Assembly: GCA_028874365.1 (NCBI GenBank)
Contig: JAPPJZ010000079.1
Location: forward strand, 97,610-161,609
Direction of reading: 5' to 3'
Length of the DNA stretch: 64,000 bases
DNA from: Chloroflexota bacterium
GTDB taxonomy: Bacteria; Chloroflexota; Dehalococcoidia; Bin125
Below, in pieces: positions 1-64,000 of this stretch. The notes beneath the pieces are model-generated. The model saw nothing but the letters and a program-made list of their open reading frames with translations, made no database searches and was not told where the DNA came from. Every line of letters begins with the position of its first letter. Positions within the stretch are counted from its first letter, which is position 1. The translations under genes were made by a program, and so were the position numbers.

Positions 1-646
1 CGGCGACCTTCGCGGCAAGCTGTTCGTCGCTTCGAGACGCGCCTCGACCAGTGACTTCCTCTGGCGGACGCCCGCAGAGCACCGAGACGATCGCGGCGGC
101 GGAGGTCGTGTTGGCGATGCCCATCTCTCCGACGCCGATGATGTCGTCGTAGGCCGCCGCGGCGCGCGCGATCTTGGCGCCCGTGTCGAGTGCGACCTCA
201 GCCTGATCCAGTGTCATCGCCGGCCCATCGGCAATGTTCTGCGTCCCGAATCCGAGCCGCACCGAGACCAACTCGTCCGACGGACCCACCGGTATGGCAA
301 CTCCGGCGTCGACGATGGTCAGTTCGACGCCAGCTCGTTGTGCGAGCGCGTTGACGGCTGCCCCGCCTTCGAGGAAGTTCTGCACCATCTGGGCGGTGAC
401 CTCCTGCGGATAGCTGCTCACGCCGCTCGCCGCGACGCCGTGATCTGCAGCAGCCAGGATGAGCTGCTTGCGATACGCGCGCGGATGCTCGTCGCCCTGC
501 ATGCCGGCCAGCAGAATTGACAGCTCCTCCAGCCGTCCCAGGCTGCCCGGCGGCTTCGTCAACTGCCGCTGGCGCCGCTCCGCCGCCGCCATGGCTTCGC
601 GGTCGAGCGGTTCGATGATCCGAAGGATGTCGTCGAGCATGATCAT
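1..646 (-). CDS. cobT: Nicotinate-nucleotide--dimethylbenzimidazole phosphoribosyltransferase CobT (3' part outside window)
   Basis: CobT transfers phosphoribose from nicotinate mononucleotide to dimethylbenzimidazole to make the lower-ligand precursor of cobalamin. The N-terminal 215 codons are visible. They carry the family signatures PPGSLGRLEEL (about residues 32-42), AADHGVA (about 66-72) and GEMGIANTT in the nucleotide-binding core, followed by VTGRGAS near the window edge. The start is read at the ATG at 646; another ATG two codons on (640) is possible. The gene begins 19 nt after the cobO stop, so it is the last visible gene of the riboswitch-controlled B12 operon. The C-terminus, with the usual catalytic Glu region, lies beyond position 1 and cannot be checked. 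Confidence 0.93.
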   Translation of the reverse strand, partial: MIMLDDILRIIEPLDREAMAAAERRQRQLTKPPGSLGRLEELSILLAGMQGDEHPRAYRKQLILAAADHGVAASGVSSYPQEVTAQMVQNFLEGGAAVNALAQRAGVELTIVDAGVAIPVGPSDELVSVRLGFGTQNIADGPAMTLDQAEVALDTGAKIARAAAAYDDIIGVGEMGIANTTSAAAIVSVLCGRPPEEVTGRGASRSDEQLAAKVA

Positions 647-665
647 CTCAACGGCCACGTGCTCT

Positions 666-1229
666 CTAGAACTCGATGCCGGGCTGGGCTTTGATTCCCT
701 GTTCCTCGTAGGGATGCTTGACGAGTCTCATCTCGGTCACGAGATCGGCGAAATCGACCAGCTCCTGAGGCGCGTAGCGGCCGGTGATGATCACGTGCAT
801 CCGCTTCGGCCGGCGACCGAGTGTCTCGATCACGTCGGCCACGTCGACCCAGCCGTAGTGCATGGCGTAGGTGAACTCGTCGAGCACGATGATGTCTTCC
901 TCGCCTTCGACGATCGCTTCCTTGCAGCGCTCCCACTGGGCGACGGCCAGCGCGGTCGTCTCGTCCATGTCCTTCGAGAGCCAGGTGAAACCGTCTCCGA
1001 GGGACTCGATCGGGAACTCCAGCAGTTTGGCTGCCCGATGCTCGCCGAACTTCGCGGTCGAGTGCTTGATGAACTGGAACATGCGCACCCGGAAGTCACG
1101 GCCACGGGCGCGGAAGAGCACGCCCAGCGCTGCGGTCGTCTTGCCCTTGCCCTCGCCGGTATTGACGATCACGAGGCCATGCTGGCGCTGACGGCGGCGC
1201 TCGACCGAAGCGCGCTCAGCGGATGCCAC
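666..1229 (-). CDS. cobO: Cob(I)yrinic acid a,c-diamide adenosyltransferase
   Basis: This cytoplasmic enzyme adds the 5'-deoxyadenosyl group to cob(I)alamin or corrinoid precursors using ATP. The P-loop GEGKGKTT lies at about residues 25-32, and the family block IIVLDEFTYAMHYGW is further on. The start is chosen at GTG 1229, which has a GAGG about 8 nt upstream and gives 187 aa, close to the usual ~190 aa. A longer in-frame reading to 1307 would run deep into btuD and adds an unlikely Arg-rich leader. The chosen start overlaps the 3' end of btuD by 14 nt, which implies translational coupling. It sits in the B12 riboswitch operon between the ABC transporter and cobT. Confidence 0.92.
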   Translation of the reverse strand: MASAERASVERRRQRQHGLVIVNTGEGKGKTTAALGVLFRARGRDFRVRMFQFIKHSTAKFGEHRAAKLLEFPIESLGDGFTWLSKDMDETTALAVAQWERCKEAIVEGEEDIIVLDEFTYAMHYGWVDVADVIETLGRRPKRMHVIITGRYAPQELVDFADLVTEMRLVKHPYEEQGIKAQPGIEF

Positions 1230-2220
1230 TGGTCGCCTCGCTTCGCGCCGCGACAGCCTGCTCGCCGGACCGCGATGCCGTAGTTTCCCGACGAACCGGA
1301 GCCTCAACTGCCGCGGCCTCAGCCGGGGCGATCAAGCTGATCGCCAGGGCCCCGGTGGCGGGCTCGCGGTAGACCGCCGCCTCTACGCCGAACACGGTTT
1401 CAATCGTCTCAGCGGTTAACACATCGCCAGGTGCACCTTCAGTCCGCACCTCTCCCTCAGCGAGCAGGACCAAGCGATCGCAAAATCGCGCGGCCATGTT
1501 CAGGTCATGGATTGCGGCGACCGCTGTCAACCCTTCGTCGACCAGGTCACGCACGAGCTTCAGGATCTTGAGCTGATGCAGAACGTCGAGGTTCGAGGTC
1601 GGCTCATCGAGTAGCAGCACCCGCGGCTGCTGCGCGATCGCCCGCGCGAGGAACACCCGCTGGCGTTCGCCCCCAGAGAGTGTCTCGAGGGTCCGGGTCG
1701 CGAACGATTCCGTCTCTGTCAGCCGCATCGCCCGCTCAGCGATCGCGTCGTCCTCCTTGCCCTCAACCTGGAAACGGCCCATGTGCGGGTAGCGGCCCAT
1801 CAGCACCAGTTCGAACGCGGTAAAGCCCTGCGTGTACGGAGCGATTTGCGGCACCAGCGCAAGGATCTCCGCCACTTGCCGAGCCGGCAGCTTGTCGAGG
1901 TCCTCACCGAGCAGGCGGACCGAGCCCTCGTCGTAGCTGAGCACGTTCGAGATCGAGCGAAGCAGCGTCGTCTTGCCGGCGCCGTTGGGCCCAATCAGAC
2001 CAACGAACTGTCCGCTCTCGGCCCGGAGATCGACACGATCGAGCAGTTGTTTCGCGTTGACCGAGAAGGAGAGCGCCTGTGCCTCGACCGCCGCAGTTCG
2101 ATGTCGCTTCGCTTGCGCTTGCAGAGGCACACCGCGAGCGTCCTGCGGCCTCGCATCGCGCGTCCGCCGCTCCGGCGCGTGACTGTTCCCGTTGGACAGC
2201 GAAGGGGGATGTTTGCTCAT
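1216..2220 (-). CDS. btuD: Vitamin B12/siderophore ABC transporter ATP-binding protein
   Basis: This is the FecE/BtuD-type ATPase that energises the BtuC permease. Walker A GPNGAGKTT is at about residues 77-85, the ABC signature LSGGERQR at 181-188 and Walker B VLLLDEP at 201-207, followed by the H-loop AAIHDLN. The protein has 334 aa, against ~255 for the family. The excess is a basic, Pro/Gln-rich N-terminal leader of about 44 residues and an Ala/Glu-rich tail of about 50 residues, both of unknown role. It overlaps btuC by an ATGA junction and cobO at its 3' end. The cobalamin substrate is inferred from the upstream riboswitch and adjacent cobO/cobT; sequence alone would also allow an iron-siderophore. 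Confidence 0.9.
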   Translation of the reverse strand: MSKHPPSLSNGNSHAPERRTRDARPQDARGVPLQAQAKRHRTAAVEAQALSFSVNAKQLLDRVDLRAESGQFVGLIGPNGAGKTTLLRSISNVLSYDEGSVRLLGEDLDKLPARQVAEILALVPQIAPYTQGFTAFELVLMGRYPHMGRFQVEGKEDDAIAERAMRLTETESFATRTLETLSGGERQRVFLARAIAQQPRVLLLDEPTSNLDVLHQLKILKLVRDLVDEGLTAVAAIHDLNMAARFCDRLVLLAEGEVRTEGAPGDVLTAETIETVFGVEAAVYREPATGALAISLIAPAEAAAVEAPVRRETTASRSGEQAVAARSEATSGIR

Positions 2221-3293
2221 AGCGAGTAGACCTGTCGCTTGTTCTTGATCAGCAGGAGGATGAAAAACGGCGCACCGACGAAGGCGGTCAGGATCCCGAC
2301 CCGAAGCTCGGCTGGCTCGATGATCGTTCGCGCAACGGTGTCGGCGAGGATCACGAAGACCGCGCCGGCCAGCGCGCTGAGCGGGATCAGCACGCGATTG
2401 TCGGGACCGAGCACCAATCGAAGGATGTGCGGAATCACGAGCCCGACGAATGCAATCGTGCCGCTCACGGCGACGGCGGCACCAGTCGCCAGCGCCGCGG
2501 CGGCGAGCAGCGTGATACGTGTGGCGCCGACTCGCACGCCCATCGATCGCGCCTCGTCGTCGCCCAGCATCAGCAGATTGAGATCGCGCGACATCAGCAG
2601 CAGCAGCACCGTGCTGGCGACGATCAGCGGCGTCGCGATGCGGACGTGCTCCCAGGAACGGGAGTCCAGTCCGCCGGCCAGCCAGAAGAGGATCTCGCGC
2701 AACGCCTCGTTGTCGGGCAGGACGATGATGATCGCCGACACGATTGCCCCCAAGAACGCATTGATCGCGACCCCGGCGAGCAGCAGCGTCGCCATCGAGA
2801 AGCGTCCACCAACCGCAGCGACCCCGTAGACCAGGAACGCCGCAGCCATGGCGCCAACGAACGCGAAGACCGGCAACGCGAGGAAGAACAGGGCCGCCGT
2901 GCCGGTCGCGATTGCGATGACGGCTCCCAGCGCGCCGCCGGCCGAAACGCCGATGATCCCGGGATCGGCCATCGGATTGCGGAACAAACCTTGCATCGTC
3001 GCGCCGGCGACGCCAAGCGCCATGCCGACCGATGCGCCCACGACGATCCGGGGTAGCCGGATCTGGTCGATCACCAGCTGTTCTGTGCGGGCAAACTCCG
3101 GGACATCGAAGCCGATCGAGGAGAGAATGATCCAGGCGACGTGGCTGGTGGGAATGTCAACCGGGCCGAGGCTGAGCGAGACCAGCGCCACGACCAATAC
3201 GAGTGCCAGCAGGATCGCCGCACCGATCGTGAGGCGTGCCGAAACCCGCATCTGGCGGAAGCCGCGCAGCCCGGAGACACTCGTATAGAGCAA
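2217..3293 (-). CDS. btuC: Vitamin B12 ABC transporter permease (FecCD family)
   Basis: This is a FecCD/BtuC-family membrane permease with about ten hydrophobic segments and the conserved RLPRI and GATMQGLFRNPMADP blocks. The C-terminal GLVIPHILRLVLGPDNR coupling region is intact. The start is set at TTG 3293, because a GGAGG (3302-3306) sits 8 nt upstream. ATG 3251 would remove 14 residues but has no ribosome-binding site. The GGAGG lies inside the 3' arm of the riboswitch terminator hairpin, so folding would both stop transcription and hide this site. No periplasmic binding protein (btuF) gene is visible here; it may lie beyond the left edge or elsewhere. Confidence 0.9.
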   Translation of the reverse strand: MLYTSVSGLRGFRQMRVSARLTIGAAILLALVLVVALVSLSLGPVDIPTSHVAWIILSSIGFDVPEFARTEQLVIDQIRLPRIVVGASVGMALGVAGATMQGLFRNPMADPGIIGVSAGGALGAVIAIATGTAALFFLALPVFAFVGAMAAAFLVYGVAAVGGRFSMATLLLAGVAINAFLGAIVSAIIIVLPDNEALREILFWLAGGLDSRSWEHVRIATPLIVASTVLLLLMSRDLNLLMLGDDEARSMGVRVGATRITLLAAAALATGAAVAVSGTIAFVGLVIPHILRLVLGPDNRVLIPLSALAGAVFVILADTVARTIIEPAELRVGILTAFVGAPFFILLLIKNKRQVYSL

Positions 3294-3323
3294 GAACAAA
3301 ACCTCCAGCTCTCCGCTGAAGGT
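3290..3323 (-). terminator. Riboswitch-controlled terminator and Shine-Dalgarno sequestor upstream of btuC
   Basis: Reading the minus strand, ACCTTCAGC (3323-3315) pairs with GCTGGAGGT (3309-3301). The stem is 9 bp with one G-T wobble and a GGAGA loop, and is followed by a T-rich run (TTTGTTCTT). This has the form of an intrinsic terminator. Its 3' arm contains the GGAGG that would serve btuC. The segment CTCTCCGC on the minus strand at 3384-3377, just below the aptamer, is exactly complementary to GCGGAGAG (3316-3309) in the loop and stem. It can therefore form a competing antiterminator. Confidence 0.72.
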
Positions 3324-3394
3324 CTGGAGTTCGATCGGCCGGGAACTCGACCCGGAGATCGAGGGACCCCTCTAATGCGGAGAGTTGTCACCTC

Positions 3395-3578
3395 TCGTCC
3401 AGGCAGGTCTCCTGGCTGACGGGCGGAGGTTGCTGCCGAACCCTTCCCATCGCGTCGGCGACAGTGGGCCTCGGCGCTCCGTGTTGCTCACTCAACCGAG
3501 CAAGCCCCGCTTACAGTGGCGCTACCGCGTCGGATTTGCACCGACTTCCCTATTCTCCCGGGACGGGCACCTGGACGA
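3395..3578 (-). promoter_or_regulatory. Cobalamin (B12) riboswitch aptamer
   Basis: The minus strand carries the diagnostic cobalamin-riboswitch elements in order. GGGAAGTCGGTGCAAATC precedes the B12-box-like GCCACTGTAAGCGGGG, and the 3' part has CAGCCAGGAGACCTGCC. Closing helix P1 is visible as TCGTCCAGG (minus 3578-3570) pairing with CCTGGACGA (minus 3403-3395). The aptamer lies about 100 nt upstream of btuC and ends next to the antiterminator segment. It is expected to repress btuC-btuD-cobO-cobT when adenosylcobalamin is abundant. Confidence 0.95.
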
Positions 3579-3651
3579 ACAAAGCCGAGCCGAGGCTACC
3601 ACAGCGGGTCGGAAGCTTGCCTCGGAAGTGCGTCCTGGGAGCGCAGGTCCG

Positions 3652-5007
3652 TTAACGGGACATCCGCGCCTGCGGCTTGGTCATCGAGTTGAGGGAGAAT
3701 GCCAACCGCGCTTGCTCTCTGCCGTGCAGCAGGCGCCAGATCAGAGCGAACAGTGCGCCCGCTCCGATCAGAATCACGAGCAGCAGCCCAAACGAAGCCT
3801 GGAATCCAGCAGCATCGGCGACCGTGCCGGCCTGAGGCAAAATGATCGCCACCAGCAGAGCAGCCGAGAGCTCGAACATCGAGAGTACGGTCGCACGTTG
3901 GTCGGACGGAATGCGCCGATTGATGTAGCCCGTCGCGATCGGGCGAGTCATGCCGCGGATCACCGCCAGCAGTCCGATCGCGCCCACGACCCAGAGCGAA
4001 TCCCACAGCGTCGGCGCGAGCAAAATCAGGCCGCCGACAACCAGCGGCATCACCAACGATCGGCGTTCACCCAACCGATTGGCGACGCGGGCGGCCAGCA
4101 GTGAGCCGACGACCATCCCGGCGACCGGTGACATCAACATGCCCGAGTAGGCGAACCCGGCATCGACACCACTGGCCGGGTTGACGCCGTGGTGGACGAC
4201 GAATGGCTGCAAGAGGAAGTCGGTCGTCGTCAAGATCACGCCCGAGAGCAGCGTGGCGAGCAGGATGTACCAGAGCAGCAGCTTGCCCCGCCAGACGACC
4301 AGAACCCCACCGAGCATGTTGCCCAGTACGCTGCGCCACGGTTCCCAAGCAACACCGTTCAGCTTCGGCTGTTGACTCGATGGCTGGACGGAGAACTCCG
4401 ATTCGCTGCGCGGCGGCTCGCGCAGGAACAGGGCGACGAGGCCGGCCGCCCCCATGAAGATGGCGCCCACGAGGATCGTGGCCGAATATCCGATCAGCGC
4501 GACCAGTGGGCCTCCCAGCAGTGTGGCGATCAGCATCGAGCCGAAGGCCATGGCCTCCGAACGGCCGATGTGTTTTTCGTACTCTTTGGTGCGCCCCAGC
4601 TGTCGCAACGTGTCATAGACCAGCGCGTGGCCCGCGCCGGAGTACATCGTCATCGCAACGGCAATGGTCAGGTACGCCACCAGCAATACGACATAGGTGG
4701 AGCTGAACGCGAAGACGACCGAGCCGACACAGAACATCGCGCCGCCCATCGCCAGCGAGACTCGTCGTCCCCAGTGGTCGGCCACAGCGCCGGTGGGCAC
4801 TTCGGCCACGACGACCGTGATCCAGAAGATCGCCTCGATCGAGGCAATCTGGGTCAGGCTCGTGCCGCGGAATTCCTGCAGGTAGATCACCCAGATCGGC
4901 ATCCAGATCAGGAAGCCGCTAACGCCATAAAAGAGGTAGTAGACGGGAATGTTGCGGGCCAGTCGTCGGCGCAACCGCTCGGCATCAACATCGGGGGCCG
5001 ACGACAT
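3652..5007 (-). CDS. MFS transporter (12-TM type)
   Basis: The product is a 451-aa major facilitator superfamily permease. The N-terminal half has the motif-A-like loop ADHWGRRVSLAMGG between TM2 and TM3. A long, charged, Ser/Gln-rich cytoplasmic loop (about residues 200-225) separates two blocks of six membrane segments. The N-terminal region (YLQEFRGTSLTQIASIEAIFW) resembles the family of small-molecule and drug exporters often annotated MFS_1. It starts 12 nt after livF, so it is probably the last cistron of the liv operon. The substrate is unknown; export of an amino acid or a metabolite linked to Liv uptake is only a guess. Confidence 0.85.
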   Translation of the reverse strand: MSSAPDVDAERLRRRLARNIPVYYLFYGVSGFLIWMPIWVIYLQEFRGTSLTQIASIEAIFWITVVVAEVPTGAVADHWGRRVSLAMGGAMFCVGSVVFAFSSTYVVLLVAYLTIAVAMTMYSGAGHALVYDTLRQLGRTKEYEKHIGRSEAMAFGSMLIATLLGGPLVALIGYSATILVGAIFMGAAGLVALFLREPPRSESEFSVQPSSQQPKLNGVAWEPWRSVLGNMLGGVLVVWRGKLLLWYILLATLLSGVILTTTDFLLQPFVVHHGVNPASGVDAGFAYSGMLMSPVAGMVVGSLLAARVANRLGERRSLVMPLVVGGLILLAPTLWDSLWVVGAIGLLAVIRGMTRPIATGYINRRIPSDQRATVLSMFELSAALLVAIILPQAGTVADAAGFQASFGLLLVILIGAGALFALIWRLLHGREQARLAFSLNSMTKPQARMSR

Positions 5008-5019
5008 AGCCAGTCGAGT

Positions 5020-5814
5020 CTAGAACCCCGTCCTTTCTCCCCCCGCTTGTGCTAGGGGAAATGGATCTCCATCCTCACCCTCAGGCTGCACCCGCCCCAA
5101 GAAGACGTCGGTCAGGATGTTGGTCTCGCGGATTGAGGCCGGCGTGCCCTCATGCACAACTCGCCCCTTGTCGAGCACGTAGGCTCGGTCGACGATGCCG
5201 AGCACGCCTTTGATGTTGTGCTCCACGATCATGATCGTCGTGTCCAGCCGGTCACTGATCTCGCGCACCTTCTGAAACACTTCACCGACCACGATCGGGG
5301 CGAGCCCCAGCGTCGGCTCGTCGAGTAACAGCAGATCCGGCGAACCCATCAGTCCGCGTCCAATTGCGAGCATCTGCTGCTGTCCGCCCGACATCTGGCT
5401 GGCCATGTCGCGGCGCTTTTCGTGCAGGATCGGGAAGAGTTCGATCACCGACTCCAGCCGTCGGCGTTTCTCCGCCTCGTCGCCAAGGAACAGGCAGCCC
5501 ATTTCGAGGTTCTCCTCGATCGTCAGGTGTGTGAACACGCGCCGACCCTGCGGGACAAAGCAGATGCCTTCCTTGACGATCTCATGCGTCGCGGCCTCGA
5601 GCCGGTGTCCGCGCCAGTAGACGGCGCCCGCCACGACCGGCGCCAGGCCCATGATCGCCTTCAGCACCGTCGACTTACCCGCGCCGTTCGGTCCCATGAC
5701 GGCCACCGCTTCGCCCTCACGAATACCCAGCGATACGCCGTCGAGGGCCCGGACCGCGCCGTAGTGAACGGCGATGTCGGTCAGTTCGAGCGTGGCGTCG
5801 TTCGACGCAGTCAT
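5020..5814 (-). CDS. livF: Branched-chain amino-acid ABC transporter ATPase LivF
   Basis: This is one of the two nucleotide-binding subunits of a HAAT-type (Leu/Ile/Val) uptake system. Walker A GPNGAGKST lies at about residues 41-49, followed by the LivF-typical FVPQGRRVFTHLTIEENLEMG. The signature is MSGGQQQMLAIGRGLM and Walker B is LLLLDEPTLGLAP. The 264-aa length is slightly longer than usual owing to an acidic C-terminal tail. It is read from ATG 5814, 7 nt after the livG stop. It pairs with LivG on the LivHM membrane core. Ligand specificity of such systems ranges over amino acids, urea and aromatic acids and cannot be fixed from this subunit. Confidence 0.92.
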   Translation of the reverse strand: MTASNDATLELTDIAVHYGAVRALDGVSLGIREGEAVAVMGPNGAGKSTVLKAIMGLAPVVAGAVYWRGHRLEAATHEIVKEGICFVPQGRRVFTHLTIEENLEMGCLFLGDEAEKRRRLESVIELFPILHEKRRDMASQMSGGQQQMLAIGRGLMGSPDLLLLDEPTLGLAPIVVGEVFQKVREISDRLDTTIMIVEHNIKGVLGIVDRAYVLDKGRVVHEGTPASIRETNILTDVFLGRVQPEGEDGDPFPLAQAGGERTGF

Positions 5815-5821
5815 CGCGCGA

Positions 5822-6586
5822 TCACTCTCCCAGGTAGGCCTCGATCACTTCATCGCGGCTGAGCACCTCGTGCACCTCGCCCTGGGTCAGCAGCTTGCCG
5901 CTGTCGAGCACGATCAGGTGGTCAGGCAGTTCGCGCACGATGTCCATGTTGTGCGAGATGAAGATCAGCGTGTGCCCCTCGTCGCGCATGCGGATCACGA
6001 TCTCCTTGACCCGCTCCAGCATCTGCGGAAAGAGGCCCGCGAACGGTTCGTCGAACAGGTAGGTCTGCGCATCCATCGCCATTGCCCGACCGATCTCGAG
6101 CAGTTTGCGTTGTCCGTACGACAGCTCGCCGGCCATCGCCTCGCGCCTTTCCCACATTCCGACTTCCATCAGGATGCGCTCGGCCTTCTCGCGGTGAGCC
6201 GGTCGTAGCCGCTCGAAGAGCGAGGGCAGCAGTCGCCGTTCGGTCAGCACGACCATGATGTTGTCCCAGGCGGAGATCTGGTCGAACAGGCGCACCTCCT
6301 GGAACGTCCGCGTGACGCCGTGCTGAGGAGACTCGTGCGCCTTGACCACGCGCAAACCGACGCCGTCGATGATCACGATCCCGCCGTCGATCGGCAGCGT
6401 CCCACTGAGCAGATTGACGAACGTCGATTTACCCGACCCGTTCGGCCCGACGATGCTCGTGATCCCTGTTTTGGGGATCGCGACGGTCAGCTCGTCGACC
6501 GCGCGCACTGCATCGAAGTGCTTCGACAGATCGATCGTGTGGATCACGTTGCCGGCAGGATTGGTCCTGTTCGCCATCCTTGTCAT
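5822..6586 (-). CDS. livG: Branched-chain amino-acid ABC transporter ATPase LivG
   Basis: This is the second ATP-binding subunit of the Liv system (254 aa). Walker A GPNGSGKST is at about 48-56. The LivG-typical GVTRTFQEVRLF follows, then the signature LSYGQRKLLEIGRAMA and Walker B YLFDEPFAGLFP; the H-loop is FISHNMD. The start at ATG 6586 overlaps the livM stop in an ATGA junction. A second ATG at 6577 is also possible. The replacement of the usual LSYG-QQR by LSYGQRK is within family variation. Confidence 0.92.
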   Translation of the reverse strand: MTRMANRTNPAGNVIHTIDLSKHFDAVRAVDELTVAIPKTGITSIVGPNGSGKSTFVNLLSGTLPIDGGIVIIDGVGLRVVKAHESPQHGVTRTFQEVRLFDQISAWDNIMVVLTERRLLPSLFERLRPAHREKAERILMEVGMWERREAMAGELSYGQRKLLEIGRAMAMDAQTYLFDEPFAGLFPQMLERVKEIVIRMRDEGHTLIFISHNMDIVRELPDHLIVLDSGKLLTQGEVHEVLSRDEVIEAYLGE

Positions 6587-7599
6587 AGCTTGTACCTCCC
6601 GACCAAGCCCTGCGGTCGGAACAGCATCAGCAAGACAAGCAGCACGCCGAGCACCACCTGGCGCGCCTGGCCGACGAACTCCGCCGGAAGGAAGGGTAGG
6701 AAACGCATCCCCTCTTCGAGCAGCACGAACGCCATCGCGCCCAGCAGCGAACCCCAGATTGTCGCCAGTCCGCCCAAAATCACGATCGCGATGAGCAGCA
6801 TCGACTCGAGCAGGATGAACGAGTTCGGGTCGATGAAGCTGGTCCAGCTCGCGAACAGCGCGCCCGCAAGTCCGGCCATCATCGCCGAGAGCACCCAGAC
6901 CGCCAGCTTGAAGTGCGTCACCCGGTAGCCGAACACGGCGATCGCCTCCTCATCCTCCCGGATCGCCGTGAGCACGCGGCCGAACGACGACGTCACGATC
7001 AGCCAACAAACCAGGACGACCAGCGCCAGGCAGATCAGTGCGAAGACGAGGAACTCGACCTCCCCATCGAGCACCCAGCTTCCGAACGCCGGCCGCGGAA
7101 TCTCATGGATCCCGAACGCGCCCCGAGTGATCTCGCGCAGGTTGAGGAAGAAACTGAACGCGATGATCGCGAAACCGAACGAGACGAGCACGAAGATGTC
7201 GTCGCGGAAGCGATTGAACACGATGCCCACGCCCAGCGCGACCAGCCCGGCCAGCGCGACGGCGATTGGCAGCGCCGCGAAGAACGGCCAGCCGGGCGTC
7301 GGGATCGCCTCGGTGCGGAGCTGATCGTAGGAGGCGTCCGAGGCGAGGATCGCCATCGTGTAGGCGCCTATCCCGAAGAACCCGATGTGTCCAACCGAGA
7401 GCAGCCCGGTGAATCCCACCACCAGGTTCAGGCTGACTGCGAGGATCGCCCATATTGCGAAGACCGTCATCAGCGTGACCGTAAACCCGGTCCCCTGCCA
7501 GAGCATGAACGCCACCGCCCAGCCGAGCACGAACACGGTCGCGACGCGCTCGATGTCGGCGCGCGGCCACTCGCGGAGCGTCTGCGGCAGAGTCGTCAC
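6583..7599 (-). CDS. livM: Branched-chain amino-acid ABC transporter permease LivM
   Basis: This is the LivM-type inner-membrane permease (338 aa). It has the typical SLNLVVGFTGLLSVGHIGFFGIGAY block in the first third and a GRVLTAIREDEEAIAVFGY coupling helix near residues 223-241. The ending LLLMLFRPQGLVGRYKL is characteristic of the family. Eight or nine hydrophobic segments are visible. The start is GTG 7599 with GAGG about 6 nt upstream. It follows livH by 4 nt and overlaps livG by 4 nt, so the permease and ATPase genes are translationally coupled. Confidence 0.92.
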   Translation of the reverse strand: MTTLPQTLREWPRADIERVATVFVLGWAVAFMLWQGTGFTVTLMTVFAIWAILAVSLNLVVGFTGLLSVGHIGFFGIGAYTMAILASDASYDQLRTEAIPTPGWPFFAALPIAVALAGLVALGVGIVFNRFRDDIFVLVSFGFAIIAFSFFLNLREITRGAFGIHEIPRPAFGSWVLDGEVEFLVFALICLALVVLVCWLIVTSSFGRVLTAIREDEEAIAVFGYRVTHFKLAVWVLSAMMAGLAGALFASWTSFIDPNSFILLESMLLIAIVILGGLATIWGSLLGAMAFVLLEEGMRFLPFLPAEFVGQARQVVLGVLLVLLMLFRPQGLVGRYKL

Positions 7600-7603
7600 G
7601 CCA

Positions 7604-8980
7604 CTACCTCCTCGGCAATAAACCGTTGGGCCAGAAGGAGAGGAACAGGATCAGCACCAAGAATGAGACCACGTCCTTCCATTCTCCGGCCAGGCTCCAG
7701 ATCCCGAACTGCTCGATCATGCCCAGCGCAAAACCTCCAACGATCGCGCCGTAGAGGTTGCCAATGCCGCCGACCACCGACGCGATCCAGCCCTTGAGCA
7801 ACATGATCAGACCCATGCGTGGCTGGATCGCCGTGTCGTGACCGTTGAGCACTCCGGCCAGCGCGGCGAACACTGCGCCGAGGAAGAACACGATCGCGAT
7901 CACGACCGTGGTGTTGATGCCGACGACCTTGGCGACTTCTTCGTCGTCGCCGATCGCCCGCACCGATTTGCCGAACGCCGTCCGCTTAAGCAACAGCAGG
8001 AGTCCGATGAACGCGGCGCAGGCGACGCCGATGGCGAAGACGTTAAAGCCCTTGATCGTCGCTCCGCCGACCTCCCAGGGGGTGCTGCCGAATACGTCCG
8101 GCAACGGACGCGGGGCGCTCTCGAAGACGATGATCGTCAGCGCGGTCAACGCCAGCAGGACGCCGAGCGAGGCGACCAGCATGATCAGGCGCGAACGTGT
8201 GCGGCGGATGATCTGGACGTAGAGGCCGCGGTAGAACGCGAGCCCCACCATGCCCGCCAACAGACACGACACGACCCAACTCAGGTACAGCTTCGAGCCG
8301 CCCGCGTTGGCCAACGCCACGCCCACGACAACCCCCATCGCCGCTCCGGCGATGGCGGCCATCGCGGGTAACCCCGATCGATAGACCCGCTCCGGCAGTC
8401 GCGCGGCGGCGCGCCTCACGAGCCAGGTGACCGCGAACGCCGTGGCCACACCGATCGCGGGAGCGAAGAGGATGTTCAGGTCGTTCGTCCAGGTCAGGAC
8501 GACTCCCATGTAGGCGCCCAGAGCACCCGCGACCAGGGCCTCCGCGTAGAACGCACTGCGATTCCCGAACCGCTGGCGTAGACGGCGGTGGAGGGCTTCT
8601 CGCAGTGCCCAGAGCGCAACGCCCGCCGTGACCAGCGCGAAGACGACATTGACCGCCGGATCGTTGACCTGGTACTGACCGCCCAGCGCCTCGCCGGAGC
8701 GCAGATAGAAGATTCCGTACGCGCCCATCGCCGCCGCCGCGCCGTAGTACAGGTCGAAGAACCAGACTGTGCTGTAGACCAGCGTGAAGCCGATCGCCAG
8801 CAGCGCGTAGATCGCGCCGACCGAGAGGCCGTTGAAGGTGAACTGCAGCGCCTGCTGCGGCGACTGGCTGATCGCCCAGCAGATGTAACCGACGACCGCT
8901 GCCGCCAGTACCACCGCAAGCAGGTCGCGCGGACGCTCGCGCAACTCGCTCAGATCAAGACGGCCCGACCAGGCAGTCAC
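7604..8980 (-). CDS. livH: Branched-chain amino-acid ABC transporter permease LivH, expanded form
   Basis: This is the LivH-type permease with N-terminal FNGLSVGAIYALLAIGFTLV and the coupling helix FGKSVRAIGDDEEVAKVVGI. The C-terminal block WIASVVGGIGNLYGAIVGG and the LSFWPNGLLPRR ending are also present. It has 458 aa, about 150 more than the usual ~300. The extra sequence lies between about residues 95 and 245, after the first membrane pair, and contains roughly four additional hydrophobic segments. The usual NFAHG motif reads FFDLYYG. The start is GTG 8980. Because the ends and coupling helix are intact it is probably functional; the role of the insertion is unknown. Confidence 0.88.
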   Translation of the reverse strand: MTAWSGRLDLSELRERPRDLLAVVLAAAVVGYICWAISQSPQQALQFTFNGLSVGAIYALLAIGFTLVYSTVWFFDLYYGAAAAMGAYGIFYLRSGEALGGQYQVNDPAVNVVFALVTAGVALWALREALHRRLRQRFGNRSAFYAEALVAGALGAYMGVVLTWTNDLNILFAPAIGVATAFAVTWLVRRAAARLPERVYRSGLPAMAAIAGAAMGVVVGVALANAGGSKLYLSWVVSCLLAGMVGLAFYRGLYVQIIRRTRSRLIMLVASLGVLLALTALTIIVFESAPRPLPDVFGSTPWEVGGATIKGFNVFAIGVACAAFIGLLLLLKRTAFGKSVRAIGDDEEVAKVVGINTTVVIAIVFFLGAVFAALAGVLNGHDTAIQPRMGLIMLLKGWIASVVGGIGNLYGAIVGGFALGMIEQFGIWSLAGEWKDVVSFLVLILFLSFWPNGLLPRR

Positions 8981-9028
8981 GGCTCTGGGCTCCTCCCCGC
9001 GGTCCGAGCGGGGAACCGGCGACCGATG

Positions 9029-10207
9029 CTACTTGATCGGCGCGGGCCCCAGCACCTGGTAGCCGTTGTTGTCTTCGTTGCGCTCCGAGACCGGCAGCAC
9101 TTCGACCACGACGTTAGCCAGACCGACCACCTCGCCGCGCTCGTCGAAGCTGTAGTTGTCGCCGATCCCGCCGCTCCAGGTGATCTCGTAGAGGCAGTCG
9201 CGGAAGCCGTCGGCGTCTTGGTCGTCGTTCGTCTCTTCGAGACACGCGGCCGTGATGTAGACCGTGTCGTAGGCAGAGGCGAGGTACCAGGGCAGCGTGA
9301 CGTAGTCGTACTTCTCGCGGAAGCTGGCCAGTACCTCCTGACCCTTCTCGTTGGCGGGATCGATGTCGGTGATGACCGCCTTCAGGCCGGTCGCCGCCTC
9401 GCCCGCGATCTCCAGCGCCGTTGCGCCGACCACCACGATCTCTGAGTAGATCGGACCTTCGTAGCCGAGTTCGCGGGCCTGCTTGACGATCGTGCCGCCG
9501 GCGAACTCCGCCTGCGCTGCGATGTGCAGCGCGTCGGGGTTCTCGCTGAACAGCTTGGTCAATGATGTGCGGAAATCGGTCGCGTCCGAGGCGTAGCGCT
9601 CCTCGCCGACGATCTCGCCGCCGAGGCTCTCGAACTGCCCGGCTGTCGTGCGGCGCACACCCTCGGCGTAGTCGGTCGACTCTGAGATCGTTGCCAGCTT
9701 CCGCACGCCATCCTCCCAGAGCAGGTTGCCGGTGTCGACGCCGAGCTGCGCGTCGTTCAGCGACGTGCGGAAGATGTAGTCGCCCGCTTCGGCGATGTCG
9801 GGATTGGTCGCCAGACCGGAGAACATCACCACACCGTCCTTCTCGGCCAGCGGCGCCGCGCCGAGCATCGCGCCCGAGCACGATGTGCCGAGGATGATCT
9901 TCACGCCGTCGACGTCGGTCAGCTTGTTGTAGGCCGTAATCGCGTCCTGCGCGCTGCACTTCGAGTCCTCGACGATTAGCTCGATCATCCGCCCGTTGAT
10001 CCCTCCCGCCGCGTTGATCTCCTCGACCGCCAACTCCTTGGCCTGAATCGCCACCGTCCCATACGTCTCACCGGGCCCGGTCGCGGACTCCATCACGCCG
10101 ATGCGGAACGGCTCATCGGAATCATCGTCTCCGCAGGCGACGGCGAAGGGAATCGCAAGCAGTGCGACCGCAATCGGCAACAGGATCTTCCAGGAGTCGA
10201 GCCTCAT
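9029..10207 (-). CDS. livK: Branched-chain amino-acid-type ABC transporter substrate-binding lipoprotein
   Basis: This is a periplasmic-binding-fold type I receptor (Peripla_BP_6; 392 aa). A hydrophobic signal of about 24 residues ends in AVAC, giving a lipoprotein Cys at residue 25 followed by an Asp-rich linker. The mature part begins FRIGVMESATGPGETYG and contains EEINAAGGINGRMIEL, typical of LivK/amide-binding receptors. Four further Cys residues (for example SKCSAQDA and GTSCSG) may form disulfides. It is the first gene of livKHMGF and is preceded by about 100 nt of non-coding DNA. The ligand is not determinable by eye. Confidence 0.9.
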   Translation of the reverse strand: MRLDSWKILLPIAVALLAIPFAVACGDDDSDEPFRIGVMESATGPGETYGTVAIQAKELAVEEINAAGGINGRMIELIVEDSKCSAQDAITAYNKLTDVDGVKIILGTSCSGAMLGAAPLAEKDGVVMFSGLATNPDIAEAGDYIFRTSLNDAQLGVDTGNLLWEDGVRKLATISESTDYAEGVRRTTAGQFESLGGEIVGEERYASDATDFRTSLTKLFSENPDALHIAAQAEFAGGTIVKQARELGYEGPIYSEIVVVGATALEIAGEAATGLKAVITDIDPANEKGQEVLASFREKYDYVTLPWYLASAYDTVYITAACLEETNDDQDADGFRDCLYEITWSGGIGDNYSFDERGEVVGLANVVVEVLPVSERNEDNNGYQVLGPAPIK

Positions 10208-10311
10208 GAGTGTCTCCCCAGATCGTTTGGCCAGCGAACATAACCTCTGCGGGCCTCAAACTACCAGAACCGCGTCGTGTTATCAGGTCGCTATCAGCGG
10301 GATTCGAGAGG

Positions 10312-11505
10312 CTATCGGGTCCCGTCCTGGTATCGATCCCGATCGGGGATCGCCGCGCCGATCGTCAGCGGCGGCAGGTCGAGCATCTGCCTTGTTCCAG
10401 CGTCCCAGTTGAAGTCGAGACCGGCGTTGTGCCTCCTGGCGACCTGCAGGTCGCGGAAGCGGCGCTCGAGCGTCCAGCGGCGGTGGATGGCGTTGGTGCC
10501 AGCGGCGTTGAACAGGATTTCCACCGCCTCAGTCGCCGCGTGGACGGCGTTAACGTTGGCCAGGCGCCACTGCGCCGTCGCGTCGCGGTCGGGCTCGCCG
10601 TCGAGCACCGACTGCCAGGCCCGGCCGCCCATCTCTCGCACGTAGGAGCGGGCGGAGCCGACGCGCGCCTGGGCCCGTCCCAGCGCAACGCGGAACTGCT
10701 CGCGCTCGGCCAACGTTCGCGAGTCGCTCTTACTGGCAACGAGGTGCGCATGCCGCAGGACCTCGTTGATCGCGCCCTGCGCTGCGCCCAGCGCCTGACC
10801 GCCGTTCTGCAGCCAGCTCGCAATACCGGTGTCGGGGATCCGCCAGTTGGGCCCGCTCGCGTGTGGACGAGAGCCGATCTGCATGGTCCGCCTGTCGGGC
10901 GCGAAGACATTTGCGCTTTCGTAGTCGTGCGAGCCGGTGCCTCGCAGCCCCATCGTGTCCCAGGTCCGCAGAATCGTGCCCTGATCAGGATCGAGAAAGG
11001 ACATGTAGGAGTGTTCGGGATGGTCTTCGTCGCGAAACGCGGCCACTACTTGCGTCGCGTGATCGATGCCGCTGGCATAGGTCGCGATCCCGTTAATGAT
11101 CCAACCGCCCTCGACCCTCCGGCCCCAGTTCGTCGGCCGAGCCGAGCCGGCGATGCGGCAGCGCGGGGCGCGCCCCTCGTCCGATCCGATCATCTCGCGA
11201 AGGTGCTCGGTCTCCAGGAATCCGGTCACCAGCGACAGCTCCGTCGCCAGCATCACCACCCAACCCGAGGATGGGTCGGCCTCGGACAGCGCCTCGACGG
11301 CGTGAAATGCGACCAGCGGAGGCACCTCTTCGCCGCCCGCCGCCCTGGGAATGAACATGCGGTAGAGCCCGGCGTCGGTGAACGCCTCGATCAGATGGTC
11401 GGGAGGCTTGCCGTTCGCTTCGGTTTCATCGGCGCAGGCCACGATCAGCGGCCGCAGCGACTTGGCCGTCTCGACCATTGGATGGTCGGCAGGATCGGGT
11501 TGCAT
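10312..11505 (-). CDS. Acyl-CoA-dehydrogenase-fold flavin monooxygenase (HsaA/DszC-like)
   Basis: The 397-aa protein has the acyl-CoA dehydrogenase fold with an acyl-CoA_dh_2-type C-terminal domain, as in HsaA, DszC and 4-hydroxyphenylacetate-type two-component oxygenases. Visible blocks are GLYRMFIPRAAGGEEV, SSGWVVMLATE and WDTMGLRGTGSHDYESANVFAP, which is the classic strand before the C-terminal helical domain. The usual catalytic Glu of true dehydrogenases is not apparent. Such enzymes use reduced flavin from a separate reductase to hydroxylate aromatic or steroid-like substrates. The start is ATG 11505; GTG 11511 is two codons upstream. The neighbouring sterol-reductase-like and Baeyer-Villiger genes suggest polycyclic substrates, which is inference. 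Confidence 0.8.
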   Translation of the reverse strand: MQPDPADHPMVETAKSLRPLIVACADETEANGKPPDHLIEAFTDAGLYRMFIPRAAGGEEVPPLVAFHAVEALSEADPSSGWVVMLATELSLVTGFLETEHLREMIGSDEGRAPRCRIAGSARPTNWGRRVEGGWIINGIATYASGIDHATQVVAAFRDEDHPEHSYMSFLDPDQGTILRTWDTMGLRGTGSHDYESANVFAPDRRTMQIGSRPHASGPNWRIPDTGIASWLQNGGQALGAAQGAINEVLRHAHLVASKSDSRTLAEREQFRVALGRAQARVGSARSYVREMGGRAWQSVLDGEPDRDATAQWRLANVNAVHAATEAVEILFNAAGTNAIHRRWTLERRFRDLQVARRHNAGLDFNWDAGTRQMLDLPPLTIGAAIPDRDRYQDGTR

Positions 11506-11639
11506 GGCCACAGGCTAGGTGCTGGCGCTCAGCCATCGGCGGACGATGGTGCCGCGCATGCGCCTGGCAGCGGCCGGCACCCGTCGTCGTTCTCGATCCG
11601 TAACAATATGCCTACAACCGGCGGAGGGAGTATTCGGTC

Positions 11640-12773
11640 ATGATTGAATCGATTGGCCTTGAGCACCTGTTCGATCTCACCGCGACGGAGAAGATCCTCG
11701 CGTTCTTCACTCCGCTGATCATCTTCGCGGCGTTCGCAGTCGCACAGATGGCCTTGAGCGCGATCAAAGTGACCGGCTACGTCACCAATCCCGAGACCGG
11801 AGCGCCGCGCACCTACCGACTCAACGGCCTGCTCGTTTTCGCCATCGCAGTGATCATCTGGGCCACCGAAGTCACGGGGATGCCGCGCGACTGGTTCTAT
11901 CGGTCGTCGCTGTGGGCCGTCTTTGGCGGGACGGTGTTCACCGTCATCTTCTCGTTGATCGCTGTGTTCGGCCAACCGCAGGGCGAGGTGAAGAACCCGA
12001 TCATCGCCTTCTACCTGGGCCGCAAGCAGGAGTTTTCGTTCTTCAACGAGTACTTCGACGTGAAGATGTGGTTCTACGTCGTCGGCGGATCGATGTTGGC
12101 GCTGAACGCCCTATCGGGCGCGGTCTGGCACCATGAGAACTTCGACGACGCGAATCTCGGTGTCTTCCTGTACGCGGGGATCTACACCTTCTACATCACC
12201 GACTACTTCATCTGGGAGCGGGTGCAGCTCTACACCTACGACCTGATCCACGAGAACACAGGCTTCAAGTTGTTCTGGGGCGGGCTCGTTGTCTACGGCT
12301 GGCTGTTCATTCTTCCGCTGTGGGCGATGGCGGCGCAGCCGGATCCGGGATTCTCGGCGGCTGCCGAGTTCGCGATAGTAGGCGGTGCCGCAGCGGTGTT
12401 CCTGGCCGGCTGGACGATCTCGCGCGGGGCCAACCTGCAGAAATACTGGTTCAAGCGATGGCCGGAGCGCAAGTTCCTGTGGTTTGAACCGGAGGTCATC
12501 GAGGCCGGCGATCGCAAGATCCTGTGCAGCGGCTTCTGGGGCGCTGCCCGTCACTTCAACTACTTCGGCGAGGGCCTGTTCGGGCTGGCGATCGCGATCA
12601 GTTTCGGCCATTTCGATAATGTCTGGGCGTACACCTACATGATGTTCGTCGTGACGATGTTCACCTGGCGTCAGATCGAGGACGACCGAGCCTGTGCCGA
12701 GAAGTACGGCCCGGAGAAGTGGGCCGAGTACCAGGAGCGAGTGCCCTACCGAATCCTGCCGTACGTCTACTAG
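11640..12773 (+). CDS. ERG4/ERG24-family (sterol reductase-like) integral membrane protein
   Basis: The 377-aa protein has about nine or ten hydrophobic segments. The C-terminus matches the ERG4/ERG24 sterol C14/C24/C7-reductase family: a CSGFWGAARHFNYFGEG block, then WRQIEDDRACAEKYG and a final VPYRILPYVY. In eukaryotic homologues this region binds NADPH. The inner segment FDVKMWFYVVGG corresponds to the FD(I/F)K block. Bacterial relatives also include isoprenylcysteine and phospholipid methyltransferase-like proteins, so the reaction is not certain. A GGAGG lies about 12 nt before the ATG. The stop codon is shared through a CTAG palindrome with the convergent Baeyer-Villiger gene. Confidence 0.78.
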   Translation: MIESIGLEHLFDLTATEKILAFFTPLIIFAAFAVAQMALSAIKVTGYVTNPETGAPRTYRLNGLLVFAIAVIIWATEVTGMPRDWFYRSSLWAVFGGTVFTVIFSLIAVFGQPQGEVKNPIIAFYLGRKQEFSFFNEYFDVKMWFYVVGGSMLALNALSGAVWHHENFDDANLGVFLYAGIYTFYITDYFIWERVQLYTYDLIHENTGFKLFWGGLVVYGWLFILPLWAMAAQPDPGFSAAAEFAIVGGAAAVFLAGWTISRGANLQKYWFKRWPERKFLWFEPEVIEAGDRKILCSGFWGAARHFNYFGEGLFGLAIAISFGHFDNVWAYTYMMFVVTMFTWRQIEDDRACAEKYGPEKWAEYQERVPYRILPYVY

Positions 12774-14404
12774 GAGAGGGTGAAGCCTTCGTAGCCGTTC
12801 CCGGCGACCTCGGCGAGGTGCTCGCGGTAACGCAGCGCGCCGCCGGGGTAGATTACGTAGCGCGTCCCATCGTTCTTGCCATGTCCGTCGACGTTTGAGT
12901 TGTAGCCGGTGAGCCAGCTTCTGATCTTGTTCATGAGCTGGAACTGATACATCTCGGCGACATGGCCTCGCCACTCTTGCTCCGCGTTTGTCTGCGCCTC
13001 GACCCGGCGGTAGCCGTGGTCTCGCATGTAGCCCAGCAGATCCGAGATCCAGTTGACGGAGGTTTCGATCCCGCGTGGGTAGTTGGTCGAGACGGAACCG
13101 CCCTGCGGTCCGCTGAGCATCAGCAGGTTGGGGAAGCCGGAGGTCTGCATGCCGAGGAAGGTGTCGGGGCTCTCGGTCCACTTGTCGCGCAGGGGCAGGC
13201 CGGCTGAGCCGGTGAAGTTGATCCGGTCGAAGGCGCCGGTGATCGCGTCGAAGCCGGTCGCGTAGATGATCACGTCGAACTCGAACTCCTGGTACGAGGT
13301 CCGGATGCCCCGGGGCGTGATCCGCTCGATCGGCGTCTCGTTGATGTCGATCAGGTGCACGTTGTCGCGGTTGTAGGCCTCGTAGTAGTGCGTCTCCAGC
13401 GGCACGCGCCGCGTGCCGAAGCCGTGGTCCTTGGGGATCAGCTTCTCCGCGGTGAGCGGATCGTGAACGCGCTCGCGGATCTTGTTGGCGATGAACTCCG
13501 AGTAGCCGGCGTTGGCCTCGGGGTCGATGCCCGTATCGATGAAGTTGCTCATCCACTTGGCGAAGCCGGGAGTCTCGTAGAGCCTCTGCCAGAGGGCCAG
13601 TCGTTCCTCTTCGGAGACGTCGCGGAACTTGCGCTGGTCGGGTCCGTGGATGAAGCCGCCCGGGGTTTGGCGGCAGAGTTCGAAGATCTCGTCGTAGGTG
13701 GCGTGGATTTCGGCCTGGGTTTGTTCGTCGATGCGGCCGTTGTGCAGCGGGGCGCACCAGTTGGGGCGGCGCTGGAAGACGGTCAACTCGCCGACCTTGT
13801 CGGCGATCTCGGCGATCACCTGGACGCCGGTCGCGCCGGTGCCGATGATGGCGATTCGCTTGTCGGCCAAGTTGACGGGCTCGTGCGGCCAGTAGTAGGT
13901 GTGCCAGGAGTCGCCCTCGAAGCTGTCGACACCTTCGATGCGTGGCATTGTGGCGGCCGAGAGCATGCCAATCGCGGTGAGCAGGAAGCGGCAGGTCAGT
14001 TCGCGACCGTCGTCGAGTCGCACGGTCCAGAGACAACTTTCGTCGTCGAACGAAGCGCCTTCGACCTTGCAACCGAATTGCATGTGCTGGCGCAGATCGA
14101 ACTTGTCAACGACGTGATTGAGGTAGCGCAGCGTCTCGGGCTGTCCGGCGAAGTGCTCGCTCCAGTCCCATTCGTCGAGCAGCTCCTGGGAGAACGAGTA
14201 GCCGTAGGTGTAGCTCTCCGAGTCGAAGCGGGCGCCAGGATAGCGGTTCCAGTACCAGGTGCCGCCCGGTCCCTCAGCAGTCTCGAGGACGGTGGCGCTG
14301 ATGCCCATCTCCTGCAGCTTGTAGATCTGATAGATGCCGGCGACGCCGGCGCCGATGACGATGACTTCGTGCTGTGGGTGTTGCGGTTGGTCGTGGTCGG
14401 TCAT
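12770..14404 (-). CDS. Baeyer-Villiger-type flavin monooxygenase
   Basis: This is a class B flavoprotein monooxygenase (544 aa). The FAD-binding GAGVAG is at about residues 18-23 and the NADPH-binding GTGATG at about 188-193. The Baeyer-Villiger fingerprint FEGDSWHTYYWP, matching FxGxxxHTxxWP, lies between them at 162-173. Cyclohexanone monooxygenase-like blocks GPGGTWYWNRYPGARFDSES and IYATGFDAITGAF are also intact. The enzyme would insert oxygen next to a ketone, giving an ester or lactone, with NADPH and O2. It converges on the sterol-reductase-like gene with a 4-nt overlap. A steroid or terpenoid ketone substrate is plausible but unproven. Confidence 0.93.
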   Translation of the reverse strand: MTDHDQPQHPQHEVIVIGAGVAGIYQIYKLQEMGISATVLETAEGPGGTWYWNRYPGARFDSESYTYGYSFSQELLDEWDWSEHFAGQPETLRYLNHVVDKFDLRQHMQFGCKVEGASFDDESCLWTVRLDDGRELTCRFLLTAIGMLSAATMPRIEGVDSFEGDSWHTYYWPHEPVNLADKRIAIIGTGATGVQVIAEIADKVGELTVFQRRPNWCAPLHNGRIDEQTQAEIHATYDEIFELCRQTPGGFIHGPDQRKFRDVSEEERLALWQRLYETPGFAKWMSNFIDTGIDPEANAGYSEFIANKIRERVHDPLTAEKLIPKDHGFGTRRVPLETHYYEAYNRDNVHLIDINETPIERITPRGIRTSYQEFEFDVIIYATGFDAITGAFDRINFTGSAGLPLRDKWTESPDTFLGMQTSGFPNLLMLSGPQGGSVSTNYPRGIETSVNWISDLLGYMRDHGYRRVEAQTNAEQEWRGHVAEMYQFQLMNKIRSWLTGYNSNVDGHGKNDGTRYVIYPGGALRYREHLAEVAGNGYEGFTLS

Positions 14405-14641
14405 GGCTGGCTCCTTCGCTGCGGCATGGTTGAGGCTAGCCCCCCGACAGGCTGCTCAGCAATCGCAGGCGTGGTCCGTTCAGCGCGCAGAGAGCCGCGC
14501 GGGCTCTGCCAAGCGACGATGAACAGTCGGCCGATGGAGGTGCCGCGAATTTGCTAGGTTTCGTAGTGACCGCGGCTGCGGCTGTTGGCGCTGCACGACG
14601 CTGAACGCGAACGGCCATCACGCCAGGGAGCGGAGGCCGAG

Positions 14642-16036
14642 ATGTCCGGGGACCAGTTGGAACTGATGGCGCACCTGATGCGCCGCGTTGGAGTGGGTGC
14701 CAGACGGGACGAACTCGAACAGCTGGCGGCCCGACCCTACGAAGAAGTGGTCGAGGAGCTGCTGCATCCGGAAGCGTTCACTGATCCCGATCAGGACGTG
14801 ATCGAGCGGTACTTGCCGACCGCTACTTCGATCGAGCTACCGTCGGTTCCGGCGTCGCGCTGGATCTACAACATGGCCAACGGTCCGCGACCGCTGCGCG
14901 AGAAGATGGCGCTGCTCTGGCATCAAATCTTCGCGACCGCGTTCTTCAAGGCGGTGCATGCCCGAGCAAGCGTGGCGCAAGTCGACCGATTCCGCGAGAA
15001 CGGACTCGGCAGCATGCGCCAGATCCTGCTCGACCTCTCGCGCGACCCGGCGATGATCGATTGGCTCGACAACTCGGAGAACCACGCCGACTCGGTCAAC
15101 GAGAACTACGGCCGCGAGCTACTAGAACTGTTCTCGCTGGGCATCGGCAACTACACCGAGGACGACGTCAAGGCGGCGGCGCGGGCGTTCACCGGTTGGA
15201 CGATTGTCCCGGGTGCGCCGATCAACCCTTGGGAGATGAACGATCCGCAGTTCCGCTTCGATCCCGAGGATCACGACAGCGAGGAGAAGGCATTCCTCGG
15301 TCACACCGTGGTCAGCGGCGAGGACGTGATCGACGTGATCGTCAAGCAGGATGCCTGCGCGCGCTTCATCGCGCGCCACCTCTACAACTTCTTCGTCGCC
15401 GACGAACCGCCGGTCCCATCCTGGCACCAGACGCCGCCGCTCGATCCTGAGGCGATCGACACGCTGGCGACGGCGTTCCTCGAGTCGGATGGCGAGATTC
15501 GCGAGGTCATGCGCACGCTGCTCAATTCGGACTTCTTCAAAGAAGCGCGGTTCCAGCGGGTCAAGAGCCCGGTCGAGTTCGTCGGCGGCGTGATCAAGCT
15601 CACCGGCGCACCACAGTTCCCCGGCCTGGCGATGTCCGAACTCTCGCGAGCAGCGGAGCTGATGGGACAGAGACTCTACGATCCGCCCTCGGTCGAGGGC
15701 TGGCACACCGGCCAGGAGTGGTTCGACTCCGGGACGCTGACGCAACGGGTCAACTTCGCCGTCGAACAGGTGATGGATACGGCCAAGCCCGGCATTGCCC
15801 AGATCATCGACCGCGTCGCCGCCGACGGCGACGCCAGCCCCGCGCAGCTCGTGGACCGCTGCCTCGATCTCTGCGGACCGCTTGAGGTCAAGCCACAGAC
15901 GCGCGAGGAGCTGATCGAGCGCGCGCAGGAAGGCGGAACGCTCGTCTTCGAGAACGGCGCGGGCGCTGGCGCCAGAGAACGCATCGGACGCATGGTGCAG
16001 CTGATCGTGGCCGCGCCCGAGTACCAGTTCGCATAA
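14642..16036 (+). CDS. DUF1800 family protein
   Basis: The 464-aa protein carries the DUF1800 hallmarks. The N-terminal LMRRVGVGARRDELEQLA is followed by REKMALLWHQIFAT and the diagnostic NENYGRELLELFSLGIGNYT. KAAARAFTGW and a VEGWHTGQEW block in the C-terminal half are also present. Function is not established for this family. It is nearly always encoded next to DUF1501 proteins, as here, and the pair is thought to act at or outside the cell envelope. The start is ATG 14642, which has GGAGG about 7 nt upstream; an in-frame upstream extension lacks such a site. No signal peptide is apparent. DUF1501 follows after 21 nt. Confidence 0.88.
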   Translation: MSGDQLELMAHLMRRVGVGARRDELEQLAARPYEEVVEELLHPEAFTDPDQDVIERYLPTATSIELPSVPASRWIYNMANGPRPLREKMALLWHQIFATAFFKAVHARASVAQVDRFRENGLGSMRQILLDLSRDPAMIDWLDNSENHADSVNENYGRELLELFSLGIGNYTEDDVKAAARAFTGWTIVPGAPINPWEMNDPQFRFDPEDHDSEEKAFLGHTVVSGEDVIDVIVKQDACARFIARHLYNFFVADEPPVPSWHQTPPLDPEAIDTLATAFLESDGEIREVMRTLLNSDFFKEARFQRVKSPVEFVGGVIKLTGAPQFPGLAMSELSRAAELMGQRLYDPPSVEGWHTGQEWFDSGTLTQRVNFAVEQVMDTAKPGIAQIIDRVAADGDASPAQLVDRCLDLCGPLEVKPQTREELIERAQEGGTLVFENGAGAGARERIGRMVQLIVAAPEYQFA

Positions 16037-16057
16037 GTCCCGAAGGAGAGACTGACC

Positions 16058-17227
16058 ATGACGACATCCATAGCCAGACCCCCGGTGCTGGTCGTGATTC
16101 AGCTCGCCGGCGGGTTGGACTTCCTCAACACGGTGATCCCATTTCAGAGCGGGATCATCCGCGACGCCCGACCGACCGTGGCCGTGCCGGCGGAAGAGAC
16201 GCTGCCGCTCAACAACGAACTCGCCTGGCACCCGGCTGTCGCGCCGCTCAAGGAGCTCTACGACGACGGCAAAGTCGCGGTGATCCAGGGGGCCGGCTGG
16301 CAACACCAGGGCGGTCCGGGGGCCGACCGGTCGCATTTCCGGGCGACCGACATCTGGCACACCTGCACGCCCGATAAGATCTCGACCGAAGGCTGGTTGG
16401 GCAAGCTGACCCGTGAGTTCGACCCGCAATCTCAGAACCCGGTCACGGCCGTCAATTTCGGTCTCGGATTGCCGCGGGCGCTGGCCGCGCCGGGGGTGAC
16501 CGTCACGTCGGTCGATTCGCTCGACCGATTCGGTCTGATGACCGAGATCGAGTTGGAGCAGGAGCGGGCCAAGGACCTGGACAGCTTCAAGCGGATGTAC
16601 ACGCCTGCCGTGGGTACGGCGATGGTGCAGGAGTACCTCGCCCAGACCGGGCTCAGCGTGCTGCAGAGTGCGGAAATCCTGGCCGACGCGCCGGAACAGT
16701 ACGCGTCCGAAGTGGAGTACGGCAGCAGCCCGACCGCGCAAGCGTTGCGTGACGTGGTGCGTGTGCACACGGCTGGGCTTGGAGCTCGGATCTTCTACAC
16801 GCTGCAGCGCGGCTACGACACCCACTCGGGCCAGAACGACCAATTGCCGGTGCTGCTGAGCCAGCTGTCCGAGGCGATCCGCGACTTCATCCAGGACCTG
16901 CGCAACCACAAGGCGTCCGAGGAGGTCACGATTCTGGTCTTCACGGAGTTCGGGCGGCGCATCCGCGACAACGGCTCGGGTACCGACCACGGCTCGGGCG
17001 GCGGCGCCTACCTGATCGGCGACGGCGTGCGCGGAGGCCTGTACGGCGAGTATCCGTCGCTGGACCCGAACGACTGGCTGTACGGCGAGGACCTTTCGCA
17101 CACGATCGACTTCCGCAGCATCTACAGCACGGTGCTCGACCAGTGGCTGGGCGTCGATCCGACGGAGATCGTGGGCGGCCGCTTTGAACAGATCCGCCCG
17201 TACCGGGAGCCGATTGGAGTGGGCTGA
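16058..17227 (+). CDS. DUF1501 family protein (alkaline-phosphatase-superfamily-like)
   Basis: The 389-aa protein begins with the family pattern VLVVIQLAGGLDFLNTVIP. It then has GADRSHFRATDIWHT and the metal-site-like LVFTEFGRRIRDNGSGTDHG, all typical of DUF1501, a branch of the sulfatase/alkaline-phosphatase fold. Most DUF1501 proteins carry a Tat signal; none is visible here, so the location is uncertain. A GAAGGAGAG ribosome-binding site precedes ATG 16058. It lies 21 nt after DUF1800, and its stop overlaps the start of the NHL-repeat gene (TGATG), so the three are almost certainly one operon. Confidence 0.88.
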   Translation: MTTSIARPPVLVVIQLAGGLDFLNTVIPFQSGIIRDARPTVAVPAEETLPLNNELAWHPAVAPLKELYDDGKVAVIQGAGWQHQGGPGADRSHFRATDIWHTCTPDKISTEGWLGKLTREFDPQSQNPVTAVNFGLGLPRALAAPGVTVTSVDSLDRFGLMTEIELEQERAKDLDSFKRMYTPAVGTAMVQEYLAQTGLSVLQSAEILADAPEQYASEVEYGSSPTAQALRDVVRVHTAGLGARIFYTLQRGYDTHSGQNDQLPVLLSQLSEAIRDFIQDLRNHKASEEVTILVFTEFGRRIRDNGSGTDHGSGGGAYLIGDGVRGGLYGEYPSLDPNDWLYGEDLSHTIDFRSIYSTVLDQWLGVDPTEIVGGRFEQIRPYREPIGVG

Positions 17228-18303
17228 TGGCTGTCGAGACGAACGGCGCCAACGGAGCAACCGCCAACGGCACCTACGAGATTCTGTTGCGCGCCGGCTA
17301 CCCCTACGAGCAGACGCTCGGACGTCGGCTGGTGACCTTCAACCCGATTGACCTCGCGGTGGGCCAAGAGGGGCGCATCTATTGCCTCGGACGCGGGCCC
17401 TTCGAGACCGGCGGGCCGTTGCGGATCCTGAACTGGGAGGACGAGGACCTGGGTGTGGTCCGCCGCCGGCCTCCGGAGCCGAACGACCGGCCGGCCGAGG
17501 CCGACTGCGGCTGGATCTGGCCGGCCGGGATCGTCTGCGACGCCGACGAGCGGATCATCGTGTCGGATGAAGGCGACCACACGATCACGATTGCGACGCG
17601 AGAGCGGGACGTAGAGATCGCGCGCTGGGGTGAACACGGCAGCGCGCCCGGTCAGCTCGACCGTCCGGCCCACATGGCGATCGACGACGAGGGACGCCTG
17701 CTGGTGGTCGACACGATGAACCATCGTGTCCAGCGCTTCACGATGGACGGCCGGTACATCGACGGATTCGGCAGCTACGGCAGCGGGTTCGGGGAGCTCG
17801 ACATGCCATGGGGCATCGCGCTCGACGGGGACGGATGCGTCTACGTGGGTGACTGGCGCAACGACCGCGTGCAGAAGTTCAGTCCCTCGGGTGAGCCGCT
17901 GATGGTCATCGGTTCCAGCGGCGACGGCGACGGAGAGCTGAACCGTCCGGCGGGGGTGACCGTCGACCGGCATGGCGACATCTACGTCGCCGACCGCGGC
18001 AACAACCGCGTGGTGCTGTTTAACCGCGACGGGCGCTATGTCGAGAAGTTCATCGGCGACGCGACGCTCTCGCCGTCGGCGCTGAAGATGTTGATGGAGC
18101 AGCCGATCCTGCTGCGCCAGCGCGATTTGACGGTGCTGGAGGAAGAGAAGCGGCTGCGCTCGCCGGCCTCGGTGCGGATCGACGGCGACCGACTGTTGAT
18201 CCCCGATTTTGGGTACAACCGGGTTCAGGTCTATCGCAAGGAGGCCTATCCGCTGCGGGAGGATCAGGTCGCGCCGATTCCTACGAGGCCGGCTCTCCGC
18301 TAG
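17227..18303 (+). CDS. NHL-repeat beta-propeller protein
   Basis: The 358-aa protein has five or six NHL-type blades. Examples are LDRPAHMAIDDEGRLLVVDT, LDMPWGIALDGDGCVYVGDW and LNRPAGVTVDRHGDIYVADR, each followed by an N-x-R-V-x-x-F pattern. Such propellers bind proteins or ligands or act as 6-bladed lyases or hydrolases. It is translationally coupled to DUF1501 (TGATG), so it probably works with the DUF1800/DUF1501 pair. No signal peptide is visible, although NHL partners of such systems are often extracytoplasmic. No catalytic residues can be assigned. Confidence 0.85.
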   Translation: MAVETNGANGATANGTYEILLRAGYPYEQTLGRRLVTFNPIDLAVGQEGRIYCLGRGPFETGGPLRILNWEDEDLGVVRRRPPEPNDRPAEADCGWIWPAGIVCDADERIIVSDEGDHTITIATRERDVEIARWGEHGSAPGQLDRPAHMAIDDEGRLLVVDTMNHRVQRFTMDGRYIDGFGSYGSGFGELDMPWGIALDGDGCVYVGDWRNDRVQKFSPSGEPLMVIGSSGDGDGELNRPAGVTVDRHGDIYVADRGNNRVVLFNRDGRYVEKFIGDATLSPSALKMLMEQPILLRQRDLTVLEEEKRLRSPASVRIDGDRLLIPDFGYNRVQVYRKEAYPLREDQVAPIPTRPALR

Positions 18304-18349
18304 CCGGTCAGCGTGCTCGCGCGGTGGATGAGCACCGATGAGACGGTGA

Positions 18350-18520
18350 CGGGCGAGCATCGATCCGGCCGCCGTCCATCGCCGGGTTGACGGCGTCGGC
18401 CAGAGCCCGCCACAGAGCGAACCGTATTCCTTCGAGGAGGCCGGCCACTTCGTGATCAGCGAACTAGGCGAGCGCTTCGCCGCCGACGTGCGTCTGTGGG
18501 TCGAACAGCGAGAATTGTGA
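18350..18520 (+). pseudogene. Possible 3' remnant of an alpha/beta-hydrolase gene
   Basis: A frame open from about 18350 to a TGA at 18518-18520 ends in the residues SFEEAGHFVISELGERFAAD. This resembles the C-terminal catalytic-His segment (D/E-x-AGHF) of haloalkane-dehalogenase-like alpha/beta hydrolases. No upstream coding part with a nucleophile elbow is present, and the frame is closed by TGA at 18347. It would be a decayed fragment left between the NHL gene and the accessory region. The match is short and may be chance. Confidence 0.25.
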
Positions 18521-18923
18521 CGCTGCCTGGAAGCTGTTCGGCCCGGAACTGTTTGGCGCGCGAAGGGCGTCGTTTCAGGTTTCCGTAGGAAAATTTTTTC
18601 CGCGGGCCGAACAGCGGCGATCTCCAGTGTTTTACGTGAGATCATGGGTCCCGAGCTTTCAGCTTCTTTCAGGTTCTTTCAGGTTTCTTCACGTCCTTTC
18701 AGGCTCCGTTGCGTTCGGCCTTGTTCGGGTTTGTTCGGCCTTGTACGAATCTGGGGGACAGGTTCCGGGCTGGTCGGCGGTTGATAATCGGTCATCGCGG
18801 TTGCCTTCGGCTGCGGGTCGATGGTTGCGGCCTGGTGATTGTATGCGGACAGATGTGCTATTGCGGTGTGAGATCTGGCCGCGAGTGTCGGAGGTGACAG
18901 TCGGGGGGCGCGCAGTACCTTCG
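18521..18923. other. Non-coding, pyrimidine-rich repeat-like spacer
   Basis: No credible gene is seen in these ~400 bases. The stretch holds several tandem-like copies of TTTCAGG (for example 18659-18700) and of TTGTTCGG (about 18712-18748), plus a T-rich tract at 18592-18599. It includes the module at 18588-18646 that recurs in degenerate form near 24.9 kb. Its right end is the original upstream region of the kinase-like gene, now cut off by the IS element. Confidence 0.5.
18588..18646 (+). repeat. Degenerate ~60-bp non-coding module, copy A
   Basis: The segment opens with GGAAAATTTTTTCC, passes through GCGGGCCGAA and ends with CCAGTGTTTT and GAGATCATG. The same order occurs at 24894-24953: GGAAATTTTCC, GCGGGCTGAA, CCAGTGTTTT, GAGATCGTG. 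Both copies lie on the same strand in spacers rich in TTGTTCGG-type words. This suggests a dispersed repeat or related non-coding RNA. Confidence 0.45.
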
Positions 18924-18931
18924 TATCGAAG
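18924..18931. repeat. Target-site duplication, left copy (TATCGAAG)
   Basis: The 8-bp sequence TATCGAAG directly abuts the left inverted repeat and recurs at 21514-21521 beyond the right inverted repeat. Eight-bp duplications are characteristic of the IS1595 family, so the element boundaries are fixed to the base. Confidence 0.95.
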
Positions 18932-18955
18932 GGGGATTATATCGGATAGTGCCCA
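18932..18955 (+). repeat. IS1595 element left inverted repeat (24 bp)
   Basis: This repeat begins GGGGATTATATCGG and ends ATAGTGCCCA. It is the exact reverse complement of 21490-21513, with no mismatch over 24 bp; the next base differs. Confidence 0.95.
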
Positions 18956-18957
18956 TG

Positions 18958-20344
18958 CTAACCGCCAGCAGCCGCGAGTTGCAGCTTGCCAGCTAGGTAC
19001 TCCATGCCGCGATCCCCTTTGACCCTGTTGCGGTGACCGCAGAGCAGTTGCAGATTCGACGGGTGATCGGTTCCCCCGCGTGAGCGCGCGATGATGTGAT
19101 CGACCTCGAAGTGTCGCGCCTCGAAGTGACCATCGCAGCCCGCGCAGTTCCCTTCCTGTTGCCCGTACAGTTGGCGTTTCACGTCGGGTGAGTTGTAGCG
19201 CGGGAGCGGTCCCAGGTCGGTACGGTCGGGGATATCGTCTCGCAGGATCACGTCGGAGCGGCGGATCGCGCCTTCACCCGCTCCGAGACGCTCAAGTACC
19301 AGATCGCCAGCCTTCGGGGACAGGTCAATCCCGACCCACTGGCGGCCCAGATTCTCGGCTGATACGCACGTAGTGGCGCAGCCGCAGAACGGATCGAGCA
19401 CCATGTCGCCGGGGTCGCTACTGGCACGAATGATGCGGTTCAGCAGGGCAAGCGGTTTCTGTGTCGGATAGCCGACGCGCTCCGCCGAGGTGTTGGCTAC
19501 CCGACCGATATCAGTCCAAACATTCTGCAGCCGCTTGCCCGGCATCTCGTCGATGTACCGCTTGAGACCGTCCATTCGAGGTTTGCCGTCGCGTTTCGTG
19601 TGTATCCGACCCTCGTCCCACCATTCCTCCAATTGCTCTAGGCGATATCCCCAACCGCGCGTCGGGGGGGGTGACACCGCGCCACGCGAATTTGCCGGAG
19701 TCTGAATCGGGACGCGGCGCGGTGAGATCATCAAGCTTGTAATGGCGTCCATCGGCGTCAGTGTGCCGGAACCGGCCCATCTGTTCTGGGCTGTAGGACG
19801 TGTGGACGGGATTCCATGTCGCACGCTCTGAACGTGTGTAGTAGAGCAAGATGTCGGCGACGTTGCCGTAGCGCTCCGCCGTATTGTGAGCCTCTGAGCG
19901 CTGCCAAGTGATCTCATTCCTGAAGTTCTCACGTCCGAAGATCGCGTCCATAACCAGTTTGAGGTAATGGCTCATCGTCGGATCACAGTGGAGATAGATG
20001 CTGCCCGTTGGCTTGAGCAGGCGCGGCATCTCCAGCAACCGCGCGGCCATGTACGCGAGATAGGACTTGTCCGAGTCCGTCATGGCGGCGAGCAGCACGC
20101 GCTGCAGCGCGGGGTTCCGGCGCTCAATGAGATCGATCCACTCCACGTCGATATCCGAGAGCGACCAGGTGTCTTTGAACGCGGCACCGGCGGCCTGGGA
20201 GCCAATCGGCGCGGCGTAGTCCTGCTTCGAGTTGAACGGCGGATCGAGATAGATCAGATCGACCGTCTCGGAATTCATCCCCCGCATGACCTCGATGCAG
20301 TCGCGCGTCCAGATCGTCCCGCTTGCGAAGTTGCGCTCTATCAT
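18958..20344 (-). pseudogene. DNA N4/N6 methyltransferase-HNH endonuclease fusion, frameshifted at a C8 tract (possibly phase-variable)
   Basis: The first frame (from ATG 20344) has the catalytic motif LIYLDPPFNSKQDY and continues to WRGVTPP. The second frame continues TRGWGYRLEQLEEWW, then VGYPTQKPLALLNRII and the SAM-binding LDPFCGCATTC, the order of beta-class amino-methyltransferases. It ends with an HNH domain (C-x2-C, then FEVDHIIARSRGGTDHPSNL and a C-terminal HRN). The frames meet at a run of eight C on the coding strand (G8 at 19664-19671). Seven C would give one 461-aa protein. The present copy is broken unless the tract varies, slips, or is a sequencing error. As cargo of the IS1595 element it could act as a modification enzyme with an attached nuclease. 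Confidence 0.8.
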
Positions 20345-20349
20345 GGTAG

Positions 20350-20360
20350 AATAGTGCCCA
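20350..20360 (+). repeat. Partial internal copy of the IS inverted-repeat end
   Basis: AATAGTGCCCA differs at one base from the inner 11 bp of the left inverted repeat and is in the same orientation. It lies 17 bp before the transposase start, where the left end of a simple, cargo-free IS1595 element would be expected. Confidence 0.45.
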
Positions 20361-20376
20361 ACGGGGAGAGAGACCG

Positions 20377-21315
20377 ATGACCACCGCACACGCTCCAGGA
20401 CAGTCCTACCGAACCGGCATCAGCCTGATCGAGCTGTTCCGCATGTTCCCCGACGACGCGACCGCCGAGGCGTTCTTCGCGGCGGAGCGCTGGCCTGATG
20501 GCCCTGAGTGCCCCTACTGCCAGTCCGACAACGTGCAGAGCGGAGCGAAGCACAAGACGATGCCGTTCCGCTGCCGCGCCTGCCGCAAGCGGTTCAGCGT
20601 CAAGACTGGGACGGTCATGGAAGCGTCCAACGTCGGCTGCCAGAAGTGGGCCCTGGCCGCGTTCCTGCTGACCACGTCGCTCAAGGGCGTATCGAGCATG
20701 AAGCTGCATCGGGACTTGCAGGTATCGCAGAAGACGGCCTGGTTCATGGCGCACCGCATTCGCCAGGCGTGGATCAACGGCGGCGGCCTGTTCGATGGTC
20801 CGGTCGAGGCGGACGAGACGTTCATCGGCGGACTGGAAGGCAACAAGCACGCGGCGGACAAGCTGCACGCCGGTCGCGGTCCAGTGGGCAAGACGGCGGT
20901 TGTGGGGATCAAGGATCGCGAGACGGGCAAAGTCGCTGCGCAGGTCGTGTCGGGAACGGACGCGGCGAGCCTGGTTCCGTTCATCACCGACCGCACGGAC
21001 GTTGAAGCGACGGTGTACACGGACGAGCATGGCGCGTACCGGTCGCTCCCGCGTCGTCACGAGACGGTCGCGCACTCCGTCGGCGAGTACGTCAATGGGC
21101 AAGCGCACACGAACGGGATCGAGTCGTTCTGGTCGATGTTGAAGCGTGGCTATCACGGGACCTACCACCAGATGTCGCGCAAGCACCTGGATCGCTACGT
21201 GACAGAGTTCGCCGGTCGCCACAATCAGCGACCGATGGACACCATCGATCAACTCCGAGATGTCGTGCGTGGGATGGTCGGGAAGCGGCTGCGCTACTCG
21301 GACTTGATCGGCTGA
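20377..21315 (+). CDS. IS1595-family transposase (ISXO2-like)
   Basis: The 312-aa DDE-type transposase has an N-terminal zinc ribbon (CPYC at about residues 46-49 and CRAC at 66-69, followed by KRFSVKTGTVME). The ISXO2 catalytic core has the first Asp in VEADETFIGG and the second in VYTDEHGAY. The family-typical HTNGIESFWSMLKRGYHGTY carries the Asn/Glu of the triad variant. A GGGGAGAGAG ribosome-binding site precedes ATG 20377. The frame is intact and both element ends are perfect, so the transposase may be active. The divergent passenger methyltransferase starts 33 bp away. Confidence 0.95.
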   Translation: MTTAHAPGQSYRTGISLIELFRMFPDDATAEAFFAAERWPDGPECPYCQSDNVQSGAKHKTMPFRCRACRKRFSVKTGTVMEASNVGCQKWALAAFLLTTSLKGVSSMKLHRDLQVSQKTAWFMAHRIRQAWINGGGLFDGPVEADETFIGGLEGNKHAADKLHAGRGPVGKTAVVGIKDRETGKVAAQVVSGTDAASLVPFITDRTDVEATVYTDEHGAYRSLPRRHETVAHSVGEYVNGQAHTNGIESFWSMLKRGYHGTYHQMSRKHLDRYVTEFAGRHNQRPMDTIDQLRDVVRGMVGKRLRYSDLIG

Positions 21316-21404
21316 GGCTTCTTCTTCTCGCCTCGGTTGCTCAGCATTGCCTTGATCACAGTCTTGGTCGGCGCGGGAATCCGCAGGTCCTTTGGTGTCG
21401 GCAT
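21294..21404 (-). CDS. Possible small basic protein at the right end of the IS element
   Basis: This open frame of 36 codons from ATG 21404 encodes a Lys/Pro-rich peptide beginning MPTPKDLRIPAPTK and ending KKPQPIKSE. It overlaps the transposase 3' end on the opposite strand. Its composition is Lys-rich despite the GC-rich surroundings, which is mildly suggestive of selection. There is no convincing ribosome-binding site and no recognised family, so it may be spurious. Confidence 0.22.
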   Translation of the reverse strand: MPTPKDLRIPAPTKTVIKAMLSNRGEKKKPQPIKSE

Positions 21405-21489
21405 CAGAGGTGGTCCGTTCGCTGGCGGCGGTGTAACACCGCCAAGATAGCAGTGATGTCACGAATCGTTGACATCTGCGCGGGTCAGG

Positions 21490-21513
21490 TGGGCACTATC
21501 CGATATAATCCCC
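21490..21513 (-). repeat. IS1595 element right inverted repeat (24 bp)
   Basis: On the plus strand this reads TGGGCACTAT followed by CCGATATAATCCCC, the exact reverse complement of 18932-18955. It is followed directly by the second TATCGAAG. Confidence 0.95.
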
Positions 21514-21521
21514 TATCGAAG
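21514..21521. repeat. Target-site duplication, right copy (TATCGAAG)
   Basis: This is the second copy of the 8-bp duplication (left copy at 18924-18931). Joining the flanks across one copy restores the pre-insertion sequence upstream of the kinase-like gene, whose probable start is 24 bp downstream. Confidence 0.95.
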
Positions 21522-21545
21522 CGGGTGTGATTGGGCGCCGACGCA

Positions 21546-22529
21546 ATGTTGCCTTCGATTCGGGTGGAGAGCTGGGAGGACTGGACGCGGATCTATCGCG
21601 ACGTCTCGGTCTGGCGGGGCCTGATCGACGCGATTTGCGCGCGAGAGCGGATCGGCTACGGGCAGCTGCGCGCGGCCAGCGAGAACACCAACGCCGTGTT
21701 CCTGCTCGACCGAGCGTTTGCCCTGAAGATCTACAGCCCGTTCTGGGATGAGTTCGAACTCGAGCGGCGTCTGCTGGAAGCGCTCAGCTCCAAAGAGCAG
21801 ATTCCCGCATCGGAGCTCGTCGGCTGCGGACGCATCGCGGACGGCGCTGGAGTTTCCTGGCCGTACGTGATCACGCGCTACTGCGAGGCTCGACCGTTTT
21901 CGGAGATTCGCGAAGAGCTCCCCGAGCACGACGCCGCGTCGCTGGCGGCCCAACTCGGCCGCATCGTGCGGAGGCTTCACTCGCTCGATGTCGGACGGTT
22001 TGCCAACGCCGCGACCGCGCGGGCGTGGGACGATGTCGTACTGGAGCGGCGCCGCTCCTCGGTGAGCGAACTGCCTGCAGCGGGAGTGCTGGGCGACAAC
22101 CTCGAGAGTTCGGTGGAAGCCATGCTTGACGATGCGATTGCGGCGGAGCGGCCAGCCTCGCGGGTCGTTGTGCACGGTGATCTCGGCGCCGACCACGTGC
22201 TGTGCTCGCCGTCCGACGGGGGTTGGCGGATCGAGGCGCTGATCGATTTCGGGGACGCGAAGATCGGGGTGCGGGAGTATGAGTGGATGCCGGTCTGGAT
22301 GGGGTTCTGCGCTGGCGATCCGACGCTGGCTCGGGCTTTCCTTGGCGCGTATGACCCATCGCTGCTTGACGACCGGGGATTCCCAATGCGGGCGGTCGCG
22401 TGGACGCTGCTGCACGACTTCGGCGCTGATGAGTTGATCCGCCAATGGCGGGAGCTGGGTCGGACGGGGCCGATTGAGACGGTGGAGGAATTCCTGGCGC
22501 TGCTCTGCCCAGCGTCGATCGTCGGATGA
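21546..22529 (+). CDS. Aminoglycoside-phosphotransferase-family (APH) kinase-like protein
   Basis: The 327-aa protein has an APH/choline-kinase fold. The nucleotide-positioning Lys is in VFLLDRAFALKIYSP, the catalytic loop is VVHGDLGADHVL, and the metal-binding Asp is in EALIDFGDAKIG. The GADH variant of the catalytic loop occurs in APH(2'')-like relatives. Substrates of environmental members are mostly unknown small molecules, so antibiotic resistance should not be assumed. The start is ATG 21546; a TTG five codons upstream is possible. The IS1595 element ends just upstream and has separated the gene from its original promoter region. It ends 1 bp short of the convergent methyltransferase gene. 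Confidence 0.82.
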   Translation: MLPSIRVESWEDWTRIYRDVSVWRGLIDAICARERIGYGQLRAASENTNAVFLLDRAFALKIYSPFWDEFELERRLLEALSSKEQIPASELVGCGRIADGAGVSWPYVITRYCEARPFSEIREELPEHDAASLAAQLGRIVRRLHSLDVGRFANAATARAWDDVVLERRRSSVSELPAAGVLGDNLESSVEAMLDDAIAAERPASRVVVHGDLGADHVLCSPSDGGWRIEALIDFGDAKIGVREYEWMPVWMGFCAGDPTLARAFLGAYDPSLLDDRGFPMRAVAWTLLHDFGADELIRQWRELGRTGPIETVEEFLALLCPASIVG

Positions 22530-22530
22530 T

Positions 22531-23271
22531 TCAGAGCAGCCTGGCGATGGTGATGATCTCGGGGCTGGCGTCGGTCAACGGTTGGTGTTCCCAGTATCCG
22601 AACTGCTGCTCGATTTCGAATCCCGCATCGGCGAGGAATTCGGCGAGCGAGTTGGAGTCGAGGAATCGCAGGATGCTTCGGCTGGTCTCGGGGCGGTCCC
22701 AGTCGGGGCTGGAGAAGGTGTGGGTGAAGGAGACAAGGTCGCCGGTGACGGGGGTTTCGACTTGAGTCTCCATTCGGACCGGGGCGCCGCGATGGATGAT
22801 CTCCCTTGCGTTCTCGGGCGTCCAGTGGTCCCAGGCGCGGGCGAGTGGGTTTCGGGTCTCGAAGGCGAAGCGGCCGCCCTCGGCGAGGGCGCGTCGGATG
22901 GCAGCCAAGGCGGATCGCAGCTCATCGTCTTCGGTGAAAACCTGGAAGGCGTGGCCAGTCATGACGACGAGATCGAACTCGTTGGTCCAGTCGACGGTGG
23001 TGAGGTCGCCGTGGACCCAGTCGATGTCCGTGCGCCTGCGGGCCTGGTCGAGCATGGCGTCGGCGGGGTCGAGGCCGCGGAGGCGTCCGCTGTGGCCGGC
23101 GTCGCGGGCCAGGTGAAGCAGCTCGCCGGTGCCGCAGCCGACGTCGAGGACGGAGTGGGCGGAGAGCAGGAGGGGGAGGTAGAAGTCGAAGTCGCGACGG
23201 TGGGAGGAGAAGGCGTCGTAGAGCTCGGCGAGGCGCGGGTTGGAGAAGTAGGGGTCAGGCTCGGGGTTCAC
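22531..23271 (-). CDS. Class I SAM-dependent methyltransferase
   Basis: The 246-aa Rossmann-fold methyltransferase has motif I VLDVGCGTGEL (about residues 41-51), an acidic post-I DP (RGLDPADAML), motif II WVHGDLT and motif III-like LAEGGRFAFETRNP. The N-terminal DPYFSNPRLAELYDAF is typical of Methyltransf_11/25 small-molecule enzymes. The start is GTG 23271 with AAAGG 7 nt upstream. The substrate is unknown. It converges with the APH-like gene. Confidence 0.85.
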   Translation of the reverse strand: MNPEPDPYFSNPRLAELYDAFSSHRRDFDFYLPLLLSAHSVLDVGCGTGELLHLARDAGHSGRLRGLDPADAMLDQARRRTDIDWVHGDLTTVDWTNEFDLVVMTGHAFQVFTEDDELRSALAAIRRALAEGGRFAFETRNPLARAWDHWTPENAREIIHRGAPVRMETQVETPVTGDLVSFTHTFSSPDWDRPETSRSILRFLDSNSLAEFLADAGFEIEQQFGYWEHQPLTDASPEIITIARLL

Positions 23272-23334
23272 TGATTAGCCTTTGGGGGCGCGGCCTGGAA
23301 TCGACAGCCGGGGCAGCGTACAGGGGAGGTTGAG

Positions 23335-23976
23335 ATGGGCAGGGTGTTTGTCAATATTGGGTTGAGCCTGGATGGGTACATGGCGCCGGAGGGGATGGCG
23401 GTCGAGCACTGGGAAGAGCCGGAGCACCTGGACTGGGCGGCGAAGTGGGGCTCGCTGATGGGCTGGATCTTCGAGCTGGAGCACTTTCGCGAGAACCTCG
23501 GGTTTGGCGAGGGCGGGGAGACCGGTCCGGTGAACGACCTGCAGCGGCGGATTACGGAGGAGACGGGGGCGAACATCATGGGCCGGCGGATGTTCGACCA
23601 GGGCGAGATTTCCTGGCCCGAGGAGGCGCCGTTCCACAATCCGGTGTTCGTGCTGACGCACGAGCGGCGCGAGGCGTGGGCGCGGCCGGGCGGGACGACG
23701 TTCCACTTCGTCGAGGATGGTCCCGAGCGGGCGCTGGAGCTGGCCCGGGAAGCGGCGGGGGAGCGGGATATTCGGATTTCGGGCGGGGCCAACGTGATCC
23801 AGCAGTACCTGCGGCTGGGCGTGATCGAGGAGCTGGAGATCGCGCTGGCGCCGGTGATCTTCGGCGGGGGTCGGCGGCTGTTTGAGGGGGTGTCGGAGGT
23901 GGGGTCGGGGTATCGGATCGCCGAGGTGATCGACGGTCGGTTGGCGACTCATCTGCGGTACGTGCGGGCGGTCTAG
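23335..23976 (+). CDS. Dihydrofolate reductase-like protein (RibD C-terminal domain family)
   Basis: The 213-aa protein has the RibD_C/DHFR-like fold: FVNIGLSLDGYMAPEG at the N-terminus, a GRRMFD strand, IRISGGANVIQQYL for dinucleotide binding, and the ending LAPVIFGGGRRLFEG. Members reduce pteridine- or pyrimidine-like substrates with NADPH, but most are uncharacterised. GGGGAGG lies 6 nt before ATG 23335. A second, shorter relative is at 29436-30023 and the true riboflavin RibD at 36220. Its 3' end overlaps the convergent HAD gene by 4 nt. Confidence 0.85.
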   Translation: MGRVFVNIGLSLDGYMAPEGMAVEHWEEPEHLDWAAKWGSLMGWIFELEHFRENLGFGEGGETGPVNDLQRRITEETGANIMGRRMFDQGEISWPEEAPFHNPVFVLTHERREAWARPGGTTFHFVEDGPERALELAREAAGERDIRISGGANVIQQYLRLGVIEELEIALAPVIFGGGRRLFEGVSEVGSGYRIAEVIDGRLATHLRYVRAV

Positions 23977-24632
23977 CGGCGACTGGCGTCATTCGTCAGG
24001 TCCGCAATGGCAGCGGGCAACTCCCTGAACGTCTCGACTCGTGCTGTTGCCTGGGAGAGATCGTGAGTTGCGGTGAACTCGTTGGCGACCACGATGCAGT
24101 CGATTCCTGCGGCTACTGCGGACTTCAAGCCTCTGGCCGAGTCTTCAACGACGACCGTTTCTGCGGCGGTCGCGCCGAAGCGTTGGAGCCCTTTCAGGTA
24201 GGGCTCGGGATGTGGTTTAGATCGTTCGTAGTCCTCCACGGTCAGATAGAACTCCATGTAGTCGAGGATGGACCGCTTCTTGTGGATCAGGTCGAAGTCC
24301 GGTCGCTTGGATGTGGTCACGATCGCCATTCGATGGGTGTCCGAGAGTTCGGCCAGTGTTTCCAGGACGCCCTCGATTTCGATGTTCTCGGTCGCCAGGT
24401 ACTCCCGGTAGTAGCGGTCTCGTTGTTCTCGGCCACGCTTGATGTCGGATTCGGAGATGCCTGAGGCACGCGGCGCGTCCCAGGCGGAGACTCCGTTGGC
24501 CATGTTGGCGAGATACTCGTTTCGCGGGAGTTCCATGCCGAGGGATGCGAGCGCTCGCTTGTTGGCGAGGTAGTACCAGTGCTCGGTTTCGACGAGGACT
24601 CCGTCGTGGTCGAAGAGGATGAACTTCTTCAC
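23973..24632 (-). CDS. HAD-superfamily hydrolase (beta-phosphoglucomutase-like)
   Basis: The 219-aa subclass IA HAD phosphatase has the nucleophile motif FDHDGVLVET at residues 6-15. Motif II is MAIVTTSKR, the motif III Lys is in RSKPHPEPY and motif IV is VVVEDSARGLKSAVAAGI. The start is placed at GTG 24632, directly before KKFILFDHDG. The frame stays open upstream but encodes a His/Pro/Thr-rich, repeat-derived sequence that does not look like protein. The phosphorylated substrate is unknown. Confidence 0.85.
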   Translation of the reverse strand: MKKFILFDHDGVLVETEHWYYLANKRALASLGMELPRNEYLANMANGVSAWDAPRASGISESDIKRGREQRDRYYREYLATENIEIEGVLETLAELSDTHRMAIVTTSKRPDFDLIHKKRSILDYMEFYLTVEDYERSKPHPEPYLKGLQRFGATAAETVVVEDSARGLKSAVAAGIDCIVVANEFTATHDLSQATARVETFRELPAAIADLTNDASRR

Positions 24633-25305
24633 GGCTGCGTTCCGGGCGAATTTCGGGGTGATCGGGCGGATCTTGTGCTGTGGGCTGGGAATTGTGGCGT
24701 TTTGTGTCCGGAAAAGTCCAGATTTGTCCAGATCTGGCTCAATTTGGGTAGGTTTTGTCGGTGTTTTTCTGGCTGAGTGCGGGTGATTCTTGGTGAGTGC
24801 GGAGGGTGGGGGCGTTCGGGCTTGTTCGGTTCTGTTCGGATGCTGGGCATGTGGTTCGAGCGCCGGTCGGGGCCGTGGGTGGATGCTGCGGAGGGAAATT
24901 TTCCTCTGGCGGGCTGAATTGGGCGGAAGTCCAGTGTTTTGCTGGAGATCGTGCAATCTGGGTGGTCAGTTTTGCACAATTTCGTGATGGTTTTGTCGGT
25001 TTTCGGCGGGTTGGATGGATGGTGTTGGATGGTTCGGCACGCGGAGCGGGCGAGGCGCGGGAACGGCTGGGTCCGAGGCATCGCAGGCTCCTTTCGCGTT
25101 CGAGGTTATGGCGCACAAGTGTACTGAGTTGAGAGCAGGCGGTCAAGTGTGGCTCCGCTATGCTGAGCCGCGCCACGCGAGATTAGCTACGAAGCACTGA
25201 TGGGCCGAAGGAAGCGGATTGACCTGCTCGTTGTCCCCTTCTCGGCGCATCAGCGGAGCGATCTCGCGTGGCAGCAGATCATTCCGTGCCTGGAAGGGGG
25301 CCCTT
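24633..25305. other. Non-coding repeat-like spacer
   Basis: No supportable gene is seen in these ~670 bases. The sequence is G/T-rich on the plus strand, with repeated TCCAGAT words (24716-24740) and TTCGG words (24818-24840). It includes the module at 24894-24953 related to one near 18.6 kb, and a TGGATGG cluster near 25.02 kb. Base composition is lower in GC than the neighbouring genes. The right part should hold the promoter of the anchored protein gene, but no convincing boxes are seen. Confidence 0.5.
24894..24953 (+). repeat. Degenerate ~60-bp non-coding module, copy B
   Basis: The segment runs GGAAATTTTCC, GCGGGCTGAA, CCAGTGTTTT, GAGATCGTG. It matches copy A (18588-18646) in order and spacing with substitutions and small indels. 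GGAAATTTTCC is itself a perfect palindrome. Confidence 0.45.
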
Positions 25306-25929
25306 GTGCTCGATTTGGGACCAAAGAGCCGAATTCTCGTCGTACTCGCTGTGCTGTTCGCTGCCGCAATCGGTATCGGCGTGGGAGTCTATGTCGGCAA
25401 TCAAGCCGCAGAAGCGCACGACGCGTACGGCTATCGGATCTCCGTCAAGAAGGACGGAGACGACATCGTGTTCCGCTATCAGACGGCATCCGGCAGCGGA
25501 TACAAGACCGTCCGCCAGTTTCGCGCCCAGGACGTGCGAGAGGGAGTCTGGTACAACGGGCGCTCGCAGCTGCCAAACTACCGGGCCCGCTCGTCTTCCA
25601 GCGGGACGTCCGGTTCAAGTGGCTCCAGCTCAACCACTTCGGCAGGCACAACTGTCAGCGGCCGCGGCTCCGATGTGAAGAACATTCGGCTATCGGAGGG
25701 AACGTGCGTGGTTCGCGCCACCGTGAGCAACAACACCCGTTCCTCGGGCCGCGGCGCTCATGCGTCCATCTGGATCAAGGGCGACACCGGCGCTGAGTTG
25801 CTGCTGAACGAGATTGGCGTCAATCTCTCCGATTCGGCGGTCATCCGCGTTGGCGATACGGGCACATACCTCGTTGAGGTCGATGCCGAAGCTAGAGCGT
25901 CGTGGACGGTAACCGCGAGCTGCAACTGA
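25306..25929 (+). CDS. Membrane-anchored or secreted Ser-rich protein of unknown function
   Basis: The 207-aa product begins with a short charged segment and one hydrophobic stretch (ILVVLAVLFAAAIGIGVGVY, about residues 10-29), which is a signal anchor. A beta-rich part (YGYRISVKKDGDDIVFRYQ) is followed by a Ser/Gly/Thr linker at about 93-120. The C-terminal beta-rich domain has two Cys (EGTCVVRA and the final ASCN) that could form a disulfide. The start is GTG 25306 with GGAAGGGGG upstream. No family is recognised. It stands alone between two long spacers in the accessory region. Confidence 0.6.
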   Translation: MLDLGPKSRILVVLAVLFAAAIGIGVGVYVGNQAAEAHDAYGYRISVKKDGDDIVFRYQTASGSGYKTVRQFRAQDVREGVWYNGRSQLPNYRARSSSSGTSGSSGSSSTTSAGTTVSGRGSDVKNIRLSEGTCVVRATVSNNTRSSGRGAHASIWIKGDTGAELLLNEIGVNLSDSAVIRVGDTGTYLVEVDAEARASWTVTASCN

Positions 25930-26352
25930 GCGGACTTGGACGGATTTCGTGACCGGGCGCCGATCGGCGCTCGATCACCGATTCAGGAGTCTACGAGACC
26001 ACAACCCTCAGTGTGCTCAGTCGCTGTGCGGAGGCGTGATTGTGGCGCGAATGGAGATTGGGAAACCAGCGCGGATAGAGGCCTCCCGATGGTGCGAAGT
26101 GAGTCCCGTGGTCCCCGAATCAAGAAGGGCTCATAACGGCTCATCATGTGAGTGATCCGCTACATTGCAACGTGGAAGGGTGGGCGCACCGCCACGCGCT
26201 CCGTGATACGAATTGCGTGGCGGGTTGCCCGTTGCTTATCTCCGGATCGGTTTCCGCGTGACGGTAACCGTGACCTTGACAGGGACACGAATCGTCTTGC
26301 GGATGGTCCGGCGGATGGTGCGCGATCGCATCGCACAGTCCTTCCGTGCTAC
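25930..26352. other. Spacer ending in a strong terminator; possible transcript
   Basis: No convincing coding sequence is seen on either strand. Because a strong plus-strand terminator follows at 26353, this stretch is either a long 3' leader of the anchored-protein mRNA or an independent non-coding RNA. Repeated GGATGGTCCGG / GGCGGATGGTGCG words occur near 26.3 kb. Confidence 0.4.
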
Positions 26353-26391
26353 AGGGTTCCCGTCGTGCCCCGACGGGAACCCTCTCTTTTT
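26353..26391 (+). terminator. Strong intrinsic terminator
   Basis: AGGGTTCCCGTCG (26353-26365) and CGACGGGAACCCT (26371-26383) form a perfect 13-bp stem around a TGCCC loop, followed by CTC and five T. The T run is on the plus strand only. It stops plus-strand transcription 94 bp before the 3' end of the convergent fic gene. Confidence 0.85.
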
Positions 26392-26484
26392 CGCCCGAGA
26401 GCCTGACTGACGACCGACCCGAAGTGGGCAGCCGGCTCCTTGGGTCGCAATGGATGCAGAGGCAGTTGGCGCTTGGCATCACCC

Positions 26485-27567
26485 TTACGCCACCTCGCTT
26501 TCGGGCGAAGGGGGAAGCCACGCGTAGCGAGTTTGCTTTCCGTCCCCAACCCGCTGTATGAACCCGATACTGAGCAGTCTCTTGAGATCGCTGCGTGCAG
26601 TGGGGATAGAACAGCGATTTAGTCTCGCGTACACCGCTGTTGAGACCGGCTCGAGATCAAGCATGTACATGATTCCGACAACTTGCCTCGGATCGAGCAT
26701 TCCCTCCGAAATCTTCTCCAGATTGTCCTTGCGCTTGCAGAAGTCGATTGCCTTTGCTTCGAGGCGATTTACCGCTTCGTTCAGCATCTGGACGGTGAAA
26801 AGGATGAATTCAGTGATGTCCACAGATTCCTGGAACTCTCTCCCCTGCACGCTCCTCAGCTTGTCGTAGTACTCCTGCCTCCGGCTGAGGAGGTTGCCGT
26901 TGACCGAGACCATGCCATCGGCTGCCATACCTCCCATCCACAAGACAAGATCTTCCAGCAATCGAGCCGTTCGGCCGTTTCCGTCTCGAAACGGGTGGAT
27001 CGAAATCAGCGCGAAGTGAACCTTTGCGGCGGCGACCAGTGGGTGGTCAACATCCCTCCAACTCCGCAGATCTTCCACGAGGGAGTCCATCAGTGAGGGA
27101 ATCCATTCCGGCGGTGGTGCTTGGTACCGAATCTCTCGTGTCGCTGAATCCTGGATGATGCAACCAGTGGTGCGGTATTTGCCTCTTTCGCTGGCCTCCT
27201 CGCCCGGCAGATCCTTCTGCATGATTGAGTTCAGCACGCGGATCAGTCCTTGGTCGATCTGAAGATGCGGATCGGCGGCCAATTCTTGCAGGAGCACGTA
27301 TGCGTCCTCGCAGTTTTTGGCTTCCTGTTCATTTGGCTGGCCAGAGCTCCCATGGATCATGACCAGCTGGGCCTCTCTCTCGTCCAAGACATTCCCTTCG
27401 ATCGCTGTGGAGGTATGAACGGACAAGAATCGAGCCTGGTCTTGAAAGTGGCGTTCATAACCTGGCGGGACCAACTGGCGGGCGACGTATCGTCGGCGCT
27501 CGAAAGAGTCAATCGCTTGAGCGATTTCTCGATTGTTTCGATCCCATTTTAGCGTTAGTCTCCTCAT
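26485..27567 (-). CDS. Fic-domain protein, class II (self-inhibited)
   Basis: The 360-aa Fic enzyme has the complete catalytic motif HPFRDGNGRTAR at residues 191-202. An inhibitory helix motif of the (S/T)xxxE(G/N) type, STAIEG, sits at residues 53-58, N-terminal to the core, as in class II members such as SoFic. The C-terminal ~90 residues contain a winged-helix-like segment (STAVYARLNRCSIPTARSDL). Fic proteins usually AMP-ylate protein hydroxyls, and class II proteins keep this checked through the inhibitory Glu (here E57). No separate antitoxin gene is seen. It lies in the accessory region next to tRNA-Lys. Confidence 0.92.
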   Translation of the reverse strand: MRRLTLKWDRNNREIAQAIDSFERRRYVARQLVPPGYERHFQDQARFLSVHTSTAIEGNVLDEREAQLVMIHGSSGQPNEQEAKNCEDAYVLLQELAADPHLQIDQGLIRVLNSIMQKDLPGEEASERGKYRTTGCIIQDSATREIRYQAPPPEWIPSLMDSLVEDLRSWRDVDHPLVAAAKVHFALISIHPFRDGNGRTARLLEDLVLWMGGMAADGMVSVNGNLLSRRQEYYDKLRSVQGREFQESVDITEFILFTVQMLNEAVNRLEAKAIDFCKRKDNLEKISEGMLDPRQVVGIMYMLDLEPVSTAVYARLNRCSIPTARSDLKRLLSIGFIQRVGDGKQTRYAWLPPSPESEVA

Positions 27568-27583
27568 GGTGCGCTCCCTCGTG

Positions 27584-27602
27584 CATCGGGTACGACCCGA
27601 TG
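27584..27602. promoter_or_regulatory. Perfect 8-bp dyad upstream of fic (possible operator)
   Basis: CATCGGGT and ACCCGATG form an exact inverted repeat separated by ACG, 17 bp upstream of the fic start and just downstream of its putative -10 box. The position suits a repressor site. As RNA it would be a leader hairpin next to the ribosome-binding region. Confidence 0.4.
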
Positions 27603-27608
27603 TAGATT

Positions 27609-27638
27609 ACCGTATCAGAGTTTACGGGACATCGTCAA
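27609..27638 (-). promoter_or_regulatory. Putative fic promoter
   Basis: On the minus strand TTGACG (27638-27633) is followed after 18 bp by TACGGT (27614-27609). This is a fair sigma-70-like pair lying about 45 bp before the fic start, with the dyad at 27584-27602 at the expected initiation site. The assignment rests on consensus only. Confidence 0.35.
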
Positions 27639-28029
27639 CGGAGAAAGCGGAAGGTCAATCGGGAAGGGCCCGACGTACCTGCTTGTTTTACTCCCATTGG
27701 CCGTGCGCGAGGGTGCTGAGACGTTCGCTCAATCTAGAAATCCCACCATCGTTTTCCACAGTTCCACAGGCCTCATCCGCAACCTCGATGACTTGCTTCG
27801 ACACTCTCGAGGCTTCCGAGCCCGGACCATTGGCCTTCAGATTGAGTATCGAAGGCCTCGAATCACAGGGCCCCACAGTGAAGCGCGGCTCCATTGGCCG
27901 TGCGTGGCTGGATCTATTCGCAGCCTCCCCGACTCGTCAGCCAGCCGGTAGCGCTGCAGGGGACCGTGAGTCTAAGGCCGTCGCCGAAACCCAGTCGCCG
28001 GCGTACCCGGTATTGCCGTGATCGGCCCG
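27639..28029. other. Spacer between fic and tRNA-Lys
   Basis: No gene is recognised in this ~390-bp stretch. It contains two direct copies of CCATTGGCCGTGCG (about 27693 and 27890). No duplicate of the tRNA 3' end is visible, so an integrase-type attachment site cannot be supported. Confidence 0.4.
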
Positions 28030-28106
28030 TGGTGGGTCCTCTGGGACTCGAACCCAGGACCTTCGGATTAAAAGTCCGCTGCTCTGGCCAACTGAGCTAA
28101 GGACCC
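28030..28106 (-). tRNA. tRNA-Lys (anticodon TTT)
   Basis: The minus strand folds as a complete tRNA. The acceptor GGGTCCT (from 28106) pairs with AGGACCC and is followed by discriminator A and an encoded CCA (28030-28032). The D-arm is AGCTCAGTTGGCCAGAGC, the anticodon loop CTTTTAA gives anticodon TTT, and the T-arm CTGGGTTCGAGTCCCAG is canonical. It reads Lys codons AAA/AAG. It marks the right edge of the accessory region. Confidence 0.97.
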
Positions 28107-28190
28107 GCAGCCAGTTTAGGCGGGGAATGCTCGCGTGGGGTGGCGGATCGGTAGCCTTGGCGTCACCTGAGCGCGGAACGGGAGATGGCC

Positions 28191-29297
28191 ATGGCGGAGC
28201 CTCTGCGGGTTGGACTGATTGGGGCGGGCGGGATTTCTCGGCAGCACTTGCCGGGGTACCAGCAGGACCCGGAGCGAGTTCAGTTGGCGGCGGTCTGCGA
28301 TATCCGCGAGGAGGCGGCGCAGGAGTTCGCCTCGGAGGCGGAGATTGATGCGTCGGCGATCTTCACGGACGCGCGGGAGATGTGCGAGCTGGCGGACATC
28401 GACGCGGTGGACATCTGCACGATCCACGACACGCACGCGGAGCTGGCGATTGCGGCGGCCGAGGCGGGCAAGCATGTGCTGCTGGAGAAGCCGATGGCGA
28501 TCTCGGTGGACGAGTGCCGGGCGATCGTGGAGGCGACGGAGACGGCGGGGGTGACGTTCATGGTGGCGCAGCATCTGCGTCATGTGCCGAGCTACGTGGC
28601 GCTGCGGCGCCGGATCCAGGCGGGCGAGCTGGGGCGGATCTGGTCGGCGCGGACGGACACGTTCCTGACGGCGGCGCTGGATGATCCGAATCAGCCGATC
28701 GCGCCGCGGGCGGGCTGGTGGGGATTCGACGGCAAGCGCGGCGGCGGCGGAGTGGTGACGCTGCTATCGGTGCATCACCTGGACCTGATGCGGTTCTTCG
28801 TCGGCGAGGTGGTGCGGGTCGAGGCGCGGGCGTGGCGTGGGCATCCAAGCTTCACCAACGATGCAGAGGATCGGGCGGTGGCGACGCTGGAGTTCGCGAA
28901 CGGGGCGATCGGCACGTTGACGGCGAGCCTGACGAGTCGGGCGCCGTGGCTGTTCCAGACGGTGATCCTGGGCGATCAGGGGGCGGCGTGGACGCCGCCG
29001 CCGGAGGAGAACACGCCGCTGATGTGGCACCGGATACCGGCGGTGATGACGAGCGTCGAGCAGGAGGGGGAGGAGAGTTTCGATCCGGTGACGAGTTTCC
29101 GGCCGGTCGACACGAGCGAGGTGTCGCTGCCGACGATGAATCCGTACGTGAATGAGATCATGCACTTCGCGTCGTGCTGCGAGGACGGAGCGGAGCCGGT
29201 CAGCGGGGGTCGGGACAACCTGGAGACGATGAAGATCGTGTTCGGGATCTACGAGTCGGCGCAGACGGGTCGGGTGGTGGAGCTGGGGAGTCTGTAG
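28191..29297 (+). CDS. Gfo/Idh/MocA-family NAD(P)-dependent oxidoreductase
   Basis: The 368-aa protein has an N-terminal Rossmann motif GLIGAGGISRQHLPGY and the family signature VLLEKPMAISVDECR (about residues 104-118). A GFNxxK-equivalent FMVAQHLRHVPSY region is present, and the C-terminal alpha/beta dimerisation domain follows. The start is ATG 28191, which has GGGAG 6 nt upstream; an ATG at 28185 directly abuts that site. Members oxidise or reduce sugars, inositols and related polyols. The substrate cannot be assigned, and no sugar transporter is adjacent. Confidence 0.9.
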   Translation: MAEPLRVGLIGAGGISRQHLPGYQQDPERVQLAAVCDIREEAAQEFASEAEIDASAIFTDAREMCELADIDAVDICTIHDTHAELAIAAAEAGKHVLLEKPMAISVDECRAIVEATETAGVTFMVAQHLRHVPSYVALRRRIQAGELGRIWSARTDTFLTAALDDPNQPIAPRAGWWGFDGKRGGGGVVTLLSVHHLDLMRFFVGEVVRVEARAWRGHPSFTNDAEDRAVATLEFANGAIGTLTASLTSRAPWLFQTVILGDQGAAWTPPPEENTPLMWHRIPAVMTSVEQEGEESFDPVTSFRPVDTSEVSLPTMNPYVNEIMHFASCCEDGAEPVSGGRDNLETMKIVFGIYESAQTGRVVELGSL

Positions 29298-29319
29298 CGG
29301 CGAACGGGTCGCCACGGGG

Positions 29320-29354
29320 CCCTCACCCTAACCCTCTCCCGCCGGGAGAGGGGA
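29320..29354. repeat. Dispersed palindromic repeat, copy 1
   Basis: CCCTCACCCTAA is followed by a 9-bp perfect palindrome, CCCTCTCCC (29332-29340) and GGGAGAGGG (29344-29352), with loop GCC, then GA. A near-identical copy is at 52190-52224. It lies just 3' of the Gfo/Idh gene and behaves like a REP-type intergenic element. Confidence 0.85.
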
Positions 29355-29435
29355 CCAGAATGGGACCTCCGCATGGGTCTCCAGTTGGAGGGGGAATGAG
29401 TTTCCTCGGGGTCTGGAGATAGGCTGTGCGGCGTT

Positions 29436-30023
29436 ATGCGGGAATTGGCGGTTTTGAGTTTTGTGACTCTGGACGGGGTGATGCAGAGTCCGACGAGTCC
29501 GGAGGAGGATCCGTCGGGCGGGTTTGCGGGCGGCGGCTGGGGGGCTCCGTACTGGGCGGAGGTGATGCCTCAGGTGTACGCGGAGGCGATGTCGGAGCCG
29601 TATGACTTGCTGTTTGGTCGGCGGACGTACGACGCGTTTGCTTCGCATTGGCCCAACGTCGGGGATGAGGATCCGGTGGCGGCTCGGCTGAATGGGGGTC
29701 ACAAGTATGTGGCGACTCGGTCGGTGGCGCATGCGTTGGTCTGGGGTCCGGCGACTCGGATTGGCGGGGACGTGCCAGGGGAAGTCGCAGGTCTGAAGGC
29801 CGGTGATGGGCCGTTGATCCAGGTGCATGGGAGCTCGGAGTTGATTCAAACGTTGCTGAAGCATGCTCTGATTGACGAATACAGAATCTGGACGTTTCCA
29901 GTGGTGGTTGGGGGCGGGAAGCGGTTGTTCGCGGAGGGGGTTGTGGCGGGGAGTTTGGAGCTGGTGCGGTCGGGGTCGACGGGGAACGGGGTGGTGATGA
30001 CGGTGTATCGGCGGCGAAGCTAA
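29436..30023 (+). CDS. Dihydrofolate reductase-like protein (RibD C-terminal domain family), short form
   Basis: The 195-aa protein has the RibD_C/DHFR-like pattern: the first strand LAVLSFVTLDGVMQSP, then LLFGRRTYDAFASHWP and IQVHGSSELIQTLL. The end is FPVVVGGGKRLFAEG. It resembles many uncharacterised DHFR-family proteins (YyaP/YwjB type). It is distinct from the longer paralogue at 23335, with low visible identity outside the motifs. Its stop overlaps the convergent alpha/beta-hydrolase stop (CTAA). Confidence 0.85.
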   Translation: MRELAVLSFVTLDGVMQSPTSPEEDPSGGFAGGGWGAPYWAEVMPQVYAEAMSEPYDLLFGRRTYDAFASHWPNVGDEDPVAARLNGGHKYVATRSVAHALVWGPATRIGGDVPGEVAGLKAGDGPLIQVHGSSELIQTLLKHALIDEYRIWTFPVVVGGGKRLFAEGVVAGSLELVRSGSTGNGVVMTVYRRRS

Positions 30024-30904
30024 CTCGTGTGATCGAGAATCGCGGGGATGACGGTGTCCCAGACGGGGCGAGGGAGTTCGTGGCCGACGCCGTCCATGGT
30101 GAGCAGGGTTGAATCCTTGATGGCGGCGTGGAGGGCCTGGCCGTGGTCGTAGGGGAGGATGGGGTCCTCGTCGCCGTGGATGACGAGGGTGGGGAAGTCG
30201 AGCTGGTCGAGGCGGTGGTGCCAGCGGTCGGACTGGGCAATAGCCGGTCCGTGGTTGAGCGAGCTGGGGAAGTTAATCGCGCGGTCGATCTCCTCGGCGA
30301 AGACGTCGGCGGGGATGCCCTCGTCCGGGTATGCAGAACCGCGCAGCACCTTGAACATTTCGACGCGGTTGGCGAGGACGGCGTCGCGGTCGGACCAGTC
30401 GAGCTCGGCGCTGGAGGCGATGGCGGCCAGAACCTCCGGCGTCGGCGGCGAGAGTGTTGCACCGCCGTCTGCGCCCTCCATGGCGTCGAGGACGGCGTTG
30501 GCGTTGGGGGTGGACATGATCGGCGTCAGGGTCAGGACGCGGTCGGGGTGGTTCAGACCAATCAACTGAGTGATCATGCCGCCCATCGATGCTCCGATGA
30601 TGTGCGCTTGCTCGATGCCGTAGGCGTCCAGCACGGCGGGTCCGTCGGCGGCCATGTCGTCGATCGTGTAGTTCGGTTCACCCGGCGGGCATGACGTCGT
30701 CTTGCCCGTGTCGCGGTTGTCGTAGCGAATGACGAAGCGTCCGCCGTCTGCGAGGCGCTGGCAGAAGTCGACCTCCCAGAGCAGCATCGAGGCGCCGGCG
30801 CCCATGACCAGGAGGATGCACGGATCCTTGGGATCGCCGAATGAATCGGTGCAGATTTCGATGCCGTTGCCCTCGATGATTCGCTCCGGGTGATGGGTGG
30901 CCAT
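30020..30904 (-). CDS. Alpha/beta hydrolase
   Basis: The 294-aa hydrolase has the nucleophile elbow GASMGGM (Ser at about residue 111), the acid in LVIHGDEDPILP and the catalytic His in GVGHELP. An oxyanion region LLVMGAGASMLLW and the RYDNRDTGKT strand resemble the aclacinomycin-methylesterase/RdmC and 3-oxoadipate enol-lactonase group. The substrate is probably an ester or lactone but is unknown. It ends 26 bp after the start codon side of the downstream CoA-transferase gene region begins, so the two minus-strand genes may be co-transcribed. Confidence 0.85.
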   Translation of the reverse strand: MATHHPERIIEGNGIEICTDSFGDPKDPCILLVMGAGASMLLWEVDFCQRLADGGRFVIRYDNRDTGKTTSCPPGEPNYTIDDMAADGPAVLDAYGIEQAHIIGASMGGMITQLIGLNHPDRVLTLTPIMSTPNANAVLDAMEGADGGATLSPPTPEVLAAIASSAELDWSDRDAVLANRVEMFKVLRGSAYPDEGIPADVFAEEIDRAINFPSSLNHGPAIAQSDRWHHRLDQLDFPTLVIHGDEDPILPYDHGQALHAAIKDSTLLTMDGVGHELPRPVWDTVIPAILDHTS

Positions 30905-30930
30905 GTCGCTGCTCCTGTTGGATCGCGGTC

Positions 30931-33306
30931 TTACTGCAATGCGCCCGACGCTACCAGCTCGATGATTTGCTCGTCGGTGTAGCCGAGGAGGTCGCGCAGG
31001 ACGGCGTCGTTGTCGGCGCCCATGGTCGGGGCGACCTGTGGACGTCCGGCGGGCGTTCGGCTAAAGACGATGCGGGCTGCCTCGACGACTGATTTGCCCT
31101 GGGTTGGATGCTCGAGTTCGGCAAAGTGGTTGCGGTGTTGGAGCTGGGGGTCGGCGAAGCAGGCGGCGGAGTCCTGGACGGCGTGGGCAGGAACGCCGGC
31201 GGCCTGGAGGGTGTTCATCGCCTCTTCGTTCGTGCGTGATGCGGTCCAGTCTTCCAGCGCCTGACCGTTGAGCACCGAGTTCAGCGCGGCGCGGTCGGCG
31301 TCGTCACGGCCGGCGATGGCTATCCAGCGGTCTTCGCCCTCGGAGGGGTAGACGCCGTGCGGGGACATGTACGGGTCGTTGTTGCCGTCGGCGAGCCATT
31401 TCTCGCCGGTCAGGCGGTACTGGAGGAAGGCCGGCGTGAGGAAGTGGATGGCGGCCTCCATCTGCGAGACGTCGATGTACTGTCCCTGGCCGGTGCGGTC
31501 GCGCTCGTCGATGGCGGCGAGGAGGGCGGCGGAGGCGAAGCGCGGCGCGACGTAGTCGGTGTATGCGCCGAAGGGTCCGGCAGGCGAGCGGTCGGGCCAG
31601 CCGCAGAGCGGGGTGAAGCCGGCGAAGGCGGCGGCGAGGTTGCCGAAACCGGCGAACTCGGCCAGCGGTCCGTCCTGTCCCATGAGGCACGAGGACATCA
31701 TGATCGCGCGCGGGTTGACCTCGTGGATGGTCTCCCAGGTCAGGTTCCAGCCGCGCATGGCGCGGGGGGTGAACGATTCGGTGACGACGTCGGCCCAGCG
31801 GACGAGGTCGAGGATCAGCTCGCGGCCCTGGGGATTGGCCGGGTCGACGGTCATCATCTGTTTGCCGGCGTTCATGTTGTGGAACATGGACGAACCCTCA
31901 GGCTGGGTCGCCTCGTCGTCGATGAACGGCTGCAGGGTGCGGGCGGTGTCGATCCGGGTGCTGGATTCAATGCGTACCGTGTTGATCCCGAAGTCGCAGA
32001 GCGCTCGGGTCCCGGCGGGACCGGCCATGACCCACATGAGGTCGAGCATCTTGAGGCCGGAGAGCGGCGGCAGGTTCGGCGTGGCCGCGTTTGCTCTGTT
32101 GAGAACTGCCGGGCGGCGGACCTCAGCGAGCACTTCGTCGGTGTGTTCGCCGAGCATTGGCGCGGGTCGGCCGTACTCGATCGGCGTCTCGGAGAGCCGG
32201 GCGAACGGGCCCGGGAATCTGATGGTCTGGCCATTGCGCTCGACGTCGCGCCAGTAGGAGCGGGCGGCGAGGTGCTCGTTTTCGTCGAGATCGTCCATCG
32301 TTGAGACCGGCACGATCAGCAGGCGTCGTTCCTGCGCGACCTGGAAGAGCTCGGCCTTGGTCTTGTCTGCGCAGAGCGCTCCAACCACGTCGCAGCAGCG
32401 GAAGTATTCGGTGATCGGTTCCTGGCCGCTGAGGATGAGGTTGGTGTAGTTGAGCCAGTCCTTGTCGCGGGTTGCCTGGTCGCAGTAGCCCTCTTCCAGC
32501 GCGTACTGCATGAGCCGGTCGGTGAAGGGGCCAATCGCCGCGCCAAACAGATAGGTAATGGCGACGTGTCCGTCCTTGCAGGGCCAGAAGAGGCGGATCT
32601 CCAGCGGTCCGAGGGCTGCGCCGACGGCCGAGCGCAGGAACTGCCCGGAGTTGTTGGCCGCGGCAATGATCCCGGACTGCGTCGCCTGGGCGTAGGCGGC
32701 CTGGGCGGAGACATCGACGTGCTGGCCGAGGCCGGAGCGCCTGCGCTCGTGCAGGGCCATCAGGACGCCCAACGCGGCCTCGGCACCCGCGTGCAGGGCG
32801 GTTTGCGGCAGGCCAACGCGAAGCGGCGGACGGTCCTTGTCGCCGCTCTGGATCATCGGTCCGGCCGCGGCGGCGACGGTGATGTCGGTGGCGGCCCAGC
32901 CGGCCTTGGGTCCGGTAGAGCCGAACGGCGTGATGGCGACATGAATCAGGCCGGGGTTGACTGCCGCCAAGTCCTGATAGCCGAGGCCAAGCGAATCCAT
33001 GGCGCCGATGTCGGCCGATTCGATGACGGCGTCGGCGCTGCGAGCGAGTTCGATGAATCGAGCGCGGCCCTCGTCGGACTGCAGATCCAGGACAACCGAG
33101 CGCTTGCCCCGGGCGTAGGACTGCCAGATCAGGGAGTCCTCGATGTCGCCCTCGTTGGAGCCGTCGGCGAACGGACCGCGTTGGCGGGCGGCGTTGCCCT
33201 CGGGAGGCTCGATCGCGATGACATCAGCGCCCAGGTCGGCCAGGATCATGCCGCCGATCAGGCCGCGGTCGTCGGTGAGGTCGAGAATTTGGTAGTCGCT
33301 GAGCAT
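30931..33306 (-). CDS. Tandem-domain class III (CaiB/BaiF) CoA-transferase family protein
   Basis: The 791-aa protein is made of two consecutive CaiB/BaiF domains. The first begins MLSDYQILDLTDDRGLIGGM with LADLGADVIAIEPPEGN; the second begins at about residue 390 with LSGLKMLDLMWVMAGPAGTR. Typical members have ~400 aa and move CoA between carboxylic acids through an Asp-CoA intermediate. In domain 2 the region MNAGKQMMTVDPANPQGREL is family-like. The start is ATG 33306 with GAGGGG upstream; the frame stays open further 5' but lacks domain similarity. A second fused gene is at 43524. Whether both halves are active is unclear. Confidence 0.88.
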   Translation of the reverse strand: MLSDYQILDLTDDRGLIGGMILADLGADVIAIEPPEGNAARQRGPFADGSNEGDIEDSLIWQSYARGKRSVVLDLQSDEGRARFIELARSADAVIESADIGAMDSLGLGYQDLAAVNPGLIHVAITPFGSTGPKAGWAATDITVAAAAGPMIQSGDKDRPPLRVGLPQTALHAGAEAALGVLMALHERRRSGLGQHVDVSAQAAYAQATQSGIIAAANNSGQFLRSAVGAALGPLEIRLFWPCKDGHVAITYLFGAAIGPFTDRLMQYALEEGYCDQATRDKDWLNYTNLILSGQEPITEYFRCCDVVGALCADKTKAELFQVAQERRLLIVPVSTMDDLDENEHLAARSYWRDVERNGQTIRFPGPFARLSETPIEYGRPAPMLGEHTDEVLAEVRRPAVLNRANAATPNLPPLSGLKMLDLMWVMAGPAGTRALCDFGINTVRIESSTRIDTARTLQPFIDDEATQPEGSSMFHNMNAGKQMMTVDPANPQGRELILDLVRWADVVTESFTPRAMRGWNLTWETIHEVNPRAIMMSSCLMGQDGPLAEFAGFGNLAAAFAGFTPLCGWPDRSPAGPFGAYTDYVAPRFASAALLAAIDERDRTGQGQYIDVSQMEAAIHFLTPAFLQYRLTGEKWLADGNNDPYMSPHGVYPSEGEDRWIAIAGRDDADRAALNSVLNGQALEDWTASRTNEEAMNTLQAAGVPAHAVQDSAACFADPQLQHRNHFAELEHPTQGKSVVEAARIVFSRTPAGRPQVAPTMGADNDAVLRDLLGYTDEQIIELVASGALQ

Positions 33307-33380
33307 GGCGGACCCCTCGCGTGTTCCCTGTTTGCCGTCCAGTGTGACGGATCGCAACGAAGCGAGAGGCTCGTCCGGAG

Positions 33381-34214
33381 CTACAAGGCCCAGGGTGCAG
33401 TGAGGAGGGCCGTTGCCGCCTCGGCGACGTTGGCCTCGGATCTCTGGAGCGCGCCGCGTAGGTCGCCTGGACGCTGCTGGATGTAATCTCGCATGCCGTT
33501 GGCGGCGGCCTGGTGGAGCGCTGTGCCCACGTTGATCTTCGCGACTCCCAGCTCGACCGCGCGGAACAAATCTTCGTCCGTCAGACCGCTGGCGCCGTGT
33601 AGGACCAGCGGAACATCCACCGCGGCTCGAATGGCCTGTAGACGATCGATCTGGAGTCCACCGACCGCCGGTCCGCCATGCGTGTTGCCGACAGCGACGG
33701 CGAGCCAATCCACATCGGAGGCCTCGACGAAGCGGGCCGCCTCGTCGGGATTGGTCCATGAAGCGTCGCCGATCGTGACTCCGGCTTCATTTCCCGCAAC
33801 GTGCCCCAACTCGGCTTCGAGCGGCAGCCTCGACCACGTCGTCAGACCCCTGGCCGACTGTGCCAGGGTGAGGTGTCGCTCGAAGGGCAAGGTGGAGCCA
33901 TCGATCATGACGGACCCGAAGCCGGCGTTGATCGCGGCGGAGATTTCATCCAAGGTGTCGGCGTGATCGAGATGTAGCGCGACGTGCGCGTCCGATTCCT
34001 CGGCGATGGTCTTGACCACGAGCATGGCGACGTCGACGCCGCCGATCAGCGACAGTCCAGAGCGATTGAATTGGATCAGCACCGGTCGCCCTGCGGACTC
34101 GGCGGCCTGGATGACGCCGCGCACCATCTGGATCGTGGACACATTGGCGCCGACGACAGCGCGGCCTCGGGCATGGGCGCGTTCGACGATTGGACGCGGG
34201 TCGACGAGCGGCAT
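33381..34214 (-). CDS. Class II fructose-bisphosphate aldolase-family protein
   Basis: The 277-aa aldolase-fold protein has the zinc-ligand block VALHLDHADTLDEI. FGSVMIDGSTLPFE, LEAELGHVAG, AVAVGNTHGG (second His) and LVLHGASGLTDEDL (third His) follow, ending with GVAKINVGT. These are all class II FBA/GatY/KbaY features. It could split fructose-1,6- or tagatose-1,6-bisphosphate; specificity cannot be read directly. It lies upstream of the CoA-transferase on the same strand with a 74-bp gap. It diverges from the sigma factor gene. Confidence 0.88.
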   Translation of the reverse strand: MPLVDPRPIVERAHARGRAVVGANVSTIQMVRGVIQAAESAGRPVLIQFNRSGLSLIGGVDVAMLVVKTIAEESDAHVALHLDHADTLDEISAAINAGFGSVMIDGSTLPFERHLTLAQSARGLTTWSRLPLEAELGHVAGNEAGVTIGDASWTNPDEAARFVEASDVDWLAVAVGNTHGGPAVGGLQIDRLQAIRAAVDVPLVLHGASGLTDEDLFRAVELGVAKINVGTALHQAAANGMRDYIQQRPGDLRGALQRSEANVAEAATALLTAPWAL

Positions 34215-34310
34215 GACGGCAGTTTCCCATAGGTTGGGAACGGACTAGCGGCGGACGATTGCTAGTCTCTCTAGGCTCGGCAGATATCTGAGGAGGGGTG
34301 GAGCCTCGGC

Positions 34311-34913
34311 GTGGAGCATCTTCGCGGCATTCGAGACCTCACGTCGCTCGAGGACGACGACCTCGTGACGATCTCGCTGGACGGTCGGATGGACGCGTTC
34401 AACGTGTTAGTGCTGCGCCACCAGAGCAGGATTCGGGCCACCTGCGGCGGCATCGTCGGCATGGCTGACGCCGAGGATCTGATGCAGGAGGCGTTCATCA
34501 AGGCCTGGGATCGACTGAGCACGTACAAGCAGCGCGGCAAGTTCCCCGCCTGGCTCGGGGTGATCGCACGACGAACCTGCTTCGACCATTTGCGCCAACG
34601 ACAGCGACGGCCATCGACGTCGCTCGATCGTCTGACCGACGCGTTGGGCGACCAGTTCACGCCGGAGTCGACGGACCGGCCGCTGGACGAGCACTTGATG
34701 AACATTGAGCTGAGCGGCGCGCTGCGCGAGGCGCTGGACCATTTGCCGGAGGAGCAGCGTCGGGCGGTGTTCTACCGCGACGTGATGGATATGGAGTACC
34801 GGGAGATCGTCGACGCGACCGGCTGGTCGATGGGTACGGTGAAGTCAAGGATCAGTCGCGGTCGATCCGCGATGCGCGACTATCTGAAGCAGCATCAGCT
34901 GTTGGAGCGGTGA
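34311..34913 (+). CDS. ECF-type RNA polymerase sigma factor
   Basis: The 200-aa group IV sigma factor has region 2 with DAEDLMQEAFIKAWDRL and KFPAWLGVIARRTCFDHLR (about residues 49-99). Region 4 has LDHLPEEQRRAVFYRDVMD and the helix-turn-helix YREIVDATGWSMGTVKSRIS (about 161-180). The start is GTG 34311 with GGAG about 8 nt upstream. A probable anti-sigma gene follows after 149 bp on the same strand, and then the riboflavin genes. The promoter recognised by this sigma is unknown. Confidence 0.93.
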   Translation: MEHLRGIRDLTSLEDDDLVTISLDGRMDAFNVLVLRHQSRIRATCGGIVGMADAEDLMQEAFIKAWDRLSTYKQRGKFPAWLGVIARRTCFDHLRQRQRRPSTSLDRLTDALGDQFTPESTDRPLDEHLMNIELSGALREALDHLPEEQRRAVFYRDVMDMEYREIVDATGWSMGTVKSRISRGRSAMRDYLKQHQLLER

Positions 34914-35062
34914 GCCGCCATGTGTGGAGCGATTCGGTACACAGCAACACCACTGCAACGGGGAACCATTGTGGTCGGGATTGCGTCTAAATTTGGAGGG
35001 AAACTGGAAATGGAGCGGTTGGCGGCTGCCGACGAAGGTAGAGATGTCTGGATTGGTTTGAG

Positions 35063-36223
35063 ATGCCGCTTGGTCTGAGCATCCTGTCGATCTTTGGTCG
35101 CCGCGATTGGCGCGACGAACTCTCGGCGTACCTGGACGACGAGCTCAGCCCGCAGGAGCGAGAACGCGTCGAAACGCGGCTCGCCGTATCCGATGAGATG
35201 CAGGCGTACCTCGCCGATCTGCAGGACATGCGCTCGGTGCTGAGGAGTTTTGCGCCTGCTCCAGCGGCGACTCCATTCCAGTTGACCCCGGAGATCGTCG
35301 ATCGAGGCACGCGGACTGAGCTTGCCGCATCCGGCGCGCCACGAGCGCTGAGAATGTCCATGGCAACGGCGGCCGTAGGTGTTGCCGCGTTCGCTGCGGT
35401 CATGGTGTTCGACGTAATCGATTCTCCGACGGTTACGTTCACGACGACTCAGGCAGGTGATTCGCCGAACAGCGTCCCGACGGCGCAGGTTGTGACGGAC
35501 GAGGTCGAGCTGCAGTCACAATCGGCTGAGGAGTCCGATGTGGCGGCGGTCACCCAGGTGTCGTCCGGGTCGGAACAGCCCGGTCGTGGCGATCCGCCGG
35601 CCGCTGAAACAGAGGAGATGGAGGCCGAGGAGGAAGCGGCGGTGGCGGCAGTCGAGGTCGAAGAGCAAGAGCAGGCAATGGAGCAAGAGGCGCAACAGGA
35701 AGAGGCTGAGGAGAATTGGGAGGCTCAACAAGCGGAGCCGACCCAGCACGCCGACGACGATCCGTCGCGACGAGCGTTAACCGCGGGGCGCAAGGCCAAG
35801 GACGGCGGAGAGGACGATGCCCAGGATGTGACAGCGGCCGGCGTGGTCGCGGGGGATGAAGCGGCGGCAGCCGAAGATGGGGCGGAGGCTTTGCAGTCGA
35901 ACGACGCAGAAGAGACCGTTTCGTCCTTGGCGGATGAACAAGCTGCGGAGCCCGATGTCGCGGCATCCGTTGATGACGACCAGGATGTCGAGGGGTCAAT
36001 GGCTGAGAGACAGTCAGAGACCGAGAAGCGGACGGTCGCGCGGTCGGTCAGACACACCGAATCGGATTGGCCGCTGGAAGAACGACCGCGTTCCCGCTCC
36101 GTCGAACTGGCGACCGACCCGTCGTGGGAGCGACCGGTTCAGATCGTGCTGGCTGCATTCGCAGTGGCGGCGACGGTGTTCTGGCTGACGCTGGCGATCG
36201 TGGACCGACGCCGACGGACATGA
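35063..36223 (+). CDS. Probable anti-sigma factor with two membrane segments and an acidic Glu/Ala/Gln-rich domain
   Basis: The 386-aa protein begins with an anti-sigma-like helix (DELSAYLDDELSPQERERVE, about residues 17-36). The usual His-Cys-Cys zinc ligands are absent. A first hydrophobic segment is at about 98-118. A long, low-complexity Glu/Gln/Ala/Asp-rich region (about 130-345) follows, and a second hydrophobic segment is at 360-380 with a short RRRRT tail. The position 149 bp after the ECF gene supports pairing with it. Its stop overlaps the ribD start (ATGA), an unusual coupling of a regulator with riboflavin synthesis. Confidence 0.7.
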   Translation: MPLGLSILSIFGRRDWRDELSAYLDDELSPQERERVETRLAVSDEMQAYLADLQDMRSVLRSFAPAPAATPFQLTPEIVDRGTRTELAASGAPRALRMSMATAAVGVAAFAAVMVFDVIDSPTVTFTTTQAGDSPNSVPTAQVVTDEVELQSQSAEESDVAAVTQVSSGSEQPGRGDPPAAETEEMEAEEEAAVAAVEVEEQEQAMEQEAQQEEAEENWEAQQAEPTQHADDDPSRRALTAGRKAKDGGEDDAQDVTAAGVVAGDEAAAAEDGAEALQSNDAEETVSSLADEQAAEPDVAASVDDDQDVEGSMAERQSETEKRTVARSVRHTESDWPLEERPRSRSVELATDPSWERPVQIVLAAFAVAATVFWLTLAIVDRRRRT

Positions 36224-37899
36224 GCTCGCGCCCGGTCGGTAGTTCGAGGCTGATGGCTCGAGCGTTCGAGCTCGCCCGCTCGGTGCGAGGAACGACGAGT
36301 CCGAACCCCGCAGTCGGCGCCGTCGTTGCGCGGGGCTCACAGATCGTGGGCGAGGGCGCAACACAGCCGCCCGGCAGCCCGGATCCCGCGTCGCAGTTGG
36401 GCCGACCGACACAGTCACGGGGCAGCGGGGGAGGCGAACGACCCTCGGGTGGTCCGCATGCCGAGGTGATGGCCCTGCGTGAAGCCGGCGATCTCGCGCG
36501 GGGCGCGACGATGTACGTCACGCTCGAACCCTGTGGGCACTATGGCCGCACACCGCCATGCACGAGCGCGATCATCGAGGCCGGGGTGGCGCGCGTGGTG
36601 GTGGCCTACGGCGACCCGGACACCCGAGTCGCGGGTCGGGGCCTGGAACTGCTGCGCGAGGCCGGGATCGAAGTGAGCCTGGGCGACGGCGCCGCCGAGG
36701 CGGCCGCACATTACGAGGCGTACGCGCATCACCGTCGCACCGGCCGGCCGTTCGCGACCGCGAAGTTCGCGGCCTCGCTGGATGGACGGATTGCGTCAAC
36801 GAGCGGCGACTCCCGCTGGATCTCCGGTCCACAGACGTTGCGCTGGGCGCATCAGAACCGGCCGCTGTTCGACGCGATGCTGGTCGGCGTGGAGACGATC
36901 ATCGTCGACAATCCGCAACTCACCGCTCGTCCTGAGAACTGGCAAGGCCCGGTGCCACAGCCGTTGCGAGTGGTGGTCGACAGCCGGGGGCGCACACCGC
37001 TCGACAGCCGCGTGCTGACCGACACGGATTCGTCGGCAACGCTGATTGCCACGACGGCAGCGGCCCCGGAGGACTGGGTCGAGTCGACGCGATCGCGAGG
37101 GGTTGATGTCGAGGTGCTTCCGGCGGAGCCCTCGAGCCAGGGTCGCGTCTCGCTGCCCGCGTTGCTCGATTGTCTGGGTCGGCAGCGCGGTGTGGTGAGC
37201 CTGCTTGTCGAGGGGGGCGGCGAGGTGCTCGGCTCGTTCTTCGACCAGCGCTTGATCAACAAAGTCACGGCCGTGGTTGCGCCGATGATCATCGGCGGCG
37301 ACGCGCAGACCGCGGTCCGCGGCCAAGGAGCCGAGCGGATGCGGGACGTCCTACGGCTGAACGGCATGACGGTGGAACGACTCGGCGACGACCTGCTGGT
37401 TGTGGGTTATCCCAGCCATCCCGAGCGGGAGCAAGACGTTCGCATCCGTCAGGCCGGGCAGTCCGACGCGGACACCGTTCGTGAGCTGTTGGCGGCACAC
37501 GGGAACCAGGATGAGGCGGCCGCGAGCGATTTGTCGGCGGAGGTGCGGGCCGGCGGTGCCGTGGTCTGGCTCGCCGCGATACCGCTGCAGCAACCGCAGC
37601 CGAACCGCGAAGCGATCGACGGCGAAGACATCGTAGGCGTAGCGGTGGTGCGCTTCGATGAGGGATTGGCGGCGTCGGTTGGTTGCCTCGCCGTTCGCGC
37701 CGACGCTCCAGCGATCGCCGGGGAGCGCCTCTTGCATTCCTGCGAGGCCTCGGCAGGCGGGCGCGACTTCGACTGGCTGACCTTAACTGTCGAGACCGCG
37801 CCGAGCTTGACGGATGAACAGTACAAGTCGGCCGGGTATCGGTACTACCGACGTGACGATCGCGGCAACGACATCCTGATCAAGCGCCTGCCTTCGTAG
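36220..37899 (+). CDS. ribD: Bifunctional riboflavin deaminase-reductase RibD with C-terminal GNAT-like extension
   Basis: The deaminase domain carries HAE at residues 80-82 and PCGHYGRTPPC at 104-114, the zinc site of RibD. The reductase domain begins near 178 (FATAKFAASLDGRIAS) and contains VSLLVEGGGEVLGSFF at about 327-342. After residue ~400 there are about 155 extra residues starting VRIRQAGQSDADTVRELL and ending with a YKSAGYRYYRRDDRG segment, resembling a GNAT acetyltransferase. Total length is 559 aa, against ~365 usual. There is also a ~25-residue Gly/Pro/Ser insertion before the HAE motif. The start is ATG 36220, overlapping the preceding stop. The role of the extension is unknown. 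Confidence 0.9.
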   Translation: MSSRPVGSSRLMARAFELARSVRGTTSPNPAVGAVVARGSQIVGEGATQPPGSPDPASQLGRPTQSRGSGGGERPSGGPHAEVMALREAGDLARGATMYVTLEPCGHYGRTPPCTSAIIEAGVARVVVAYGDPDTRVAGRGLELLREAGIEVSLGDGAAEAAAHYEAYAHHRRTGRPFATAKFAASLDGRIASTSGDSRWISGPQTLRWAHQNRPLFDAMLVGVETIIVDNPQLTARPENWQGPVPQPLRVVVDSRGRTPLDSRVLTDTDSSATLIATTAAAPEDWVESTRSRGVDVEVLPAEPSSQGRVSLPALLDCLGRQRGVVSLLVEGGGEVLGSFFDQRLINKVTAVVAPMIIGGDAQTAVRGQGAERMRDVLRLNGMTVERLGDDLLVVGYPSHPEREQDVRIRQAGQSDADTVRELLAAHGNQDEAAASDLSAEVRAGGAVVWLAAIPLQQPQPNREAIDGEDIVGVAVVRFDEGLAASVGCLAVRADAPAIAGERLLHSCEASAGGRDFDWLTLTVETAPSLTDEQYKSAGYRYYRRDDRGNDILIKRLPS

Positions 37900-38027
37900 C
37901 GCGCGGCCACCTTCACTCGCCCGTCGCAGCCGGGTTTCTCCACCGTTATGTGAGCTCGCGGCCCCTCTGCGGGTAGCATTGACGGCCAACGGGCCACGAG
38001 CGCGGAGCTGGGCGCGGAGTTGGGGCG

Positions 38028-38678
38028 ATGTTCACGGGCATCATCGAAGAGGTCGGCGAGATCACCGAGGCCGCTCCCGGCGTACTTCGGATTGCTGCGC
38101 CGATGATCCTTGAGGACGCACAGCTCGGCGACAGCATTGCGATCAATGGGGTCGACTTGACCGTGACCCAGATCGAGTCGAGCCAGTTCTTGGCCAACCT
38201 GATGCCCGAGACCTATCGACGCTCAAACCTGGGCGAGCTCGTCGCTGGCGATCGGGTCAACCTTGAGCGCTCCGTTCGGCCGATGGATCGGCTGTCGGGC
38301 CATCTCGTTCGCGGAGTCGTCGAGGGTCGGGGCGCTTTTCGCGACACGCGGCCTGAAGAGGGGGCGATCGTGGTCTCCTACGACGCGCCTTCGGAACTGT
38401 TGCGTCACATGATCGTCAAGGGTCCGGTCTGCATCGACGGGGTCTCGCTGACGATCATCGATAAAGACGTATCCGGATTTGCGGTATCGCTTGTTCAGTA
38501 CACTCAGCAGCACACGAATCTGCTGGACCGCGAGCCGGGAGATGCGGTGAATCTGGAAACGGACATCCTCGCCCGCTACGTAGATGAGTTGTTGGCGATG
38601 AGGATTGAAGAGACGATCGATCAGCTGTTGGATGAACGACTCGCTGCGCGCGGGTCGAGCGAAGGCGATGCGCGATGA
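38028..38678 (+). CDS. ribE: Riboflavin synthase alpha chain
   Basis: The 216-aa protein starts with the family signature MFTGIIEEVGEI and is built from two lumazine-binding barrels. The repeats include GDSIAINGVDLTV and GPVCIDGVSLTI, and the RSNLGEL and RPMDRLSGHLVRG blocks are present. It dismutates two 6,7-dimethyl-8-ribityllumazine molecules into riboflavin. The C-terminal acidic/basic tail is slightly extended. It follows ribD after 128 bp and overlaps ribBA by an ATGA junction. No FMN riboswitch is recognisable upstream. Confidence 0.95.
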   Translation: MFTGIIEEVGEITEAAPGVLRIAAPMILEDAQLGDSIAINGVDLTVTQIESSQFLANLMPETYRRSNLGELVAGDRVNLERSVRPMDRLSGHLVRGVVEGRGAFRDTRPEEGAIVVSYDAPSELLRHMIVKGPVCIDGVSLTIIDKDVSGFAVSLVQYTQQHTNLLDREPGDAVNLETDILARYVDELLAMRIEETIDQLLDERLAARGSSEGDAR

Positions 38679-40045
38679 CCGACGCCGAACCGACCACCGC
38701 CCCGAGCTCCGGCAACTCCAGTCAGTCGAAGCCTCGGCGTGCGCGTCGTACGACCCACGCGCGGCGGCGAAAGTCACCGTTCAGTCCGGTGGAGGAAGCG
38801 ATCGAGGCGTTCGCGCTGGGCGAGCCACTGATCATCACAGACGATGAGGATCGGGAGAACGAGGGCGACCTCGCGCTGCCGGCGCAGTTTGTGACGGCTG
38901 AGACAATCAACTTCATGGCGACCCACGGTCGAGGGTTGATCTGCGTGGCGATGGACGGCGCCATTCTCGACCGTCTCGGCTTGCGGCTGATGGTCGACCA
39001 AGGTTCCAACTCCGCACCATTGGGGACGGCGTTCACCGTGTCGGTCGAGGCCCGGTCCGGCGTGACCACCGGGATCTCGGCATCCGATCGCGCGCGCACG
39101 GTCCAGGTGCTCATGGATCCGCACTCCACAGCGGACGACCTGGTCCAGCCAGGGCACATGTTCCCGCTGCGGGCGCGCGATGGCGGGACGCTGGTGCGGG
39201 CCGGCCAGACGGAGGCGTCGGTCGACCTCTGCCGCCTGGCGGGACTGCAGCCGGGCGCGGTGATCTGCGAGATCATGAAACGCAACGGCGAGATGGCGCG
39301 GCTGCCCGACCTGGTGCGCTTTGCCCGCCGGCACAAGATCAAGCTCGTCTCGGTCGAGCAGATCATCCAGTACCGGTTGCGCACCGAGCAGCTCGTTGAC
39401 CGCGTGTCGGAGGCGAACCTGCCAACGCCGATGGGCACCTGGCGGCTGATGGGCTATCGCACCCGCGACCATTCGGAGGAGCACGTCGCGCTGGTGATGG
39501 GCAATGTCGACGGCGACGAGCCCACCCTGGTGCGCGTGCACTCCCAGTGTCTGACGGGCGACGTGTTCTCCTCACAACGGTGCGACTGCGGCGAGCAACT
39601 GGAGATCGCGATGCGAATCGTCGCGGAGGAGCGGCGCGGCGTGATTGTCTACATGGCGCAGGAGGGCCGCGGCATCGGTCTGCACAACAAGATTGCGGCG
39701 TATGCGCTTCAGGATCAGGGGATGGACACGGTGGAGGCGAACCTCGCCCTGGGCTTCTCCGCCGACCGTCGCGACTACGGGATCGGTATGCAGATCCTGC
39801 GTGACCTCGGGGTGCACCGGATCCGGCTGATGACCAACAACCCGGCGAAGCGTCACGGGCTCGCCGGTTACGGCCTGGAGATCGTTGAGCGCGTGCCGGT
39901 CATCGCCCCGGCGAATCCGCACAACGTCCGCTATCTCTCGGTCAAACGGGAGAAGATGGGTCACCTGCTCGATTCCGATGCGATTGAAGTGACCGAATCC
40001 GACGACGACGGGCATCCTCCCACTCGCCGCGCGGCCATCGGCTAG
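38675..40045 (+). CDS. ribBA: Bifunctional DHBP synthase / GTP cyclohydrolase II
   Basis: The RibB half has IITDDEDRENEGDLALPAQF (about residues 51-70), THGRGLICVAM and RAGQTEASVDLCRLAG. The RibA half has HSQCLTGDVFSSQRCDCGEQ, with the three zinc cysteines, then MAQEGRGIGLHNKI and MTNNPAKRHGL. Both active sites look complete. The enzyme supplies the two riboflavin precursors from ribulose-5-phosphate and GTP. A basic N-terminal extension of about 38 residues (ARRTTHARRRKSPFSP) precedes the catalytic domain. It is coupled to ribE by a 4-nt overlap and followed by ribH after 17 nt. Confidence 0.96.
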   Translation: MTDAEPTTAPSSGNSSQSKPRRARRTTHARRRKSPFSPVEEAIEAFALGEPLIITDDEDRENEGDLALPAQFVTAETINFMATHGRGLICVAMDGAILDRLGLRLMVDQGSNSAPLGTAFTVSVEARSGVTTGISASDRARTVQVLMDPHSTADDLVQPGHMFPLRARDGGTLVRAGQTEASVDLCRLAGLQPGAVICEIMKRNGEMARLPDLVRFARRHKIKLVSVEQIIQYRLRTEQLVDRVSEANLPTPMGTWRLMGYRTRDHSEEHVALVMGNVDGDEPTLVRVHSQCLTGDVFSSQRCDCGEQLEIAMRIVAEERRGVIVYMAQEGRGIGLHNKIAAYALQDQGMDTVEANLALGFSADRRDYGIGMQILRDLGVHRIRLMTNNPAKRHGLAGYGLEIVERVPVIAPANPHNVRYLSVKREKMGHLLDSDAIEVTESDDDGHPPTRRAAIG

Positions 40046-40062
40046 CGAGCGCGAGCACCGCC

Positions 40063-40551
40063 ATGCCGAGAGTGCACGACGGCGCAGCCAATCCTGACCC
40101 CGAACACGGACCGGCCAGCGGTCTGCGCTTTGCGGTCGTCGTGAGTCGCTTCAACGATTTCGTGACCAGCAATTTGCTCGACGGCTGCATCGAGCACCTC
40201 GAAGAGAACGGCGCCGACACCGACGAGATCGACATCTACTGGGTACCGGGGGCGTTCGAGATTCCGATTGCGGCGCAGAAATGCGCACAGACGGCTCGAT
40301 TCGACGCGGTGATCTGCCTGGGCGCTGTGATCCTGGGCGAAACAGACCACTACCGGCTGGTTGTCGACGGAGCGACGCAAGGCATCGCGCGAGTCGGGCT
40401 GGACACCGGCGTGCCGGTCATCTTCGAGGTGCTGGCCACGCAAACCGTCGCTCTCGCCTTGGCTCGGGCCGGGGGCTCGGCCGGCAACAAGGGCGAAGAG
40501 GCTGCGCAGGCGGCGATTGAGATCGCGCGGTTGCTGCAGACGATCGAGTAG
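40063..40551 (+). CDS. ribH: 6,7-dimethyl-8-ribityllumazine synthase
   Basis: The 162-aa lumazine synthase has RFAVVVSRFNDFVTSNLLDG at the N-terminus, the substrate loop WVPGAFEIPIAAQK and CLGAVILGETDHYRLVVDGA. TGVPVIFEVLATQT lies near the end. The usual GETxH catalytic region reads GETDHY, so the catalytic His is present. It condenses the pyrimidine from RibD with dihydroxybutanone phosphate from RibB. It is the last gene of the riboflavin cluster and ends 156 bp from the convergent selenoprotein-like gene. Confidence 0.95.
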   Translation: MPRVHDGAANPDPEHGPASGLRFAVVVSRFNDFVTSNLLDGCIEHLEENGADTDEIDIYWVPGAFEIPIAAQKCAQTARFDAVICLGAVILGETDHYRLVVDGATQGIARVGLDTGVPVIFEVLATQTVALALARAGGSAGNKGEEAAQAAIEIARLLQTIE

Positions 40552-40707
40552 CGGTCGCTCAGCCCTGTGCGAACGTGTTGTGGCGGCTGCGGAAGCTGTC
40601 GATGGTCGAGGCGCAGTCGACTACGGCGTCCGGACTCATGGCGACATTGAGGGCATTGCGCCCGCCCGCTAGGCCGGGGATGCGGCAGTCATTTCGGGCT
40701 CCGCGCC

Positions 40708-41766
40708 TCAGGCCGTGTTGGCGGCCGAGGCGTACTCGTGGACGCCGAGTTGATCGCGAACATCGTCAGTGGCTTCCTTGGTGAAGTCGTCGAGGGGGAT
40801 GCCGCAGCCGTCGGCGATCCGCACCATGCGCTGGAAGTTGGCCACGATTCCGGCCGCGTCGACCAGCTCCTGCAGGCCAAGCTCGGTCGCGATTCGTTCG
40901 CGCAGGCCGGGCAGGGCGTCGGACTGTCGGACCGCGGCTTCGGCGAACGCGGTCAGCAAGCTGCCATGGGCGACGCCGCTGTCGGCATCGGGATTGACCG
41001 TGCCCTGAAGGTTGAGGCTGTCGAGGGTGCCGCTTCGCTGGCTGCTCTCACGGAGCATGCGTACGTGCGAGGTGGTTCAATAGAAGCACTCATTCAACGC
41101 CGAGACCCGAGCGGCGATCAACTCGATCTGTGAGCGGGATATCGCGCGCAGCGGGTCGGGCATGCGCATCTCGGCGAAGCTGAGGTAGTGACCTTCTGAG
41201 AGGTCGTGCAGCCAACGGACGTTCTCGGGGATCAGCGAGAGGGCGGAGATGACGTTGGCGCCCCATTCCCAGGGTCCGTAGAGCATTTCGTCGCCGGGGT
41301 TGAGTCCGTCCCTCGGCACGATCGGGGGCCAGGAGTACTTCTGCTCGGCCTCAGGCGGGCGCTGCATCGAGGGTTCGCCGCTCGATGGCTGTGGTAGGGG
41401 CTCGAGCGCGAGGCCGAGAGCGCGGTGAAACTCGTCGATCGAGAGCGAGTGCACGACCACGGCGACCAGTTCGACGTATCGATCCTCGGTCATGCCGGGC
41501 ATGGCGATGATCTGGTCGTACCAGTCGCGATTCAGGTTGGCGTTATCGACGACCAGCTTCTGAATGGCGTAGACCGCGGCCTCGGGCAACATCTCGCTGC
41601 CGACGGCCTCGAAGTCTCGCGCAGCGCGACCGATTCTTGCGATCTCGACGCGTTCGGCCCCGGTCCACCAGCGGCCAGGGGCAGCGATCGTCTCCCAGCT
41701 CATGCGCTGGGACGAGATTGTTTTCTCTCGGATCGGCAGGTCGACGCCTGCGTATTCAAAGGCCAT
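40708..41766 (-). CDS. Candidate selenoprotein: two-domain AhpD/carboxymuconolactone-decarboxylase-like peroxidase with in-frame UGA (Sec)
   Basis: From ATG 41766 (GAGGTG 6 nt upstream) the frame runs 229 codons to a TGA at 41079-41077. It continues in frame for 122 codons to a stop at 40708. The residues around the TGA read ARVSALNECFY-U-TTSHVRML. This matches the AhpD-family redox site ALNxCxYCxxxH, with the TGA exactly at the second Cys, giving C227-x-x-U230. The downstream part keeps family features (LVDAAGIVANFQRMVRIADG). A hairpin with the form of a bacterial SECIS begins 19 nt after the TGA. The first domain (residues ~1-120) lacks the Cys pair. The 352-aa product is probably an alkylhydroperoxidase-like reductase. 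A nonsense mutation or sequencing error is the alternative. Confidence 0.75.
41043..41057 (-). promoter_or_regulatory. Candidate bacterial SECIS hairpin
   Basis: On the minus strand TGCTC-CGTGA-GAGCA forms a 5-bp perfect stem with a 5-nt loop whose second base is G. The loop starts 25 nt after the in-frame TGA (41079-41077). This fits the known bacterial SECIS rule of an apical loop with an early G about 16-37 nt downstream of UGA. The lower stem is irregular. Confidence 0.6.
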
Positions 41767-41854
41767 TTCGGCACCTCGCAAACTGCCAAAAGAGTAGCGT
41801 TTAGGCCAGCGCATACCTGATACGCAATCCGATTCCGGGCAAGGAGCCAGCACG

Positions 41855-42646
41855 ATGCCTCAGACACTTGACGTGACCGGCGGCCAACTGATCTACGACG
41901 AGTTCGGCGATGGGCCGGAGACGATCGTCTTCGTGCACGGCGCGGGCGGCAATCACCTGAGCTGGTGGCAGCAGATTCCGGTGTTCCGTGACCGCTACCG
42001 CTGCGTGACCTACGAGGTACGCGGCTGGGGACGAAGCCGCGACGACTCGGGTGAGGGTCGCACGGCGTTCTCGCGAGACCTTGGCGAGTTGATGGACGCG
42101 CTCGATGTCCCCGAGGCGGTGTTAGTCGGTCAGTCGATGGGCGGCTTCTCGATCCTGCCATTCGCCGTGCGCAACCCTGACCGGGTGAGAGCACTGTTGA
42201 TGGCAGACACGTTCCTCGGTATCGACGCGCCTGAGCTGATCGATGAGATGCGCCAGGCGGTCGAGTCAGCGCAGATTAACCAGGAACAGGGCGGATTGAC
42301 GCGGATGGTCGGCCCGGACTACCTCGAGCGCGAGCCCAACGGCGTGTTCCTTTACAACCAGATCAGGGGCTTGAATCCACCGCTCGACCCGAATCAGCCG
42401 TTGGAGTTCGGCCGGGAAGCCGGCGCCGTCTCCAAGGACGAGTTGTCGGCCCTGACGATGCCGACGATCTTCCTGGCCGGGGCCGAGGACGCGATCATTC
42501 CGGCCGAACTGATCGAGCGGGCCGCACAGATGGTGCCCGGCGCGCAGTACATCCAGGTCCCGCGTGCGGGACACAGCGTCTATTGGGAGCAGCCTGAGGA
42601 GTTCAATCGCATTCTTGAAGTGCTGCTGCTGGAGGCGTTCGTCTGA
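41855..42646 (+). CDS. Alpha/beta hydrolase
   Basis: The 263-aa hydrolase has the oxyanion block VFVHGAGGNHLSWW, the nucleophile elbow VGQSMGGFS (Ser near residue 91), the acid in FLAGAEDAIIP and the catalytic His in RAGHSVYWEQPEEF. It resembles the haloperoxidase/enol-lactonase branch. The start is ATG 41855 with AAGGAG upstream. It diverges from the selenoprotein-like gene across 88 bp, so the two may share a control region. It precedes the enoyl-CoA hydratase and CoA-transferase genes by 51 bp, which suggests one operon for acid or ester breakdown. Confidence 0.85.
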   Translation: MPQTLDVTGGQLIYDEFGDGPETIVFVHGAGGNHLSWWQQIPVFRDRYRCVTYEVRGWGRSRDDSGEGRTAFSRDLGELMDALDVPEAVLVGQSMGGFSILPFAVRNPDRVRALLMADTFLGIDAPELIDEMRQAVESAQINQEQGGLTRMVGPDYLEREPNGVFLYNQIRGLNPPLDPNQPLEFGREAGAVSKDELSALTMPTIFLAGAEDAIIPAELIERAAQMVPGAQYIQVPRAGHSVYWEQPEEFNRILEVLLLEAFV

Positions 42647-42697
42647 GAGGCGCTGATAGCCTCAGACTGATTCGCCAGCCCTTGAGACGAGCATCTG

Positions 42698-43510
42698 ATG
42701 ACGTACCACGAAGTGATCTACGAGCCCGGCCCGGTCGCACGAGTGATCATGAATCGCCCGGAGTACCGAAACGCGCAATCGCGGGTGTTGCTGGAGGAGA
42801 TCGACCGAGCCTTCCAGGAAGCGGCTGACGATCCGGAGGTGCTCGTGATCGTGCTCTCCGGCAACGGGCCGGACTTCTCCGCAGGGCACGACCTCGGCTC
42901 GCCGCCGGAGATTGCCGACCGCGAGATTCGCGGCTGGGCCGAAGACTTCGTCGGCGTCTTCGATCGGCAGCGGGACACGCGGATCACGAACACGATGCGC
43001 TGGCGCAACCTGCCCAAACCGACGATCGCGATGGTGCAGGGCAAGTGCATCTTTGGCGGCTGGATGGTGGCCGCTTCGATGGACCTGATCTTCGCCTCGG
43101 ACGATGCGCTGTTCCTGCCTTCGCACACGCAGTACTTCTCGGCGCCCTGGGATCTTGGCGTGCGCAAGGCGAAGGAGATTCTCTTTCAGAACCGCTTCAT
43201 CCCGGCTCGCGAGGCGATGGGGCTGGGCTTCGTCAACCAGGTCTATCCAGCCGAAGCGCTGGAGCGAAAGACGCTGCAGTTCGCGAACGAGGTCGCCCAG
43301 CGGACGCCGATGTCGCTGCGCCAGATCAAGCACTCGATCAACAACATGCAGGACGGTCAGGGATTTACCACGCATATCAACGCCAGCTTCATGACCTACG
43401 CCACCGGCGCGGGGTTCGGCAGCCCCGATCCGCGGCTGGTCAAGGGCAGGCGGCAGCTCTCGCCGGTTGCCCAGGCGCTGGCCAAGCTGCAGAAGCCGGG
43501 ACACTCCTAG
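42698..43510 (+). CDS. Enoyl-CoA hydratase/isomerase family protein
   Basis: The 270-aa crotonase-fold protein has the first oxyanion block VLSGNGPDFSAGHDLGS and the second QGKCIFGGWMVAASMDLIFA. LSLRQIKH-like (MSLRQIKHSIN) is near the end. Typical catalytic Glu positions are not obvious, since the second block is followed by an Asp (SMDLIFASDDA), so the exact reaction (hydration, isomerisation or C-C cleavage) is open. It lies between an alpha/beta hydrolase and a tandem CoA-transferase. It probably acts on the CoA ester the latter makes. Confidence 0.87.
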   Translation: MTYHEVIYEPGPVARVIMNRPEYRNAQSRVLLEEIDRAFQEAADDPEVLVIVLSGNGPDFSAGHDLGSPPEIADREIRGWAEDFVGVFDRQRDTRITNTMRWRNLPKPTIAMVQGKCIFGGWMVAASMDLIFASDDALFLPSHTQYFSAPWDLGVRKAKEILFQNRFIPAREAMGLGFVNQVYPAEALERKTLQFANEVAQRTPMSLRQIKHSINNMQDGQGFTTHINASFMTYATGAGFGSPDPRLVKGRRQLSPVAQALAKLQKPGHS

Positions 43511-43523
43511 GAGGATCCGTCCT

Positions 43524-45857
43524 GTGTCGGACGGGAATCTACTCAGCGGAATCCGCGTCGTCGAGTACAGCCGCGACGTGCCGGCGGCAGCCTGCGCGCG
43601 TGAGTTCGCCCGCTGGGGCGCCGACATCCAGACCTTTGAAGCACCCGATTCACTGCTGCGTCTCGCGCCGCCGATGCTTGAGCGCGAGGGCGAAACGATC
43701 TCGCTGCTGCGGGAGTCGCTGAATGTTGGCAAAACGCTGAGGTCGGGCGAGTGGCGGCCGAAGCTTGACGAGGCGGACGTGCTGGTCACCGACGCGCCGC
43801 TGGCGGAGCTCGTCGGCGTCGCGCAGCAGTTCCCGCGCCTAGTCGTGGTGCATTCGTCGCCGTTCGGGACGGATGGCCCCTATTCGCAGTACCAAGCCGA
43901 TGATCTGCTGATCCAGGCGCTCTCGGGATTCGCCGGCACGAACGGACTGGCCGAGCGGGAGCCGCTGGCAGCTCCGGCCGCGATCATTCCGCGCACGATC
44001 GGCATCCTGGGCGCGGTGGCCGCACTGGCGGCACTGCTCGAGCGGATGCATTCCGACCAGGGCGAGTGGATCGAGCTCTCGTCGCACGAGGCATGTTCGA
44101 CGTTGATCATGGCGCTGCGCTCGGAGTTCCTTGGCGAAGCGCTACCGCGCGTCGGCGGGACTCCCGGTTGGTCCGAAGTGATGCAGACGACGGATGGCTA
44201 CATCACGATCTCGCCCTGGTCGAAGGAGACGCTGCGCAACGCGCCGGTCGCCTTTGGTTGCGATCCGCCGCCCGCGGAACTCCTGGAAGGCGACGGACGA
44301 TTCGCGGAACAAGAGCCCTCGAAGGATTACCTGTACCCAGTCATCGAGTCTCTGGATGCCCGGACGATCTGGACGAAGCTGTCGGAACTCGGCTCGGTGA
44401 TGGCGATGCATCGCTCGGCGCGGCAGTTGCTTGACGATCCGCAGCTCAACGCGATCGACTTCTTCCGGACCGAGCATGGCCTGACGGGCGCAGGACGCGC
44501 GATGCGGGTGACCGAGATCGACCACAAGTCGGAACGCTCGGATCGCTTTGCCCGACGCGCGAGACCCCAGAGCTCGACGGGCCCGCTCGACGGTTTGCGG
44601 GTCGTCGATTTCACCCACGCCTGGCTGGGGCCGTACGCCTCGGGGCTGCTCAACGACCTCGGTGCGGAGGTGATCAAGGTTGAGGGGCCGAAACGCCCCG
44701 ATCTCTGGCGCTATGAGGCGATGGGACCGATGCGCGTCGCCGCGCCGGACGCTCATCCCTTGAACGTGCGGCCGAACTTCAACATGGCCAATCGCGGGAA
44801 GCGCACAATCTCGATAGCCCTCGATACAGAAGATGGTCGCGGGTTGGCGCTCGATTTGATCGCCCGGGCCGACGTGGTCCTCGAGAACTTCCGTCCGCGC
44901 GTGCTGCAGAATCTACGCCTGACGCACGAGCACATGCGGGAGGTGAACCCTCATATCGCGCTTGTTTCGTTCTCGGGATTCGGGACTGGGGGCCCGTACG
45001 ACAACTTCCGCGCCAACGGTGGCACGACCGAGGGGAACGCGGGTTGGGACCTGCTCTACGGCTACCGGGGCGAAGCGCCGCTGATGCTGGGCACGATGCA
45101 AGCCGATCCGATCGTCGGCGCGCAGATGGCAGCCTCGGCGCTGGCGGCAGCCCTGTACGCGCAGCACGCGCGAACGGCCATGCACATCGAGGGTTCGATG
45201 TTCGAGTCGGCCGTCGGTTACATCGACGAGTACCTACTGGCCGGGTCGGCTGGACTGGCGATGCCGGAGCGTAACGGGAATCGCCTGCCCGGCGTCGCGC
45301 CGCACGAGTGTTTCCGCTGCCGCGACGGGGCGGACGGCAGCGACGAGTGGACCGCGATCTCGGTCAGGGACGACGAGACCTGGCTGCGGCTCGCTGAGGA
45401 GGCGGAGCTCGATCGTCTTGAATGGCGAACGGCGGAGGGTCGCAAGTCCGACGAGGCCAACCTGGAGGCTGCGCTGACGGAGTGGACCCGGGGCTGGGAC
45501 TCGCGGACGCTGCAGCACCGGCTGCAGGCGATTGGCGTCCCGGCCGCGGCGGTTCATTCAACGTTGACCCACTTGAGCGATCCCCAGCTGTCGGCTCGAG
45601 ATTGGTGGCTGCATCTGACCCACGCCGACACGGGTACACGGCAGTACCAGGGATTCGCGTGGCGTCTGCGCCGCCGTCCGGCCTCCTGCGAGCGGCCCGC
45701 GCCGAGAATGGGTGAGCACACTCGCGAGATTCTGCAAGAGACACTTTGCTTGACGGAGCCAGAGATCGAACGACTCCTGGAAGAGGACGTGATCGCCGGC
45801 CTCACGGCGAGGCGCGACCCGGACGAGCCGCCGCCGAAGCCGATAAGCCCGCGCTAG
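43524..45857 (+). CDS. Tandem-domain class III (CaiB/BaiF) CoA-transferase family protein
   Basis: The 777-aa protein is a fusion of two CaiB/BaiF domains. Domain 1 (from IRVVEYSRDVPAAACAREFA) looks degenerate, with a shortened N-terminal part. Domain 2 begins at about residue 354 (LDGLRVVDFTHAWLGPYASG) and is canonical, with LNDLGAEVIKVEGPKRPD, NMANRGKRTISIALDTEDGR and a catalytic-Asp region. The start is GTG 43524 with AGGAGG 9 nt upstream. It follows the enoyl-CoA hydratase by 13 bp. One active plus one structural domain is plausible. The acid partner is unknown. Confidence 0.87.
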   Translation: MSDGNLLSGIRVVEYSRDVPAAACAREFARWGADIQTFEAPDSLLRLAPPMLEREGETISLLRESLNVGKTLRSGEWRPKLDEADVLVTDAPLAELVGVAQQFPRLVVVHSSPFGTDGPYSQYQADDLLIQALSGFAGTNGLAEREPLAAPAAIIPRTIGILGAVAALAALLERMHSDQGEWIELSSHEACSTLIMALRSEFLGEALPRVGGTPGWSEVMQTTDGYITISPWSKETLRNAPVAFGCDPPPAELLEGDGRFAEQEPSKDYLYPVIESLDARTIWTKLSELGSVMAMHRSARQLLDDPQLNAIDFFRTEHGLTGAGRAMRVTEIDHKSERSDRFARRARPQSSTGPLDGLRVVDFTHAWLGPYASGLLNDLGAEVIKVEGPKRPDLWRYEAMGPMRVAAPDAHPLNVRPNFNMANRGKRTISIALDTEDGRGLALDLIARADVVLENFRPRVLQNLRLTHEHMREVNPHIALVSFSGFGTGGPYDNFRANGGTTEGNAGWDLLYGYRGEAPLMLGTMQADPIVGAQMAASALAAALYAQHARTAMHIEGSMFESAVGYIDEYLLAGSAGLAMPERNGNRLPGVAPHECFRCRDGADGSDEWTAISVRDDETWLRLAEEAELDRLEWRTAEGRKSDEANLEAALTEWTRGWDSRTLQHRLQAIGVPAAAVHSTLTHLSDPQLSARDWWLHLTHADTGTRQYQGFAWRLRRRPASCERPAPRMGEHTREILQETLCLTEPEIERLLEEDVIAGLTARRDPDEPPPKPISPR

Positions 45858-45899
45858 CTCCTTGCCGTAGCGCGGAACCGACTGGACGGGTGAGAGCCC

Positions 45900-46955
45900 T
45901 TAGTCGGCGCGGCCGAATGCCTGGAGATAGAGGTCTCGGGCTTCCTTCGGGGTCTTCCCCTGGCCCAGCCAGCCGTTGCCGACCCTGATCTCGAAGTGGA
46001 GGTGAATGTCGGTGCCGGGATTGGCGTAGACCTCCTGCTGGCCCGACTCACCGGGATAGCCGATCACCTGACCCTGTTGCACCTCGACACCCTTGACGAT
46101 TCCGTCGGCGATCTCGGAGAGGTGCGCGTAGCGTGTCACGATGCCACGCCCGTGGTCGATCCACACCTGCCGGCCTCTCAACTCGTCGAGAATCTCGTCG
46201 CCCTCCCAGTTCGCCGCCTGGAATCTCGCCCAGTCGGCCGGCGTGATATCGACGTAGTCCACGTCAGCGCGAATCACGACGCCTGCCTTCGCAGCCAGAA
46301 TTTCGGTTGCGACGGTGATCGCAGTGCAGGACGCCCACTGATAGAAGTCCAGGCCCTCGTGGACCCCGTCGTTGCGGTAGGACCTGGCCGCCTCGGGCAG
46401 GTGCCCTTCGAACTCGGTGACGCAGGCCCCTCTGATCGGGACGATGAACCCTCTGAGCGGATTGTCCGCTTGCTCCGGCTCTGTCACGGACTGCGCCGAT
46501 TGCTGCTGTTGCTCCTGCGGCACGGCTTGTTGGGCTTGGGAACGCTGCTGCTGTTCTGCTTCGGCCACCTGTGGTTCGATGGTCTGCCCCGCCTCATCCT
46601 GCTGTTCTGCTTCGGTCGTAGCCTCGACTTCGGAGGGGGCGCTCTGGGCGTCAGTTTCTGTCGGCTGGCTCTGTTGCGCGACGGCGACGGCCTGCTCGTC
46701 TGAGGCCGGTCCGGGGGTGTCTTCGGAGCCGGTCGCCTGCACAACTGCGATGATCGCCGCGACCGCGAAGGCGACCAAGGCCAACCCCACGTAGAGCCAC
46801 GCTGGTCCAATCAGCCAGCCGCCTTGATCGTCTGCGGAACTGCGGCGTGGATATCGGCGCTGGCTGCGTTGCGCGCCGTAGAGTCCGCGCCCGGAGTATT
46901 CCTCTCCCCAGGGGCTATCGGAGCGGGGGATAGCCTTCCTCCTCCAACGCGGCAT
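45900..46955 (-). CDS. Membrane-anchored M23-family metallopeptidase
   Basis: The 351-aa protein has a basic N-terminus, one membrane segment (LYVGLALVAFAVAAIIAVV, about residues 54-72) and a Gln/Glu-rich linker at about 75-160. The C-terminal M23 (LytM/NlpD) domain has VHEGLDFYQW, with the first zinc His and Asp, then VWIDHGRGIVTRYAHLSE and the HxH motif in IHLHFEIRVG. It would cleave or bind peptidoglycan cross-bridges outside the cell. The start is taken at ATG 46955, overlapping the metal-binding protein gene by 41 bp, because no start codon occurs between there and the membrane segment. Confidence 0.85.
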   Translation of the reverse strand: MPRWRRKAIPRSDSPWGEEYSGRGLYGAQRSQRRYPRRSSADDQGGWLIGPAWLYVGLALVAFAVAAIIAVVQATGSEDTPGPASDEQAVAVAQQSQPTETDAQSAPSEVEATTEAEQQDEAGQTIEPQVAEAEQQQRSQAQQAVPQEQQQQSAQSVTEPEQADNPLRGFIVPIRGACVTEFEGHLPEAARSYRNDGVHEGLDFYQWASCTAITVATEILAAKAGVVIRADVDYVDITPADWARFQAANWEGDEILDELRGRQVWIDHGRGIVTRYAHLSEIADGIVKGVEVQQGQVIGYPGESGQQEVYANPGTDIHLHFEIRVGNGWLGQGKTPKEARDLYLQAFGRAD

Positions 46956-47133
46956 CGATCTGGTCTGGTGTCGCAGAACCGCCGTCGTACTCGACAGCGA
47001 CTCGCTTGCCGTCCACATCGACGGAGACCGCGGAGACGCCGTCGATCGCGGTCAACGCGCTGCTGATCGCGTGGGCGCAGTGCTCACAAGAGATGTCCGG
47101 CGCGGTGCGGGTGAGCGTGCTGGGTTGTGCCAT
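46915..47133 (-). CDS. Heavy-metal-associated (CopZ-like) domain protein
   Basis: The 72-aa single-domain HMA protein has the metal-binding core PDISCEHCAHAISSAL (CxxC at about residues 15-18). VSAVSVDVDGKRVAVEYDG and a C-terminal IDAALEEEGYPP complete the ferredoxin-like fold. Such proteins carry Cu(I) to ATPases or regulators. No copper ATPase is adjacent. The ATG at 47133 has AGGAAGAGGAA-type purines just upstream. Its 3' end overlaps the start of the M23 peptidase gene. Confidence 0.88.
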   Translation of the reverse strand: MAQPSTLTRTAPDISCEHCAHAISSALTAIDGVSAVSVDVDGKRVAVEYDGGSATPDQIDAALEEEGYPPLR

Positions 47134-47173
47134 GTCCGGTTCCTCTTCCTGGTGCCAACAGGTCGACTTTACG

Positions 47174-47956
47174 TTATGCGAAACGCCGACCAAGCGGTGA
47201 CTCCGACGCCGACAGCGCAGCGTGCAGCGCCTCGGCGTGGGCTCGCAGCGCCGCGCCGTCGTCCAGCGGTTCGAGCTCGCCTGCCTCAAGGCCATAGCGG
47301 CGCTCGAGGGCGAGGCTGATGAGGCGGTCGGCGAGGTGGGGATTCTTGGGCAGCACCGCACCGTGCAGATAGGTGCCGAATGCGTTCTTGACGCGGGCCC
47401 CCTCGAGCCCGTCGCCACCGTTGTTGCCGAATCCGCTCACGACATCGGCCAGCGCCTGCTGGCCATTGTTAAGATACGTACGCCCGCCGTGGTTTTCGAA
47501 CCCGACAATCGTCTCGCCTTCCCACAGCGCCACCACGTTGCCGACGCAGCGCCTGATCTGCGGGCCGGGATGGGTTGCGACCGCGTCGAACACGCCGATG
47601 CCCTCCATGATCTCGCCGTCCCAACCTCGATAGCGATGGCCGAAGAGTTGGAATCCAGCACAGACCGCGAGCACGACCCCGTCATCCGTGACATAGTCGC
47701 GAATCTCGGCGCTGCGTCCCTGTAGATCTGCGTGGACGCGCCGCTGCTCACGGTCCTGACCTCCGCCGATCAGGACCAGGTCGCTTTGCTCGGGAGACCA
47801 GTCATCGCCGATATCGACGCCGGTGACCGTCGTGTCGATACCGCGGGCGGCGCAGCGGCGTTCCATCGCGCGCGCATTGCCGCGATCTCCGTAGAGATTG
47901 AGCAGGTCCGGGTAGAGCACTGCGATGTCGAGTCGACGGTCGTGCGAGTTCGACAT
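47174..47956 (-). CDS. gatD: Lipid II isoglutaminyl synthase, glutamine amidotransferase subunit GatD
   Basis: The 260-aa class I glutamine amidotransferase of the CobB/CobQ-like type has the nucleophile Cys99 in VVLAVCAGFQLFGHR. The catalytic His is in AFGTYLHGAVLPKNPHLAD. The N-terminal IAVLYPDLLNLYGDRGN is specific to GatD-like proteins. It supplies ammonia to MurT for amidation of the D-Glu of the peptidoglycan stem. Its ATG (47956) overlaps the murT stop by one base (TGATG), confirming the pair. The C-terminus extends ~20 residues beyond the typical end. Confidence 0.92.
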   Translation of the reverse strand: MSNSHDRRLDIAVLYPDLLNLYGDRGNARAMERRCAARGIDTTVTGVDIGDDWSPEQSDLVLIGGGQDREQRRVHADLQGRSAEIRDYVTDDGVVLAVCAGFQLFGHRYRGWDGEIMEGIGVFDAVATHPGPQIRRCVGNVVALWEGETIVGFENHGGRTYLNNGQQALADVVSGFGNNGGDGLEGARVKNAFGTYLHGAVLPKNPHLADRLISLALERRYGLEAGELEPLDDGAALRAHAEALHAALSASESPLGRRFA

Positions 47957-49362
47957 CAGGCCACATCCCACAGCCGGGCTGCTCCCATTCGCCCGAGTCG
48001 CTGACGGACATCGAGCATCGCGGTGTACGTTGGCAGAATCGTGAGTGGCTCCGGTTGAGGAAGGACGTCGAGCGCCGCGCGAAGGGCACGCCCGACATCG
48101 TTCTCGACAGGCCCGCAGGGCGGGGGGAAGCCAGCGTATTCGAGGCGTAGCGCCATGTCGGCCGCGCGATGACCACCGACCACCAGCGACGCGCAATGCT
48201 CCGCTTGCGACTCCCAGTCGACGTCCCAGATCCAGGACACGTCGGTGCCGTCGGCGATGCCGTCGTTGAGCAGCACGAGCAGGTGATGACGCTCGCCGGG
48301 TCGCTGCAGCGTACGTAGCGCCTGGTTCATTCCGGAGGGATTTTTGCCCAGCAACACCCGCACGCGGCGGCCATCCACAACCATCTCCTCCTGCCGGCCA
48401 AAAGCCGCTTCATGGGCGCCCAGACCACGTTGAATCGTCTCAGGTGGCACGCCGAGCGCGGTCGCCGCGGTCGCGGCTGCCAGGGCGTTGTAGACGCTGT
48501 ACAGCCCGAGCGCCGGCAGTTCGATGGAAACTGAGCCTGTCGGGAGCCGCAGAAGAAACCTCGTTGCCTCATCGGTCTGCAAGATCTCATCGGCGGAGAT
48601 TTCGGGGCTGGGCCGCTCAGCGCCTGCGGCTGTGTGCCAGCGACCGAGCTGGGCAAAGTATCGACGGGAGTAGCGATAATCGTCCTGGGTTGCGGGATCC
48701 CAGATCGCGTCGACAATCTCGCCGGACGGAGCCGGGGGGACATCCGGGTCCTCGATGCCAAACCGCAAACAGGAACCGTCCCAATGGGTTGCCAGTGAAG
48801 CGATCAGCGGGTCGTCGGCGTTGAGCGCGATTGTTGTGCTTGAGGGAAAGTCGTCCAGCGCCTCGCCCCAGCGCAGAGCGATCGATTCGATCTCGCCGTA
48901 GCGATCGAGCTGATCGCGCATCAGGTTCGTAAACACCGTTGTCGTCGGCGGAGCCGCCCGGGCGATGGCTGGCAGCGCTGCTTCGTCGGCCTCGAGCACG
49001 GCCGTACAGCCGTGAACGAGGCTCCCGAGTGGGCTCGCCGCTTCAACGAGGGAGGCCGTGACGCCGCGCATCAGGTTGGAGCCGGAGCGGTTGTGCACGA
49101 CGGTTCGGCCGTCGGCGCGCAGGATCCGAGCCAGCATGGCCGCGGTCGTCGTCTTGCCGTTGGTTCCGGTGATGAGCGCGGTCGCCGAAAGCCGGCTGCC
49201 GAGCTGTTCGGTGGCCTGTGGATGCAGACGCTCGACGACCAGTCCGGGCAGCGCCGTTCCGCCGGATCCCAGAGCTCGCATGCCCAGACGCGCAGCCTTG
49301 CCGGCCAGGACGGCAGCGGTGAGACGCGGCGACCAATGGGCAGGCCTGATTGTCTGGGTCAC
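47956..49362 (-). CDS. murT: Lipid II isoglutaminyl synthase, Mur-ligase subunit MurT
   Basis: The 468-aa Mur ligase-like protein has the P-loop ITGTNGKTTTA at about residues 64-74. FTNLMRDQLDRYGE, TIALNADDPLIASL and a C-terminal DUF1727 with VLLGKNPSGMNQAL and LLVLLNDGIADGTDVSWIWD follow. The region that normally forms a Cys4 zinc ribbon keeps its frame (YSRRYFAQLGRWH and GAERPSPEI) but has none of the cysteines. The start is GTG 49362. It activates the D-Glu carboxylate with ATP and uses ammonia from GatD. It indicates amidated peptidoglycan in this organism. Confidence 0.92.
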   Translation of the reverse strand: MTQTIRPAHWSPRLTAAVLAGKAARLGMRALGSGGTALPGLVVERLHPQATEQLGSRLSATALITGTNGKTTTAAMLARILRADGRTVVHNRSGSNLMRGVTASLVEAASPLGSLVHGCTAVLEADEAALPAIARAAPPTTTVFTNLMRDQLDRYGEIESIALRWGEALDDFPSSTTIALNADDPLIASLATHWDGSCLRFGIEDPDVPPAPSGEIVDAIWDPATQDDYRYSRRYFAQLGRWHTAAGAERPSPEISADEILQTDEATRFLLRLPTGSVSIELPALGLYSVYNALAAATAATALGVPPETIQRGLGAHEAAFGRQEEMVVDGRRVRVLLGKNPSGMNQALRTLQRPGERHHLLVLLNDGIADGTDVSWIWDVDWESQAEHCASLVVGGHRAADMALRLEYAGFPPPCGPVENDVGRALRAALDVLPQPEPLTILPTYTAMLDVRQRLGRMGAARLWDVA

Positions 49363-49399
49363 GTTTTCGACTGTACTGATTGGGGCGGCTTCAACGAGC

Positions 49400-50581
49400 T
49401 CAGGCGCCAGCCGACGGGTCCAGTCGCGGCGGCGGACTCTGTCCCAGCGCCTTGAGAATCTGTTCGAGGCCAACCACGCCGAGCAGCCGCCCGCGCTCGA
49501 CAACCGGAAGCACGAAGGTGCGTTCCTTCTGCAAACGATGCAGCGCCTCGTCGGCGCCTGCATCGGGGCCAAGCGGCTGTACCTGGCTCGCTTCCAGCAT
49601 GATGTCGCGGAGCGTGTCGCTCTGGTAGCGCTCTTCGTCAAGCAACAGGATCTGCACCGCCGAGGCGATTCCGATCGCCGTGCCTCCTTCCGCCACGATG
49701 AACACGTCCTGCTGGTTGAGTTGTGCTCTGGAGGGGGCGAGGATCCTGATCGGCAGATCGGCATCCGCCGTTCTGGCAACCGGTGGCTGCAACATCAGTT
49801 CGCCGACCCTGAGGCCGGCGAGGTCGCGCTCCAGATCGGCCGCCTTGACGCCCTGGGCGGCCTGGGTCAACAGCAGGAATCCAATCAGCAGGACCCACAC
49901 CGAGTTGAGACCGCTATCGAAGATTGCGGAGTCGGTCAGCAGGCCGCCGATGCCGTAGATGATCATGGCGGCTCCGAGGAGTTGGCCGAGCCGTGCAGAC
50001 GCGCGAGTCGCGCGATGCCGCGAGCCGGTGACACGCCAGACGAACGAGCGCACGACTCGCCCGCCGTCGAGCGGGAAGCCAGGCAGCATGTTGAACCCTG
50101 CCAGGAAGCAGTTGAGGATGCCCAGTACGAAGACCATTCGCTGCAGCACGGTCGCGTCGGGCAAGGCAAAGATGGCGACGAGGAGCATGCCGACGCCCAG
50201 GACGAGCGAGGCCAGCGGCCCGACGATCGCGATCCAGAACTCCTGACCAGGTCGTCGCGAGTCCTCGCGAATCAGCGAAACGCCGCCGAAGAAGAAGAGG
50301 GTGATCGAAGAGACCTCCATGCCGTATCGACGCGCCATCAGTGAGTGCGCGAGTTCGTGAATCAGGAGCGACAGGAAATAGACCACGCCACCGGCGACGG
50401 CGTAGATCCAGCGCTCCGCACCACCCAGTCCATCAACAGACTCGGGGATGATCTCCAATTGCGTGGCGATCAGGAAGACCAACAACCCGAACACGAGGAA
50501 AAACGACAGGTCGAGCTTTATCGGGATTCCGAGAATCCGACCGACCTGTATACCTGCTCCGCCGAGCAATCCGAATCTCAT
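49400..50581 (-). CDS. Site-2 protease-like zinc metalloprotease with CBS domains
   Basis: The 393-aa M50 family intramembrane protease has the zinc motif LLIHELAHS (HExxH at residues 75-79) inside a membrane segment. The third ligand is in GFNMLPGFPLDGGRVVRS (about 150-167). About six hydrophobic segments are followed by two CBS domains in the C-terminal ~130 residues (VGELMLQPPVARTADADLPI and LRDIMLEASQVQPLG). It is close to the Rip3/SpoIVFB-CBS subgroup. CBS pairs often bind adenosine nucleotides. The start is ATG 50581. The substrate is unknown, possibly the membrane anti-sigma at 35063 or another regulator. Confidence 0.9.
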   Translation of the reverse strand: MRFGLLGGAGIQVGRILGIPIKLDLSFFLVFGLLVFLIATQLEIIPESVDGLGGAERWIYAVAGGVVYFLSLLIHELAHSLMARRYGMEVSSITLFFFGGVSLIREDSRRPGQEFWIAIVGPLASLVLGVGMLLVAIFALPDATVLQRMVFVLGILNCFLAGFNMLPGFPLDGGRVVRSFVWRVTGSRHRATRASARLGQLLGAAMIIYGIGGLLTDSAIFDSGLNSVWVLLIGFLLLTQAAQGVKAADLERDLAGLRVGELMLQPPVARTADADLPIRILAPSRAQLNQQDVFIVAEGGTAIGIASAVQILLLDEERYQSDTLRDIMLEASQVQPLGPDAGADEALHRLQKERTFVLPVVERGRLLGVVGLEQILKALGQSPPPRLDPSAGA

Positions 50582-50648
50582 GGTTCCAGCATATGTTTCT
50601 GTCAACAGCTATGAGGGTGCAGGGAGCACGAGGCAGGTCTCGCCCGAC

Positions 50649-51407
50649 TCAGACGGGAAGCGATCCGATCTCGTCGAGCGCTTCGGTCAGGCCGCTCAAC
50701 GAGGGCAGTGCGATGTCCGGTCGGACGGCCGCTTCGGCCTTGCTGCCCACCAGGACGGACACAGCGAATCCGGCGTGCTGCGAGCCGAGGATGTCCGCCT
50801 CGGGTGTGTCGCCGACGAAGGCAGTCTCATCAGCCGCGGTCCCGAGCGCGTCGAGCGTCGCCTGAAAGATCGCCTGTCCCGGCTTCCAACTCAGCACCTC
50901 GTCTGACCAGATCCAGCGGTCGATCCAGCGGTCGAATCCGCGCGCCACGAGGGCGCGTTCGACGTAGCATCCTGGCGCCAATCCAGTGTTCGAGACGACA
51001 GCGAGCATGAGCCCGTGCCGCTTGAGTCGCTCGAGTTCCGTCTCCACGCCGTCGATGACGTCAGGGGGTTCCCAGCTTGCGCTTTCGCAGATCGAGGCGA
51101 TCAGTTCTTCGCGCAGCGCGTCATCCTCGACGGTGCCAGGACACTGCTCCAGCATTGAGCGGCGCACGGCGTTGACGCGGTCGTCGCCGGAGAGGTCGAT
51201 GTTGGACTGGTGGGCGATGACGAGCTTGTCAATGGCGTGGCGAATCGCCTTCGGGACCGCGTCGGCCGCGCCGGGCCCGGCACCGGCTCGCTCGTAGGCC
51301 CTGGTCAGCCGGGTTTCACGGCGACGCATTCGTCGGCGTCCGCCGCCCGGTGCGTCGACGATCAGGGTGCCCCACAGATCGAGGGCAACTGCACGCAGTT
51401 GGATCAA
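50649..51407 (-). CDS. HAD-superfamily hydrolase
   Basis: The 252-aa HAD protein has motif I VALDLWGTL, motif II AVVSNTG, the motif III Lys in SWKPGQAIF and motif IV FVGDTPEADILGSQHAG. In motif I the usual second Asp (DxD) is Trp, seen in dehalogenase-like and some non-phosphatase branches, so ordinary phosphatase activity is doubtful. The start is a TTG at 51407 with no strong ribosome-binding site; the true start may be elsewhere. It lies between tatA and the site-2 protease on the same strand. Confidence 0.8.
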   Translation of the reverse strand: MIQLRAVALDLWGTLIVDAPGGGRRRMRRRETRLTRAYERAGAGPGAADAVPKAIRHAIDKLVIAHQSNIDLSGDDRVNAVRRSMLEQCPGTVEDDALREELIASICESASWEPPDVIDGVETELERLKRHGLMLAVVSNTGLAPGCYVERALVARGFDRWIDRWIWSDEVLSWKPGQAIFQATLDALGTAADETAFVGDTPEADILGSQHAGFAVSVLVGSKAEAAVRPDIALPSLSGLTEALDEIGSLPV

Positions 51408-51431
51408 GAGTGATGAACTGGCGCCGGTGCG

Positions 51432-51680
51432 TTAGCCGGCCGAGCCGGACGAGGAGGGCTTGTCTTCATCTTCGGACGCGCTGGACGAGACCGTGACTTC
51501 GTCCGACGCGTCTTCCTCGCCCTCTTCCTCCGAATCCGACGTCCGTGCTTCCTCGCGGAACTCGCGCAGACCGGTACCGAGCGCCTTGCCGACGCCGGCC
51601 AGACGACCCGCGCCGAAGACGACCAACACCACGATCACCACGACAATCGCTTCGACAGGACCAAACCCGATCAGTGCCAT
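51432..51680 (-). CDS. tatA: Sec-independent protein translocase subunit TatA
   Basis: The 82-aa protein has one N-terminal membrane segment (residues ~7-22), preceded by the family FGPVEAIVV. The amphipathic helix FGAGRLAGVGKALGTGLREF contains the conserved FG hinge and the Gly-Lys-x-Leu-Gly element. A Glu/Ser-rich acidic tail follows. TatA forms the pore for folded proteins with twin-Arg signals. tatC is not in this window. Confidence 0.9.
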   Translation of the reverse strand: MALIGFGPVEAIVVVIVVLVVFGAGRLAGVGKALGTGLREFREEARTSDSEEEGEEDASDEVTVSSSASEDEDKPSSSGSAG

Positions 51681-51839
51681 ACCGAACTCCTGCTGTGCCG
51701 CCGGCGCTCAGCGCGCGCCGCTCGCTGGGTGCAACGCGTCGCCTCGGACTTCCTCCCCGACATCGCGGGACCGGAGAGGCCCGGTACGGGCGGCTGATTC
51801 CTAGCTTACCAGCGATCTCTGCGTCGGTGAGGGCGGGGG

Positions 51840-52157
51840 TTATGCTTCCAACCGCTCGACGAATATGCGCATGACCCCGCCGCAAATCTTGTCCTCGCCG
51901 TCGACCGGCTCGGTCAGGTCCACCGTCACCATGCGGGCGTCGCCGTCGTCGAGCGCATCCATCGCCTCTTGCCAGACCTCCGCTTCGCCGCAACCACCGC
52001 CGATGGTGCCGACGAATGAACCGTCCTCACGGACCAACATCTTGGCGCCGGTCTTGCGGGGGGTCGAGCCGAGCGTCTGCGCCACGGTGGCCAGCGCGAC
52101 GGGCGCGCCCTGCTCGAAGGCGCTAGACATCGCTTCGTAAACCTCGTCCTGGGGCAT
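51840..52157 (-). CDS. XdhC/CoxI-family N-terminal domain protein
   Basis: The 105-aa protein consists of the XdhC_CoxI N-terminal domain alone. It has ALATVAQTLGSTPRKTGAKM, SFVGTIGGGCGEAEVW and a C-terminal CGGVMRIFVE. In full-length XdhC this domain helps load sulfurated molybdenum cofactor into xanthine dehydrogenase-type enzymes. The start is ATG 52157. A palindromic repeat separates it from the larger XdhC gene upstream on the same strand. No molybdenum hydroxylase genes are in the window. Confidence 0.85.
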   Translation of the reverse strand: MPQDEVYEAMSSAFEQGAPVALATVAQTLGSTPRKTGAKMLVREDGSFVGTIGGGCGEAEVWQEAMDALDDGDARMVTVDLTEPVDGEDKICGGVMRIFVERLEA

Positions 52158-52189
52158 GCGTGACGGTCCTCTTCCGGAATCGGGCCTTG

Positions 52190-52224
52190 CCCTCACCCTA
52201 ACCCTCTCCCAGAGGGAGAGGGGA
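52190..52224. repeat. Dispersed palindromic repeat, copy 2
   Basis: CCCTCACCCTAA precedes a 9-bp palindrome, CCCTCTCCC (52202-52210) and GGGAGAGGG (52214-52222), with loop AGA, then GA. Compared with 29320-29354 only the loop differs. It lies between the two XdhC genes and would form a stable hairpin in their mRNA. Confidence 0.85.
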
Positions 52225-52235
52225 TCGCAAGCAGT

Positions 52236-53072
52236 TTAGCGCCGAATTGAAGCCAGCATGCGGCCGTGTTCCGACATCGGTTGTGCGCCGCCGCCGCGGC
52301 GTACGAGGATTATCTCGCCTAACACCGATACGGCGATTTCTTCGGGGGTTTCTGCGCCGATGTCGAGGCCGATCGGGGTGAAGACCTTGTCCAGCGCGTC
52401 CGGTTCGATGCCTTCCTCAGCCAGGTGCTGCAGGACCGTGCGGGTACGGCGCTTGGAGCCGATCATGCCGACATAGCCTGCACCACGCTCGGCGACGGTG
52501 CGCAGCGCAAGTTCGTCGACCTTGTGGCCGCGCGAGACGAGCACGATGTAGGTGTTGGCGTTGATCGGGAAGCGCTCGAGCTCCTCGCCGAAATCGCCAC
52601 AGATGACGTTCGCCTCGTATGGGAAACGCTCGTCGTTGGCGTAGTCTTCCCGGTCGTCGATGATCGCGACCTCCATGCCCAGCATGGCGCCAAGTTGGCC
52701 GACGGCGAGCCCGACGTGTCCGCCGCCAACGACGAGCAGCGTTGACGCGGGCTCGACGACCTCGACGAGGATTTCGACGATCGCGTCGGCGGCTTCAATC
52801 GCCCGGCGGCCCTCGACCAGTTCGCCGTCCGGTGTGAAGGCGCAGGTCTGGACAAGGTGTTTGGGGATCGCTCTGCGTCCGAATTCTGCAACGGCCCCTT
52901 CCAGCGGGCCGCCACCGATCGCACCCAGGTTCCGGTCTTCGTAAACCAGCATTTTGGCGCCAGGCGCGACCTCGACTCCGTCGGTCGCGCCCATCACGGT
53001 GCACGAGGCGACGGCTGGGCCGTCGCGGGCGGCGATCAGCAGAGCGCGGGCGATGTCGGCGGCACTGGCCAT
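52236..53072 (-). CDS. XdhC/CoxF-family protein with Rossmann domain
   Basis: The 278-aa protein has a short XdhC_CoxI N-terminal part (VAPGAKMLVYEDRNLGAIGG, lacking the GGGC Cys). A C-terminal XdhC Rossmann domain has the dinucleotide motif LLVVGGGHVGLAVGQLGAML (about 112-131), FVxRGH-like VLVSRGHKVDELAL and YVGMIGSKRRTRTVLQ. The ending FTPIGLDIGAETPEEIAVSV is typical of accessory factors that mature molybdenum hydroxylases. It is read from ATG 53072. The smaller XdhC-domain protein downstream may complement its degenerate N-terminal domain. Confidence 0.88.
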   Translation of the reverse strand: MASAADIARALLIAARDGPAVASCTVMGATDGVEVAPGAKMLVYEDRNLGAIGGGPLEGAVAEFGRRAIPKHLVQTCAFTPDGELVEGRRAIEAADAIVEILVEVVEPASTLLVVGGGHVGLAVGQLGAMLGMEVAIIDDREDYANDERFPYEANVICGDFGEELERFPINANTYIVLVSRGHKVDELALRTVAERGAGYVGMIGSKRRTRTVLQHLAEEGIEPDALDKVFTPIGLDIGAETPEEIAVSVLGEIILVRRGGGAQPMSEHGRMLASIRR

Positions 53073-53101
53073 GGCTAGAGGATACGTCCCGAGAGGCGCG
53101 G

Positions 53102-54187
53102 TCAGATATTGAAGAGGATGTGCAGGACATCGCCGTCCTGAACTTCGTAGTCCTTGCCTTCGGTTCGCAGCAGCGCGCGCCGTTTGGCCTCTGCTTCGGC
53201 GCCCGAGGCGCCGACGGCTGCTCCGCAGTCGAGCAGATCGTCCCAGCGCACGACTTCCGCTCGGATGAAGCCGCGCTCGAAGTCCGTGTGGATCTTGCCG
53301 GCAGCCTGCGGCGCGGTGTCGCCGGCTCTCACGTTCCAGGCGTGGCAGTCGTCCGGGCCGACGGTGAAGAAGGTGCGCAGGCCCAGCAACCGGAATGTCT
53401 CCTGGAGCGCCGTCTCGACCGCTCCGGCCCCGACGCCAAGCTCCTCGCGATAGGCAGCCGCCTCGTCGTCGTCGAAGTCGCGCAGCTCTTCCTCGAGTCG
53501 GGCCGAGAGCGCAATGCCCTCAATCGCAGCTCCGGCAGCCGCATCCTCGTCGACGTTGAAGATGGTCAGCATCGGCCGCTCAGTCAGAAATCGGTAGTGG
53601 CGGATGTCAGCCCGCTCGAGATCAGAGAGCGGCGCGTCGAGCAAGGTGCCGCCGTCACTGAGATGGGTCTGAAGGCGGCGCAGCAGGTCCGTCTCCCTAT
53701 CGGCGGCGACCCGTTCCGCCGCCTTCATCGACTTGGTCTCGTCGGCGATGCGCTGAAGGCGCTTTTCGATCAGGGCGAGGTCGGCAAACGTGAGCTCAAG
53801 CTGCATCGCTTCAATATCGCCCGCGGGATCGATGCGCTCTGCGGGGTGCGGTACCGCGTCGTTGTCGAACGCCCGCACGACGTGGACCAGGGCGTCGAGC
53901 TGAGAGAGCTGGCCGAGCAGTTTGCTTGAAGGCGCTTCGTTGCCGCCTCCCAATGCGCCGGCAAAGCCGGCTCCAGGGAAATCGATCACGTCGAGAACGG
54001 CTGGCGTCGTCTTTTTCGGCTGATACAGGTCAGAGAGTTTGTCCAGGCGCGCGTCGGCGGCCGGGACGACTCCCTCATGCGGCTCCATATGCGTGGTGAA
54101 GCCGGTGGCGCGTCCTGCACCGGTCAGGGCGTTGAACAGCGTCGTCTTGCCCGAGCGCTCGAAGCCGATCAGTCCTATGGAGGTCAT
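53102..54187 (-). CDS. ychF: YchF/OLA1-like GTP/ATPase
   Basis: The 361-aa translation-factor-related P-loop NTPase of the Obg group has the P-loop GFERSGKT at residues 8-15, diverged from the family GxPNVGKS. The G3 motif is DVIDFPGAG. The G4 region reads LTIFNVDED, like the NVDE of YchF, which prefers ATP. The C-terminal TGS-like domain is clear (APQAAGKIHTDFERGFIRAE, then GKDYEVQDGDVLHILFN). A coiled-coil segment lies between. It is probably ribosome-associated. Sequence divergence suggests a YchF paralogue rather than the canonical protein. Confidence 0.82.
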   Translation of the reverse strand: MTSIGLIGFERSGKTTLFNALTGAGRATGFTTHMEPHEGVVPAADARLDKLSDLYQPKKTTPAVLDVIDFPGAGFAGALGGGNEAPSSKLLGQLSQLDALVHVVRAFDNDAVPHPAERIDPAGDIEAMQLELTFADLALIEKRLQRIADETKSMKAAERVAADRETDLLRRLQTHLSDGGTLLDAPLSDLERADIRHYRFLTERPMLTIFNVDEDAAAGAAIEGIALSARLEEELRDFDDDEAAAYREELGVGAGAVETALQETFRLLGLRTFFTVGPDDCHAWNVRAGDTAPQAAGKIHTDFERGFIRAEVVRWDDLLDCGAAVGASGAEAEAKRRALLRTEGKDYEVQDGDVLHILFNI

Positions 54188-54269
54188 GGGCTCATCGTCG
54201 CACGGTCTGGCGCGACGGTCAGTCTCTTAGTGCCCATTGATGACGCGCGGCCGAGCCTGGAACCTGAGC

Positions 54270-54761
54270 TCAGTCGACGCCGAGATCATTGGGGTACATC
54301 TCGGTGACTCCGAGCCCGGGGCAATCTGGATCCGCCAGCGCCTCGCCGACCAACAGGATCGAGTCCCGCATCGCCGCCCAGTCGACTGTCGCAGCCGCTT
54401 CATTTGGGTTCTGCCAGCGAGACGCACGATGTTCGTCCGAGATCGCCGGTTCCGAACCTGCTGACACCAGTGCTGCGAATGCGGGGACGAGATAGATGGT
54501 GTCGTTTTCGGGGTTGTAGAAGGTCTCAGGACGATCGATGCGGAACCAGCGCTCGACATCGAGGGCGGTTTCTTCATCCAGTTCTCTCAGTGCGGCCTGC
54601 CAGGCCGTTTCGCCCTGCTTCTCTTCGATGTGTCCGCCGACGGTTTGCCAGGCGCCGGCGAAGCGGTGGCCCTCCGGTCGCTGGAGCATGAGCAGTTCAA
54701 TCCCGCTTGGCGCCGGGCGGACGATGTAGACAGCGACGATGTTGCTGCGTAGCCGCGGCAC
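54270..54761 (-). CDS. Nudix hydrolase
   Basis: The 163-aa Nudix protein has a box reading GGHIEEKQGETAWQAALREL then DEETAL. It matches the consensus except for a two-residue longer first spacer and Ala in place of the last Gly. The catalytic REL-x-EE is intact. Members hydrolyse nucleoside diphosphates linked to another moiety, such as NTPs, dihydroneopterin triphosphate or NDP-sugars. The substrate cannot be assigned. The gene starts 6 bp after the trmO stop. Confidence 0.87.
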   Translation of the reverse strand: MPRLRSNIVAVYIVRPAPSGIELLMLQRPEGHRFAGAWQTVGGHIEEKQGETAWQAALRELDEETALDVERWFRIDRPETFYNPENDTIYLVPAFAALVSAGSEPAISDEHRASRWQNPNEAAATVDWAAMRDSILLVGEALADPDCPGLGVTEMYPNDLGVD

Positions 54762-54767
54762 CGAACG

Positions 54768-55277
54768 CTACTCCGCCCAGTTGGGGATTGTGGAGTCGAA
54801 CGAGTCGTAGAAGGTGACGTACGGTTTCACGTCGAGCACCGGCGTGCCGTTGACGAGGTCCAGGCCGATGACTTTGGCAACATTGCCATCAACCGCCTCC
54901 AGTGGGCAGATGGAAATCGAGATCGGGTTGGGCCGATGCGCCGTTCGGGTAGCGAAGACGCCGACCTCGGGCGTGTCCTCGCCGCCGGACGGATGCAGCT
55001 TGAGCAGGGCCCGGCCCTCGTCCGTTACGTCACCCATCCAGCCAATGACGAAGAGGTGGGAGAAGCCGGACAGGCCATCGAGAGCGGGCTCGAACTCGGG
55101 TCGGAACACCAGCTCGGAGCGGACCTGGGCCCAGACGCGCCCGGAGGTGTCGTTGATCGCGTTGCGCACGACCGCGACCGGCGAGAGGTCGTCGATTCTG
55201 TCCGGCAAACTGTGCAGTGCGGCGTCGCGAGCGATGTCGGGATTGACCAATCGCAAGTGCTCTCGCCAACTGGTCAT
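54768..55277 (-). CDS. trmO: tRNA (t6A37) N6-methyltransferase TrmO-like protein
   Basis: The 169-aa protein has the TrmO/TsaA (UPF0066) fold signatures: LSGFSHLFVIGWMGD, GVFATRTAHRPNPISISI and DLVNGTPVLDVKPYVTFYDS. The enzyme uses SAM to methylate N6-threonylcarbamoyladenosine at position 37 of tRNAs reading ACN codons. It is the short single-domain form. The start is ATG 55277. It diverges from gyrB across 142 bp. Confidence 0.88.
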   Translation of the reverse strand: MTSWREHLRLVNPDIARDAALHSLPDRIDDLSPVAVVRNAINDTSGRVWAQVRSELVFRPEFEPALDGLSGFSHLFVIGWMGDVTDEGRALLKLHPSGGEDTPEVGVFATRTAHRPNPISISICPLEAVDGNVAKVIGLDLVNGTPVLDVKPYVTFYDSFDSTIPNWAE

Positions 55278-55332
55278 TGCGGCCCCTTTTCGGTCGCCTG
55301 GCCACGTGCCGTTGAGGTTATGCCAGTGGTAA

Positions 55333-57477
<2,145 letters not shown>

Positions 57478-57481
57478 CACC

Positions 57482-58171
57482 GTGAGCGAGTCTCGGGGCG
57501 CGTTGCCGGTGGCCATTCCGCCGGCCCTACGACGCTGGTGGCGGGGACAGCCACGGCTCGCGCTGGAAGATTCGCCCGCCGCGCAAATCGTCCGCTTAAC
57601 GGCGATGGCTCCGGTCGAGCGGTTGCTGGTGCTTGGCCCCGACTCGCCGGCGCTGGCTTCGTTGATCGCCGATGTGGCCGAACTGGAGCCGACGCCGATC
57701 GCCGTACTCACCGATGACCGACAGCCCGGGGGCGTGTCCGCTGTGGACGTGCTCAGGGCCGAGTCTCATCGGTTGCCTATTGAGGACGGGCGGGTGGACT
57801 TCGCCCTCGTCCCACATCAGCTGCGTCACTGGGACGACGGACACGCGTTGCGAGTGCTCGAGGAGCTCTGGCGGGTGCTCGACCACAATGGTGTCGCCGT
57901 GTTCTGGGAGGTCGCGCGGTCCAAGTCGGCGTCCGTGAACACCATCTGGTCCACGGTGCTGTACCGCGGCGGGGGTTCACCCCGGCTGCGCAGCTTCGCC
58001 GAGGTCGGACAACTCGCCTACGACGCCGGATTCGCCTGGATCCAGACACTGCCCCTGCGGCCGTTCTTCTTCCCGCCCGGCCCACGCCTGACCGTGCTGG
58101 TGCGCAAGGAACACTACACGTCGGAGACCGTGCAGCGCGTCAGTGAGGGGGCTGGCGCATCGGGTCTCTGA
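57482..58171 (+). CDS. Methyltransferase-like protein (class I SAM fold, degenerate)
   Basis: The 229-aa protein has the layout of a Methyltransf_11 enzyme. A motif I-like VERLLVLGPDSPAL is followed by SHRLPIEDGRVDFALVPHQL and LEELWRVLDHNGVAVFWEV. The Gly-rich loop is weak (LGPDS in place of GxGxG), so SAM binding is doubtful. It begins GTG 57482, 4 bp after gyrB, and may be its operon partner. The C-terminal FPPGPRLTVLVRKEH strand completes the sheet. The substrate is unknown. Confidence 0.68.
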   Translation: MSESRGALPVAIPPALRRWWRGQPRLALEDSPAAQIVRLTAMAPVERLLVLGPDSPALASLIADVAELEPTPIAVLTDDRQPGGVSAVDVLRAESHRLPIEDGRVDFALVPHQLRHWDDGHALRVLEELWRVLDHNGVAVFWEVARSKSASVNTIWSTVLYRGGGSPRLRSFAEVGQLAYDAGFAWIQTLPLRPFFFPPGPRLTVLVRKEHYTSETVQRVSEGAGASGL

Positions 58172-58194
58172 GCGGTCGTTCTTGCTGCCCGACG

Positions 58195-58833
58195 TCAGCC
58201 GTAGAGCCGGTGCGCCTTGGCGTATCTCAGCGCTGCCAGGGGGACATCTGACGAAACGTCTTCTCCCCGGCGCAAACGCGCTCGCAACTGGGACGCCGAC
58301 AGATCGATCGGCTCCATGGGCACCCAGTCGAGCCAGCGGCCGAGGCCGTAGACGATCCGGTCGAGCTGGCGGCGGTCGAGTTCGGCTCCGGGCCGCACCG
58401 CTGCTGCGATGCGCGCACAGGTAAGTATCTCGTTGGGCTGGTGCCAGTGGGGTAGGTCGAGCACGGCGTCGGCGCCCATGATCCACCAGAGGTGTTTCGC
58501 TCCTCGGTCGCGGAGTTCTCGCACCGTGTCGAGCGTGTAGGTGGCCCCTTCACGCCTGATCTCGATATCCGACACCTCGAGCCCGCCGCGGCGTTCCTCC
58601 ACGGCGGCGCGGGTCATCGCCAGCCGGTGCCTGGCCGGCGTGACCGAGCGATCCCGCTTGCGCCAGGGGTCGCCGGCCGGGATCAGGATGAGCCGATCCA
58701 ACTGCAGCGCCTGTGCGGCTGCGTCGGCAAGGTGCAGATGGGCGCGGTGGAGCGGATCGAAGGTGCCGCCGAGGGCGCCGACCCGCTCATGCGACTCAAA
58801 GCGAAGCTCATCGGTTCGCGCCGCCTCCGCCAC
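58195..58833 (-). CDS. nadD: Nicotinate-nucleotide adenylyltransferase
   Basis: The 212-aa nucleotidyltransferase has the HxGH-type site VGALGGTFDPLHRAHLHLAD. IPAGDPWRKRD, KHLWWIMGADAVLDLPHWH and the C-terminal PIDLSASQLRARLRRGEDV (ISSTxIR equivalent) are present. It makes deamido-NAD from NaMN and ATP. The start is set at GTG 58833, which follows the obgE stop and has GGAG about 9 nt upstream. TTG 58857 and GTG 58851 are in-frame alternatives overlapping obgE. A ~20-residue leader precedes the active site in any case. obgE-nadD order is common in bacteria. Confidence 0.92.
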   Translation of the reverse strand: MAEAARTDELRFESHERVGALGGTFDPLHRAHLHLADAAAQALQLDRLILIPAGDPWRKRDRSVTPARHRLAMTRAAVEERRGGLEVSDIEIRREGATYTLDTVRELRDRGAKHLWWIMGADAVLDLPHWHQPNEILTCARIAAAVRPGAELDRRQLDRIVYGLGRWLDWVPMEPIDLSASQLRARLRRGEDVSSDVPLAALRYAKAHRLYG

Positions 58834-58838
58834 GTCCG

Positions 58839-60113
58839 CTAACGCTCCCACTCCCAACGGATCGAGGATCGGCCGATCCGCACCACATCACCGGGCCGGC
58901 AGCCCGCGCGATGTAGCGCCGCGGCGACCCCCCGCCGGTCGAGCCAGCGGTAGGTCTCGGCCAGGGCTTCGTCGTTGTCCAGTTCCATCATTGATACGAA
59001 CCGCTCCACCGACGTGCCTTTGACCGAGAAGGCGCCCGAGGAGATTTGTTCGACCTCGAATCGTCGGCCGTCCTGCCTGGGCTTCACCACCGGCACCTTC
59101 GCCTCTCGCGCAGGCTCCCCTTGGTCCAGTTCCGCCAGAGCAGAGGCACAAGCGGCGACGACGGCCTCGGCGCCCTCGCCGGTGGCAGCAGAGCAGAAGA
59201 GCGGCGCTTGCGGTAGGTCGGAGAACATCTCGGCGATCTCTTCGCGCAGCACGTCGACCTCTTCGAGGTCGACCTTGTTGATCGCAATGATCTGGGGCGT
59301 CCCCGCCAACGCCGCCGAGTAACCGGCTAGCTCACGGTCGACGAGTTCCTTGGCCCGGCGCGGATCGTCTTGCGAGCCGTCGATCAGGTGGACAAGCAGC
59401 CGGGTGCGCGACGTGTGGCGGAGAAAATCATGACCCAACCCGGCGCCTTCGGCTGCGCCCTCGATCAATCCAGGCAGGTCGGCCATCACGAACTCGTCCC
59501 AGCCCACCGAGACGACCCCCAGGTGCGGCTCCAGGGTCGTAAATGGGTAGTCGGCGACGCGGGGGCGTGCCGCCGTCAGGTAGCGCAACAACGATGATTT
59601 GCCCGCGTTGGGCAGGCCGACGATGCCGACATCGGCGAGCACGCGCAACTCCAGCTTGAGCCTCCGCCGCTCGCCGAGCTCGCCCTTCTGCGCCACGCGC
59701 GGCGTCTGGTTGGTCGCGCTGCGGAAGTACATGTTTCCCTGGCCGCCGCGGCCGCCCCAGGCGACGACCAGCGACTGCCCGTCCTCACTCAGGTCGACGA
59801 GTTGCTCCGCGTCCGCGCCCCTGACCTGCGAGACGATCGTGCCGACCGGCAGCTCGAGCAGCATCGTTGCGCCCCCGCGACCGCGCTTCTGGTTCGTTCC
59901 ACCGTTGGTCCCCGACTCGGCTCGAAATCGCCGCTGGCGTCGATAGCGGCGCAGCGTGTTCAACTGACCGTTCGCCACCACGACCACATCGCCGCCGCGA
60001 CCCCCTCGGCCTCCGTCAGGGCCGCCGCGGGGGACGAATTTCTCGCGGCGAAACGACACGGCACCGCGCCCGCCGGCACCGCCTTCGACATCGATCTCGA
60101 CTGCGTCGATCAT
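58839..60113 (-). CDS. obgE: GTPase ObgE/CgtA
   Basis: The 424-aa ribosome-assembly GTPase has a Gly-rich OBG domain (GGAGGRGAVSFRREKFVPRG and later GGRGGQGNMYF). The G domain has G1 GLPNAGKSSLL, G2/G3 YPFTTLEPHLG and DLPGLIEGA, and G4 AINKVDLEEVD. A C-terminal OCT domain contains FEVEQISSGAFSVKGTSVER. All nucleotide-binding motifs are intact. It is followed directly by nadD. A perfect DnaA box (60123-60131) lies 10 bp upstream of its start codon. Confidence 0.96.
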   Translation of the reverse strand: MIDAVEIDVEGGAGGRGAVSFRREKFVPRGGPDGGRGGRGGDVVVVANGQLNTLRRYRRQRRFRAESGTNGGTNQKRGRGGATMLLELPVGTIVSQVRGADAEQLVDLSEDGQSLVVAWGGRGGQGNMYFRSATNQTPRVAQKGELGERRRLKLELRVLADVGIVGLPNAGKSSLLRYLTAARPRVADYPFTTLEPHLGVVSVGWDEFVMADLPGLIEGAAEGAGLGHDFLRHTSRTRLLVHLIDGSQDDPRRAKELVDRELAGYSAALAGTPQIIAINKVDLEEVDVLREEIAEMFSDLPQAPLFCSAATGEGAEAVVAACASALAELDQGEPAREAKVPVVKPRQDGRRFEVEQISSGAFSVKGTSVERFVSMMELDNDEALAETYRWLDRRGVAAALHRAGCRPGDVVRIGRSSIRWEWER

Positions 60114-60122
60114 GCGTCGAGT

Positions 60123-60131
60123 TTATCCACA
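60123..60131 (+). promoter_or_regulatory. Perfect DnaA-box match (TTATCCACA)
   Basis: The nine bases TTATCCACA match the consensus DnaA box exactly and lie between obgE and dnaA. A single box may regulate obgE or be a chance hit. The 60114-60353 spacer shows no other exact box and no gene. Confidence 0.4.
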
Positions 60132-60353
60132 CCCTCGACGGCCATTCCGGATCCGAGAGCTGTAAGTAGTGAGTAGCGGGTTTGGATCGTTGTCGTTGTT
60201 GTCTGCGCATGGGGCAATGGGGATGAGCGGCCGACACTGCGTTCTGAGCAGGGTCTGGGCGGACTGCCAGCGTGGGCCGTCAGTGGAGCAGGGTGCCAGA
60301 CGATGGGACGAATCGTGGAACCGATGTGGAACGCAGGGAGGTTGGAGGCGGCC

Positions 60354-61760
60354 CTAGAGGTGCAGGCGCGAGCGAATCTCGGAGATCTGCTGCACCCACC
60401 ACTGGGCCTCGGAATCGCCGGTCTTGGTCAACAGGGACTCGACCTTGTCTCGACCGTGCAGCACGGTTGAATGGTCTCGCCCACCGAGTGCCTCGCCGAT
60501 CGCGTTGAGCGAGAGGTCGGTGTGGTGGCAGGCGAGGTACATCACGAGTTGACGGGCGCGCGCGGTTCGGCGGTCCTTGCGCGGAGAGGTGAAGAGTTCC
60601 GGGGCGACAGTCGTGACATCGGACGCGGCTGCGATGAGCTCGGCCACGGTCGGCTTGGCCTTGCGTGCTTCTTCGGGGATGTGCCCCGCCAATGCGCGCA
60701 TCACGACGGCCGGAGTTACGGGTGAGCGGTCGCTTTCGGCGTACACGCGAACACGCTGCAACGCGCCGAGCAAAGCACGGACGTTGGTGCCGCCGCGCTC
60801 GGCGATCATGTACGCCGTTTGCTCGTCGATGTCGAGCTTCCAGTCTCGGATCGTCCGCTGGAGAATCGCCAGGCGCAGTTCCAGGTCAGGTGGGTTGATC
60901 TCGACCACCAGCCCGCCCTCGAATCGCGTCACCAGCCGCTCGCTGAGGCCGGTCAGTCGCCGCGGAGGCATGTCGGAGGCGATCACGATTTGCCGCCCCC
61001 GCTTGTGCATCGCATTGAAGACGTTGAAGAACTCTTCCTGGGTCTGCGTCTTGCCACCCAGCTTTTGCACGTCGTCGATGATCAGCACCTCGGCCGATTC
61101 GTACTTCGCCTGGAAGGCAGCCCGCTCTCCGGCGCCGACGCTGTTGACGAACTGGCGTACGTAGGACTCGGTCTCGACGAGCACCGTGTAGTGGCGCTGC
61201 ATCGTGACGTGGGCGATGGCGTGCAGCAGGTGGGTCTTGCCCAGGCCCGAGTTGGCGTAGATAAACAGCGGGTTCGTGTCCTCGCCCGGATGGAAGGCGA
61301 CGCGCCTCGCGGCGGTGACGGCGATCTGGTTGGAAGTTCCCTCGACGAACCGCTCGAACGTCGCCTGATTGAGTACCGACGGGCGGCTGCGCGCGGGCTG
61401 GATTGGTTGGCCGCGATCGCCGTCGAGCGCGCTGGGAGATTCGGCGAAGTCGAGAGCGGGCGAGACCGGCTCGGGCCGCGCAGCGACCCGAAGTTCGATC
61501 TCCATCGAGCGCCCAGCGGCCTGCCGGACCGCGGATGCCAGCTGCGGGTAGTAGCTGCCGCGCAGGGTCTCGAGCTTGATTACCGTGGGCACGCCGACAT
61601 GGAGGACGCCGCCACGGATCTCGATCGCGTGGGTCTCGGCGAACCAGGTCTCATAGGTCTCTCGGTCGAGTGAGTCGCGCAGGAGTTGCAGTGTGCGCTG
61701 CCAGATGGCGCGGGGGTCGGAATGGGGGTCATTGAGCGATCGCGCGGACCGGGAGACCAT
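60354..61760 (-). CDS. dnaA: Chromosomal replication initiator DnaA
   Basis: The 468-aa initiator has N-terminal domain I (AIWQRTLQLLRDSLDRETYE) and a short variable linker. The AAA+ domain has Walker A ANSGLGKTHLLHAIAH, Walker B VLIIDDVQKLGGK and sensor-I IVIASDMPPRRL. Domain IV has the DnaA-box-binding helix-turn-helix LGGRDHSTVLHGRDKV near the C-terminus. The ISP region (TNQIAVTAARRVAFHPGE) starts the ATPase domain as usual. The start is ATG 61760. dnaN does not follow; instead obgE and nadD lie downstream. Confidence 0.97.
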   Translation of the reverse strand: MVSRSARSLNDPHSDPRAIWQRTLQLLRDSLDRETYETWFAETHAIEIRGGVLHVGVPTVIKLETLRGSYYPQLASAVRQAAGRSMEIELRVAARPEPVSPALDFAESPSALDGDRGQPIQPARSRPSVLNQATFERFVEGTSNQIAVTAARRVAFHPGEDTNPLFIYANSGLGKTHLLHAIAHVTMQRHYTVLVETESYVRQFVNSVGAGERAAFQAKYESAEVLIIDDVQKLGGKTQTQEEFFNVFNAMHKRGRQIVIASDMPPRRLTGLSERLVTRFEGGLVVEINPPDLELRLAILQRTIRDWKLDIDEQTAYMIAERGGTNVRALLGALQRVRVYAESDRSPVTPAVVMRALAGHIPEEARKAKPTVAELIAAASDVTTVAPELFTSPRKDRRTARARQLVMYLACHHTDLSLNAIGEALGGRDHSTVLHGRDKVESLLTKTGDSEAQWWVQQISEIRSRLHL

Positions 61761-62153
61761 GCCGCTCTCGCTTCCTTATGGAAATACTTCTGCGGGCGAT
61801 GCACGGGCCTCTGGCAGATTGACCAGAGAAGCCGCTCTGCGGAGAGGGTCGCTTGAGGGAACATACTAACCAGCGTGTGGGCACACAACAGCTATCCGGA
61901 GGAACCCCGGAAGTACGGTGCTGACCAGATAGCCTATCCACTTCTTCCCCAACTCATCCACGCGGTTCGTCCCGGTACTTGACAGTCCGCGTTACGTCTC
62001 CTGCGGGCCGGTGATCGGGCCCGTCCTTGATTCTGGCGTCCTACTCTCCGATCGCGCCTAGAATGCACGAGATAACGCTGTGAGGCGGCGTCCGGGTTAT
62101 CGGGAGATCATGTTTGCGGAGCCTCTGGACCCGCTGGCGAAGGGCGGTGAGCG
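61761..62153. other. dnaA-coaX intergenic region: candidate oriC
   Basis: This 393-bp gap separates divergently transcribed dnaA and coaX. It contains near-consensus DnaA boxes CTATCCACT (61934-61942) and TCATCCACG (61954-61962), and a weaker GCTATCCGG (61891-61899), all in one orientation. Several short hairpins (for example CTCTGG/CCAGAG at 61811-61830) are present. No clear AT-rich unwinding stretch is seen, so the assignment is tentative. Confidence 0.4.
61860..61888 (-). promoter_or_regulatory. Putative dnaA promoter
   Basis: On the minus strand TTGTGT (61888-61883) and TATGTT (61865-61860) are separated by 17 bp, about 100 bp before the dnaA start. The match to sigma-70 boxes is moderate and the spacing is ideal. 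Confidence 0.35.
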
Positions 62154-62930
62154 ATGTTGATTGCAATCGATATCGGCAACACGACCCTCCAGATCGGCGT
62201 GTTTAATGACCGTAAAATTGTCCACACTTGGCGTCTCGCTACCCAACATGACCGCCTGTCCGACGAATACGGCATCTTCGTAGCCTCGCTGCTGCGTTAC
62301 GAAGGGATTCAGATCAGCCAGATCGACGGGGCAATCATCTCGTCTGTCGTCCCACCGCTGGCGCCGGTCTTCCAGGATGTGTGTCGCAAGTTCCTGCGCA
62401 CCGAGCCGCTGCTGGTCTCGCCGCATATGCGCAAGCCGGTGCGAATCGGGATCGAGCACACCGAGGAACTCGGCGCCGACCGCATCGTGGATGCGGTGGC
62501 AGCAGTGTCGCGATATGGACCGCCGCCCTTGATCGTCGTTGACTTCGGGACGGCGACAGTGTTCGATGCCATCAATGAGCACGGCGTCTACATCGGCGGG
62601 GCGATCTCGCCCGGGATTGGGATCTCCACCGAGGCGCTCTTCAACCGAGCCAGCCGTCTGGCTCGGATCGACCTCGAGCGACCACCCGCGGCAATCGGCA
62701 CACGCACCGAGACGGCGTTACAGAGTGGGATTCTCTTCGGCTACGTCGGTTTAGTTGAAGGCATCATTGCCCGGTTCCGCCAGGAGCTGGGCAACGCCCG
62801 GGTTGTCGCGACCGGCGGTTGGGCACCGCGGATCGCCGAGGAGACCACGATCCTCGACATCGTCGACGAAGACCTGATTCTCTGGGGTCTGCGCGAGTTG
62901 TACTACCACAACGCCGAAGGCACTCCGTGA
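62154..62930 (+). CDS. coaX: Type III pantothenate kinase
   Basis: The 258-aa CoaX has the ASKHA phosphate-1 loop LIAIDIGNTTLQIGVF at residues 2-17. EELGADRIVDAVAA, VVDFGTATVFDAI and the GGAISPGIGIST block follow, with VVATGGWAPRIA near the end. It phosphorylates pantothenate, the first step of CoA synthesis, with a monovalent-cation-dependent mechanism. GGCGGTGAG precedes ATG 62154. It is followed after 5 bp by coaBC, so two consecutive CoA-biosynthesis genes form an operon. Confidence 0.95.
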   Translation: MLIAIDIGNTTLQIGVFNDRKIVHTWRLATQHDRLSDEYGIFVASLLRYEGIQISQIDGAIISSVVPPLAPVFQDVCRKFLRTEPLLVSPHMRKPVRIGIEHTEELGADRIVDAVAAVSRYGPPPLIVVDFGTATVFDAINEHGVYIGGAISPGIGISTEALFNRASRLARIDLERPPAAIGTRTETALQSGILFGYVGLVEGIIARFRQELGNARVVATGGWAPRIAEETTILDIVDEDLILWGLRELYYHNAEGTP

Positions 62931-62935
62931 CCACG

Positions 62936-64000
62936 ATGAGCGCGGGGAGCGAAGCGCCGACGCCGCAGCCGCTCCGGGGTCGCCGGGTGGCGCTGGGCGT
63001 AACCGGCTCGATCTCCGCCTACAAGAGCGTGGAGGCCGCGCGACGCCTTGAGGATGCGGGAGCCGTTGTTGATGTCGCGCTGACTCCGTCGGCGGCACGA
63101 TTCGTCCCGCCGCTCACGTTTCGATCGCTGGTCAAGGGCGAGGTCGCAACCGACCTCTGGGATCCGGCAGCGCCGGCCGAACAACACGTCGCGATGGGGC
63201 GCCGCGCCGACGCGATGTTGGTTGCGCCGGCCTCCGCGACGACGCTCGCCAAACTCGCTCACGGCATCGGCGACAACCCGGTCACTCTGACCGCGCTGGC
63301 GACGAGCGCACCATTGGTCGTCGCCCCGGCGATGGACTCGATCATGTACGGCCAGCCGTCGGTGCAGGCCAACCTCGAGTTGCTCAAGGCGCGCGGTGTC
63401 TTCATCGCCGGGCCGGCGATCGGACGGCTCGCCTCGGGGGGTCGCGGACTTGGTCGGCTGATCGAGCCGATCGAGCTGGCTGCCGCGGTGCGCTCCGCGA
63501 TTGGGCGGACCGTCGGCGACCTGAGGGGTCGGCACATCATCGTCACTGCGGGCGGCACGCGAGAGCCGATCGACCCGGTGCGTTTCGTGGGCAACCACTC
63601 CAGTGGGAAGATGGGCGTCGCGGTCGCCGAGGCGGCCCGCGACCAGGGCGCTGCCGTCACATTGATCACAACGCAGGCTCCGCCCGAGGGCCGCTATGGG
63701 ATCGTGGTGCGCTCTGTCAACACCGCAATCGAGATGCAGACGGAGATCTGGAACGCGGCGCGAGGCGCCAACGCACTCGTGATGGCAGCTGCCGTGGCCG
63801 ACTATCGCCCCGCCGAGGCGGCCGAGTCCAAGCTCAAGAAGCAGGATGCCGAGGAAGAAGGCATGACGCTCGAATTGGTAGAGAATCCCGACGTGATTGC
63901 GTCGATCGACGCGCCACATCTACTCAAGGTGGGCTTCGCCGCCGAGACGGATGACCTGATCGAGAACGCCAAAGCGAAGATCAAGAGGAAGGGTCTTGCC
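62936..64000 (+). CDS. coaBC: Bifunctional phosphopantothenoylcysteine decarboxylase/phosphopantothenate-cysteine ligase (3' end outside window)
   Basis: The 355 visible codons hold the flavoprotein CoaC domain (VALGVTGSISAYKSVEAARR, AEQHVAMGRRADAMLVAPAS) and most of the CoaB ligase domain. CoaB has IIVTAGGTREPIDPVRFVGN, HSSGKMGVAVAEAARDQGA and MAAAVADYRP with the Lys region after it. The PAMN motif reads PAMD. The loop that carries the active-site Cys in E. coli Dfp reads RLASGGRG, with Ser. Actinobacterial and, as far as I recall, chloroflexal CoaBC show similar replacements, so activity is likely retained. The frame is open at the window end. Confidence 0.94.
   Translation, partial: MSAGSEAPTPQPLRGRRVALGVTGSISAYKSVEAARRLEDAGAVVDVALTPSAARFVPPLTFRSLVKGEVATDLWDPAAPAEQHVAMGRRADAMLVAPASATTLAKLAHGIGDNPVTLTALATSAPLVVAPAMDSIMYGQPSVQANLELLKARGVFIAGPAIGRLASGGRGLGRLIEPIELAAAVRSAIGRTVGDLRGRHIIVTAGGTREPIDPVRFVGNHSSGKMGVAVAEAARDQGAAVTLITTQAPPEGRYGIVVRSVNTAIEMQTEIWNAARGANALVMAAAVADYRPAEAAESKLKKQDAEEEGMTLELVENPDVIASIDAPHLLKVGFAAETDDLIENAKAKIKRKGLA

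Follow-up and report, generated by a model that had tools for sequence, protein, structure and literature searches.

At the locus considered here, a minus-strand reading frame of an AhpD-like protein is interrupted by a TGA codon, and the question is whether this codon ends the protein or is read as selenocysteine (Sec). The original prediction, made from the letters of the 64,000-nucleotide stretch analysed (the window), had placed the TGA (41079–41077) at the second Cys of the AhpD CxxC pair. Both coordinates and motif proved exact: the codons read TGC TTC TAT TGA ACC ACC TCG CAC, or C-F-Y-U-T-T-S-H with the TGA taken as Sec (U). The frame begins with ATG at 41766–41764 and closes with a terminal TGA at 40710–40708, and the internal TGA is codon 230. 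The features of the locus are as follows.

40708..41766 (−), selenoprotein gene of 352 codons, NF041238 (AhpD_rel_CFYUT)
41077..41079 (−), in-frame TGA, Sec230 in C227-F-Y-U230-TTS-H234; direct reading, TGA in 28/28 family members
41774..41777 (−), probable ribosome binding site GAGG, 7 nt upstream of the ATG; direct reading
41377..41766 (−), N-terminal AhpD-fold domain (residues 1–130), without CxxC/CxxU and with an invariant DE-x-HRA (111–116)
40711..41166 (−), C-terminal catalytic AhpD/CMD domain (about residues 201–352), from Pfam CMD at 208–243 and the predicted fold
41043..41057 (−), bSECIS-type hairpin TGCTC/GAGCA with loop CGTGA, G at loop position 2, apical loop 24 nt past the TGA
40554..40665 (−), decayed remnant of a tandem second selenoprotein copy (paralogue B), its Sec-codon part gone; blastn

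A member of a recorded selenoprotein family

The protein matched the NCBIfam model NF041238 over its full length (351.4 bits against a cut-off of 175, E = 5.9e-105), a model titled 'alkylhydroperoxidase-related (seleno)protein', and the Pfam CMD model PF02627 at 29.3 bits against a threshold of 23. In a 2026 review (PMC13188914) NF041238 is classed as CxxU and identified with 'hypothetical protein 1', which had first been reported in 2005 from four sequences of the Sargasso Sea metagenome (PMC1088965). Family and selenium status are thus already on record, and the window gene is one more member: as a selenoprotein it is real but ordinary. It has the same CFYUT motif and CxxU selenoprotein status as NF041238, with nothing essential different, and is distinguished from the family at large by its origin in a Dehalococcoidia genus where the gene usually occurs as a tandem pair. 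The AhpD-like 1 and 2 selenoproteins of ocean surveys (PMC2398784) also carry CxxU within the AhpD/CMD superfamily, but are filed as separate families (COG2128, pfam02627), whereas NF041238 has its own model. To NF041238 the locus adds a well-documented case in which the SECIS is frozen and one copy of the tandem pair has decayed; it also illustrates that a genuinely recoded gene, broken in two by standard ORF calling, is detectable by plain sequence reading.

Conservation and decoding of the TGA

A protein search of 20 same-family genomes, the source genome included, returned 28 members of the NF041238 type in 14 of them. Thirteen are the window gene and its orthologues, 77–100% identical; the other 15 are 47–54% identical, two of them coming from genome G015 and 13 representing a second gene of the same genus that usually lies next to the first. 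In all 28, and hence in two paralogous lineages, the sole internal stop is a TGA in the same alignment column. Recognisable family sequence had been noted to go on for 122 codons past the TGA, and the members are indeed conserved through to the C-terminus; purifying selection is equal on either side of the codon (dN/dS 0.11 before and 0.13 after, 45 pairs). We also looked for the opposite pattern, relatives without Cys at this position and nothing conserved 3′ of the TGA, and did not encounter it. Among the NF041238 matches listed for 393 genomes of the class, all those that exceed the cut-off and span the core carry one TGA, and a search of 400 phylum genomes returned no match over the cut-off without it. 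SelA was matched in 18/18 class genomes having a listed core-spanning NF041238 match, a co-occurrence that is weak taken alone because SelA is common in the class (265/393). In two same-genus genomes (G012, G013) SelA is present but NF041238 lacks a full-length match, which means that the gene is either dispensable or was missed in these drafts.

The original prediction had proposed that an aligned Cys at position 230 would support Sec, and such a Cys is found in relatives of a single domain. These proteins, from Dehalococcoidia and other Chloroflexota, align with the selenoprotein over the core; 14 have C-x-x-C...H with Cys in the Sec column (CLYC...H forms, for example EREMIAVVVSMQNQCLYCLTSH), and others, filling 36 rows, have C-x-x-U...H, nearly all as CxYU. 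The in-frame TGA therefore lies, conserved, at a redox-Cys column that Cys homologues occupy, the pattern of a selenoprotein. In the Chloroflexota genomes sampled (393 of the class, 400 of the phylum) no full-length two-domain Cys form was seen, and the alignments show Cys/Sec exchange only against the single-domain relatives; in the tree, a branch that is long, though fully supported, sets the full-length Sec forms apart. Many single-domain CxYU genes with an in-frame TGA were encountered in various Chloroflexota (L070–L104), several of them followed, 17 or 25 nt past the TGA, by hairpins whose loops are of GUU type, and one contig (G024:C124) carries two such AhpD-like genes in a row.

A 5-bp hairpin with a loop G had been predicted 19 nt past the TGA, and its position is exact: it lies inside the coding sequence, at nt 20–34 after the UGA. 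Published rules for bSECIS elements ask for a loop of 3–9 nt, a stem of 4–16 bp, G in the first two loop positions, a UGA-to-loop distance of 16–37 nt and an MFE of −7.5 kcal/mol or lower (PMC13188914). The element falls within all of these limits, with a 5-nt loop (CGUGA), 5 bp, G at position 2, a distance of 24 nt and −14.8 kcal/mol, the last being the folding energy of the 47 nt that follow the TGA. The stability of the hairpin is by itself unremarkable (z = −1.2), and the conservation of its codons is the stronger SECIS evidence. All 13 orthologues have the same codons from +6 to +12, and of 345 nine-codon windows the one from +6 shows the smallest synonymous difference (0.089 against 0.385 overall), so that the synonymous sites are frozen. 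The paralogues, at roughly 49% identity, encode different amino acids here yet have a hairpin equally far from the TGA, its loop being GGUCG or similar; the stem has one mismatch in L018 and one in L026. Hairpin scores were higher in Sec than in Cys relatives (Mann–Whitney p = 0.0003, kinship ignored).

The source genome is a 3.1 Mb draft of 82 contigs. It had been noted that the window holds no Sec machinery, and all four genes, whose presence in the genome the original prediction had proposed to check, were found on other contigs: selA on contig 63 (422 bits, genome-wide search), selB on contig 80 as a full-length 705-aa frame (342.5 bits), tRNA-Sec (selC) on contig 2 with anticodon UCA (70.2 bits against a gathering score of 47), and selD on contig 18 (352 bits). 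Absence of selB or selC, which would have spoken against Sec, was thus not observed. The SelD of this genome (L049, G000:C18:83058-83999) is a selenoprotein candidate in its own right, with an in-frame TGA in its C-G-G-U motif (LARCGG-U-GSKF).

These observations bear on three other accounts of the codon. Were the TGA a true stop, the gene would be a pseudogene or encode a protein of 229 residues, and the 116-aa ORF that lies downstream (ATG 41058) would be a gene of its own. As had been foreseen for a standard gene caller, a mechanical ORF list does break the gene in this way, into 258-aa and 116-aa pieces, but the TGA is kept in every family member and in both paralogues, CFY and TxxH stand on either side of it in a single frame that is constrained as far as the C-terminus, the genome has a complete Sec system, and termination here would cut through the AhpD active site; we regard this account as very improbable. 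An error of sequencing or assembly at a TGC or TGT codon might be suspected in a draft of so many contigs, yet the same TGA recurs in 13 separate genus-level assemblies, in the paralogues and in more distant families, and these independent assemblies refute the idea, leaving it a negligible probability. TGA is reassigned in some bacterial lineages, and the codon might be read as another amino acid, through Trp or Cys suppression or a change of code. Against this, the window gene and several orthologues terminate in TGA, dedicated selA, selB, selC and selD are present, and codon 230 occupies the position of a redox Cys in relatives, which makes this account extremely improbable. Pseudogene, assembly error and code change were accordingly rejected on the strength of conservation over independent assemblies and the Sec genes.

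We consider it almost certain, instead, that the gene encodes a full-length Sec230 selenoprotein, of predicted fused AhpD fold and most likely with Cys–Sec chemistry directed at hydroperoxides or other electrophiles. That it is a CxxU selenoprotein of the AhpD family, the central claim of the original prediction, is borne out by the invariant TGA, the Cys of relatives, the sel genes and the NF041238 match. Conservation and the genes present suggest that codon 230, UGA, is decoded through the genome's SelB and tRNA-Sec and the in-gene SECIS, to yield the full-length protein.

Predicted fold, active site and chemistry

The AlphaFold model of the selenoprotein is all-helical with two domains (pLDDT 77, pTM 0.83); it is of moderate quality, with pLDDT under 60 over much of residues 141–200. 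AhpD-type chains match mainly its C-terminal part (Z about 10–13.5), and Sestrin2 matches residues 1–325 (Z = 17.2, r.m.s.d. = 3.5, 245 residues). The earlier description of the protein as two-domain stands at the level of the predicted fold and not at that of sequence, where Pfam recognises only the C-terminal CMD core; as profiles of the N- and C-terminal halves gave no match in hhalign (probability 0.04 on a scale of 100), the second domain is assigned from the fold only.

The CMD match, the AhpD fold and the E...CxxC/U...H signature place the protein in the AhpD/CMD superfamily. Glu215, Cys227, residue 230 and His234 are invariant in the family alignment, at the spacing of the proton relay of Mycobacterium tuberculosis AhpD (E118/C130/C133/H137). 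The C-terminal domain fold and the E-x11-C-x2-[C/U]-x3-H spacing are shared with M. tuberculosis AhpD, 2PRR and 6K40, from which the selenoprotein differs in having Sec as the second Cys, a fused two-domain chain and an N-terminal domain devoid of the motif. The protein is predicted to fold as a fused AhpD dimer whose C-terminal domain would hold the site Cys227-x-Tyr-Sec230-x3-His234, Glu215 being spaced from it as in the AhpD proton relay. The likeliest chemistry would be thiol/selenol reduction of alkyl hydroperoxides or of another electrophile, peroxidase activity being what we infer from the family. Catalysis might proceed through a selenenic acid and then a Cys–Sec bond, with recycling by a thiol reductant. 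The N-terminal domain, which has lost the redox motif, probably serves to stabilise the pseudo-dimer or to shape the pocket for the substrate.

Sestrin2 is itself a fused pseudo-dimer, with peroxidase residues C125, Y127 and H132 in its N-terminal domain (PMC4674687), and Sestrin-like fused dimers of Cys type, in which the N-terminal domain is inert and the C-terminal one bears the Cys, have already been described from prokaryotes (PMC11429811). Human Sestrin2 is the best whole-length fold match to the selenoprotein; both have two AhpD-like domains, one of them catalytic, and C-x-Y-x4-H. The likeness is one of predicted fold at about 10% identity, and we do not extend it to leucine or GATOR2 binding. 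With regard to the features that define Sestrins, the fused pseudo-dimer of AhpD-like domains is found here, as judged from the Sestrin2 match and the model, but the N-terminal catalytic Cys and the modified C-terminal hinge (DDYDY; PMC4674687, PMC11429811) are not, since the redox motif lies in the C-terminal domain. For the evolution of Sestrins, it is of modest comparative interest that a Sestrin-like fused fold is predicted here with Sec placed in the opposite domain. It is also conceivable, though we think it unlikely, that the DE-x-HRA N-terminal domain has a separate ligand-sensing or partner-binding role beside the Sec-based peroxidase domain; this would be a bacterial counterpart of the Sestrin division of labour, with the roles in opposite order.

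Tandem remnant and neighbourhood

Between the selenoprotein gene and the ORF at 40063–40551 (+), which is ribH by eye, follows other riboflavin genes and stands tail to tail with the selenoprotein gene, lies the remnant at 40554–40665. Its two fragments (40591–40665 against L018, E = 5.6e-16; 40554–40603 against L019, E = 4.3e-11) match the final part of the second selenoprotein gene of the tandem, which is intact in related genomes. The second copy has thus decayed by deletion in the source genome, which explains why a single copy was found there. On the other side, an alpha/beta hydrolase gene (41855–42646, +) is divergent from the selenoprotein gene. The plasmid records searched gave no match.

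A scan of the window for TGA read-through genes, based on codon-position GC, returned six further mechanical candidates. Those on the minus strand (TGA at 39574, 42664 and 38225) were discarded, being antisense to ORFs of ordinary genes; those on the plus strand have their TGA at 32302, 23272 and 52743. Elsewhere in the window, RibD (36067–37899, +; deaminase and RibD_C) is extended at its C-terminus by about 165 residues that match no Pfam model and by eye resemble a GNAT acetyltransferase, and the gene at 43467–45857 (+) encodes a 796-aa protein in which two CoA-transferase family III stretches are fused in one chain.
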